Source: Streptococcus sp. DD10 (GTDB lineage: Bacteria; Bacillota; Bacilli; Lactobacillales; Streptococcaceae). From it: DNA of 41,083 nucleotides. Below are positions 1-41,083 of the stretch, piece by piece (position 1 is the first letter of the stretch; each line of letters starts with the position of its first letter). The stretch is taken from positions 557,523-598,605 of the forward strand of contig NZ_KQ969157.1 of NCBI RefSeq assembly GCF_001578805.1, in the 5' to 3' direction. The notes under the pieces were generated by a model. It was not told the DNA's origin and searched no databases. It saw nothing but the letters and a program-made list of their open reading frames with translations. The position numbers and the translations under genes were made by a program.

Positions 1-8
1 AAAAACTT

Positions 9-2459
9 TTATTTTACCATTGCACTCAAAACTCCCTCATCTGAAATGGTGTCTGAGATAAAGGAGCCGTTACTGGTTCGCTCGGATAAATTCAAATCTT
101 GCAAGCGAGTTTCCAGGATGTTGCCCTTCGTTGATTGTACAACTAGCCGTTGTTCCGTCTCGGTCACCTCAGTCGAAAAGAGGTCGTCGACGACTACTGA
201 CTCAGCAACTGCGCCGGCTAGAAAGACCCGATGAGGCTTGTTTTTTAGTTCACGAAGGACTTGCAATCCACGACCAGCTCGTTTAGCCTGTGGAATCTCA
301 CTAATTGCAACCCGTTTGAGACTTCCTCGCTGGGTCAAGAGATAGAAGGATGAGGTGTTCGCAACAAAGGCAACCTGGACCACATCTTCTGCTTTCAAGT
401 TCATAGCCTTGACGCCCGCCGCCTTGGCACCGACAACCGGAACCTCTTCAATATTGAATCGAAGGGCATAACCATTGCGGCTAATCAAAAGAACATCATC
501 CAGTAGAACTGGAGCGACAGCTACTACTTGATCAGACTCATCCTTTAATTTAGCAAATTTAATCGATTTGGATTTGTAGGTTCGCCATGGAGCAAATTCT
601 TTCCGTTCTACACGCTTGATTTGACCGAGACGAGTAGCTGCAAAGTAGGTTGTCGCATCCTCAAATTGATCCAGGACTTCAACATAGAGGACTTCTTCGT
701 TTGTTTCAAAATTGGTAATGGTTTGGCTGAGATGCTCACCGATGTCCTTCCAGCGAATATCTGCCAATTCATGGATGGGGCGATAGATGACATTTCCAAG
801 TGTCGTGAAGATTAAGAGATGCTGAGTGGTCTTGGCGGCTTGTGCAAAGATCAAACGATCATCATCACGTTTGCCAATTTCTTCCAGAGTGGATGCCGCA
901 AAGGAACGTGGGCTGGTACGCTTGATATAGCCTGCCTTGGTTACACTGACATAAGTTTCCTCTTCAGCAATCAGGCTGGCACTATCAATCTCAATTACCT
1001 TAGCTGTGTCTTGCAATTCACTCAAACGTGCTGTCGCAAACTTCTTCTTGACCTCACGGAGTTCTTTCTTCATGAGATTATACATAGTCCGTTCATCACC
1101 GATGATGGCTGCAAGCATGGCAATCTTTTCACGAAGTTCTGCTTCTTCTTCCTGCAAAACAACCACATCGGTATTGGTCAAACGGTAAAGTTGCAAGGTA
1201 ACGATAGCCTCAGCCTGCTCCTCTGTAAATTCATAGCTGACCTTGAGGTTTTCCTTAGCGTCAGCCTTGTTCTCAGAAGCACGGATAAGAGCAATGACTT
1301 CGTCTAAAATCGAAATCACGCGAATCAAACCTTCGACGATATGGAGACGTTTCTCAGCCTTTTCCTTGTCAAAGCGGGAACGCGCTAAAATCACTTCACG
1401 GCGGTGGGCAATGTAGCTAGACAAGATTGGCACAATCCCGACCTGACGAGGAGTGAAATTGTCAATCGCCACCATGTTAAAGTTATAGTTAATTTGCAGG
1501 TCAGTGTATTTGAAGAGATAGTTGAGGACAAGCTCAGTATTCGCATCTTTCTTAAGTTCAATAGCGATACGAAGACCGTCACGGTCAGACTCATCACGAA
1601 CCTCAGCAATACCTGCCACCTTGTTATTAACACGAACATCATCGATTTTCTTGACGAGATTGGCCTTATTGATTTCATAAGGAATCTCAGTGATAACGAT
1701 TTGTTCCTTACCGCCTTTTAGCTGCTCAATCTCAGTTTTCGACCGAACGACCACGCGCCCTTTCCCAGTTTCATAGGCCTTCTTGATTTCGTCACGCCCT
1801 TGGATGATGGCTCCTGTAGGGAAGTCTGGACCAGGCAAGAATTCCATCAGCTTATCAACCTTGGCTGTTGGGTGGTCGATCATGTAGACTGTCGCATCGA
1901 TAACCTCAGCCAAATTATGGGGAGGAATGTCTGTGGCATAACCAGCCGAAATACCAGTCGATCCATTGACCAAGAGGTTTGGAAAGGCTGCTGGCAAAAC
2001 CGTCGGCTCCTTCTCAGTATCGTCAAAGTTCCAAGCGAAAGGAACTGTCTTTTTCTCGATATCCTGAAGAAGATAACCAGCAATCTCAGACAAACGCGCC
2101 TCGGTATAACGCATAGCCGCAGGCGGATCTCCGTCCATAGAACCGTTATTACCGTGCATTTCAACTAGAATCTCACGGTTTTTCCAGTCCTGAGACATAC
2201 GAACCATGGCATCATAGATGGAAGAATCCCCGTGTGGGTGGAAATTCCCCATGATGTTCCCGACTGACTTGGCCGATTTACGGTAGCTCTTGTCAAAGGT
2301 ATTGCCATCCTTATTCATGGAATAAAGAATCCGACGCTGAACCGGCTTCAAGCCATCACGAATATCTGGCAAAGCCCGGTCTTGAATAATGTACTTGGAG
2401 TAGCGACCAAAGCGCTCTCCCATGATGTCCTCAAGAGACATGTTTTGAATGTTAGACAT
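9..2459 (-). CDS. parC: DNA topoisomerase IV subunit A
   Basis: ParC cuts and rejoins DNA and, with ParE, decatenates daughter chromosomes. The 816-residue protein is nearly identical to pneumococcal ParC over the parts I can recall, and matches it in length. The N-terminal winged-helix region carries the quinolone-determining segment HPHGDSSIYD; numbered from MSNIQ, Ser79, Ser80 and Asp83 are the susceptible residues. The catalytic tyrosine is Tyr118 in AAMRYTEARL. Gly52 and Asp91 differ from the usual pneumococcal Ser52 and Asn91, as in viridans streptococci. I start at ATG 2459 rather than the upstream in-frame TTG at 2474, which directly abuts the AAAGGAG ribosome site. From that site to the ATG the spacing is long, about 15 nt. 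ParE lies upstream on the same strand but is separated by accessory genes. Confidence 0.97.
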   Translation of the reverse strand: MSNIQNMSLEDIMGERFGRYSKYIIQDRALPDIRDGLKPVQRRILYSMNKDGNTFDKSYRKSAKSVGNIMGNFHPHGDSSIYDAMVRMSQDWKNREILVEMHGNNGSMDGDPPAAMRYTEARLSEIAGYLLQDIEKKTVPFAWNFDDTEKEPTVLPAAFPNLLVNGSTGISAGYATDIPPHNLAEVIDATVYMIDHPTAKVDKLMEFLPGPDFPTGAIIQGRDEIKKAYETGKGRVVVRSKTEIEQLKGGKEQIVITEIPYEINKANLVKKIDDVRVNNKVAGIAEVRDESDRDGLRIAIELKKDANTELVLNYLFKYTDLQINYNFNMVAIDNFTPRQVGIVPILSSYIAHRREVILARSRFDKEKAEKRLHIVEGLIRVISILDEVIALIRASENKADAKENLKVSYEFTEEQAEAIVTLQLYRLTNTDVVVLQEEEAELREKIAMLAAIIGDERTMYNLMKKELREVKKKFATARLSELQDTAKVIEIDSASLIAEEETYVSVTKAGYIKRTSPRSFAASTLEEIGKRDDDRLIFAQAAKTTQHLLIFTTLGNVIYRPIHELADIRWKDIGEHLSQTITNFETNEEVLYVEVLDQFEDATTYFAATRLGQIKRVERKEFAPWRTYKSKSIKFAKLKDESDQVVAVAPVLLDDVLLISRNGYALRFNIEEVPVVGAKAAGVKAMNLKAEDVVQVAFVANTSSFYLLTQRGSLKRVAISEIPQAKRAGRGLQVLRELKNKPHRVFLAGAVAESVVVDDLFSTEVTETEQRLVVQSTKGNILETRLQDLNLSERTSNGSFISDTISDEGVLSAMVK

Positions 2460-2463
2460 ATAG

Positions 2464-2490
2464 GGCGTGTTCAACTCCTTTCAAAGAATG
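2464..2490 (-). repeat. Direct repeat copy 1: parC leader with RBS
   Basis: This copy contains the functional AAAGGAGTTGAA ribosome site just ahead of parC. It matches a second copy at 2642-2668 with only two differences in 27 bases, and the similarity extends weakly for several bases on both sides. The pair is separated by about 150 bp of unrelated sequence. Confidence 0.75.
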
Positions 2491-2641
2491 TAGAGTAGGT
2501 TTTTTAATAAAATAAAGAATGTTTTACAGAAATTAATCTCGTATTCAGTTACTAGAAATAACCAATCGACCCTTTCTGTAGTTTAATGTGTTTAAAATTT
2601 ATTGCTTCAGTGAGTAATAAGGAATTTTACACAGTATTTAA

Positions 2642-2668
2642 GGCGTTTTCAACTCCTTTCGAAGAATG
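2642..2668 (-). repeat. Direct repeat copy 2: orphan parC-like leader
   Basis: This second copy of the parC leader, AAAGGAGTTGAAAACGCC on the minus strand, is not followed by a start codon in the expected place. It looks like a duplication scar left when DNA was inserted or recombined between parE and parC. Confidence 0.7.
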
Positions 2669-2752
2669 AAAAGTAAATATTATGGAAAAAGAAAAAATAT
2701 AGAGTAAGTGAGTTTCATCCAATTCCCATATCGTCATTTCCACTTGAAATGT

Positions 2753-3313
2753 CTACTCCACAAATCCTCGTTTATACTTGATATGACTGGCGATATTGCT
2801 ATCTACATCTTTCTTATCCCAAAGTTGAAGTTCCCATGGATAATAAAAATTACTTTTATTTTTAAAATAGATATGAATACCGACATAGCCATCTTTATCA
2901 CGTAAATACCAGTTTTTTAGTCCGTACAACTCTTGCCAATCATCTAGTTCTTCCATAACCTGAGCTATCTCTTTGGAACTTAAAATCATACGAGCACCAA
3001 AAATATCATTGAGAATGGAATTCACAGGATAACCCTCTTGACGCTCGGAAAAACGTGTAATTTTATCTAAAATAGACTCCGAAGTTTTAACACGATAAAC
3101 ATAGGCAATATCTTGAACATCCGCTTTCATCAGATAGTCATTAATTGACTCATGTAAATTCAGACGATAGGCCAAAATAGCTTTCATCGGAACTTTTGAA
3201 AAGGTATGCTTGAGATTGATTTTCTCCACCTTACCCGTTTCAAAATAATCTTTAGAATATTCTCGATGAATACGATTAATCTCTGTAATGAGGCGTTCCA
3301 CTTTTTCAATCAT
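2753..3313 (-). CDS. Small RelA/SpoT-domain protein
   Basis: This 186-residue protein carries only a RelA/SpoT nucleotidyltransferase (alarmone synthetase-type) domain. It has no HD hydrolase, TGS or ACT domain. Visible motifs are R74-x-K76-x-S78 (RVKTS), DIFGARMI at 103-110, DGYVGIHIYF at 141-150, WELQLWD at 160-166 and a final H-x-x-Y at 177-180. These match the ATP-binding, metal-binding and GTP-side motifs of (p)ppGpp synthetases, though the order DGYVGIH is a variant of the usual GYRS(L/V)H. Its ATG overlaps the original stop of the upstream ant-like reading frame (ATGA), so the two were once translationally coupled. It could be a housekeeping-type small alarmone synthetase, a toxic one of the toxSAS kind, or a non-alarmone nucleotidyltransferase; the sequence does not decide. 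Confidence 0.75.
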   Translation of the reverse strand: MIEKVERLITEINRIHREYSKDYFETGKVEKINLKHTFSKVPMKAILAYRLNLHESINDYLMKADVQDIAYVYRVKTSESILDKITRFSERQEGYPVNSILNDIFGARMILSSKEIAQVMEELDDWQELYGLKNWYLRDKDGYVGIHIYFKNKSNFYYPWELQLWDKKDVDSNIASHIKYKRGFVE

Positions 3314-3757
3314 GAGTCTTCTCCTCTCGCTTTTTCATTTTTCCAATTATTCCCAAACTTCTTCACTCTTTCCTCAGCATACTCAATCATCTTCTCAGCT
3401 ACTTATTTATCATAGTCAAATCCCATTTTTTGAACAAGGTACTGAGCCTCTTGATGGAAAAGTTTCATTGTAGCGTACAAAGATTGGGTGAGTTTTTCTA
3501 TACTTGAAAAATTAAGCAAATCTGAGAGTTCCTTTTCTTTATCAGTGGGTAAATAGTTAAAAAGATACTTATAATTCTTGCCGACGTCTACTGTTCCCTT
3601 ATCACTTGCTACCTGCCAAGCTAAGACTTTTAATAACTCTTTCTGACAGATTCCATAGAGATGGTCCGTGGCATAAATGACTTGCTTGCGACAGATACCC
3701 TTGACCACGTAGGCTGACACTCACCAAAATTCATTGCAGGCTTTTTCAAATTCAACT
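3310..3757 (-). pseudogene. ant: 3' remnant of ANT(6)-like aminoglycoside adenylyltransferase
   Basis: The frame encodes the C-terminal half of an ANT(6)/AadE-type adenylyltransferase. Recognisable family segments are ACNEFW, YVVKGICRKQ, DHLYGICQKELLK, VGKNYKYLFNYLP and a Y/D-rich end. The N-terminal nucleotidyltransferase core, with its active-site Asp residues, is missing. The frame is broken twice by in-frame stops: TGA at 3721-3723, where the family has W (FW-W-V), and TAA at 3403-3405. After the second stop the frame runs on for 30 codons to a TGA at 3310-3312 that overlaps the start of the RelA/SpoT-domain gene. Similarity stops exactly where an inverted repeat begins at 3758. An ant-like gene between parE and parC is known from S. 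oralis/mitis, so this is a decayed local gene rather than new resistance. Confidence 0.8.
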
Positions 3758-3812
3758 TGTCCTTTTTAGGGAAAAGCTGCCTAAAAAGGACAGCTAATCC
3801 CTAAAAAGGACA
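3758..3812. repeat. 14-bp inverted repeat plus direct repeat at RM/ant junction
   Basis: TGTCCTTTTTAGGG at 3758-3771 is a perfect inverted repeat of CCCTAAAAAGGACA at 3799-3812. An extra copy, CCTAAAAAGGACAG at 3780-3793, repeats directly at 3800-3813 with a 20-bp period. The element lies between the end of the specificity gene and the truncated edge of the ant remnant. It could be an insertion scar, a recombinase site or a hairpin; it has no U-tract, so a terminator is less likely. Confidence 0.75.
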
Positions 3813-3823
3813 GATTTCCTGAA

Positions 3824-4396
3824 CTATCTTGCCACTACTTCCTTAGTCGCAGCAATTTTTTTATCAGCCCAGATAACTAAATCCTTGATAACTAATTTCT
3901 CCACTGCTCGAATAAAGTCAGACATAAATGTATAGTCGATTTGTCCATTTTGAATTGGAAGTTGAATCTCTGTTTCTTTTAACCCAATTTTGGTAGCCTT
4001 GGCATTATAATTAAATCTCTTCTCAATAACTTTTTTTATTGCAGTCATTAAGTAGAATGCCGTATATTTGTCCAATTTTTCTGATTGTATGTCACTTGTT
4101 GCACCATGTCCATCTTTTAGATAAAATGGTGACTCTAAATAGACAATATTTTGATTATTAGAATGAATTAAAATTGTTGGTCTTCCATCTGGATTATTTA
4201 GAACCTCTCTTCTCAAACTGTGATAAGAAATAATACCATTATTAATTATTGCCTGTCCATAGAAAGGATATTTATTTTCTCTTTCATCGGATAATTCATC
4301 TAATTTTAACGGATTTAACTCTTTAATTCCAGAACACCATTTCAATACATCTTGCAATTTAAAATAAGTATAGTCCTCCGACTCCTCTACTCTACT
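3824..4396 (-). CDS. hsdS: RM specificity subunit, C-terminal half (second TRD)
   Basis: This frame is the second target-recognition half of a type I/BcgI-like specificity protein. The opening YFKLQDVLKW, the YPFYGQ and SPFYLKDGHG blocks, and the ending FMSDFIRAVEKLVIKDLVIWADKKI (discontinuously recognised) are typical of S-subunit TRDs followed by a helical spacer. The frame is open from just inside the AGTAG repeat at 4397 to TAG at 3824. Its first usable start is a TTG at 4357, without a good ribosome site. With one AGTAG fewer, the upstream half would read straight into this one (SRVE-ESEDYTYFKLQ). I therefore read it as part of a split, probably switchable, two-TRD gene. Confidence 0.75.
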   Translation of the reverse strand, partial: SRVEESEDYTYFKLQDVLKWCSGIKELNPLKLDELSDERENKYPFYGQAIINNGIISYHSLRREVLNNPDGRPTILIHSNNQNIVYLESPFYLKDGHGATSDIQSEKLDKYTAFYLMTAIKKVIEKRFNYNAKATKIGLKETEIQLPIQNGQIDYTFMSDFIRAVEKLVIKDLVIWADKKIAATKEVVAR

Positions 4397-4401
4397 CTAC
4401 T
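4382..4401 (-). repeat. AGTAG pentanucleotide repeat inside hsdS (x3, plus AGGAG)
   Basis: On the minus strand three perfect AGTAG units (4401 to 4387) are followed by a degenerate AGGAG. The N-terminal frame reads them as S-R-V-E then TAG; the C-terminal frame reads the same units as S-R-V-E-E-S. Three copies put the two halves out of frame. Two copies (or five) would join them. Short tandem repeats of this kind in hsdS genes are a known source of phase variation. Confidence 0.8.
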
Positions 4402-5046
4402 CTTAGTATCGGAAAGTTTTGCAAACCTGTCAAGTACTTTTTCATCATTTTTTGTAAGATGGTAATCCCTAAGATTTGTTACAGTTAGGTAAGCCTCGAG
4501 CGTCTCGATGCGTTCAGCCTCGAGCGCTTTGATGTAGCTTTCCATATATACAAATGCTATCTCGTTATTTAAAAATGGTAATTCCAGTTCTAATTTTTCA
4601 AGACGAGATTTTTGTACGCTAGGTCTATCATTACCTGCCCACATCGGACGTACTTTATTAATAAGAGATGCAATATATAGTTTACTCTCATCAGACATTG
4701 TTTTATAGTTTTTACTAGCAAAAATCCCCATGCAGTGTCCTCCGACAATGAAAGGTTCTGTCTGTAAGAAAACTGTTCCTGCATACTCACCATCTTTTGA
4801 TATTGTCAACTCATGATTATAACTAAAATCGCTATACGAATAAAAATTTATCCCATTTCGAGTTGTCGCTCCAGTAATTGTATTGACCATTCCTTCTTCC
4901 TTTACATTAAAACGGTTACGAAGGGACGGCTGATTCCCCGATACAATATCAAATAAATCGGATACTTTATATTCTTTAAACTCTCCCCCAGCTTTGACAA
5001 AGTCATCCTCTAACTTTGCGAGTCTGGGGCTTAGGATTTTTTTGAG
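4387..5046 (-). CDS. hsdS: RM specificity subunit, N-terminal half (first TRD)
   Basis: This is the first TRD of the specificity protein. Reading from the RM gene junction it gives LSPRLAKLEDDF, then EFKEYKVSDLFDIVSG, the usual start of an S-subunit TRD. It continues through ISKDGEYAGTVFLQ and VGGHCMGIF to a helical spacer with the repeated unit ALEAERIETLEA. The first ATG is at 4890, inside the TRD; upstream, all codons back to a TAG at 5047-5049 lack ATG, GTG or TTG. The N-terminal 52 residues can therefore only be made by shifting -1 out of the RM gene at the A7 run (5037-5043), or by one extra A there. The frame stops at TAG 4387 within the pentamer repeat. A truncated single-TRD product is possible in the present state. 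Confidence 0.75.
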   Translation of the reverse strand, partial: LKKILSPRLAKLEDDFVKAGGEFKEYKVSDLFDIVSGNQPSLRNRFNVKEEGMVNTITGATTRNGINFYSYSDFSYNHELTISKDGEYAGTVFLQTEPFIVGGHCMGIFASKNYKTMSDESKLYIASLINKVRPMWAGNDRPSVQKSRLEKLELELPFLNNEIAFVYMESYIKALEAERIETLEAYLTVTNLRDYHLTKNDEKVLDRFAKLSDTKSRVE

Positions 5047-5059
5047 CTATCTTCTCCCT
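4986..5059 (-). promoter_or_regulatory. Candidate -1 frameshift signal at RM/hsdS junction
   Basis: The heptamer A AAA AAA lies in the correct phase in the RM frame (tcA AAA AAA tcc taa) at 5043-5037. AGGGAG (5059-5054) sits exactly 10 nt upstream, the same element and spacing as in the E. coli dnaX frameshift site. Seven nt downstream, CCCCAG (5029-5024) can pair with CTGGGG (4991-4986). An inner CAAAG (5018-5014) can pair with CTTTG (5002-4998). A -1 slip leads directly into the specificity frame two codons before the RM stop. A simple A8-to-A7 deletion, real or technical, is the alternative. Confidence 0.55.
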
Positions 5060-7073
5060 TACTCTTCAGGAGTTGTTCTACTTCCCAGGATAGGTAGTCA
5101 GCAACAGTCTTTTTAAAATCGTCCAAGGTTGGTTTTGTATCAATGATCTGGTGCTGTTCGAAATTCCAATCATTACCCTTGTCAGTGATAAAGTCCTCAA
5201 TAAAGACAGCCTCCAAATCCCAAAGCTCTTTACTCACTTCCGCTCTCTTTCCAGCCTTATAAATTTTAATCACATCTTGGTAACGCTGGATAGGATTATC
5301 AACCTCTGAAATACCTCGCTTAGCACGTTTAAAACCGTCATTTCTAAAGTCAATAAATTTAACCGTCTGGTCATAATCGTGTGCCTCATGCGCCTTAAAG
5401 ATATAGATAGAAGTCTGGACCCCTGCCATGGGAACAAAAAGATCCACGGGCATTTTGATAGAGGCAAGTAGGGTATGCTTTTTCAAAATAGCTTGAGCTG
5501 TCTTTGTTGCCTTACCAGAACCAGCACTATCTTGAATGATAATAGCACCAAGACCGCCACGCTCCATCTTGTCCAAACCATAAGCTATAAAAGGAAGACC
5601 ATTTTCTTCATAAGAGAAAGGTGGATTCAGCAAAACACGATTAGCTTTAAAATCCGTAAATAAACTCTCAGGACGATTAAAGGCAGAACCTTTTTCAATT
5701 CGACTAGACCCATCTCCACGAAGAATCATATTGGTTGTCGCCAAGGTATACATCTCTGCATTTAGTTCTATTCCTAGTAGATTATCTTTCTTGAGCTTTG
5801 CAATCTCATTGTTAGCTCGAGAAGTCCCCTTCCCAAAACTGGTATTTGCATGATCTATCATCAACTCCATCGCTGAAATGAGGAAACCAGCTGAACCAGT
5901 CGCCAAATCCATAACCTTGCTCTCACTTGTTATCCCCAGAATTTGCGCCATCATTTTGGTAACATAAGGAGGTGTCAGGACAATACCAATTTCTTTTCCA
6001 TCTCCCAAAGCGTACTTGAGAAATTCAGAGTACATCTCACCCATAATATCGATATGTCCCCCAAAACCATCAATGGATTTGAAAATATTCTCATAGATAA
6101 AAGTGAAAATTTGCTTGGTAACAGAATTTTCCTTTTGAGGGAGAAGTTGTGCTACTTCTTTATCATTGGTAGTCAACTCATCACGTTGGCTATCTTTGGA
6201 AATTTCTCCGAAAGAAGCCAACATGAGAGTTTTCTTGTCTTCATTGATTTCACGTTCATCTAGGAATGCCTTGATTTGATCAACAACTTTCTTACCATCA
6301 CGCTTGGTTTCAGACTGCACACCTTTTAAATCGTCAGGTATTAAGCCATCATCAACCTTGTTTCCCTTACAATCTACGATATCCTGCATAGATAATAGCA
6401 TACCAGACACATAAAGCACCCGTTGAGGAGCTGTGATGTTATGATTGTGCATCAATTTATTGAGCTTTTTAGCATAGCCTTGCAAGGTCGCTTGGCTATC
6501 AATCAGAATTTGGTGTTTTTCTTCTTCGCTCAGAACAGCATCTTTGTAGAAGGTCTCAAAGATAGACTCATTTTCCAAAAAATCAAAAGTCGTAACCTTT
6601 GATAACTCTTTATAGGCATTAGGAGCAGAACCAAAGACATAATAAACTTTGATAGTCACATTTTCTTCGTTATCACCTGCAACACCAACTGCAACGGCTT
6701 CATGATATTTACCGCTATCAATAACTGCCCTCGCATAATGCAAAGCCCCATTCACTGCAAAATCACTAATGGATTTATCATCAAACTTAATACCGTCCTT
6801 TGTTTGAGCAACTAGCTTAGATAATTTGAGTTTGTTTTCAATCAAGATAGGAACTTGTTTGTATTTTTCAATATGAAAATCTGGTTTCCCAAAATTAGTC
6901 TTAGTTTGCGTCTTAGCAGCTCCCTTAAGCGCCTCTTTGAGATAAGCACTCATAGCAGATTCTTCATTATAATCCTGCAATTTTTTCAAACCAAGATTTT
7001 CAAACTGCTTTTTCACATAGTCATTCACATCCGACTCTAATTTCCAGTTTACTAACATATTATTTTCTTTCAT
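5031..7073 (-). CDS. BcgI-like restriction endonuclease/adenine methyltransferase (RM fusion)
   Basis: This 680-residue protein combines cleavage and modification. The N-terminal domain has a PD-(D/E)xK nuclease pattern: GKPDF with Asp65, then IENK with Glu79 and Lys81, and Glu38 or Glu39 on a preceding helix. From about residue 340 it is an N6-adenine methyltransferase, with the GIVLTPPYV motif at 363-371, the SAM-binding motif DLATGSAGF at 389-397 and catalytic NPPF at 483-486. No separate hsdR is present. This architecture is that of BcgI-type (IIB/IIG) enzymes, which need an S protein for target choice. The ATG shares its A with the parE stop (TAATG), so translation is probably coupled to parE; a second in-frame ATG lies five codons on. 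The gene ends at the A7 frameshift candidate. Confidence 0.88.
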   Translation of the reverse strand: MKENNMLVNWKLESDVNDYVKKQFENLGLKKLQDYNEESAMSAYLKEALKGAAKTQTKTNFGKPDFHIEKYKQVPILIENKLKLSKLVAQTKDGIKFDDKSISDFAVNGALHYARAVIDSGKYHEAVAVGVAGDNEENVTIKVYYVFGSAPNAYKELSKVTTFDFLENESIFETFYKDAVLSEEEKHQILIDSQATLQGYAKKLNKLMHNHNITAPQRVLYVSGMLLSMQDIVDCKGNKVDDGLIPDDLKGVQSETKRDGKKVVDQIKAFLDEREINEDKKTLMLASFGEISKDSQRDELTTNDKEVAQLLPQKENSVTKQIFTFIYENIFKSIDGFGGHIDIMGEMYSEFLKYALGDGKEIGIVLTPPYVTKMMAQILGITSESKVMDLATGSAGFLISAMELMIDHANTSFGKGTSRANNEIAKLKKDNLLGIELNAEMYTLATTNMILRGDGSSRIEKGSAFNRPESLFTDFKANRVLLNPPFSYEENGLPFIAYGLDKMERGGLGAIIIQDSAGSGKATKTAQAILKKHTLLASIKMPVDLFVPMAGVQTSIYIFKAHEAHDYDQTVKFIDFRNDGFKRAKRGISEVDNPIQRYQDVIKIYKAGKRAEVSKELWDLEAVFIEDFITDKGNDWNFEQHQIIDTKPTLDDFKKTVADYLSWEVEQLLKSKGEDSSKKS

Positions 7074-9016
7074 TAAAACACTGTCGCTTCTTCCAGCGTA
7101 AATTTGACATTATCTTCAATCCACTTACGGCGTGGTTCGACCTTATCTCCCATGAGAACATTGACACGGCGTTCGGCGCGTGCTAGGTCTTCGATTGTAA
7201 CACGGATAAGGGTACGCGTTTCTGGGTTCATGGTTGTTTCCCAGAGCTGGTCCGCATTCATCTCACCAAGACCTTTGTAGCGTTGGAGGGTAGCGCCTTT
7301 GCCGAACTGCTTGCGGAGTTCTTCTAGCTCTCCGTCCGTCCAAGCATAGGCCACTTCTTCTTTCTTGCCTTTCCCTTTGGACATCTTGTAAAGAGGCGGA
7401 AGGGCGATATAGACATGGCCTGCCTCAACTAGCGGACGCATGTAGCGATAAAAGAAGGTTAAAAGAAGAGTTTGGATATGGGCACCATCGGTGTCCGCAT
7501 CGGTCATGATAATGATCTTGTCATAGTTAGCATCTTCAATAGAGAAGTCTGCACCCACACCAGCACCGATGGTATAAATCATGGTATTGATTTCTTCGTT
7601 TTTGAGAATATCCGCCATCTTGGCCTTGGCTGTATTGATAACCTTACCTCGAAGGGGCAAGATAGCCTGGAACTTACGGTCACGACCTTGTTTGGCAGAA
7701 CCACCGGCAGAATCCCCCTCGACTAAGTAGAGTTCGTTCTTTGCTGGATTTTTAGACTGGGCTGGGGTTAATTTACCTGAAAGCAAGCCCTTGTCTTTTT
7801 TATTTTTCTTGCCATTTCGGCTCTCATCACGCGCCTTACGTGCCGCCTCACGGGCATCACGCGCCTTGATAGCTTTGCGAATGAGATTGGAAGCCAGTTC
7901 CCCATTTTCCATAAGGAAGAAGGTCAACTTATCAGCCACAATCCCATCCACAACTGGACGAGCCAGAGGGCTTCCAAGTTTGTCCTTGGTTTGTCCTTCA
8001 AACTGCAGATGCTCCTCTGGAACCAAGATAGAAAGAACAGCAGCTAGCCCTTCCCGGTAATCGGAACCTTCAAGATTTTTATCCTTTTCCTTGAGAAGTC
8101 CCGTCTTACGAGCGTAGTCATTCATAACCTTGGTAATGGCTGACTTGAGCCCTGTCTCATGGGTTCCACCGTCCTTGGTACGGACGTTATTGACAAAGGA
8201 TAGGATGTTATCTGAAAAGCCATCATTGTACTGGAGGGCCACTTCCACTTGAAAACCATTGTCTTCCCCTTCAAAGTAAAGAACTGGTGTCAAGGTTTCC
8301 TTGTCCTCATTGAGATAGGAAACAAAGTCCTGAACCCCATTTTCATAGTGAAACTCAACAGCCTCATCTGTCCGTTTGTCCGTCAGAGACAAAGTGACAT
8401 TTTTTAAGAGAAAGGCTGACTCATTGAGGCGCTCTGAAATGGTATTGTACTTGAAATCAGTCGTAGAAAAAATCGTTGCGTCAGGCATGAAGGTAACTTT
8501 GGTACCTGTCTTAGTCTTGGGTGCTGTACCGACCTTTTCAAGAGTTGTAACAGGCTTGCCCCCATTTTCAAATCGTTGTTTATAAACCGTTCCATCACGG
8601 GTAATTTCAACTTCTAGCCAACTAGAAAGGGCATTAACAACAGAAGACCCCACCCCGTGGAGACCTCCAGATGTCTTATACCCCCCTTGACCGAATTTCC
8701 CTCCGGCATGAAGAATAGTAAAGATAACCTCTACGGTTGGAATTCCCATGGCGTGCATACCAGTCGGCATCCCACGACCGTGGTCCTCTACTGTTAGACT
8801 TCCGTCTTTATTGATAGTCACATCAATGCGATCACCAAAGCCAGACAAGGCTTCATCGACTGCATTATCCACGATTTCCCAGACCAGGTGATGAAGACCC
8901 GCACCGTCGGTCGAACCGATATACATCCCCGGACGTTTACGAACCGCATCCAACCCCTCTAAAACCTGAATCGCATCATCATTGTAATTGTTTACGTTAA
9001 TTTCTTTTTTAGCCAA
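7073..9016 (-). CDS. parE: DNA topoisomerase IV subunit B
   Basis: ParE is the ATPase subunit of topoisomerase IV. Its 647 residues equal the pneumococcal length. The GHKL ATPase part carries EIVDNAVDEA, DHGRGMPTGMH and GGLHGVGSSVVNALS. The TOPRIM part carries LVEGDSAGGSAKQGRDR, PLRGKVINTAKAK (with Asp435, a quinolone-related position, wild type) and MTDADTDGAHI. The start is TTG at 9016, five nt after a GGAGG site. The promoter is immediately upstream at 9046-9074, divergent from plsY. The stop TAA overlaps the ATG of the RM gene, so the RM cassette joins directly onto the parE end without disturbing the protein. Confidence 0.97.
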   Translation of the reverse strand: MAKKEINVNNYNDDAIQVLEGLDAVRKRPGMYIGSTDGAGLHHLVWEIVDNAVDEALSGFGDRIDVTINKDGSLTVEDHGRGMPTGMHAMGIPTVEVIFTILHAGGKFGQGGYKTSGGLHGVGSSVVNALSSWLEVEITRDGTVYKQRFENGGKPVTTLEKVGTAPKTKTGTKVTFMPDATIFSTTDFKYNTISERLNESAFLLKNVTLSLTDKRTDEAVEFHYENGVQDFVSYLNEDKETLTPVLYFEGEDNGFQVEVALQYNDGFSDNILSFVNNVRTKDGGTHETGLKSAITKVMNDYARKTGLLKEKDKNLEGSDYREGLAAVLSILVPEEHLQFEGQTKDKLGSPLARPVVDGIVADKLTFFLMENGELASNLIRKAIKARDAREAARKARDESRNGKKNKKDKGLLSGKLTPAQSKNPAKNELYLVEGDSAGGSAKQGRDRKFQAILPLRGKVINTAKAKMADILKNEEINTMIYTIGAGVGADFSIEDANYDKIIIMTDADTDGAHIQTLLLTFFYRYMRPLVEAGHVYIALPPLYKMSKGKGKKEEVAYAWTDGELEELRKQFGKGATLQRYKGLGEMNADQLWETTMNPETRTLIRVTIEDLARAERRVNVLMGDKVEPRRKWIEDNVKFTLEEATVF

Positions 9017-9045
9017 ACTAGCCTCCAGAATTTTTCATCCTTTCT

Positions 9046-9074
9046 ATTTTACAGGTTTTTAACAGAATTTGCAA
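9046..9074 (-). promoter_or_regulatory. parE promoter
   Basis: On the minus strand TTGCAA (9074-9069) and TAAAAT (9051-9046) are separated by 17 bp, about 30 bp upstream of the parE TTG start. It probably drives parE and, by read-through, the RM cassette. Confidence 0.6.
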
Positions 9075-9140
9075 AGTTTTTCTTATTTTTCAGACGTAAC
9101 AACTTATAAGTAACATTCCATTTCCTATTTCTAAACTTCA

Positions 9141-9149
9141 TGATATAAT
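9141..9149 (+). promoter_or_regulatory. plsY extended -10 promoter, predicted leaderless
   Basis: TGATATAAT is a perfect extended -10 element. It ends six bases before the plsY ATG, so transcription should begin at or next to the start codon. No Shine-Dalgarno sequence is present. Confidence 0.7.
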
Positions 9150-9155
9150 AGAAAT

Positions 9156-9770
9156 ATGATATTTACAATTTTATTACTAATACTAGCTTATCTCCTAGGT
9201 TCGATACCATCTGGACTCTGGATTGGACACATTTTCTTTCAAAAAAACCTACGTGAATATGGTTCCGGAAATACAGGAACCACCAATACTTTCCGAATTT
9301 TAGGGACTAAGGCAGGAATTGTAACGTTTATCATTGATTTTTTTAAAGGTACACTTGCTGCTCTTCTTCCTTATTTATTCCAAGTACAAGGAATATCTCC
9401 TCTTATATTTGGTCTTTTAGCTGTCATTGGGCACACATTCCCTATTTTTGCTGGTTTTAAAGGTGGCAAGGCTGTCGCAACCAGTGCAGGTGTTATCTTT
9501 GGTATCGCCCCTCATTTTTGCCTTTTTCTTGCTGCTATCTTTTTTACAACTCTTTATCTCAGTAGCATGATTTCACTCTCAAGTGTCGTAGCAGCCATTT
9601 TCGCCATTATTGCGACCTTTCTTTTCCCTGCCTTTGGGTTCCTTCTAGACAGCTACGATTGGTTATTTAGCCTGATTGTGCTCCTATTAGCATCTATTAT
9701 TATTGTTAGGCACAAAGACAATCTAACGCGTATTCGTCAAAAAAAGAAAATCTGGTCCCTTGGGGCTTGA
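9156..9770 (+). CDS. plsY: Acyl-phosphate glycerol-3-phosphate acyltransferase
   Basis: PlsY acylates glycerol-3-phosphate with acyl-phosphate, the first membrane step of phospholipid synthesis. The 204-residue, strongly hydrophobic protein has the family's three cytoplasmic motifs: GSIPSG near residue 15, [12 protein letters not shown] near 36-47 and [21 protein letters not shown] near residue 90-110 (GGK loop). Several membrane helices surround them. It ends in a lysine/arginine-rich tail (RIRQKKK). It lies divergent to parE, the same pairing as in pneumococcus. The start codon follows the -10 box by six bases, suggesting a leaderless mRNA. Confidence 0.95.
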
Positions 9771-9784
9771 ACTTAACCAAACAA

Positions 9785-9822
9785 CAAAAAAATAGATGTC
9801 TGCATCAAGACATCTATTCTGC
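9785..9822. terminator. Intrinsic terminator after plsY
   Basis: An 11-bp perfect stem, AATAGATGTCT (9791-9801) with AGACATCTATT (9808-9818), has an A-run before it and TTCT after it. It sits just beyond the plsY stop. Confidence 0.7.
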
Positions 9823-9868
9823 TCTATAATTTCTATAGTAGGTAAATCCATTATAGATGTTATAGAGC
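9821..9868. repeat. Palindromic GCTCTATAA repeat, copy A
   Basis: GCTCTATAA and TTATAGAGC bound a 48-bp imperfect palindrome, followed by TTTTTG. Related elements occur at 21433-21478 and 31230-31273. All three lie just downstream of genes. Their ends resemble the termini of ISL3-type elements as I recall them, but this is not verified; they may also act as terminators. Confidence 0.65.
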
Positions 9869-9905
9869 TTTTTGAGTACAACTTATTCGTTGTCATACTC
9901 ATCTT

Positions 9906-11069
9906 TTACTTTTTCTTACCAAAGTCCTCAATCATTTGTTCCATTTCCTCACGACTTGGAGTTGTCAACATATAAAGGAAGTCACCTTGCAACTCTGCAA
10001 AGGCTGCAGGCATGATTTTCTTAACTTTAAGTTGTTCACGATACTTATCGAAAAGTTCTTCTTCTGAGTAAGCATAGTGTGAGCTTGCACGACGTGAAGT
10101 TGCCAAACAGTAAAGTGGCTCAAACTGAGAAGCTGGGAATGGTTCACCAGCAACGATATCCGCATAACCCTTATACAAATCGAAAGAATGAGCATAGTTA
10201 TAGACGTCGATTGTGAAGCCACCTGCTGGACGATTGTTATATTCAATAGCAATATAATCATCACCATCACGGAAGAACTCAATATGGAAGAAACGTTCCT
10301 TCATACCAAATTCTTTGACAATTGCCTCACCATACTTACGTAACTTAGAATCCATTTCCTTAAGAACGTAGTAAGAATTATCCATTTTGTAAATCATTAA
10401 GTCAAGTGGTGTGTGGGCATAATCGAAAGTTGTTGAGAAAACAATATTGCCATCATGATCAATCAAACCATCGAAAGTACAGATTTCGCTTGAAGTCACA
10501 AATTTTTCAAAGAAATAAACTATTTCATGGTCCCACTCAGCCTTGAAATGATTGATATCATCTTCTGTTTCAAGTTTGAAGGTTGCAGCTGCACCAACCC
10601 CATTATCTGGCTTAGCAATCATTGGAAGACCAATTTCTTTCACAGCCTTGTCCACATCTTCGTCGGTTTTAATGACTGCACCAGGCACAACTGGAACTCC
10701 AGCTTTTTGGAAGAGCTTCTTCATTTCAGACTTGAATTTAGTCTTCTTAAGGTCTTCTGGTTTGGCACCAAAAACATTGAACTGTTCACGAAGAGCAGCA
10801 TCCAATTCCAACCAATATTCATTATGAGATTCGATGCGATCAATTGGACCATGTTTGTAGAAAAGAAAGGCTGCCGCACGTTTAACTTCATCCAAATTTT
10901 CCAAATTATCTACACGAAAGTACTCAGTCAATGCATCTTTCAAAGGTTGATCCAATTGCTCATAAGGCTCTTGACCAATACCAAGAACGTTAATACCCTT
11001 ATTTGCAAGTTCAACTGTAAACTGTTGGAAGTTTTGTGGATAGTATGGTGAAATAACAAGATAATTCAT
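9906..11069 (-). CDS. ATP-grasp family ligase-like protein
   Basis: The 387-residue protein has the ATP-grasp layout: an N-terminal Rossmann-like part (YLVISPYYPQNFQQF), a central nucleotide-binding domain (LPMIAKPDNGVGAAAT, with the FFEKFV strand) and the metal-binding end (FFHIEFFRDG, IAIEYNNRPAGGF). Such enzymes activate a carboxylate with ATP and join it to an amine or thiol; the substrate cannot be read from sequence. I start at ATG 11069, five bases after TAAGGAGG, rather than at the GTG two codons upstream, which is too close to that site. The TAA of the upstream esterase is part of the ribosome site. It is the last gene of an operon with two esterase-like genes. Confidence 0.8.
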   Translation of the reverse strand: MNYLVISPYYPQNFQQFTVELANKGINVLGIGQEPYEQLDQPLKDALTEYFRVDNLENLDEVKRAAAFLFYKHGPIDRIESHNEYWLELDAALREQFNVFGAKPEDLKKTKFKSEMKKLFQKAGVPVVPGAVIKTDEDVDKAVKEIGLPMIAKPDNGVGAAATFKLETEDDINHFKAEWDHEIVYFFEKFVTSSEICTFDGLIDHDGNIVFSTTFDYAHTPLDLMIYKMDNSYYVLKEMDSKLRKYGEAIVKEFGMKERFFHIEFFRDGDDYIAIEYNNRPAGGFTIDVYNYAHSFDLYKGYADIVAGEPFPASQFEPLYCLATSRRASSHYAYSEEELFDKYREQLKVKKIMPAAFAELQGDFLYMLTTPSREEMEQMIEDFGKKK

Positions 11070-11079
11070 ACACACCTCC

Positions 11080-11820
11080 TTATAAATACATCTGACCTAA
11101 AAAATAGGGCATTTGTTTACGCCACCATTCCCAATCATGAGCAACATCATGCCCCCATTCTGCAAACCAGGCTGGAATTCCTTTTTGATCAAATGCTTCT
11201 TTTAACTTATAGAAAGAAGGAAGTCCATCTTGTTCCCAAGCGCCTAGCCCAGTACATACGATGATTTCAGCTTGACGGTAACGATCAATAAACCAGCCAT
11301 CATTTTGATTCCAAATATAATCAACAGGAGAATTTTGATAGATTGCTTCATCATTATGATAGTCTCCAACAAAAAATCGTGCATCATAGACACCACTAAG
11401 AGCTATAACTTTGTTAAAAACATCTGGATGTTGTAAGAAGAAGTTAAGAGCATGATAAGCTCCCATTGAACAACCCGTTGTCATCATAGGGTCGAACCAA
11501 CCTGTCTTATGTTTAATAAATGGAATAGCTTCTTCAATAACGTAACGTTCATAAGCTCGATGCATTTCTGCTTGATCGTGCCCCTCCTTCCAAGTCGCTA
11601 ACCAGCTATCACTATCCACACTTGACAACGTAAAGAACTGTACTCGCCCTTCCTCAATAAAACTAGCACAAGCATCAATCATACCAAAATCATAGTACTC
11701 ATTATGACTACCACCAGATGAAGCAAAAACAACAACAGGAATTCCTGCATGCCCATAACGGTTAACATACATCTCACGATTCAATTGACCACTCCAATGG
11801 TTAAGATGTTCAATATTCAT
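11080..11820 (-). CDS. Esterase-D-like alpha/beta hydrolase (1)
   Basis: This 246-residue hydrolase belongs to the esterase D/YbbA-like group. The nucleophile elbow is GCSMGAYHA, preceded by VVVFASSGGSHNEYYDFG, and the likely catalytic His is in WGHDVAHDW near the end. No signal peptide is seen, so it should be cytoplasmic. I chose ATG 11820 because it follows AGAGGAAATT; the longer frame upstream lies inside the preceding gene's end. It is the middle gene of the operon, 10 bases ahead of the ATP-grasp gene and 23 after the other esterase. It is related to, but clearly different from, that neighbour. Substrate unknown. Confidence 0.8.
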   Translation of the reverse strand: MNIEHLNHWSGQLNREMYVNRYGHAGIPVVVFASSGGSHNEYYDFGMIDACASFIEEGRVQFFTLSSVDSDSWLATWKEGHDQAEMHRAYERYVIEEAIPFIKHKTGWFDPMMTTGCSMGAYHALNFFLQHPDVFNKVIALSGVYDARFFVGDYHNDEAIYQNSPVDYIWNQNDGWFIDRYRQAEIIVCTGLGAWEQDGLPSFYKLKEAFDQKGIPAWFAEWGHDVAHDWEWWRKQMPYFLGQMYL

Positions 11821-11843
11821 AATTTCCTCTTTTCTAAATTTTA

Positions 11844-12668
11844 TTACCAATTCTGTGCAAAAAATCGTAAACAATCAGGTAAATTTTCAGCCCAAGCTTC
11901 TTCATTATGGATGGCCCCTGATTGAATATGGATAGCAATATTAGAAAGTTCCACTCCCCCTCTAATCAAATCATGGTAATAACGAAGTGATGAGTTGATA
12001 TAAGCTTGCTTAATATTTCCAGCCATCAACGTTTTATCTGTATCATCTGCTTCTTCGGTCCCAACATATATGTAAACTCGTTGATCAGATAACAAATTTT
12101 TTCGTTCAATATACCGTTCAAAAGCATCTTGATGCAACCAATTAGCTGATGAAAATATCCCCAGACAACCAACCTGTTCCTGGTATTCCACTCCCATAAA
12201 CTGTGTTATATTACCACCTAAGGAAGAACCTATCATAGCTGTATACTTTCGTTCTGACTTAGTACGATAATGCTTATCAATAAAGGGTTTAACTACATCC
12301 ATCACAAATTCTGCGTACTCAACTCCCTTACCACCAAATTGCATACCAGGAATATTAGACTCCTGATATTTCCATGCTGAATACTCATTCATCCGAGCAA
12401 GTCCGTCGTTATCAATAGCAACAACAATCATACGACTAATATCTGGATTACGTTTAATCGTGGGAATGATTTTCCAGGAATGTCCACTAAAAGACTCTTT
12501 ACTATAAAGAACATTCTGACCATCATGAAAATACACGACAGGGTAAGAACGATCCGTATCTGTTTCATAATTCTTTGGCAAAAGTACACGCACACGGCGA
12601 CTCTGACCTGTGTAGGGGAGCACCAGATCATGCGTTTTCATGTCAAGATAAAAATAAGATTTGTTCAT
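11844..12668 (-). CDS. Esterase-D-like alpha/beta hydrolase (2)
   Basis: The 274-residue protein matches the esterase-D family (PF00756-like). It has an N-terminal beta-sheet part (RRVRVLLPKNYETD), PVVYFHDGQNV carrying the oxyanion-hole region, the nucleophile elbow IGSSLGGNI and a C-terminal His in SGAIHNEEAW. It has no signal peptide. The start is ATG 12668; a TTG eight codons upstream is also in frame but would sit only a few bases from the predicted transcription start. It is the first gene of the three-gene operon. Pairing of two such esterases with an ATP-grasp ligase suggests hydrolysis and formation of related ester or amide bonds, but this is inference. Confidence 0.8.
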   Translation of the reverse strand: MNKSYFYLDMKTHDLVLPYTGQSRRVRVLLPKNYETDTDRSYPVVYFHDGQNVLYSKESFSGHSWKIIPTIKRNPDISRMIVVAIDNDGLARMNEYSAWKYQESNIPGMQFGGKGVEYAEFVMDVVKPFIDKHYRTKSERKYTAMIGSSLGGNITQFMGVEYQEQVGCLGIFSSANWLHQDAFERYIERKNLLSDQRVYIYVGTEEADDTDKTLMAGNIKQAYINSSLRYYHDLIRGGVELSNIAIHIQSGAIHNEEAWAENLPDCLRFFAQNW

Positions 12669-12703
12669 TGTCAGAAAACTCTCTATATTCAAAATTTTAT
12701 ATC

Positions 12704-12709
12704 ATTATA
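12704..12709 (-). promoter_or_regulatory. Promoter of esterase/ATP-grasp operon
   Basis: TGGTATAAT on the minus strand is a perfect extended -10. It lies between the trmFO terminator and the first esterase start. No good -35 box is evident, as is common with extended -10 promoters. Confidence 0.6.
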
Positions 12710-12721
12710 CCATAAAAATAT

Positions 12722-12751
12722 AAAAAAGTTAGGAAATGACCTAACTTTTTT
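12722..12751. terminator. Intrinsic terminator of trmFO
   Basis: AAAAAAGTTAGG (12722-12733) and CCTAACTTTTTT (12740-12751) form a 12-bp stem with a six-base loop. The T-run on the minus strand terminates trmFO; the structure would also work in the other direction. Confidence 0.85.
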
Positions 12752-12773
12752 ATAATATCTTAATTTTTCTTCA

Positions 12774-14108
12774 CTAAATTGTTAAAAAATCTTGCAAATC
12801 CTTAAGAGCACGCTCCGCAATTTTTTCGTAACGCTCTTTTTTGTCACGAATACGTGGACCGTCCAACTCTTTGATAATACCAAAGTTAACATTCATTGGT
12901 TGGAAATGTTTGCTTTCAGCATGCGTCACATAATATGGAAGACTTCCGATAGCTGTTGTATGAGGGAAAATCACTTCGTCTTCACCTTTAAAGAGACGGG
13001 CTGCATTGATTCCTGCAACTAAGCCTGAGGCAGCTGATTCAACATAACCTTCAACCCCAGTCATTTGTCCCGCAAAGAACAAATTAGGGTTTGATTTTGA
13101 TTGGAAGGTCTGTTTGAGCAAATTTGGCGAATCCATGTACGAGTTGCGGTGCATTACCCCATAACGGACAAATTCAGCATTTTCAAGACCTGGAATCATT
13201 TGGAAGACACGCTTTTGCTCTCCCCATTTGAGATGAGTTTGGAAACCAACGATATTATAGAGACTACCAGCCGCATTGTCCTGACGAAGCTGAACAACCG
13301 CATAAGGTGTCTTGAAATCGCCGTCACGTGGCCCTTTGTAATCCTCAGGATACTCCAAACCAACCGGTTTCATAGGGCCATAGAGCATTGTCTTGATACC
13401 ACGTTTAGCCATGACCTCGATAGGCATACACCCTTCGAAATACTTTTCTTTTTCAAAGGAATTCAAAGGAGCTTCTTCAGCTGTTGTCAAAGCCTCATGG
13501 AAGACCATGAATTCTTCCTTGGTCATTGGACAATTTAGATAAGCTGCTTCACCCTTGTCATAGCGTGACTTAAGGTAAACCTTGTTCATATCGATAGTCG
13601 CTTTATCAACGATTGGTGCAGCGGCATCATAGAAATAGAAGCCATCTCCACCGTTAAGCTCATGAATTTTTTCAGCTAGAGCATCAGAAGTCAATGGTCC
13701 TGAGGCAATAACTGTAATGGCATCATCAGGAATTTCTGTGATTTCTTCACGGATAACTTCAATTAATGGATGATTTTCAATCTCAGCTGTTACTGCTTCT
13801 GCATAACCTTCACGGTCAACTGCCATGGCACCACCAGCTGGCACACGGTGAGCCTCTCCATTTCGCATAATGATAGAGTCCAAACGACGCATTTCTTCTT
13901 TAAGAAGCCCTACAGCATTGGTCAAGCTATCGCCACGGAAAGAATTAGAGCAAACCAATTCTGCAAAATTTGTTGTCTTATGCTGTGGTGTTGCTTTGAC
14001 CCCACGCATTTCATAAAGTTTTACTGGAATACCACGTTTGGCAATCTGATAAGCCGCCTCAGAACCGGCTAAACCAGCTCCAATCACGTTAATATAAGAT
14101 AATGACAT
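12774..14108 (-). CDS. trmFO: tRNA m5U54 methyltransferase, folate/FAD-dependent
   Basis: TrmFO methylates uridine-54 in the T-loop of tRNA using methylene-tetrahydrofolate and FADH2. The 444-residue protein is the normal length. The FAD-binding [10 protein letters not shown] is at residues 10-19. The functional cysteines of the family appear in [10 protein letters not shown] (about residue 53) and YFEGCMPIE (about residue 226). [21 protein letters not shown] forms the C-terminal FAD site. An AAGGGAAC site precedes the ATG. It ends in a clear terminator, and its gene is monocistronic or follows the small broken gene downstream of topA. Confidence 0.96.
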
Positions 14109-14212
14109 TTTTGTTCCCTTCGTTCTTCTAAATAAAAATAGCTTCGACTATTATAACAAAATGGGAACAAAAAAGACAAGCAGGAAGAACTCTGAATGCC
14201 TTTTTAATGTTT

Positions 14213-14653
14213 TTATTTATTGAAGCTGAATGTCCTATAATCATGCCGATAATTTTGGGCTATGCAACTGATTCTAATGACTGCTTCTGTATTACTGGGT
14301 AGTTTATTAATTTGAAGTATTTGACCAAGTAAGTATTGAAAATTAGAGTCTATCCAGTTATCAATATTTTTACGAACTACTTGTAGATTTTGTTTTCGTA
14401 CCTGTTCTATATCAATACTAGAAGTCAAACGATTATCTGCAACTCTTTTTAAGAGTATGTCTCGATTACGAACTAGCACATTTTCATCTAGAACGTTAAC
14501 TCTACTCGGGTCTTAGTCCTTTATTAACGGAATTAGTTCTTTTACATCCGTCTTCAACATGGTCTCTTCCTTATCCATGATGGAAATCTGCACTTCTTCC
14601 GAGCCTTTTCTACCATGAATATCAATATATCTAATATCAATATTTGTCTTCAT
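14213..14653 (-). pseudogene. Small unrecognised gene split by an in-frame TAA
   Basis: A frame starting at ATG 14653, behind TTAGGAGC, reads 46 codons (MKTNIDIRYIDIHGRK...) to TAA at 14513-14515. It then continues in the same frame without a break for about 100 codons to 14213 (...VRNRDILLKRV...RTFSFNK). I do not recognise the family. The intact product would be about 146 residues, soluble and rich in charged residues. The context KD-TAA-DP suggests a single-base change such as GAA to TAA. It starts 31 bases after topA on the same strand, so it may be co-transcribed with it. The C-terminal part has only a GTG start with no good ribosome site. Confidence 0.5.
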
Positions 14654-14684
14654 TTGCTCCTAATTTAAAGTAAACTACCTAACG

Positions 14685-16775
14685 TTACTTCACTTTTTCT
14701 TCTTCGTAGTCTCCATTACTGCAAACCACCTGCTTGCCTCCGCCACGAACTTTTTTCTCCATTAGGAAGCTACCACACTTCGGACAACTTCTCCCAACTG
14801 GTTTCTCCCAAGAAGTGAATTCACAGTCAGGATAACGATTGCACCCATAAAAGAGACGATTCCGCTTCGTTTTCCTCTCAATAATTTGACCTTGATGGCA
14901 GGATGGACATTCAACCCCAATTTCTTTCACAATGGCTTGCGTATGACGACAATCAGGGAAATTACTACATGCGTAAAATTTACCAAATCGACCAAGTTTA
15001 ATCACCATTGGTTGACCACAGACCTCACAATCAAAACCTGCTGGCTCATCCTTGATTTGGATTTTCTCCATCTCCTCCTCTGCTTTAGCAACTTCTTTAG
15101 AAAATGGTCGATAAAACTCATCAATAACCCGTTGCCACTGTTCTTTTCCGACTTCGACATCATCGAGTTTTCCTTCCATTTCTGCCGTAAAAGTCACATT
15201 AACAATATCTGGGAAAAATTCCACAATTAGTTTATTAACAATTTCACCTAACTCAGTAGGCTCAAAACGTTTTGCTGCTAAACGGACATAATAGCGTTTC
15301 TGAATCGTTTCAATCGTCGGAGCATAAGTAGACGGACGACCAACTCCATTTTCTTCTAACGTCTTAATGAGAGTAGCTTCAGAATAACGAGCAGGTGGCT
15401 GGGTAAAATGTTGCTCTGGTTTACTAGCAACTTGCTTAACCACATCTCCTACTGCCATTTCTGGAAGCATTTTATTTTTATCAGAATCGTTGTAAATAGC
15501 CAAATACCCATCAAATTTCACCTGACTACCGTTCGCTGTAAAAACGACCCCATTTTGAGACAACTTAACTGACATCGTATCAAAAATAGCCGCTGTCATC
15601 TGACTCGCCACAAATCGATTCCATATCAGAGTATAGAGCTTTAGCTGATCCTTATCCAAATATTTCGCAATCCGGTCAGGAGTATTAAAAACGCTCGATG
15701 GACGAATTGCCTCGTGGGCATCCTGGGCACCTGAGGAATTTCGAACACGACTACCATGTTTAGAATATTTCTCACCAAACTTTTCAGTAATGAAACTTAT
15801 AGCTTCATTCTGAGCAATCGGACTAATCCGAGTCGAGTCCGTACGCATATAAGTAATCAATCCCTGTACTCCAGAACCAATGTTAATTCCTTCATACAGT
15901 TGCTGGGCTATCATCATGGTTTTCCTAGTTCGGAAATTAATCTTATTTGCTGCATCCATCTGCATAGATGACGTTGTATAAGGTAACGGTGCATTTCGCT
16001 TGCGTTCTTTTTTATCTACCTGATCAAGTGTAAAATCCTTACTTGTTAGACGACTTAAAACTTCTTTGACCTGCTCATTTGTTGTCAGCTTTATTTTCTT
16101 GCCGTCCATTCCATAAAATGCTGCTTGAAATTGCTTCGTTCCCTTTTTAAAAGTAGAATCAATTGTCCAATATTCTTCTGGTTGAAACGCATTGATTTCA
16201 TTTTCACGATCAATGATGAGTTTTAGTGCCACGGACTGCACACGACCTGCAGATAAGCCCTTTTTTACCTTTTTCCAAAGAATTGGAGAAATCGAATAGC
16301 CTACCAAACGATCCAAAACACGACGGGCCTGTTGAGCATCAACCAAATCCATGTCAATCTTACGAGGTTCCTTAAAGGCGTTCTTCACAGCATCCTTAGT
16401 AATTTCATTAAATACTACACGATTCTCATCTTCTTTATCCAAATTTAGAATATGTGACAAATGCCAAGAAATTGCCTCACCTTCACGATCCGGGTCACTT
16501 GCTAAGTAAACTTTTTTGGCTTTTTTGGCCTCTTTTTTCAAATCATTAATCAGAGGACCTTTACCTCTGATGTTAATATATTGAGGTTCATAGTTATTTT
16601 CAAAGTCAATTGACATACTCGACTTTTTTAAATCCCGAATATGGCCAACGCTAGCTACTACCTTGTAATTTCTCCCCAAGTATTTTTCAATAGTTTTTGC
16701 TTTGGCGGGAGACTCCACAATGACTAAATTTTTTTTTGTACTTGATTTTTTCTTTGTTTTAGTTGCTGTAACCAA
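14685..16775 (-). CDS. topA: DNA topoisomerase I
   Basis: TopA relaxes negative supercoils. The TOPRIM domain starts at [19 protein letters not shown] and includes [15 protein letters not shown]. The catalytic Tyr lies in [13 protein letters not shown], with RPSSVF and [11 protein letters not shown] following. Three C-terminal zinc-ribbon motifs are visible: CEVCGQP...CSNFPDC, CPSCHQ...CNRYPDC and CPKCGSF...CSN, the last incomplete. I start at TTG 16775, six bases after AAGGTG, which gives 696 residues, like the pneumococcal 695. The longer frame to 16829 starts without a ribosome site and overlaps the -10 box. Its promoter is at 16811-16839. Confidence 0.95.
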
Positions 16776-16810
16776 CTTTTTCACCTTCTTTAATATTTTA
16801 AACGCTATTG

Positions 16811-16839
16811 AGTTTAACCTATTTTTCAAATGGTGTCAA
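16811..16839 (-). promoter_or_regulatory. topA promoter
   Basis: TTGACA (16839-16834) and TAAACT (16816-16811) on the minus strand are separated by 17 bp, about 36 bp upstream of the TTG start. This placement also argues against the longer topA start at 16829. Confidence 0.75.
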
Positions 16840-16920
16840 GAATAAACTTTTCTTATAGGAAAACTTCTTTTCTATTTTTTGAAGAAAAATGTAAAATCCC
16901 TGTGTTTGAAAACTTTATAT

Positions 16921-16946
16921 AAAAAAGCAAGCTAAATAGCTTGCTT
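16921..16946 (-). terminator. Intrinsic terminator of nox
   Basis: AAGCAAGCTA (16925-16934) and TAGCTTGCTT (16937-16946) pair, with a T6 run following in the minus direction. It lies 11 bases past the nox stop. Confidence 0.85.
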
Positions 16947-16956
16947 CATTTATAGA

Positions 16957-18336
16957 TTATTTATCTGCTGAAAGTGCAGCCATCGTAATATAATTGTATG
17001 GCTTATTAAAGTGTGGTAAGAAGAACAAATCAGTCAAGGCCAATTTGTCAATAGTAACTTTTTCTTGGATAGCAAGCGAGAACATATGAATCCCCATTGA
17101 GATTTCTGAGTTTCGAGATACCATTTGAGCACCAAGAATGACACGACTATCTTTATCAAAAACAATTTTAATTCCTACGTTATGGTTATCGTGTTTGATA
17201 AATTCAGGTTTCTGTAAGTCGTTGAAACCAGTTTCAGTAGCATTGAATCCTGCCTTCTTAGCTCGCTCTAAGGTCAAACCAGTTGACACCATGTGCAGTC
17301 CATAGATAGAAATCCCATTGGAACCTTGTACACCAATTCCTTCAAGTTCAACTCCACAAGCATTGTAAGCACCAACAATACCAGAACGAACTGCATTTGA
17401 CGCAAGAGCAATATAACTTGTATCATTAAGTGCATTGTCATAAATTGTGGCACAGTCACCAACTGCATATACACCTGGAATCGACGTTTCTTGGTGTTTA
17501 TTTACCAAGAAAGCCCCATTTCGGAATAACTCAATCTTACCATCAGCCAAAGCAGTATTTGGACGGAAACCAACTGCAAGAATCACCATATCCACATCAA
17601 AGCTTTCCTTGTCTGTCACAATCCGCTCAACTTTACCATCACCTTCGATTGCTTGTACAGTTTGTCCCAATGCAAGTTTAATATGATTATCTTCCAAGTT
17701 TTTAGCCATAATATCTGTGAACTCACGATCATAATATCCATTAAGAACTGTATCCACGATATCAATTAAGACCACTTCTTTTCCTAGACGCTCGAAAGCT
17801 TCTGCCAGCTCAACACCAATATAACCACCACCAACAACAGCAATACGATTCAAATGTTTACTGCTATCTTTTAGTTTCTCAATCACTACCTCAGCATTTT
17901 GGTAAAGTTTTACAAATTGAATATTTTCAAGAGTTGCTTTAAATTCTCGATTTCCTTCTTCTAGCTCAACACCTTTAATTGGTGGAATAATTGGGGTAGA
18001 ACCAGTAGCAAAAATTAACTTATCATAACTTTCTTTATGTTCTTTTCCTTCTACTTCTGCTGTCACAACTTTATTATCATAGTCGATAGATAGTACAGGG
18101 GAGTTCATATATACTTTAGCACCTTTTGCCTCTAATTTCTCTTTATCTGAATAAAAGAGTCCTTCAGGTCCATCAATTTGTTCCCCAATCCACAAGGCCA
18201 TACCACATCCTAGGAAAGAAATATTTGAGTTTTGGTCAAAAACAACTACCTCATTTGCTGAACCAAAGTTATCTAACATAGTATTGATGGTTGCTGTACC
18301 AGCATGGTTTGCACCAACGACAACGATTTTACTCAT
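16957..18336 (-). CDS. nox: H2O-forming NADH oxidase
   Basis: Nox reduces O2 to water with NADH, regenerating NAD+ and protecting against oxygen. Its 459 residues equal the pneumococcal enzyme. The FAD motif [13 protein letters not shown] includes the active-site His. The redox-active Cys44 is in [12 protein letters not shown]. The NADH-binding [13 protein letters not shown] lies near 170 and the second FAD motif [13 protein letters not shown] near 275. An AAGGTAGGA site precedes the ATG. The promoter contains a perfect cre box (18393-18406), suggesting CcpA control by sugar supply. It is divergent from the apbE/flavin-reductase operon. Confidence 0.96.
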
Positions 18337-18378
18337 AGTAAATTCCTACCTTTTATATCATTTCTTAATTTCTTTCAT

Positions 18379-18407
18379 AGTATATCATTTTCTGTTAGCG
18401 TTTACAA
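18379..18407 (-). promoter_or_regulatory. nox promoter with perfect cre box
   Basis: On the minus strand TTGTAA (18407-18402), 17 bp and TATACT (18384-18379, with TGa ahead of it) form the promoter. TGTAAACGCTAACA (18406-18393) matches the cre consensus TGWAANCGNTNWCA at every position and covers the -35 box and adjoining spacer. CcpA binding here would affect polymerase access. Confidence 0.8.
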
Positions 18408-18529
18408 GAAGAAAGTCCCGAACTTGAAAAAATTTTGAAAAGCATAGCAAGTAAATTGTAAAATTTTATGATTTTTGAGGAATATTTTTCAATTTAAGCA
18501 AATTTCTTGACAAAAATATAAAAAAAGAA

Positions 18530-18558
18530 TTGTGAAAACGTTATCTTTATGATATGCT
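18530..18558 (+). promoter_or_regulatory. apbE operon promoter with cre-like box
   Basis: TTGTGA (18530-18535), 17 bp and TATGCT (18553-18558, preceded by TGa) form the promoter. TGAAAACGTTATCT (18533-18546) matches the cre consensus at 13 of 14 positions and lies between the two boxes, a placement typical of repression. Confidence 0.65.
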
Positions 18559-18587
18559 AGAAGTATATAATAATGAGGAGACAATCT

Positions 18588-19529
18588 ATGTCCTACACTT
18601 CTCAATCTACTCATTTGATGGGAGCTACTATTAGTCTGACCATTCAACATGATGATGCAGTAGAAATTTTGGGTCAATCTTTTCAGTTATTAGAGACACT
18701 AGAATATCGATTCAACGCCAATAGTTCGGATTCCGAACTATCCAGGATTAATCAAGAGGCTGGTATTAGACCAGTTATTGTACATCCGGATTTATTTGAA
18801 CTTATTTCTATAGGTAAAAAACATAGCCTAGCTGAAAATAGTCAGATGAATATTGCCATCGGCCCTTTAGTTCAGACTTGGAGAATCGGATTTTCTGATG
18901 CTAAAGTTCCTACAGATGACGAGATTCATCATGCATTAGCTAAAATTGATCCTAAAAAAATTATCTTGGATGAGAGAAACTTTAGTATTTTCCTTGCTGA
19001 AAAGGGAATGAAAATCGACCTAGGTTGCCTAGCAAAAGGATATAGCGCCGATAAACTAGCTGGCTTCCTTAGGTCAAAAGGCGTCACTTCTGCGCTTATC
19101 AATCTCGGTGGGAATATTTTAACAATAGGAAGTAAAGAGGGGAAACCTTGGAAAATTGGTCTTCAAGCCCCTCAGTCTCCAAATGGACATCATCTAGGGA
19201 TTATTCCTATCGTCAATCAATCCGTTGTAACTTCTGGTACCTATGTGCGTCACCTCAAAACTGAGGAGCATGATTTTCATCACATTTTTGATAGTTCTAC
19301 TGGTTATCCTTGCCACACCGATTTAAGGAGCCTGACCATTTTATCAGAACAATCAATAGATGGAGAAATCTGGACTACAAGACTGTTTGGTCAAAATGAA
19401 ATCAATATCCTCTGGCAGATTGAACAAACACCAAACATAGAAGCTATTTTAGTAGACAAACATGGGAAAATAACACTCTCATCTGGACTAGATCCTCTAC
19501 TTCCAACCAAAAGAAAGGAACTATTATGA
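18588..19529 (+). CDS. apbE: ApbE-family FAD:protein FMN transferase
   Basis: ApbE enzymes transfer FMN from FAD to a Thr or Ser of a target flavoprotein. The 313-residue protein shows the family blocks: IGPLVQTWRIG, DLGCLAKGYSADK, INLGGNILTIGS, VVTSGTYVRH (the SGxYxR block) and HHIFDSSTGYP. It has no signal peptide or lipobox, so it should act in the cytoplasm, unlike the exported lipoprotein forms. I use ATG 18588, seven bases after AGGAG. Its stop overlaps the next start (ATGA), coupling it to two flavin-reductase genes that are the likely partners. A cre-like box sits in the promoter. Confidence 0.9.
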   Translation: MSYTSQSTHLMGATISLTIQHDDAVEILGQSFQLLETLEYRFNANSSDSELSRINQEAGIRPVIVHPDLFELISIGKKHSLAENSQMNIAIGPLVQTWRIGFSDAKVPTDDEIHHALAKIDPKKIILDERNFSIFLAEKGMKIDLGCLAKGYSADKLAGFLRSKGVTSALINLGGNILTIGSKEGKPWKIGLQAPQSPNGHHLGIIPIVNQSVVTSGTYVRHLKTEEHDFHHIFDSSTGYPCHTDLRSLTILSEQSIDGEIWTTRLFGQNEINILWQIEQTPNIEAILVDKHGKITLSSGLDPLLPTKRKELL

Positions 19530-20134
19530 CAACTTTTATTGCCCTCGTAGGAACAAATTCAAAACGTTCCACAAACCGTCAACTTCTTCAATATATGCAA
19601 AAACATTTCGTTGATAAAGCTGATATTGAACTGATTGAAATTAAAGATTTGCCAGTTTTTAATAAACCAGCTGACAAACAACTTCCTTTAGAGGTTATCG
19701 AAATTTCAGAAAAGATTGATGCAGCAGATGGGGTCATTATTGGTACACCAGAGTACGACCACTCCATTCCAGCTGTCTTGATGAATGCTCTTGCATGGCT
19801 TTCATACGGTATCTATCCGATGCTAAATAAACCAGTTATGATCACTGGTGCCTCCTATGGTACTTTAGGTTCTTCTCGTGCACAATTACAACTACGCCAA
19901 ATACTTGATGCGCCTGAACTCAAAGCAAATGTAATGCCAGGATCTGAATTTTTGCTCTCTCACTCTCTACAAGCCTTTGACAAAAATGGAGACTTGATTG
20001 ATTTGGATACTATCAAAAAACTTGATGCATTGTTTGACGACTTCCGTCTTTTTGTTAAAATCACGCAAAAGTTGAAAAGCGCTCATGCTCTTCTCCATAA
20101 AGAAGCTGAAGATTTTGACTGGGAAAACCTCTAA
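19526..20134 (+). CDS. NADPH-dependent FMN reductase-type flavoprotein
   Basis: This 202-residue flavodoxin-fold protein has the phosphate-binding start LVGTNSKRSTNRQLL. It also has the flavin-loop motif GTPEYDHSIPAVLMNALAWLS and the MITGASYGTLGSSRAQLQLR segment typical of NADPH-dependent FMN and azo reductases. It should bind FMN and reduce a flavin, quinone or other acceptor with NAD(P)H. It overlaps apbE by four bases and is followed 21 bases later by a larger paralogue of the same fold. The TGAS tetrapeptide is a normal family segment, so it is not strong evidence for covalent flavinylation. Confidence 0.88.
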   Translation: MTTFIALVGTNSKRSTNRQLLQYMQKHFVDKADIELIEIKDLPVFNKPADKQLPLEVIEISEKIDAADGVIIGTPEYDHSIPAVLMNALAWLSYGIYPMLNKPVMITGASYGTLGSSRAQLQLRQILDAPELKANVMPGSEFLLSHSLQAFDKNGDLIDLDTIKKLDALFDDFRLFVKITQKLKSAHALLHKEAEDFDWENL

Positions 20135-20155
20135 TATTAGAAAGGAAAACTAAAT

Positions 20156-21394
20156 ATGAAATTTGTAGGACTCGTAGGAGCAAACTATGATCACTCGTAT
20201 AACCGAAAATTGCTAGAGTTTATTCGTCGACAATTCAAATTAAAATTCGAATTAGAAGTTTTAGAAATCGATGAAGTCCCAATGTTCAACCAAGATGAAA
20301 AATGGGACGAAAGTTTTCAACTTAGACTACTTTACAATAAAATTACTCGCTCTGATGGGGTCATTATCGCTACTCCAGAACATAATCATACTATTTCTGC
20401 TTCCTTGAAGAGCGTACTGGAATGGCTCTCCTTTGAAGTTCATCCATTTGAGAACAAGCCTGTTATGATTGTTGGTGCTTCTTACTACGATCAAGGAACC
20501 TCACGCGCACAAGTTCACCTCCGCAAAATATTAGAGGCTCCTGGGGTAAATGCATACACTTTGCCAGGTAATGAATTTTTACTCGGAAAAGCTAAGGAAG
20601 CCTTTGATGATAAAGGAAACATTACCAACTCCGGTACAGTTAACTTTTTAGAAACTTGTTTAGACAATTTTGTCAAATATGTGAAGGTTGTATCAAAATT
20701 GAAAAAACCGAAACCAATTGCTCCAGAAGATTTAGATGTTACTCATCCAATTGCAACAACTATTCAAGGTATTGACCCGGATGACCCTGAATGGGTTGAA
20801 AAAGCTGCCGAATTAGTCGGCGCTGTATCAGGAGATACCTATGTAAAACTTGACCATGGTATCCTCACTGTCAATCAAATTGATATGTTCCTTAAAGCAA
20901 TGCCATTTGAGTTGACTTATGCAGATGATAACAATCAGTTCTTATACTATAACAATGCTCACCAAGACCCTGATACTATGTTCGCTAAACGCGTGCCTTC
21001 TCAATCAGGTAATCGCCTATCAACTGTTCACAATTCCCTACCTGGAGGGCGGATGAAAAATGTAGAATGGGTAGTTGGTGTATTGCGAAATGGGGATCAA
21101 GAGTATGTTCGTACTATTGTCCCAGGTTCCCCAGATGGTGTGATTAATACGCATAATTACCAAGCTATGTACTATCCAGATGGTTCCTATGCTGGAATTA
21201 ATGAGATTGTATTTAACTTCCAACCTTGGTTAGATTGGTACCTTGCTTCTACTGGTCAACGACTAGTTGGAGGCAATGGTTCTGTAGCAGCTGGACCACA
21301 TGGAGGAGGACACGCTGATGCTACTGCTTCTGCATCAGGTGGTGCTGATGATAATACTGCTGAAGCAGATGCAACCTCTAGTGCAAGTAATTAA
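20156..21394 (+). CDS. FMN reductase fused to a PAS-like domain, with A/S/G/D-rich tail
   Basis: Residues 1-185 are a second FMN-reductase fold (LVGANYDHSYNRKLLEF, ATPEHNHTISASLKSVLEWLS, IVGASYYDQGTSRAQ). After a linker, residues about 225-375 match a PAS_10-type sensor domain: FELTYADDNNQFLYYNN, then FAKRVPSQSGNRLSTVHN and INEIVFNFQPW. Such domains often bind haem, flavin or small ligands. The last 35 or so residues are low complexity, rich in Ala, Ser, Gly, Asp and His, which is unusual for a cytosolic reductase. An AGAAAGGAA site precedes the ATG. It is the last gene of the apbE operon, before a strong terminator. Role and acceptor are unknown. Confidence 0.85.
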   Translation: MKFVGLVGANYDHSYNRKLLEFIRRQFKLKFELEVLEIDEVPMFNQDEKWDESFQLRLLYNKITRSDGVIIATPEHNHTISASLKSVLEWLSFEVHPFENKPVMIVGASYYDQGTSRAQVHLRKILEAPGVNAYTLPGNEFLLGKAKEAFDDKGNITNSGTVNFLETCLDNFVKYVKVVSKLKKPKPIAPEDLDVTHPIATTIQGIDPDDPEWVEKAAELVGAVSGDTYVKLDHGILTVNQIDMFLKAMPFELTYADDNNQFLYYNNAHQDPDTMFAKRVPSQSGNRLSTVHNSLPGGRMKNVEWVVGVLRNGDQEYVRTIVPGSPDGVINTHNYQAMYYPDGSYAGINEIVFNFQPWLDWYLASTGQRLVGGNGSVAAGPHGGGHADATASASGGADDNTAEADATSSASN

Positions 21395-21397
21395 GAA

Positions 21398-21428
21398 AAA
21401 CCCAACTAAGAAATTCTTAGTTGGGTTT
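21398..21428 (+). terminator. Intrinsic terminator of apbE operon
   Basis: AAACCCAACTAAGAA and TTCTTAGTTGGGTTT form a 15-bp perfect stem with T-rich sequence at its end, directly after the operon stop. Confidence 0.85.
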
Positions 21429-21432
21429 AATG

Positions 21433-21478
21433 GCTCTATAATTCTGTAGTCGGTAATCTACTTTAAGAATTATGGAGC
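21433..21478. repeat. Palindromic GCTCTATAA repeat, copy B
   Basis: GCTCTATAATTCTGTAGT at the left end and a complementary ...AGAATTATGGAGC at the right end form an imperfect palindrome similar to copies A and C. It lies between the convergent apbE operon and potD and may also end potD transcription. Confidence 0.6.
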
Positions 21479-21504
21479 TTATTTTATTAATGTTAGGGGA
21501 ACTT

Positions 21505-22575
21505 TTATTTTCGATACATTTTCATCTGTAAATACAAATCGTTATAGAGGCCAAGCATTTCTTGGTTTAAAGACTCATAAACTTCCAAATTTTTCATCGT
21601 CTCCTCATCTGGATAAAATGCTTTATCATCCTGTATCTCTTTTGGTAACATACTTTTTGCTGGAATATTAGGTGTCGAATAACCAACATACTCCGCATTT
21701 TTAAGAGCATTTTCAGGTCTAAGCATAAAATTGATAAACTGATACGCTGCATCTAGGTTTTTCACATTTTTAGGAATCACCATATTATCAAACCATAGAT
21801 TGCTAGCTTCAGACGGTACAACATAGTGAAGTTTGTCATTCCCATCTAACATCTGCTTCGCTTCACCAGAAAAGCTAACTCCAATAGCAGCATTTCCTTG
21901 AATCATATACCCTTTCATTTCATCTGCAACAATTGCTTTAATATTAGGAGTCAAAGTATAAAGTTTGTCCACTGCTTCTTGAAGTTGATCTCGATTTTTA
22001 GAGTTTAGACTATACCCTAATGAGTTAAGTCCAATCCCCATTGCTTCTCTAGCTCCATCAATCAGCATAATTGAATTTTCAAACTCTGGTCGCCATAAGT
22101 CATCCCAATGAACTGGTGGTTTATCTACTAAATCTTCGTTATAAACAATTCCCAATGTTCCCCAAAAATAAGGAATTGAGTATTCATTCCCGTGGTCAAA
22201 AGACAAATCTAGAAAATCTTTTCCGATATTTTCTAGACCTTCGATACGGCTATGATCTAATTTCATTAACATATCTTCAGATTTCATTTTTGAAATCATA
22301 TATTCACTCGGGATAGCTATATCGTAAGTGGTACCACCTTGTTTTAACTTAGTGTACATAGCTTCGTTAGAATCAAAGGTCTCGTATAAAACTTGAACGC
22401 CTGTCTCTTTTGTAAACTCTGTCAATAACTCAGGATCAATATAATCTCCCCAGTTATAAATGACTAGTTTCCCATCTGATCCTGCACTAGTCTGTGCTTC
22501 AAGGTGCGAGGAAATTCCCCACAGTAGCAAAATAATCGCAACAATGCCTGCAAGAAAGGAATAAAGTTTATTCAT
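21505..22575 (-). CDS. potD: Spermidine/putrescine-binding protein
   Basis: PotD is the extracellular polyamine-binding component of PotABCD. The 356-residue length equals the pneumococcal protein. The N-terminus has one hydrophobic segment (FLAGIVAIILLLWGI) without a lipobox cysteine, so it should remain as a membrane-anchored form or be cleaved by signal peptidase I. The mature part begins KLVIYNWGDYIDPELL, the family signature, with YFWGTLGIVYN and NLWFDNMVIPK in the binding cleft. The start overlaps the potC stop (ATGA). It is the last gene of the operon. Confidence 0.96.
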   Translation of the reverse strand: MNKLYSFLAGIVAIILLLWGISSHLEAQTSAGSDGKLVIYNWGDYIDPELLTEFTKETGVQVLYETFDSNEAMYTKLKQGGTTYDIAIPSEYMISKMKSEDMLMKLDHSRIEGLENIGKDFLDLSFDHGNEYSIPYFWGTLGIVYNEDLVDKPPVHWDDLWRPEFENSIMLIDGAREAMGIGLNSLGYSLNSKNRDQLQEAVDKLYTLTPNIKAIVADEMKGYMIQGNAAIGVSFSGEAKQMLDGNDKLHYVVPSEASNLWFDNMVIPKNVKNLDAAYQFINFMLRPENALKNAEYVGYSTPNIPAKSMLPKEIQDDKAFYPDEETMKNLEVYESLNQEMLGLYNDLYLQMKMYRK

Positions 22576-23345
22576 TCTCTTTCCTCCTTTTCACGAGAGA
22601 TGAAATAATAACCTATAACCAATAAGATACTAAATAGAAAGACTAAAGTTGAAAGAGCATTGATTTCAAGAGAAATTCCCTGTCTTGCTCTTGAATAGAT
22701 TTCAACTGCTAGAGTTGAAAAACCATTACCGGTTACAAAAAAAGTAACAGCAAAATCATCCAGTGAATAGGTAAATGCCATAAAATAACCGGCAATGATA
22801 GCTGGAGTTAGGTAAGGTAGCATGATTTCGCGTAACATTTGAAACTGGGTAGCTCCAAGATCGTAAGCTGCATGTACCATATCTATATTCATCTCTTTTA
22901 ATCTCGGTAAAACCATCAAGACTACAATCGGAATAGAAAAAGCAACATGACTTAATAAAACTGAAGCAAATCCCAAGTCTACACGTAACATTGTAAAAAA
23001 GATTAAGAAACTTGCACCAATCATAACATCGGGCGAAACAATCAGTACATTATTCAACGATAAAATACTTTCTTGTTCTCTTCTCGATCTTTGATTGATA
23101 TAAATCGCACCAAAAGTTCCAATCACAGTCGCAATCAATGCAGATAAAAAAGCAAGGAAGAAGGTTTGAGCAACAATTAACATCAGCCGACTATCATTAA
23201 AAAGATTGGAAAAATACTCTAATGTAAATCCTGTAAAGCCATTCATATCGCCGCCAGCATTAAATGAATAGAAAATAAGATAAAAAATTGGCAAATATAA
23301 AATTAGGAAAATAAAGGCTAAATAGAGATTAGATAATTTTTTCAT
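22572..23345 (-). CDS. potC: Spermidine/putrescine ABC permease
   Basis: PotC forms the membrane channel with PotB. The 257 residues contain about six membrane segments. The EAA loop is visible as AAYDLGATQFQMLREIMLPYLTP, the coupling helix that contacts PotA. The ATG lies in TAATG shared with the potB stop, and the stop overlaps the potD start, so all pot genes are translationally coupled. Confidence 0.95.
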   Translation of the reverse strand: MKKLSNLYLAFIFLILYLPIFYLIFYSFNAGGDMNGFTGFTLEYFSNLFNDSRLMLIVAQTFFLAFLSALIATVIGTFGAIYINQRSRREQESILSLNNVLIVSPDVMIGASFLIFFTMLRVDLGFASVLLSHVAFSIPIVVLMVLPRLKEMNIDMVHAAYDLGATQFQMLREIMLPYLTPAIIAGYFMAFTYSLDDFAVTFFVTGNGFSTLAVEIYSRARQGISLEINALSTLVFLFSILLVIGYYFISREKEERE

Positions 23346-24151
23346 TAACCTTTTCTCCTTTCTTTAGTTAGCCACATGATAAAGAGCATCGCTGCAATCA
23401 AAACCACCCCTATCGTTGATCCCATACCAAGATTATGAGTTGTTAGGAAATGTTGCTCAATAGCTGTACCAAGCGTAATAACACGATTTCCACCAATTAA
23501 GCGCGTTAACATGAAAAGACTCAAACTTGGTATAAAAACAGACTGAACTCCGGAGCGAACCCCATTAAGAGACAACGGAAAAACAACATGTCGAAACGTA
23601 TCCCAACGATTGGCACCTAAATCATAACTTGCATTAATCAAATTATGATCCAAGTCATCCAAAGCATTAAAAATTGGTAAAATCATGAAAGGCAACTCGA
23701 TGTAACTAGCAACAAAAATAAAAGAAAAATCTGTAAATAAAATTTGTTGCGGTCCAACACCAAAAAAAGTAAGGAAACTATTTATGGAACCATTTTGTCC
23801 AAAAATTCCAATAAAAGCATAAGTTTTTAACAATAGATTGATCCAAGTTGGGAGGATAATTAGCATCAACCATAATTGTTTATGCTTTAGAAGGGTCAAA
23901 AAATAAGCTGTTGGATAAGAAATTAAAAGAGTAACCAAAGTAATAATACCAGCATATAAAACTGAATTGAAACTCATTTTTAAGTAAGTTAGATTTTGAG
24001 AAGCAAAATACTCACGATAATTTGCTAAAGTAAAACCGCCATCTAATCCCAAAAAAGACTGGTATACAATCAAGGCTACAGGTGCTAGAACAAACAAACA
24101 AATCCAAATAACATATGGAACTGCAAACAAGCTAGATGTTGTTTTCTTCAT
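23345..24151 (-). CDS. potB: Spermidine/putrescine ABC permease
   Basis: PotB is the partner permease. It is hydrophobic with about six membrane helices and an EAA loop ([22 protein letters not shown]). I start at ATG 24151, six bases after GAGGAGG; an ATG seven codons upstream is in frame but overlaps the ribosome site. With that start, the gene overlaps the end of potA by 20 bases. The operon order potABCD follows murB, as in pneumococcus. Confidence 0.94.
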
Positions 24152-25289
24152 CGCGCTCCTCCTCAATAGCATTAATTAAACCGGCTTCTTGCTCTTCAAT
24201 CTCTACGTACTCTTCGATACGAGCGTCAAATTCTTCTTCTGTTTCATTGAGTCGCATGATATGAATATCTTCTGGTTCAAAATCAAGACCGATAACCTCT
24301 CCCACTATAGCCTTACGCGTCGAATGAATCATCCACTCATTATCCAAATCATCATAAGCTATTATCTCATAATGAACTCCACGAAAGAGTTGGGTATCAA
24401 CTTTTACCTTCAGTTTTCCTTCTTCAGGAAGAGTGATTCGGAGGTCTTCTGGCCGGATAACTACCTCTACTGCTTCATTTGGTTTCATCCCTCCATCCAC
24501 AGCTTCGAAGCGTTTGCCATTGAACTCCACCAAATAATCCTCAATCATGGTACCAGATAAAATGTTTGACTCACCAATAAAGGTAGCTACAAAATGATTA
24601 ATAGGCTCATCATAGATATCAACTGGTGTCCCTGACTGGACAATTTCTCCTTCGTTCATAACAAAAATCCAGTCACTCATAGCCAAGGCTTCTTCCTGAT
24701 CATGGGTAACAAAAACAAAGGTAATCCCTAGACTTTGTTGCAATTCTCTAAGCTCATATTGCATATCTGTCCGTAATTTTAAATCAAGGGCTGATAAAGG
24801 TTCGTCTAACAAAACAACACGCGGGCGATTGATAATTGCACGCGCAATTGCTACACGCTGCCGTTGTCCTCCTGAAAGCTTTTGGATAGAACGTTTTTCA
24901 TAGCCTTCGAGTTGCACCATTTTCAGGACTTCAGTCACACGCTTCTTAATTTCATCCTTCTCTATCTTTCGTAATTTTAATGGAAAAGCTATATTTTCAA
25001 AAACAGTCATATGCGGAAAGAGAGCATAGGATTGAAAAACAGTATGCACATCACGCTTATTAGTCGGGACATCATTAATTCGTTTTCCATCTAGTAAGAT
25101 ATCACCAGTGGTAGCATCCAGTAAACCTGCTATTATGTTCAGAATAGTTGATTTTCCAGACCCTGATGCTCCAAGCAGGGTATAGAATTTTCCCTCTTCT
25201 AACTCAAAGTTGATATCTTTAAGTACAACAGTATTACTATCTTCAAAAACTTTTGAAACATTTTTAAACTCAATAATTGGTTTATTCAA
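24132..25289 (-). CDS. potA: Spermidine/putrescine ABC transporter ATPase
   Basis: PotA powers polyamine uptake. It has Walker [10 protein letters not shown] near residue 38, the Q-loop in [11 protein letters not shown], the ABC signature [15 protein letters not shown], Walker [13 protein letters not shown] and the switch His in FVTHDQEEA. The C-terminal region is a TOBE-type regulatory domain with an acidic tail. The start codon is TTG at 25289, with AAAGGA 11 bases upstream. It lies 96 bases after murB, with a possible separate promoter in between. Confidence 0.95.
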
Positions 25290-25349
25290 TTCACATACAT
25301 TCCTTTTTCTATAATTACCCAGACAAAGTCAATTTGTCACAAACTAAAC

Positions 25350-25375
25350 TTGTAAAACATTACTGAATGTTACAA
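25350..25375. repeat. Imperfect palindrome between murB and potA
   Basis: TTGTAAAACATT and AATGTTACAA flank a four-base centre. The arms are complementary apart from an inserted AA. The position about 60 bp upstream of potA fits an operator or a short hairpin; no known regulator can be assigned. Confidence 0.4.
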
Positions 25376-25385
25376 ATCATTCAAT

Positions 25386-26288
25386 CTATAGTTTTTCGCC
25401 AATAATACGAACTTCAGGTTCCAAAATAATACCTGAATGTTCTCTTACTTTCGTAATAACATCCGCAATCAACTCTTCATAATCCTGTGCAGTTCCATCT
25501 TCGATATTCACCATAAAACCTGCATGCTTTTTAGAAACCTCAACTCCACCTATACGGTATCCTTTTAGTCCCGCTTCTGCAATTAATTGACCAGCAAAAT
25601 GTCCCAATGGACGTTTAAAAACTGAACCACACGAAGGGTACTCTAGTGGCTGTTTGAGCTCTCTTAGATAAGTTAGTCTATCCATCTCTTGCTTAATGAT
25701 AGAATGTGTCCCTGGAGAAAGTGCAAACTTAGCTGAAATCACTACATCACCACTATCTTGGATAGCCGAGTATCTATATCCAAAACGAAGATCTTGCGCT
25801 TCAAGAGTTTTAACCTCTCCTTCTCGAGTCAATATCTTACAGGAGATAAGAACATGTGCAATTTCTCCCCCATAAGCACCAGCATTCATGTAAACAGCCC
25901 CTCCTACACTACCAGGGATGCCGCAGGCGAATTCAAACCCCGACAGACTATGAAAAAGAGCAACATGAGTTGTATCTCTCAAACTTGCTCCTGCCTCTGC
26001 TTCAATTACGTAGCCATCAACGGAGATTGTATTCAGTTTATTAAACATGATTACAAAGCCTTTTATTCCACCATTTCGCACGATTAAATTGCTGGCGTTT
26101 CCTAAGACCATCCAAGGGATAGCGTGCTGATTCGCAAATTTTACTACTCTGATGAGCTCAAATCGGTTTCTAGGAAAAACCAGAAAATCCGCATTCCCGC
26201 CCACCTTAGTATAAGTATAGTGCTTCAAAGGTTCATCATACCGGATATCAATTCCATTTAATTCGGATTTTATTAAATCTAATACCAT
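25386..26288 (-). CDS. murB: UDP-N-acetylenolpyruvoylglucosamine reductase
   Basis: MurB makes UDP-N-acetylmuramate, a committed step of peptidoglycan synthesis. The FAD-binding blocks [26 protein letters not shown] and [21 protein letters not shown] are intact. The catalytic Ser lies in [11 protein letters not shown] and the C-terminal Glu in [10 protein letters not shown] use ATG 26288, giving about 300 residues and an eight-base spacing to AGGAAAG; the ATG two codons earlier is too close. The pot operon follows directly, as in S. pneumoniae. Confidence 0.95.
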
Positions 26289-26318
26289 GTGCATCTCTTT
26301 CCTACAAATTATCACTCT

Positions 26319-26324
26319 ATTATA
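26319..26324 (-). promoter_or_regulatory. murB promoter (-10)
   Basis: TTTGATATAAT on the minus strand is an extended -10 (TGaTATAAT) about 30 bp upstream of the murB start, giving a short leader. Confidence 0.6.
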
Positions 26325-26360
26325 TCAAATTTTGACTGTTTTTGCTCATTTTTTTAGAAG

Positions 26361-26391
26361 AAAAACTGAAATCCAATTTTGGATTTCAGTT
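26361..26391 (-). terminator. Terminator of membrane glycosyltransferase gene
   Basis: AACTGAAATCCAA (26364-26376) and TTGGATTTCAGTT (26379-26391) form a 13-bp stem followed on the minus strand by T5. The stop codon of the upstream gene is inside the stem. Confidence 0.85.
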
Positions 26392-27878
26392 CTGCTTTTT
26401 ATTTGTTAAACCTAGGCTTGATAAGAGGAAAATTTGTGGTAAGAATTGAATAAGATAGCGAGTTTTTCCTCCTTCAAAAACCAATAAAAAGAGAAATCCA
26501 CCGAAAACAGCTAAACTCAAAAAATTCCAACTGTCTAGATTACGATAGTATCTAAAAACTAAAAAGAAACCAATACTTAACAGAATCCAAACTAGTTGTT
26601 TTAAGAAATTGTAATATGAATAGTTAGGGTGATCCTTGGTTAAAATGAATTGTCTAATCCATTCAGCAATCATATTATTCTTCGTAAATGTATAGAGAGG
26701 ATTAATATAGGCTGTTTTTTCTTTGGATACAGCTGTGTAGGGCCAACCAAGAGCACCATCTGATACTGTTATTGATTGTTTTAAAGTTAAGTGCCAGAGG
26801 AATGTTAAAGGAGTGAACTCTGCTAATCGTCTTTTAATTTCTTTTACGATATATTCCGTTTTAAACATCCCGTTATTATATTTTTTCTGTTTCTCAGGTT
26901 CAACATATTGAAGTAATCCTTTCTTCATATCTTCTTGATTGTGTCCATATTGTGTTAAACCAAGATTTACAAATAAGAGTGCTCCCTTCGATAACCCTTC
27001 TCCTTGCAGTAAAGTTACTTCTCTTTGATGCTTGATAAGATAGTTTCCTGCCCCAAAGGTAAGTCCAAATGACAAAAGAAACGTCAAAAAAAACAATACC
27101 ATCTTTTTTGCATTTCCTTTTAAAAATAAAACCATAAAAAATGCAATTAATAAAACAAAACCCGGTGGTCGCATAAGGATAACCACTCCCGTAACCACAC
27201 CAAGTGTAGCTGTTAGTAATATGTTTTTCTTTTTATCATCCGACTGTAAAATATCTAGAGCGAGAAAAATCTGCCAAGCAATTACAGGTAAAGGAGGAAT
27301 ATCTGTGTACATAGCGTAAAAGTAAGGAGAAAAGCCAAGAAAAATCATGTAAAATGCAAAACTAGTATCGGAAACTGCTTGATTAAAGTGAATTTTTGCT
27401 CCCTTATATAAAACGAGTGCACCTAAGTTTACATATAGTAGGTTCAATCCTTGTAAAATCCAGAGCCCAGCTTCTCCAAATAGACGGAAGAAAAAACGTT
27501 CGTATAAAAAAGAAAGAGATTATTGGGATTTCTAGTCAGATAACTTGCGATAGACAGGTCATTTAAAAAACCAAAGGCCCCATTGAAGACGACCGCAGCA
27601 TCCCGCCTAATTAGCAATTCAGCTGAAAAAAGAAAGAGTAGTTGTACGATAACAGCGGCAAACATAATTTGCCATTTATGGACGATTAGCCTACGATAAA
27701 AAATAGTTAGTTTCTTCCTAAAGTACCAAACTAGTAAAGCGATAAGAATCCCAATTGGAATCGTCCACAAACCTAACATTCCCATTCGAATAAGAGCCAC
27801 AACTACCCAATGAATACCTAAAAAAAGCATGACTTTTTGTAAAAGTGAAAAAAAAATCTTATTAATACTTGATAACAT
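26386..27878 (-). pseudogene. Integral membrane glycosyltransferase (GT-C/GT39-like), frameshifted
   Basis: Two consecutive frames form one polytopic membrane protein of about 495 residues. The first (start ATG 27878, MLSSINKIFF) ends in ASYLTRNPNNLFLFYTN and stops at about 27444. The second continues as YERFFFRLFGEAGLWILQ and runs to 26386. Adding one base to the A6 run at 27506-27511 (T6 in the sense strand) joins them as NNLFLFLYERFF. A DIPP-type loop and about ten hydrophobic segments resemble dolichyl-phosphate-mannose-type glycosyltransferases, including the TIGR03766 group of streptococci; acceptor unknown. The break may be true decay, phase variation or a homopolymer read error. The -10 box is six bases from the ATG, with no ribosome site. 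Confidence 0.7.
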
Positions 27879-27884
27879 ATGTCT

Positions 27885-27890
27885 ATTATA
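27885..27890 (-). promoter_or_regulatory. Promoter of glycosyltransferase gene, predicted leaderless
   Basis: TATAAT on the minus strand ends six bases before ATG 27878, so the mRNA would start at or near the start codon. No Shine-Dalgarno sequence is present. Confidence 0.55.
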
Positions 27891-28108
27891 GCAGAATTCT
27901 CCCTTTTTTTCATCCATTATCAGAGAGCCGCTAACCAATCGAAGAGAAACAAAAGCATTCAACACGCCCCTTATAGTTCACTCTCTCCTTCTTACTCTAT
28001 CTGACTTTTGTAAAATATCCATCTAGAGCATGGATTGATTATCACCAAATAATACTCAAAAACGAAACAGCTGGGAAATGTTGCCCCAACCGTTTAACAC
28101 TCGAGTAT

Positions 28109-28738
28109 TTAATTTTGCCAGTTCTCTTGATTTTCATTGAATCGCTCTAATAAAGCTAATCCCTCTTTGCTTACATACCCTTCTTTTTGAGCCAATTTAA
28201 TCAACTCTGAATAATTTGACAATGTGACTAGTTTTACACCAGCTTCTGCAAAGTTTTTATCTGCTTTTTTTAGTTGATAGGTGAAAATAGCTACAACACC
28301 AAGCACTTCAACACCTTCACGTTTTGCAGCTGCTACTGCTTCTAAGACCGATCCTCCTGTTGAAATCAAGTCCTCTATAATAACCATTTTTTGACCCGCA
28401 ATAACACGTCCTTCAATTTGATTTCCAGCACCATGTGCTTTGGGTTTGCTACGAATATAGGCAAATGGAAGATTCATCTTATCAGCGATAATAGCTCCAT
28501 GTGGAATACCCGCAGTCGCAGTACCCGCAATCACTTCTACTTCTGGAAACGCTTCTTTAATAGTTTCAACAAAACCATCTTCAATCAAAGTGCGTGTTTC
28601 AGGATAAGCTAAAGTCACACGGTTATCCGTATAAATTGGAGATTTAATCCCTGATGCCCAAGTAAAAGGATCTTGAGGATTTAGATAAACAGCTTCAATT
28701 TTCAATAAATGGCTTGCAATTTTCGTGGCTAATGTCAT
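28109..28738 (-). CDS. pyrE: Orotate phosphoribosyltransferase
   Basis: PyrE converts orotate and PRPP to OMP. The 209 residues are typical. The PRPP-binding loop is [17 protein letters not shown], with [12 protein letters not shown] supplying the catalytic flexible-loop Lys residues. An AAAGGAGA site precedes the ATG. It is 64 bases downstream of pyrF, with which it forms a PyrR-controlled operon. Confidence 0.96.
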
Positions 28739-28802
28739 TTGTCTTCTCCTTTATATACTGCTCAATCAAGTTTTCAAACAGATAGCTTTCGTTTTCTTTC
28801 CT

Positions 28803-29498
28803 TTACGCTAGGTTCCATTCATCCTTTATAGCCCGATAAGCTAAAACTGGATTGTCCGCTTGAGTAATTGGGCGACCTACAACAATATAGTCACTCCCAA
28901 TCGAGCAGGCTTCTGATGGTGTCATCACTCGCTTTTGATCACCTGCTTCCACTCCCTTCGGACGAATACCTGGTGTTAAGCAGGTAAAACCATATGGTGT
29001 ACTCTGTTTAATAAGTTCTACTTCCTGAGCAGAGCAGACAACACCATCCAAACCAGCTTCGGAAGTTTTCTGAGCGTAATGAAGCACCGATTCCATTAAA
29101 CTTGTCCCAATCAGCTGGTCTTCTTGCATAGCTTCTTGGCTTGTAGAAGTTAACTGGGTTACAGCAATTAGCTTAGGACCATTTCCTAACCCTTCTCTAG
29201 CTGCACGCATCATCTCAACTCCCCCAGCTGCATGTACATTTGTCATATCAACACCTAGTTTTGCTAAAACCTTCATTGCTGATTTTACCGTATTTGGTAT
29301 ATCATGTAATTTTAAATCAAGAAAAACAGAGTGTCCAAGCTGTTTCACATAGGTTACAATATCCGGTCCTACTGCATAATATAACTCCATGCCAATTTTA
29401 ACATATAGTTTTTCCTCATTCGGAAAAAGTTCAAGAAAATCTTTCACATCTTGAAAACTTGAAAAATCCAATGCAATTATAGGCCGTGTTTCACGCAT
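28803..29498 (-). CDS. pyrF: Orotidine-5'-phosphate decarboxylase
   Basis: PyrF makes UMP from OMP, the last step of de novo pyrimidine synthesis. The 231-residue protein shows IIALDFSSF at the N-terminus, the catalytic motif [13 protein letters not shown] and the phosphate-binding end [11 protein letters not shown] use the second of two adjacent ATGs because it is five bases from GGAG. Upstream is a PyrR-type attenuator and a strong promoter. Confidence 0.96.
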
Positions 29499-29532
29499 CA
29501 TAACTCCTCACTTTAGACAGCAAAACAGAATC

Positions 29533-29620
29533 AAAAAAGAACCTGCTTGCAGCAAGGTTCCACGAAAAATGGGGAATTCAACCCCTTTCACCGTTCAACC
29601 TTTGCTGTCTCTCTGAACTG
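29533..29620 (-). promoter_or_regulatory. PyrR-type transcription attenuator of pyrF-pyrE
   Basis: Reading on the minus strand, TTCAGAGAGACAGCAAAGG (29616 to about 29598) resembles the PyrR-binding loop. A terminator follows: GAACCTTGCT...AGCAGGTTC (29560-29539) with T6. CAGCAAAGGTT in the PyrR loop can also pair with AACCTTGCTG of the terminator, giving mutually exclusive antitermination and termination. PyrR with UMP should favour termination. Confidence 0.8.
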
Positions 29621-29641
29621 CTTTAAAGGTTAATTTTCTAT

Positions 29642-29670
29642 ATTTTACATCATAAAAGAACGTTTGTCAA
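29642..29670 (-). promoter_or_regulatory. pyrF promoter
   Basis: TTGACA (29670-29665), 17 bp and TAAAAT (29647-29642) on the minus strand form a near-consensus promoter. Its -35 box lies within 25 bases of the divergent regulator gene, so both promoters share the region. Confidence 0.8.
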
Positions 29671-29678
29671 CAGAAATA

Positions 29679-29687
29679 TGGTAAAAT
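29679..29687 (+). promoter_or_regulatory. LysR gene extended -10, predicted leaderless
   Basis: TGGTAAAAT ends six bases before the regulator's ATG, and no ribosome site is present. Confidence 0.55.
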
Positions 29688-29693
29688 AGAACT

Positions 29694-30611
29694 ATGCGTA
29701 TTCAACAATTACAATATATAATAAAAATCGTGGAAACAGGGTCAATGAATGAAGCAGCCAAACAGCTATTCATTACCCAGCCCAGTTTATCCAATGCGGT
29801 ACGAGACTTGGAAAACGAGATGGGCATTGAAATTTTTATTCGAAACCCAAAAGGGATTACATTAACAAAAGACGGCATGGAGTTTCTCTCTTATGCACGC
29901 CAAGTGATTGAGCAAATTGATCTCTTATCTGAACGATACAAGAATCCTGTTGGAAATCGGGAACTTTTCAGTGTTTCTTCTCAACATTATGCCTTTGTTG
30001 TCGAAGCTTTTGTCGCCCTTCTCAAGAAAAGTGATATGGAAAAATATGAACTCTTCCTGAGAGAAACCCGCACTTGGGAAATCATTGACGATGTAAAAAA
30101 CTTTCGTAGTGAAGTCGGTGTTCTATTTTTAAACAGTTACAATCGAGATGTCCTTTCAAAAATGTTAGATGATAATCATTTAACAGCCACACATCTTTTT
30201 ACTGCAAAACCACATATTTTTGTCAGTAAGACAAATCCATTAGCTAAAAAAGACTTAGTGAAGTTATCAGATCTTGAGGATTTTCCTTATCTTAGCTATG
30301 ACCAAGGAACACATAATTCCTTTTACTTTTCAGAAGAAATACTTTCTCAAGAGCACCATAAAAAGTCTATTGTAGTAAGTGACCGAGCCACTCTTTTTAA
30401 CCTCCTAATAGGTTTAGATGGCTATACTATAGCTACAGGTATTCTTAACAGTAATCTTAATGGAAACAATATTGTATCTATCCCTTTAGATATTGAAGAT
30501 CCTATTGAATTAGTTTACATCAAACACGAAAAAACGAGTCTCTCAAAAATGGGTGAAAAGTTTATTGAGAATCTTTTAAACGAAGTAAAATTCGAAAACA
30601 AGTCGGAATAA
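29694..30611 (+). CDS. LysR-family regulator, CpsY/MtaR type
   Basis: The N-terminal winged helix (QQLQYIIKIVETGSMNEAAKQLFITQPSLSNAVRDLE) is a typical LysR DNA-binding domain, and the rest is a substrate-binding-like effector domain. The sequence, including HNSFYFSEE and SDRATLFNLLIGLDGYTIATG, closely resembles streptococcal CpsY/MtaR, which controls methionine uptake genes and, in some species, capsule or immune-evasion genes. The effector and targets here are not shown. It is divergent from pyrF; that probably reflects position rather than function. The start follows the -10 box by six bases without a ribosome site. Confidence 0.85.
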   Translation: MRIQQLQYIIKIVETGSMNEAAKQLFITQPSLSNAVRDLENEMGIEIFIRNPKGITLTKDGMEFLSYARQVIEQIDLLSERYKNPVGNRELFSVSSQHYAFVVEAFVALLKKSDMEKYELFLRETRTWEIIDDVKNFRSEVGVLFLNSYNRDVLSKMLDDNHLTATHLFTAKPHIFVSKTNPLAKKDLVKLSDLEDFPYLSYDQGTHNSFYFSEEILSQEHHKKSIVVSDRATLFNLLIGLDGYTIATGILNSNLNGNNIVSIPLDIEDPIELVYIKHEKTSLSKMGEKFIENLLNEVKFENKSE

Positions 30612-30705
30612 AGTCAGAAAAACGTTTAAAATAGTCTTTCTAATTATTAGAACAAATATAACAAGAAAATACTCTAAAAAGAGTAAAGTGAGACTTTATT
30701 TACAT

Positions 30706-30764
30706 AATCCCCCTATAATGAATAGTGAAATTATAGATATTTCACTATTCATTATAGGGGGATT
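30706..30764. repeat. 26-bp perfect inverted repeat
   Basis: The arm starting AATCCCCCTATAATGAATAG (30706-30731) is perfectly complementary to 30739-30764, with a seven-base loop, followed by TTTTT. It could end LysR transcription or be a mobile-element fragment (MITE-like). The C5/G5 tips are unusual for a simple terminator in this genome. Confidence 0.85.
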
Positions 30765-30925
30765 TTTACTACACCCAGCAAAATTCCACAGTTTAAGAAA
30801 TGAAAACAGTATTGACAGTGATTATTTGCTTTTTATACCACAAGTACTTTTTATTTCTTTAGAATATCCTTTGTATTTCCAGTTCTTTGTTGCTTTTCTA
30901 AAGATAGTGAGCTCATGCTGTTCAT

Positions 30926-31154
30926 TTATAAGATTATCGACAAGGTTAAAGTGATTAGATTGTATTTTTTGATAATGGTATTCCCCTTCATTCTTACCTC
31001 TTGAAAGTCAACGATTTGTCGTTTGAAACAGCTATAAACTGACAACAAAGCTTTTATTGCTCTCCTGTTTCCTTTAGTCGAGAATACCTTATAAAATCTG
31101 TTCAGTTTAGCATAAACGATTTAGTCTATACTTCGTATAATCTTCTTCAATCAT
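30926..31154 (-). pseudogene. Degenerate small ORF, family not recognised
   Basis: An ATG at 31154 behind AAAGGGAGA opens MIEEDYTKYRLN and stops after 15 codons. In another frame a stretch of about 60 codons (KLNRFYKVFSTKGNRR, then SVYSCFKRQIVDFQEV) follows directly and ends at 30926. One frameshift near 31110 would join them. The good ribosome site suggests a real gene that has decayed. Product unknown. Confidence 0.35.
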
Positions 31155-31229
31155 AACAATCTCCCTTTTTCCTAAATTTAGTACAGTAGAAAAACAAGAG
31201 TAAATGATTTTTCTCAAATATTAAAAAAT

Positions 31230-31273
31230 GCTCTAGAATATCCTTAAGTTACTACACTTTGATATTATAGAGC
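31230..31273. repeat. Palindromic GCTCTA repeat, copy C
   Basis: GCTCTAGAATATC at the left and GATATTATAGAGC at the right form a palindrome similar to copies A and B. It sits 95 bases past the end of the nucleoside transporter operon and could terminate it. Confidence 0.6.
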
Positions 31274-31367
31274 ATTTGAAATAAAAATTGATGTTGTAAC
31301 TCTCCAGACTTTTAAAAATTGTTACATTTTAAGTTGGAAGACAAGTTTGATAAATCATTTATTCTGT

Positions 31368-32324
31368 TTATTTTGATTTAATATAAGTTACACCATCTGC
31401 TTTTGGAGCAACAGATTTACCAAAGAAGGCTGCTAAGACAACGATGGTTAATAAATAAGGAGCAATTTGTAAGTATACTGCAGGAACTCCTTGAAGAAAT
31501 GGTAACTGTGTACCGATAACAGCCAAACTTTGTGAAAGTCCAAAGAATAAACTTGAAAACATAGCACCAACAGGATTCCATTTACCAAAAATCATTGCTG
31601 CTAAAGCGATAAATCCAGGTCCTACAATCGTTGTTACTGAAAAATTTACTGAAATAGATTGAGCATATGCTGCACCACCAATTCCACCTAATATTCCAGA
31701 AATGATAACTCCAAGATATTTCATCAAATACACATTAATTCCAAGCGTATCAGCAGCTTGAGGATGTTCCCCGACCGAACGAAGACGTAATCCAAAACGA
31801 GTTTTAAAGAGTACAAACCAGGCTAGGAAAGAAAGTGAAATAGCCAAGTACCCTAACAAACTAGTAGACTTGAAAAAGATATCTCCAATTACTGGAATAT
31901 CGGACAAACCAGGGAAATCAAAACGACCAAATGTTTGTCTAAGATTATCTGTTTGCCCCTTTCCATAGAAAGCCTTTACTAAAAACACAGCTAAGGCAGG
32001 AGCCATCAAGTTAAGAACAGTACCGCTGACAACGTGGTCTGCACGGAAATGAACAGTGGCTATTGCATGAAGCAAAGCAAAGATTCCACCAACAAAACCT
32101 CCAACAAGTAGAGCTATCCAAGGTGTGGCAAGTCCTAAGGAATCTGCGAATTCAAGATTAAAAACTACTCCTGAGAAAGCACCCATAACCATAATTCCCT
32201 CAAGTCCGACATTAACCACTCCACCACGTTCAGAGAAAACACCTCCAATACTGGTGAAAATAAGTGGAGCGGAATAAATGAGCATTGATGAGACTAAAAG
32301 AGCGAGCATTGTTACTATCGACAT
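31368..32324 (-). CDS. Nucleoside ABC transporter permease (NupQ/YufQ-like)
   Basis: This 318-residue permease of the BPD_transp_2 (branched-chain/nucleoside) class has eight or more membrane segments. Family blocks include SAPLIFTSIGGVFSERGGVVNVGLEG, VGEHPQAADTLGINV and AAMIFGKWNPVGAM. It pairs with the upstream permease, two bases away. Together with the ATPase and lipoprotein it should import nucleosides that feed pdp, deoC and cdd in the same operon. Confidence 0.92.
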   Translation of the reverse strand: MSIVTMLALLVSSMLIYSAPLIFTSIGGVFSERGGVVNVGLEGIMVMGAFSGVVFNLEFADSLGLATPWIALLVGGFVGGIFALLHAIATVHFRADHVVSGTVLNLMAPALAVFLVKAFYGKGQTDNLRQTFGRFDFPGLSDIPVIGDIFFKSTSLLGYLAISLSFLAWFVLFKTRFGLRLRSVGEHPQAADTLGINVYLMKYLGVIISGILGGIGGAAYAQSISVNFSVTTIVGPGFIALAAMIFGKWNPVGAMFSSLFFGLSQSLAVIGTQLPFLQGVPAVYLQIAPYLLTIVVLAAFFGKSVAPKADGVTYIKSK

Positions 32325-32326
32325 CC

Positions 32327-33385
32327 TTATTTACCTCCCTTTGCTTGTTTTTTTGGTTTGACATAGCGTTCAATAATGTAATGAACACTGACAAAGAAAA
32401 TAATAGAAGCTGTCACAATGCTGACCAATTCATTCGGAACCTGAGCCACATTCATACCTGAGGCACCGACTTGCAAAACTCCAAAAAGAAAAGCTGCAAA
32501 CAAAATACCTATCGGTGAGTTAGCTGCCAGCAAGCTAACTGCCATTCCATTAAATCCAATGGATAAAGAAGAACCTTGAATATAAACATTTTGGAAGGTT
32601 CCCAGTCCTTCAACTGCCCCTCCAAGTCCGGCAAGTGCACCGGAAATAATCATAGATAAGATGATTGTTCGTTTAGCTGAAATCCCAGCATATTCTGAAG
32701 CATGAGGATTTAAACCTACTGCCCGGATTTCAAAACCAAGTGTCGTTTTTTTCAATAAGAACCAAATCACAAATACAGCGACTAAGGCAAAGAAAATTCC
32801 AATATTCATCCGTGAATTATCTGTTAATTCAGATAACCACGCTGTTTGGTAACTTGCATTTTCAGAAACACGATTTGTTGAATCTGTACTTTGCATGAAT
32901 GATTGTGGGAAAGAGTGTATAAAAGCATTACTTACATACAAAATAATATAGTTCATCATAATGGTTACAATAACCTCAGATGTCCCTAAATAAGCCCGGA
33001 GTATTCCTGGGATAGCACCTGCAATCCCGCCAGCTATTAAAGCAATGATAACAGTCATAGGAATCATAAAAATCCGAGGCATATCAGGATTTGACAATGC
33101 AAACCAAGTACTCAAGACCCATCCTGCTAAAGCCTGTCCAGGGAGCCCAACATTAAAGAAACCAGCTCGACTTGCCACCGCAAATCCTAAAGCAATCAAG
33201 ATAAGTGGTCCCATGGCACGGAATATTTCACCTATTCCACGAACGGTACCAAAAGCTGTTCGAAAGAGTTCCTCATATCCCCAAATCGCATCATAGCCAA
33301 AAATCCACATAACAATGGCACCGAGAAAAATGCCCAATAATACCGAAATTAACGGTACCGAAAGTTCTTGAATTTTTTTAGACAT
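32327..33385 (-). CDS. Nucleoside ABC transporter permease (NupP/YufP-like)
   Basis: This 352-residue permease belongs to the same class and has FNVGLPGQALAGWV, TSEVIVTIMMNYI and AVGLNPHASEYAGISAK. The start overlaps the ATPase gene by eight bases, and the next permease follows after two bases, so expression is coupled. The C-terminus is basic (VKPKKQAKGGK). Confidence 0.92.
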   Translation of the reverse strand: MSKKIQELSVPLISVLLGIFLGAIVMWIFGYDAIWGYEELFRTAFGTVRGIGEIFRAMGPLILIALGFAVASRAGFFNVGLPGQALAGWVLSTWFALSNPDMPRIFMIPMTVIIALIAGGIAGAIPGILRAYLGTSEVIVTIMMNYIILYVSNAFIHSFPQSFMQSTDSTNRVSENASYQTAWLSELTDNSRMNIGIFFALVAVFVIWFLLKKTTLGFEIRAVGLNPHASEYAGISAKRTIILSMIISGALAGLGGAVEGLGTFQNVYIQGSSLSIGFNGMAVSLLAANSPIGILFAAFLFGVLQVGASGMNVAQVPNELVSIVTASIIFFVSVHYIIERYVKPKKQAKGGK

Positions 33386-34913
33386 TACTGCTCTCCTTTC
33401 CCAATGTACCTCCAGCCATTAAAACTCCCAGTTCTTGTTTATTGGTTGTTTCAGGTGCAACTATCCCTTGAATGTGGCCATCATGGATTACAGCTATTCT
33501 ATCTGAAACATTGAGGATTTCGTCCAATTCAAAACTAACCACAAGTACCGCTTTTCCATTATCACGTTCCTCTATTAGACGCTTATGGATATACTCGATA
33601 GCACCAACATCCAAACCACGAGTTGGTTGACTAACAATGAGTAGTTCAGGATTCCGGTCGATTTCTCTTGCAATAATAGCCTTTTGCTGATTTCCTCCTG
33701 AAAGGGCGGAAGCGGGGACTACTTCACTTGCAGCACGAACATCAAATTCTTCCATTAATTTCTTTGCATAAGATGTAATATTGGAATAATTTAAAATACC
33801 ACCTTTACTTAGAGGTTCTTTATAATAGGTTTGAAGAGCGATATTTTCAGAAATCATCATATCTAAAACAAGGCCATCACGATGACGATCTTCAGGCACA
33901 TGGCCGACACTCATCTCAGTGATTTGACGAGGATGTAAGCCAACAATTTCTTTCCCTTTTAGTTGAATACTACCTGATTGTACTTTTCTAAGGCCCGTAA
34001 TAGCCTGTATCAACTCAGATTGACCATTTCCGTCAATTCCTGCAATACCAACTATTTCACCTGCACGAACATCAAGTGAGAAATTTTTTACAGCTGGAAC
34101 ACCACGATTTTCAAGAACTACTAAATCTTTAATGGATAAAACAACCTCTTTTGGCTGAGCATCTTGTTTTTCTGTTTTAAACGAAACTGAACGTCCAACC
34201 ATCATTTCTGCTAAATCAGCATTTGTAGCCCCTGCAATCTCAACTGTTTCAATCGATTTCCCTCTTCGTATTACTGTTACTCGATCTGCAACAGCACGAA
34301 TTTCGTCTAGCTTATGGGTAATTAAAATAATTGATTTCCCCTCATTTACCAGATTTTTCATAATAGCAATCAATTCCTCAATTTCGGAAGGAGTTAAAAC
34401 TGCCGTAGGTTCATCAAAAATAAGAATATCCGCTCCTCGATATAAGGTTTTTAGAATCTCAACTCTTTGTTGAGCTCCAACCGAAATATCATCAACTTTC
34501 GCAGTTGGATCAATAGCTAATCCATAACGTTCAGATAACTCATTGATTTCTTTTGTCGCACGAGCAATATCTAAAACTCCGTTTTTAGTCAACTCACTAC
34601 CAAGGATAATATTTTCAGCAACAGTAAAAGCTTCAACCAACATAAAGTGTTGATGAACCATACCAATACCTAGACTAGCTGCTTTAGATGGTGAATCTAA
34701 TTTTACAGATTGCCCATTGACTAAAATTTCACCACTAGTAGGTTCTAGGAGGCCCGCTAACATATTCATCAATGTTGACTTTCCAGCTCCATTTTCCCCT
34801 AAAAGTGCATGAATTTCACCCTTGCGAAGTTGCAAATTAATTTTATCATTCGCAACAAATTCACCAAATTTTTTGGTAATCTCACGCATTTCAATGACAT
34901 TTTTCTGTGCCAT
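33378..34913 (-). CDS. Nucleoside ABC transporter ATPase, two ABC domains
   Basis: The 511-residue protein has two nucleotide-binding domains in tandem. The first has Walker A GENGAGKST and Walker B ILIFDEPTAVL, with signature SVGAQQRVEILK. The second has a degenerate Walker A (GIDGNGQSE) and signature LSGGNQQKAIIARE, the pattern of sugar/nucleoside importers such as RbsA and YufO. It is preceded by a hairpin region that may lower expression relative to the lipoprotein gene. Confidence 0.93.
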   Translation of the reverse strand: MAQKNVIEMREITKKFGEFVANDKINLQLRKGEIHALLGENGAGKSTLMNMLAGLLEPTSGEILVNGQSVKLDSPSKAASLGIGMVHQHFMLVEAFTVAENIILGSELTKNGVLDIARATKEINELSERYGLAIDPTAKVDDISVGAQQRVEILKTLYRGADILIFDEPTAVLTPSEIEELIAIMKNLVNEGKSIILITHKLDEIRAVADRVTVIRRGKSIETVEIAGATNADLAEMMVGRSVSFKTEKQDAQPKEVVLSIKDLVVLENRGVPAVKNFSLDVRAGEIVGIAGIDGNGQSELIQAITGLRKVQSGSIQLKGKEIVGLHPRQITEMSVGHVPEDRHRDGLVLDMMISENIALQTYYKEPLSKGGILNYSNITSYAKKLMEEFDVRAASEVVPASALSGGNQQKAIIAREIDRNPELLIVSQPTRGLDVGAIEYIHKRLIEERDNGKAVLVVSFELDEILNVSDRIAVIHDGHIQGIVAPETTNKQELGVLMAGGTLGKESSNV

Positions 34914-35030
34914 GTACTCTTCCTTTCAGAAACTTATTTTGTGTCAATAAAACCTGTTAAGCTGAATCATTTGTACAAAAATTTTTCAGGCGTAACAAGC
35001 TTTATTGAGACAAATACTGTCTCAACTCCT

Positions 35031-35055
35031 AAAAAAGCGACCAATGGCCGCTTTC
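35031..35055 (-). terminator. Hairpin/attenuator between pnrA-like gene and ABC ATPase
   Basis: On the minus strand AAAGCGGCC and GGTCGCTTT pair around a short loop, followed by T6. A second small hairpin (GAGACA...TGTCTC, 35007-35023) lies just after it. Partial termination here would give more binding protein than transporter, a common design in ABC operons. Confidence 0.65.
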
Positions 35056-35079
35056 CTAAGAAATTACTTCCACTTATAA

Positions 35080-36132
35080 TTATTTTTCAGGCACTGTTAC
35101 ACTACCGTCAAGAACTTTTTCTTTTGCTTCTTTAACAGCCGCTTTTGCATCTTCTGAAAGATTAGTTTCTGCCAAATCAACACCTTTATCTTTCAATGAA
35201 TAAGTTGTTGTTTTACCACCTGGAAACTCACCTTTTTCAGTTTTGTTAGCAAGGTCTTTAACTGTTGTTCCAACCTCCTTCAAAGTTGATGCAAGAACAA
35301 AATTAGATTCCTTACCATCTTTTGAGGTATACTTACCTTCTTCAGCTTGGTCACGGTCTACACCGATAACCCATACTTTGTCTGCTTCGTTAGCTGCCTT
35401 GTTACGGTCTAGTGCTTCTGAGAAAACACCAGTTCCTGTACCACCTGCCGCTTGATATACCACATCTGCTCCAGAGGTATATTGAGCTGCAGCAAGTGTC
35501 TTACCTTTAGCTGCGTCTGAGAATGAACCAGCATAGGCAACATCTACTTGAATTGTTTTATCTACGGATTCAACACCAGCTTTAAAACCAGCGGCAAAGC
35601 GTGAGATAACTTCTGATTCCATACCACCGACAAAACCAACATGTTTCGTCTTTGTTGTCTTAGCTGCTGCAACACCAGCTAAATAAGCTGCTTCATTATC
35701 CGCAAATGTAACACTTGCAACGTTACTCTGACCTTCGATAACGTCATCAATCAAAACATAGTTGATATCAGTATGATCTTTTGCCGCTTCCTCAACAGCA
35801 TTATGAAGAGCAAAACCTACACCAAAAATAAGGTTGTAAGTACCAGCAGCTTGTTGCAAGTTATTAGCGTAGTCAGCTTCACTTGTTGATTGGAAATAAG
35901 TAAAACCGTTATCTTTGGTTAAACCATGCTCTTTTCCCCAAGCTTGAAGTCCTTCCCAAGCTGATTGGTTAAAGGATTTGTCATCCACACCACCAGTATC
36001 TGTTACAATTGCTGCTTTTGTTTTTACATCTGAAGATGATGCAGCATTACGAGAAGAACGACTACCACATGCAGCAAGACCAATTGCTGCTACTGCAACT
36101 AGACCAAGGCCTAGCCATTGTTTCTTGTTCAT
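35080..36132 (-). CDS. Nucleoside-binding lipoprotein (PnrA/TmpC/BmpA family)
   Basis: The N-terminus is a lipoprotein signal (MNKKQWLGLGL...LAAC, Cys22), so the mature protein is lipid-anchored outside the membrane. The Bmp domain follows: IVTDTGGVDDKSFNQSAWEGL, then GVGFALHNAV, GFVGGMESEVISRFAAGF and VYQAAGGTGTGVF. Family members bind purine and other nucleosides. AGGAGG precedes the ATG. Located between cdd and the ABC genes, it supplies substrate to the transporter. Confidence 0.94.
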   Translation of the reverse strand: MNKKQWLGLGLVAVAAIGLAACGSRSSRNAASSSDVKTKAAIVTDTGGVDDKSFNQSAWEGLQAWGKEHGLTKDNGFTYFQSTSEADYANNLQQAAGTYNLIFGVGFALHNAVEEAAKDHTDINYVLIDDVIEGQSNVASVTFADNEAAYLAGVAAAKTTKTKHVGFVGGMESEVISRFAAGFKAGVESVDKTIQVDVAYAGSFSDAAKGKTLAAAQYTSGADVVYQAAGGTGTGVFSEALDRNKAANEADKVWVIGVDRDQAEEGKYTSKDGKESNFVLASTLKEVGTTVKDLANKTEKGEFPGGKTTTYSLKDKGVDLAETNLSEDAKAAVKEAKEKVLDGSVTVPEK

Positions 36133-36208
36133 TACTGAACCTCCTAAATAATTTATGCAACGTTGTTGCGGTTTGGAATAGACTGGTCACTATGACCAAT
36201 TTTACCGA

Positions 36209-36598
36209 TTATTTCAAATCAGTAAAAGAATATGGAAGTAACTCCCCGACCGTCATCTCGACCGTCGATTTATCTTTAGCAACTAAAGTAACTTTAAAAT
36301 CCTTTTCAAAAAACTCTGCCATCACCTGACGACAAGCACCACAGGGAGAAATTGGTTTTTCTGTTTCCCCATAAACAATCAACTCATCAAAGTCTCTTTC
36401 CCCTTCAGAAATTGCTTTAAAAATAGCTGTCCTCTCACCGCAATTGGTTAATGGATAACTCGCATTTTCTATGTTGACACCTGTATAAATGTCTCCATCT
36501 TTGGAAACTAATACAGCTCCAATTGGAAAATGGGAATAAGGGACGTACGCCCGTCTACTGGTCTCAATTGCTAACTCTATTAATTCAATAGTCGCCAC
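36209..36598 (-). CDS. cdd: Cytidine deaminase
   Basis: Cdd deaminates cytidine and deoxycytidine to uridine and deoxyuridine. The 129-residue protein has the zinc motif NCGERTA with the catalytic Glu, and PCGACRQ supplying the two other Cys ligands. [12 protein letters not shown] and [10 protein letters not shown] bind substrate. The start is GTG at 36598, overlapping deoC by 14 bases. Confidence 0.95.
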
Positions 36599-37247
36599 TA
36601 ACCTCTTCTCCTTTCAGGATAGCTACTCCAGATGAAGTCCCAATTCTATTCGCACCTGCATTTATAAATTCTAATGCATCTTTGTAAGAGCGAGCACCTC
36701 CTGAAGCTTTGACACCCATTTCTGTGCCTACTGTCTGCCTCATCAAAGAGACATCTACTACAGTAGCTCCACCTGTTGAGAAGCCAGTAGAAGTTTTGAC
36801 AAAGTCTGCTCCAGCCTTTTTAGCCAGCTGACAGACAAGAACTTTTTCGTCATTCGTTAATAAACAAGTTTCAATAATCACTTTGACAAGTTTGTCACCA
36901 CTTACATTAACAACCGCCTGAATGTCCTGCTCTACTATTTCCACTTCCCCAGACTTTAAGGCACCGATATTGATTACCATATCAATTTCATCAGCCCCAT
37001 TCTCTATTGCATTCTGTGTTTCATAAGCTTTAACTTCAGGAGTATTAGCTCCAAGCGGAAAACCAATCACGGTACAAACCTTAACATCAGACTGTTTTAA
37101 TTTTTGTGCTGCATAAGCTACCCATGTTGGGTTGACACAAACACTTGCAAAGTCATATTTTCTTGCTTCTAGCAAAAGATGACCGATTTGTTCTTTTGTA
37201 GCATCAGGCTTTAAAAGCGTATGATCAATTAATTTATTCAAGTTCAT
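36585..37247 (-). CDS. deoC: Deoxyribose-phosphate aldolase
   Basis: DeoC cleaves deoxyribose-5-phosphate to glyceraldehyde-3-phosphate and acetaldehyde. The Schiff-base Lys is in [10 protein letters not shown], and [10 protein letters not shown] supplies the second active-site region. Using ATG 37247 gives 220 residues and the usual start ([12 protein letters not shown]); a GTG five codons upstream is an alternative. Neither start has a strong ribosome site, so coupling to pdp, which ends about 20 bases upstream, is likely. It overlaps the cdd start. Confidence 0.94.
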
Positions 37248-37265
37248 TTTCGTATTTTTCACATT

Positions 37266-38542
37266 TTACGAGATAATTTCTAAAATTTCTCGTAAACTTT
37301 TCACTCCATCATTTATTTTAACATATTTTTGGAATTCTGTAACTAAATCTTGTGAAATTTTTTTATTCGCATACACTTTTGCAATTACCTCACCTTTTCT
37401 TACAGATTCACCTACTTTTTTCGAAAATACTATCCCCGTTTCATAATCAAGTTTATCTGACTTAACAGCACGTCCAGCACCTAGTCTCATAGCAAATAGA
37501 CCAAACTCCTTAGCAGGTAAGGCTACAATAAAACCATCTTCACTTGAGCGAATTTCTTCCACGTATTCTGCTGATGATGTTCTATAAAGATCCTCGATAT
37601 CTCCGCCTTGATAAACAATCATTTCTTCAAATTTTTGAAGAGCTTTTCCATTTACCAGATGCTCACGAACTTGTTCTTTTGTTTTTTCAACATTTGCTAA
37701 ACTTAGCATAATTTGCGCCAACTCACAAATAAAGTTTGTGATATCTTCGCGGCCCTTGCCTTGTAAAATTTCCAGTGCTTCCAAAATCTCTAGTCGATTT
37801 CCTATTGCACTCCCCAAAGGTTGACTCATATCTGTGATAACTGCAACTGTTTTACGCCCTACTGCATTTCCCAAATCAACCATAGTTCGTGCTAATTTCC
37901 GAGCATCTTCTATATTTTTCATAAAAGCGCCCTCACCTACTGTTACATCTAGTAGGATAGCATCCGCTCCCGCTGCAATTTTTTTACTCATAACTGAGCT
38001 TGCAATTAAAGGAATAGTATCCACCGTCGCAGTGACATCACGAAGAGCGTAAAGAAGCTTATCAGCTTTCACAAGTTGATCAGATTGTCCAATAACAGAT
38101 AAACCGATTTCCTGAACTTGTTTGATAAAATCCGCTTGATTTCGCTCAATTTCATATCCTTTGATAGCTTCCAGCTTATCTATCGTACCGCCAGTATGAC
38201 CTAAACCACGTCCACTCATCTTGGCAACAGGTACGCCGAAACTAGCAACTAAAGGAGCTAAAATCAAGGTAACTTTATCACCGACTCCACCTGTTGAATG
38301 TTTATCCACTTTAATACCTTGAATTTGAGATAAATCAAACTCCTGACCAGTTTTTACCATGTTCATGGTTAAATCAGAAATCTCCCTAGTTGTCATGCCT
38401 TTGAAATAAATCGCCATGGCTAATGCTGACATTTGATAATCCGGTATAACACCAGTAACATACCCTTCTATCAACCATGTAATTTCTTCAGAAGATAACT
38501 CAAAACCATCTCGTTTTTTTGGATGATATCCACTGCTCTCAT
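37266..38542 (-). pseudogene. pdp: Pyrimidine-nucleoside phosphorylase, frameshifted near its start
   Basis: Pdp splits thymidine and uridine to base and sugar phosphate. From residue 24 on the protein is complete: VDKHSTGGVGDKVTL, KMSGRGLGHTGGTIDKLE, SSVMSKKIAAGADAI, GRAVKSDKLDYETG. The natural start is ATG 38542, overlapping the methyltransferase stop (ATGA), and gives MRAVDIIQK. An A7 run at 38520-38514 then throws it out of frame, stopping at TGA after 23 codons. One extra A would give IQKKRDGFELSSEE, the normal sequence. The heptamer A AAA AAC is also in phase for -1 slippage. A TTG overlapping that TGA (38474) could restart a 402-residue form lacking 23 residues. Decay or homopolymer error is the simplest reading. 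Confidence 0.8.
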
Positions 38543-39129
38543 ACTTTCACACTTTTAAGGATATAATACCCTTTTTCCTTTCTTACAATCTCACAATTTC
38601 CAAAGACTTCTTCCATTTTGTTTTTTGCACTTGGTGCTCCTTGTTTTTTCTGAATGACAATGGTTAAAACACCACCAGCTACCAAGTGATCAAAACTACC
38701 CGAAATAACCTCATGTACCACCTGCTTTCCAGCACGAATAGGTGGGTTTGAAATAACTTGATCAAACTGTCCTTTCACTTGTTCATAAATATTGGATTGA
38801 AATATCTCTGCTTCCACCCTGTTTTTTACTGCATTTTGTTGAGCAAGTTCCAAAGCACGATTATTGATATCAACCATAGTAGGGATTATCCCATAAGCTT
38901 TAGCCAACGACAATCCCAATGGACCGTAACCACAGCCTACATCAAGGAGACGTTCTCCCTCTTTTGCTGAGACATTTTTGAGCAGGACTTGGCTACCAAA
39001 GTCAATCATCTTCTTACTAAAGACCCCCGCGTCCGTCAAAAAGGTCATCTTGTTTCCCAAAAGCTCCACTCTCAACTCATGAATGTCGTGAGCTGCATCG
39101 GGATTTTCTGCATAATACATTTTACTCAT
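38539..39129 (-). CDS. Class I SAM-dependent methyltransferase (RsmC/YbxB-like)
   Basis: The 196-residue protein has the SAM motif LLDVGCGYGPLGLSLAKAYG and the amino-methylating motif SNPPIRAGK, placing it near RsmC (16S rRNA guanine methyltransferase) and YbxB. TFLTDAGVFSKKMIDFGS is typical of the N-terminus. It is the first gene of the nucleoside operon, as in pneumococcus, though a link to nucleoside metabolism is not obvious. The ATG is six bases after the -10 box with no ribosome site. Its stop overlaps the pdp start. Confidence 0.88.
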   Translation of the reverse strand: MSKMYYAENPDAAHDIHELRVELLGNKMTFLTDAGVFSKKMIDFGSQVLLKNVSAKEGERLLDVGCGYGPLGLSLAKAYGIIPTMVDINNRALELAQQNAVKNRVEAEIFQSNIYEQVKGQFDQVISNPPIRAGKQVVHEVISGSFDHLVAGGVLTIVIQKKQGAPSAKNKMEEVFGNCEIVRKEKGYYILKSVKV

Positions 39130-39135
39130 AGAATC

Positions 39136-39175
39136 ATTTTACCACAAAGAAGATAGCTTTGTAAATCGTTTACAA
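39136..39175 (-). promoter_or_regulatory. Promoter and palindromic operator of nucleoside operon
   Basis: On the minus strand TGTAAA/TTTACA and TAAAAT (39141-39136, preceded by TGg) form the promoter with about 18 bp spacing. TTGTAAA-CGA-TTTACAA (39175-39159) is a perfect 7-bp palindrome over the -35 region. It resembles but does not exactly fit a cre box, because it is one base longer. A regulator operator is likely. Confidence 0.6.
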
Positions 39176-39198
39176 TTTAGTTATAGAATAGAAAATAA

Positions 39199-39247
39199 AA
39201 AGATTGAAGAAGTTCAGCTCAAAATAAGAACCTATTCTTCAATCTTT
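39199..39247 (-). terminator. Terminator of small membrane-protein gene
   Basis: AAAGATTGAAGAA (39199-39211) and TTCTTCAATCTTT (39235-39247) form a 13-bp stem with a long loop, followed by T-rich sequence on the minus strand. Confidence 0.7.
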
Positions 39248-39267
39248 ATTGATTCAAACATTGTTAC

Positions 39268-39681
39268 TCAATGTTTATTGCTTAACTTCAAATACTTGAC
39301 CGAGAGAAGGAAACCTAGTAAAATGTTGGGATAGAATCCCGGTTGATAAATCTGTGTTAGAATATCTAAACTGGTCCAGAGTCTAATCAATTCTTCGAGC
39401 GACATACGGAATAGATATCCCTCAGTAGAAACCCAAATAGCCAAAAAAACATAACTACCTACAGCCAACCATATACTCCACTTTTTTTGAAGTTTCCATG
39501 CAAAGAAGAGCGACAAAAGAAAGACGGAAGTTACTAAGAAGTGATCTAGTAAGAAAGCATAACCATAATAAGTTTCTAGTAATCTCTTACCATCATCAAC
39601 ATTTGCCCACTTTAAAAATGGCAATGAGAAACTCAACCCAAAACAGATTTCCAATATATAATTCCTGAGCTTTCTCATCAT
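39268..39681 (-). CDS. Small integral membrane protein, function unknown
   Basis: I do not recognise this 137-residue protein. It has about four hydrophobic segments (ICFGLSFSLPFL, FLLDHFLVTSVFLLSLFFAW, IWLAVGSYVFLAIWV and PNILLGFLLSV) and basic ends. TAGGAG lies five bases before the first of two adjacent ATGs. It stands alone between the nucleoside operon and coaA, with its own terminator. Confidence 0.65.
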   Translation of the reverse strand: MMRKLRNYILEICFGLSFSLPFLKWANVDDGKRLLETYYGYAFLLDHFLVTSVFLLSLFFAWKLQKKWSIWLAVGSYVFLAIWVSTEGYLFRMSLEELIRLWTSLDILTQIYQPGFYPNILLGFLLSVKYLKLSNKH

Positions 39682-39828
39682 GATAACTCCTATATAATAT
39701 TATCCAAAACAACTGACCATCTTGAACCATTTCTATTATATAATATAAACCAGACTTATTTCAATAAAATACTGTATTTTTTTATTTTTTTATGATATGA
39801 TAAACAAAAATAGTCGGGAGAAGCGAAA

Positions 39829-40758
39829 ATGACTAACGAATTTCTGCATTTTGGAAAAATCAGTCGGGAAACTTGGCAAAACCTCCACCGAAAAACCACT
39901 CCTCCCCTGACAGAACATGAATTAAATTCCATCAAAAGCTTTAACGATAAAATTAGTTTACAAGACGTCATCGATGTTTATCTGCCTCTAACCAATCTGA
40001 TTCACATTTATAAGAGAGCCAAAGAGGATCTAGCTTTTTCAAAAGGAATCTTTCTACAAGAGGAAAGTAAAAAACAACCCTTTTTGATAGGAGTTTCAGG
40101 AAGCGTTGCCGTTGGAAAATCAACTGCCAGTCGCCTTATACAAATCCTTCTCTCCCGAAGCTTACCAAGTTGTAGGGTTGAACTGGTAACTACGGATGGT
40201 TTTTTGTTCCCCAATGAATCTTTAATCCAAAAGGGTATCTTAAACCGTAAAGGTTTCCCTGAAAGTTATGACATGGGCCTTTTAACTAATTTTCTAGATA
40301 GCATTAAAAATGGGCAAGAATTTGCTGTCCCTCTCTATTCTCACGATGTTTATGACATTGTGGCTAACAAAAAGCAACTTGTTACCGCAGCTGACTTTGT
40401 TATCGTTGAAGGAATCAATGTCTTTCAGAATCCTCAAAACGAACGACTTTATATGACAGATTTCTTTGATTTTTCAATTTATATTGATGCAGATACAGAA
40501 AATATCGAAAATTGGTATCAAGATCGTTTCCTTAAGTTACTTGACATTGCAAAAACAAATCCTAACAGTTACTACTACAAGTTCGCCAACATGTCTTTAA
40601 CAGAAGCTAAAGAATTTGCCCACCAAGTTTGGTCTACTATAAACTTAGTCAATTTGGAAAATTATATCGAACCAACTCGTAACCGTGCTGAAATTATCCT
40701 CCATAAAGCTGAAAATCATGAAATCGACAAAATTTATCTAAAAAATAATTTTGTCTAA
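39829..40758 (+). CDS. coaA: Pantothenate kinase (type I)
   Basis: CoaA phosphorylates pantothenate, the first step of coenzyme A synthesis. The 309-residue protein closely resembles pneumococcal CoaA. The Walker A is [12 protein letters not shown], with [11 protein letters not shown] and GFPESYDM following, and [14 protein letters not shown] at the C-terminus. GGGAGAAG precedes the ATG, and TGATATGAT (an extended -10 box) lies about 35 bp upstream. A ribosomal-protein gene follows. Confidence 0.95.
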
Positions 40759-40773
40759 AATTAAGAAAAACAC

Positions 40774-40802
40774 TTGTCAAATACCTCATAATTTGATAAA
40801 CT
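40774..40802 (+). promoter_or_regulatory. rpmE2 promoter
   Basis: TTGTCA (40774-40779), 17 bp and TAAACT (40797-40802, preceded by TGa) lie upstream of the L31 gene. The leader between contains ATGG/CCAT complementarity that may form a small hairpin. Confidence 0.65.
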
Positions 40803-40857
40803 TATTTGGTAACATCTATGGCACACAAGTGACCATGGCAGAAAGGAATTTTTAAAA

Positions 40858-41083
40858 ATGAAAAAAGATATCCATCCAGAATATCGCTCAGTTGTATTTA
40901 TGGACACTACTACTGGCTACCAATTTCTCAGTGGTTCAACTAAGAACTCAAATGAAACTGTTGAGTTCGAAGGAGAAACTTACCCATTAATCCGTGTGGA
41001 AATTTCATCTGACTCACACCCATTCTATACTGGTCGTCAAAAGTTCACTCAAGCAGATGGACGCGTGGATCGTTTCAACAAAA
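40858..41083 (+). CDS. rpmE2: Ribosomal protein L31 type B, 3' end outside window
   Basis: The first 75 codons of a roughly 80-residue protein are present: [20 protein letters not shown], then FLSGST and [22 protein letters not shown]. It lacks the CxxC zinc motifs of the zinc-binding form, so it is the type B (zinc-independent) L31. AGAAAGGAA precedes the ATG. The gene runs off the window end. Confidence 0.95.

Follow-up and report, generated by a model that had tools for sequence, protein, structure and literature searches.

The window analysed here is a stretch of 41,083 nucleotides of Streptococcus sp. DD10 and carries at 18588-21394 three open reading frames on the forward strand, which we confirm as genuine and correctly placed, as the sequence-only reading had reported. 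The first, apbE (18588..19529), encodes a predicted cytosolic FAD:protein FMN transferase of 313 aa (Pfam ApbE, 1.2e-72; domain score 245 bits against a curated cut-off of 25.6). It starts with an ATG at 18588, a ribosome-site-like stretch, GAGGAG, lying just 5' of it, and the N-terminus, MSYTSQSTHLMG..., is devoid of a hydrophobic signal, in good agreement with the earlier description of a signal-less cytoplasmic enzyme. The overlap with a flavin reductase gene described there amounts to 4 bases (19526-19529) and involves gene 2 (19526..20134, same strand), a short FMN_red protein of 202 aa (Pfam FMN_red, 2.6e-35) that has no tail motif. Gene 3 (20156..21394, forward strand) encodes 412 aa and combines an FMN_red domain (residues 1-147, 7.7e-32) with a PAS_10 domain (residues 242-355, 1.6e-21; 77.4 bits against a cut-off of 22.1) and a disordered tail (residues 374-412), for which the AlphaFold model, with a mean pLDDT of 84.6, gives pLDDT values below 50. 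The third gene had been recognised as a reductase with a sensor-like domain and a low-complexity C-terminus, and the domain assignments established here by computation bear this out.

Structural comparison with the PDB gave matches for the FMN_red domain of gene 3 from 4hs4 (Z 24.8) down to 3u7r (Z 23.4), and the PAS domain alone aligned with 2qkp over 137 residues (Z 16.9, rmsd 1.9). Besides 2qkp and 3cax, all PDB rows for the PAS domain stay at Z 10.4 or below and point to no ligand; the heme-PAS structures among them (Z 8.5-9.9) are not taken as evidence for one. FMN_bind (PF04205) gave no Pfam match in gene 3 with E up to 1, and its single match in the genome lies on contig C3.

Upstream of the operon and outside it, the divergent neighbour nox (16957..18336, reverse strand) encodes an H2O-forming NADH oxidase (NCBIfam NOXase_Strep, 2.5e-229). 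Among 120 loci examined, 94 bear an ApbE gene, and nox stands divergently beside it in 83 of them. A cre-like site, TGAAAACGTTATCT, precedes apbE (18533..18546, forward strand), and a second one lies between nox and apbE, nearer to nox (18393..18406, reverse strand); both are pattern matches to the cre consensus, which is linked to CcpA. The window holds these two matches against 0.04 expected, and two were reached in 1 of 100 shuffles. Of 88 distinct upstream regions, 40 have at least one cre-like site and 48 have none. On the 3' side of gene 3, a palindromic terminator-like hairpin with a 14-bp stem (21398..21428) was listed for the reverse strand only; few T follow the stem on the forward strand.

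The published ApbE flavinylation motif reads D-x-x-[S/T]-G-A-[S/T]. In this strict form it occurs in the tails of 135 out of 145 distinct gene-3 sequences (one of 146, L238, was left out of the tail counts, as its tail-start pattern was unmatched) and is absent from the remaining ten; with Ser permitted at the Gly position, 144 of 145 tails carry it, L246 being the exception. The strict copies add up to 266, compared to a mean of 1.1 and a maximum of 7 in 1000 shuffles. Outside the tail, none of the 145 gene-3 bodies contains the motif. In 137 of the 144 motif-bearing tails, 1-3 residues separate the end of the last copy from the C-terminus, and in the tail alignment the motif columns are conserved and the spacers between copies variable. 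The suggestion that the Ser/Thr-rich tail may be the acceptor is supported, and we regard it as the probable site.

No acceptor motif had been noticed in DD10 itself because its tail is unusual. It holds no strict copy and one relaxed copy, both motif Gly residues being replaced. The first copy, DATASAS (D388-S394; 21317..21337, forward strand), where most relatives have DATSGAS, has in addition Ala instead of Ser/Thr at position 4. The second, DATSSAS (D405-S411; 21368..21388, forward strand), ends one residue before the C-terminus with the predicted acceptor S411. Both align with strict DATSGAS copies of relatives. The statement that no classic D-x-x-S-G-A-T site is evident is therefore literally correct but misleading. 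In shuffles of the DD10 tail, one relaxed copy arises by chance in 1.6% of cases, and two copies, with Ala permitted at position 4, in 0.03%. The motif of trypanosomatids, D(g/s)x(s/t)(s/g)AS, admits Ser in place of Gly (PMC8065229), and in a Klebsiella fumarate reductase a Gly to Ala exchange reduced flavinylation to about 50% (PMC12052999). The trypanosomatid fumarate reductase also resembles gene 3 in having its acceptor Ser at a protein terminus, but there the ApbE domain is fused to the target and the site is N-terminal; the Klebsiella enzyme and its ApbE are likewise a soluble cytosolic pair, with another target architecture.

A co-occurrence search, as had been proposed, covered 205 loci, a number that does not equal genomes since the named and unnamed collections overlap. 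In 178 of them ApbE, FMN_red and gene 3 follow one another on the same strand; ApbE lies downstream in two. Every one of the 205 has an FMN_red gene ahead of gene 3, and only one of 136 distinct gene-2 homologues beside gene 3 contains a relaxed motif. Where a same-strand ApbE gene is missing, in 24 loci, ApbE occurs somewhere in each of the 21 source genomes. The gene-3 type occurs across the Lactobacillales, pneumococcus included. When 299 genomes sampled from the phylum were searched with E up to 1e-40, only the DD10 genome and one congener gave full-length matches, a third genome matching FMN_red alone. Scanning the neighbours of 40 order-level loci (up to three proteins below 700 aa per locus; 108 proteins, 107 scanned) revealed no shared partner enzyme, the commonest family being HTH_3 (16 of 107).

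In an alignment with chain 7esa, which we take to be Listeria FmnB with a numbering offset of 20 (consistent for all four residues), S216, R221 and H232 of the DD10 ApbE align with S257, R262 and H273 of FmnB, and E260 occupies the position of Asp301. Asp301, Ser257 and His273 form the catalytic triad of FmnB (residue roles according to PMC12052999). DD10 ApbE shows no deviation at 44 conserved columns of 197 ApbE sequences, the median being zero as well. Glu occupies the catalytic Asp position in 175 of 176 ApbEs without a signal-like N-terminus, DD10 included, and Asp in all 21 with one; no secretion signal was found in the ApbEs adjacent to gene 3. The Glu-for-Asp exchange is conservative and common to the whole lineage, and transferase activity is predicted on the basis of sequence.

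Related arrangements are found in 20 loci from two genera, g8, which we take for Lactococcus, and g2: the FMN_red tail carries the motif in 16 and ApbE lies alongside in 18, and in two loci of this type that were checked the tail sits directly on FMN_red without a PAS domain. Experiments on proteins from two Lactococcus species (L. lactis WP_021723379.1 and L. taiwanensis WP_205872264.1; PMC11334425) have demonstrated that FMN_red proteins bearing C-terminal motifs are flavinylated in an ApbE-dependent manner, so the module is known as a kind. Hence, the description of an uncharacterised flavoprotein module holds for the link to ApbE but not for its being uncharacterised. Both classes share the FMN_red fold, a C-terminal extension and a nearby apbE, but the accessible part of PMC11334425 names no PAS domain, whereas DD10 has PAS_10 before the tail, Ser-type sites and a second FMN_red gene as partner. 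Streptococcal members may figure in Table S1 of that paper. What differs from the known kind is the PAS_10 domain between reductase and tail, the second reductase gene, the spread over the Lactobacillales, the cre-like sites by nox and the Glu-type ApbE. Some Streptococcaceae also possess FMN_red-FMN_bind-FAD_binding_2 fusions (803-826 aa in 8 of 10 loci; Pfam checked for one, L092), which likewise come with a neighbouring short FMN_red gene and combine FMN_red with a flavinylation domain. They differ in that their acceptor, D-x-x-SGAS in 9 of 10 loci and absent from L090, lies in the FMN_bind domain, and in having a fumarate-reductase-type FAD domain instead of PAS_10.

Taken together, it is quite probable that the operon encodes both a flavin transferase of the cytosol and the protein that it modifies, an FMN-tailed reductase with a relay to an acceptor. 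ApbE would move FMN from FAD to the tail, onto the final Ser of a D-x-x-[S/T]-[G/S]-A-S site, of which one or two would be used, most likely S411 and possibly S394. Points against this are the absence of a strict copy from DD10 and from 10 of 145 tails overall, the Gly to Ala effect in Klebsiella, and Glu at the catalytic Asp position of this ApbE lineage. Beyond NAD(P)H-driven flavin chemistry, we infer for gene 3 a modified Ser-type site, dimerisation and an electron path as follows: its FMN_red domain probably dimerises with the short FMN_red protein of gene 2, electrons from NAD(P)H would enter the ordinary FMN in the FMN_red fold and pass on to the tail-tethered FMN, which might act as a swinging redox arm towards an acceptor, and PAS_10 would sense or gate this flow. 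More tentatively, and with some doubt on our part, one may imagine a Lactobacillales-wide cytosolic electron carrier, in which a PAS-gated reductase pair would pass electrons from NAD(P)H to two to four tail FMNs (a "flavin wire") and re-oxidise NAD(P)H once sugar repression lifts, served by a dedicated lineage of Glu-type cytosolic ApbEs that would take both Gly- and Ser-type motifs.

A serious competitor, to which we give a substantial minority chance, dispenses with the relay: the tail FMNs would fill the FMN sites of both FMN_red units and merely prevent flavin loss. This is the reading given in PMC11334425 for the Lactococcus proteins, where the L. lactis model has the tail near the FMN site, and exactly two relaxed motifs, as seen in 111 of 145 tails, would fit two sites per heterodimer of gene 2 and gene 3. 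However, in 25 of 145 tails the relaxed motifs number three or four and exceed the FMN sites of a dimer, the tail follows PAS about 200 residues past the reductase fold, and a cytosolic protein would presumably have less need to stop flavin loss. A role of ApbE as an FAD pyrophosphatase that provides both reductases with free FMN, in the absence of covalent attachment, seems quite improbable to us; ApbE splits FAD into FMN and AMP, and FMN_red proteins such as both neighbours use FMN, but a conserved, repeated C-terminal transfer motif is left unexplained, and covalent labelling is published for relatives (PMC11334425). Practically negligible is the TGAS loop of a reductase, also proposed earlier as acceptor. 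Gene 2 does contain the letters TGAS, but with Val instead of Asp three residues ahead of Thr; gene 3 has VGAS, G107 and S109 are invariant in 41 sequences, and the loop belongs to the FMN_red fold, in a region where gene-3 bodies never match the motif.

It is also conceivable, though we consider it unlikely, that the tail sites of DD10 are in decay and that flavinylation of gene 3 has ceased, ApbE being kept for another target or being lost. DD10 has the sole Ser-type tail among 106 distinct ones in its family set, and the identity of its ApbE to the counterparts from five comparison loci is 52-62%, versus 81-89% for genes 2 and 3. Against this, the Ser type accounts for 42 of 104 motifs in other Lactobacillales, nine order-level tails (read by eye) have no Gly-type copy at all, and L211, from another genus, shares the identical end DATSSASN. 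Moreover, both DD10 copies retain A-S with the acceptor Ser, ApbE and gene 3 are intact, and a DNA pattern scan of the genome for D-x-x-[ST]-[G/S/R]-A-[ST], which is blind to TCN-encoded Ser at position 5 and to masked stretches, gave no better ApbE target than gene 3. The scan returned 39 matches, 17 on the forward and 22 on the reverse strand, and the reversed-pattern control 9 and 8. For 16 of the 39 the reading frame was checked; in the other 23, visual inspection of the letters showed no motif. Long frames in register include gene 3 (DATSSAS) and a frame of 1006 codons with Arg at position 5. Two strict matches in long frames, a Peripla_BP_2 protein that starts like a lipoprotein (DQETGAS) and a PDDEXK_1 nuclease of the PD-(D/E)XK type (DYKSGAT), are unlikely targets, and a 97-codon frame (DFESSAS) is probably no gene.

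With an FMN-tailed reductase as the preferred reading, the pneumococcal genes SP1470-71 and SPD_1300 to SPD_1302, for which our literature search found expression tables only and no functional study, acquire a testable biochemical role. Many Lactobacillales genera, oral streptococci and pneumococcus among them, retain a cytosolic transferase together with a target bearing a multi-site tail, and thus offer a clean system for asking why flavin is tethered in the cytosol and whether electron transport by a disordered tail is possible.

A few tails were read individually. L238, outside the counts, has DTTSSAS and DADSSAS. One tail set comprises 99 tails from 102 loci, and the three missed were read separately: L137 has two strict copies, and L157 (S. 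anginosus) and L169 (S. intermedius) have one strict copy each plus DATSAAS.

The window holds a three-gene set on the forward strand: an ApbE gene (18588-19529, +), gene 2 for an FMN_red protein of 202 residues (19526-20134, +), and gene 3 for a protein of 412 residues that comprises FMN_red, PAS_10 and a tail (20156-21394, +). This confirms the set of the sequence-only reading, which took a cytosolic ApbE and two FMN reductases as a suggested flavoprotein module with either the Ser/Thr-rich tail or a TGAS loop as possible acceptor. The gene of an H2O-forming NADH oxidase (nox, 16957-18336) lies divergent from apbE. Outside its tail, gene 3 is intact and shows 87-89% identity to the proteins of S. 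massiliensis, S. sinensis and S. pneumoniae. Compared with five other loci, the window shows 52-62% identity in ApbE (18588-19529) and 81-89% in genes 2 and 3 (19526-21394). In two genomes of the same genus (loci L070 and L098), gene 3 is split into two frames.

Flavinylation of the tail is very probably the best reading for the gene 3 family, by precedent and by conservation. Near full-length matches of gene 3, counted from match rows, occur in 84 of 147 genomes sampled from the family, and in 79 of 96 from the window's genus, its own genome included. The strict motif D-x-x-[S/T]-G-A-[S/T] is present twice in 96 of the 99 family tails examined and once in the other three. The 40 order-level loci have tails with up to four copies, frequently D-x-x-S-S-A-S; one of them, L246, has no copy starting with Asp. 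When family and order tails are pooled to 145 distinct ones, none, one, two, three and four strict copies are found in 10, 17, 107, 9 and 2 tails, respectively, and, with Gly or Ser allowed at position 5 (relaxed motif), in 1, 8, 111, 21 and 4. The totals are 266 strict and 309 relaxed copies, versus shuffle means of 1.1 and 1.8. Copies are spaced by a median of 19 residues, and in 137 of 144 tails the last copy is followed by 1-3 residues up to the C-terminus. According to a review, flavin is transferred to the final Ser/Thr of a 7-residue motif, and tags label best at N- or C-termini (PMC12052999). The earlier interpretation is partly supported: of its two acceptor sites, the tail is the probable one by its conserved motif and a Lactococcus precedent, and the TGAS loop is not supported, 0 of 145 gene 3 bodies carrying a motif outside the tail.

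This precedent describes ApbE-associated FMN_red proteins, mostly from Firmicutes, whose C-terminal extension carries one to two motifs; two Lactococcus proteins were flavinylated, and the Ser/Thr was required (PMC11334425). Among 20 loci of two genera, g8 (taken for Lactococcus) and g2, we find the relaxed motif on FMN_red in 16 and an adjoining ApbE in 18; at L253, a 198-residue FMN_red protein has the C-terminal end DADTGASEHE. Both g8/g2 proteins scanned with Pfam contain FMN_red and no PAS, whereas gene 3 places PAS_10 between FMN_red and the tail. Compared by main-text description, the window system is a new form of a kind already described in 2024 (PMC11334425). No paper listed by a literature search that combined at least two of ApbE, PAS domain and FMN reductase deals with this architecture by title or abstract; the survey in PMC8238504 is confined to extracytosolic systems.

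The association with ApbE is close. In 178 of 205 gene 3 loci, ApbE, FMN_red and gene 3 follow in this order on a single strand; ApbE lies downstream in two, and in one the order is kept with a broken gene 3. The other 24 have no same-strand ApbE within the fetched stretch, and all 21 genomes behind them encode one (record L123 being counted as G107, which has a contig of equal length); it adjoins gene 3 in G377 and lies about 4 kb away in G421, both on the opposite strand. All 205 loci have an FMN_red gene ahead of gene 3, and 1 of 136 distinct proteins encoded there bears the relaxed motif. In some relatives, the short FMN_red adjoins a third architecture, FMN_red-FMN_bind-FAD_binding_2.

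The predicted model of the gene 3 product has a mean pLDDT of 84.6, with the tail below 50. Its FMN_red part is structurally similar to chromate reductase and FerB (4hs4, Z 24.8, 1.8 A, 177 aligned; 3u7r, Z 23.4). The PAS part alone best matches the C-terminal domain of SMU_1151c (2qkp, Z 16.9) and then PF0695 (3cax, Z 14.9); further matches have Z 10.4 or lower. A tail-tethered flavin would act as a redox arm, the proteins of genes 2 and 3 may pair, and PAS might gate electron flow.

In the window protein itself, tail flavinylation is likely, with less assurance than for the family. Its tail copies are DATASAS (D388-S394) and DATSSAS (D405-S411). Among the relaxed copies of 106 distinct family tails, position 5 is Gly 204 times and Ser once, in the window; in 39 tails of other Lactobacillales it is Gly 62 times and Ser 42 times. 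One copy in S. anginosus and one in S. intermedius has Ala there. A trypanosomatid flavinylation site tolerates Ser at the Gly position (PMC8065229), and a Gly to Ala exchange in Klebsiella cuts labelling to about 50% (PMC12052999). Given these observations and the Ser found elsewhere, S411 is expected to be the modified residue, perhaps less completely. In two genera of another family (L210, L211), gene 3 shares 89% and 84% identity with the window copy, a similarity on a par with that of other streptococci, and the L211 tail likewise terminates in DATSSASN, which together suggests a transfer between Lactobacillales.

With respect to location, a hydrophobic stretch is absent in 175 of 187 ApbEs adjoining gene 3; in the 12 flagged, it is a core strand behind M-G, judged by eye, and none has a lipobox. 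A comparison of 197 distinct ApbEs shows Glu in place of the triad Asp (FmnB Asp301) in 175 of the 176 that lack a signal-like N-terminus, and Asp in all 21 that have such an N-terminus. The substitution may have arisen once, long ago, in one lineage, and the pattern is therefore not independent evidence of function. The window ApbE carries E260, the Glu form of cytosolic Lactobacillales ApbEs, which occurs in 0 of 21 secreted ones. In the genome of the window (2.19 Mb), the FMN_red-FMN_bind-FAD_binding_2 fusion was not found; its single FMN_bind match is a 154-residue protein adjoining a second ApbE on contig 3. There, at 63.6-66.8 kb (L004, partly masked), the second ApbE frame, the FMN_bind protein (QLVSGAT) and a Ferric_reduct/NAD_binding_1 membrane protein form a group resembling an extracytosolic electron-transfer cluster.

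Full-length gene 3 matches occur in many genera of the order among the matches listed; in the phylum sample (299 genomes) they are confined to two members of the window's genus, one of them its own genome. SP1470-71/SPD1300-01 (apbE, azr_1; PMC11559097) and SPD_1302, annotated as putative oxidoreductase (PMC5327383), appear to be the pneumococcal counterparts; all three genes are present in the S. pneumoniae genome L176. The nox-apbE gap (18337-18587) contains two perfect cre-like sites, with 0.04 expected across the whole window. Within loci L068-L187 (120 loci), at least one such site is found in 40 of 88 distinct 300-base regions 5' of ApbE and none in 48. The 88 loci (993 kb) contain 43 sites in all, and 42 of them fall in these regions; the loci are related, so the counts are not independent. 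Divergent nox stands beside ApbE in 83 of 94 ApbE-bearing loci, the other 26 of the 120 being without ApbE. On galactose, pflB deletion lowered SPD_1301 and SPD_1302 2.2-fold; ccpA itself was also down, so this is no test of CcpA control (PMC5327383). In other genera (L217, L221, L241, L243 and others), the operon has HTH_3 regulators about 285 residues long as neighbours, and HTH_3 was found in 16 of 107 neighbour proteins scanned.
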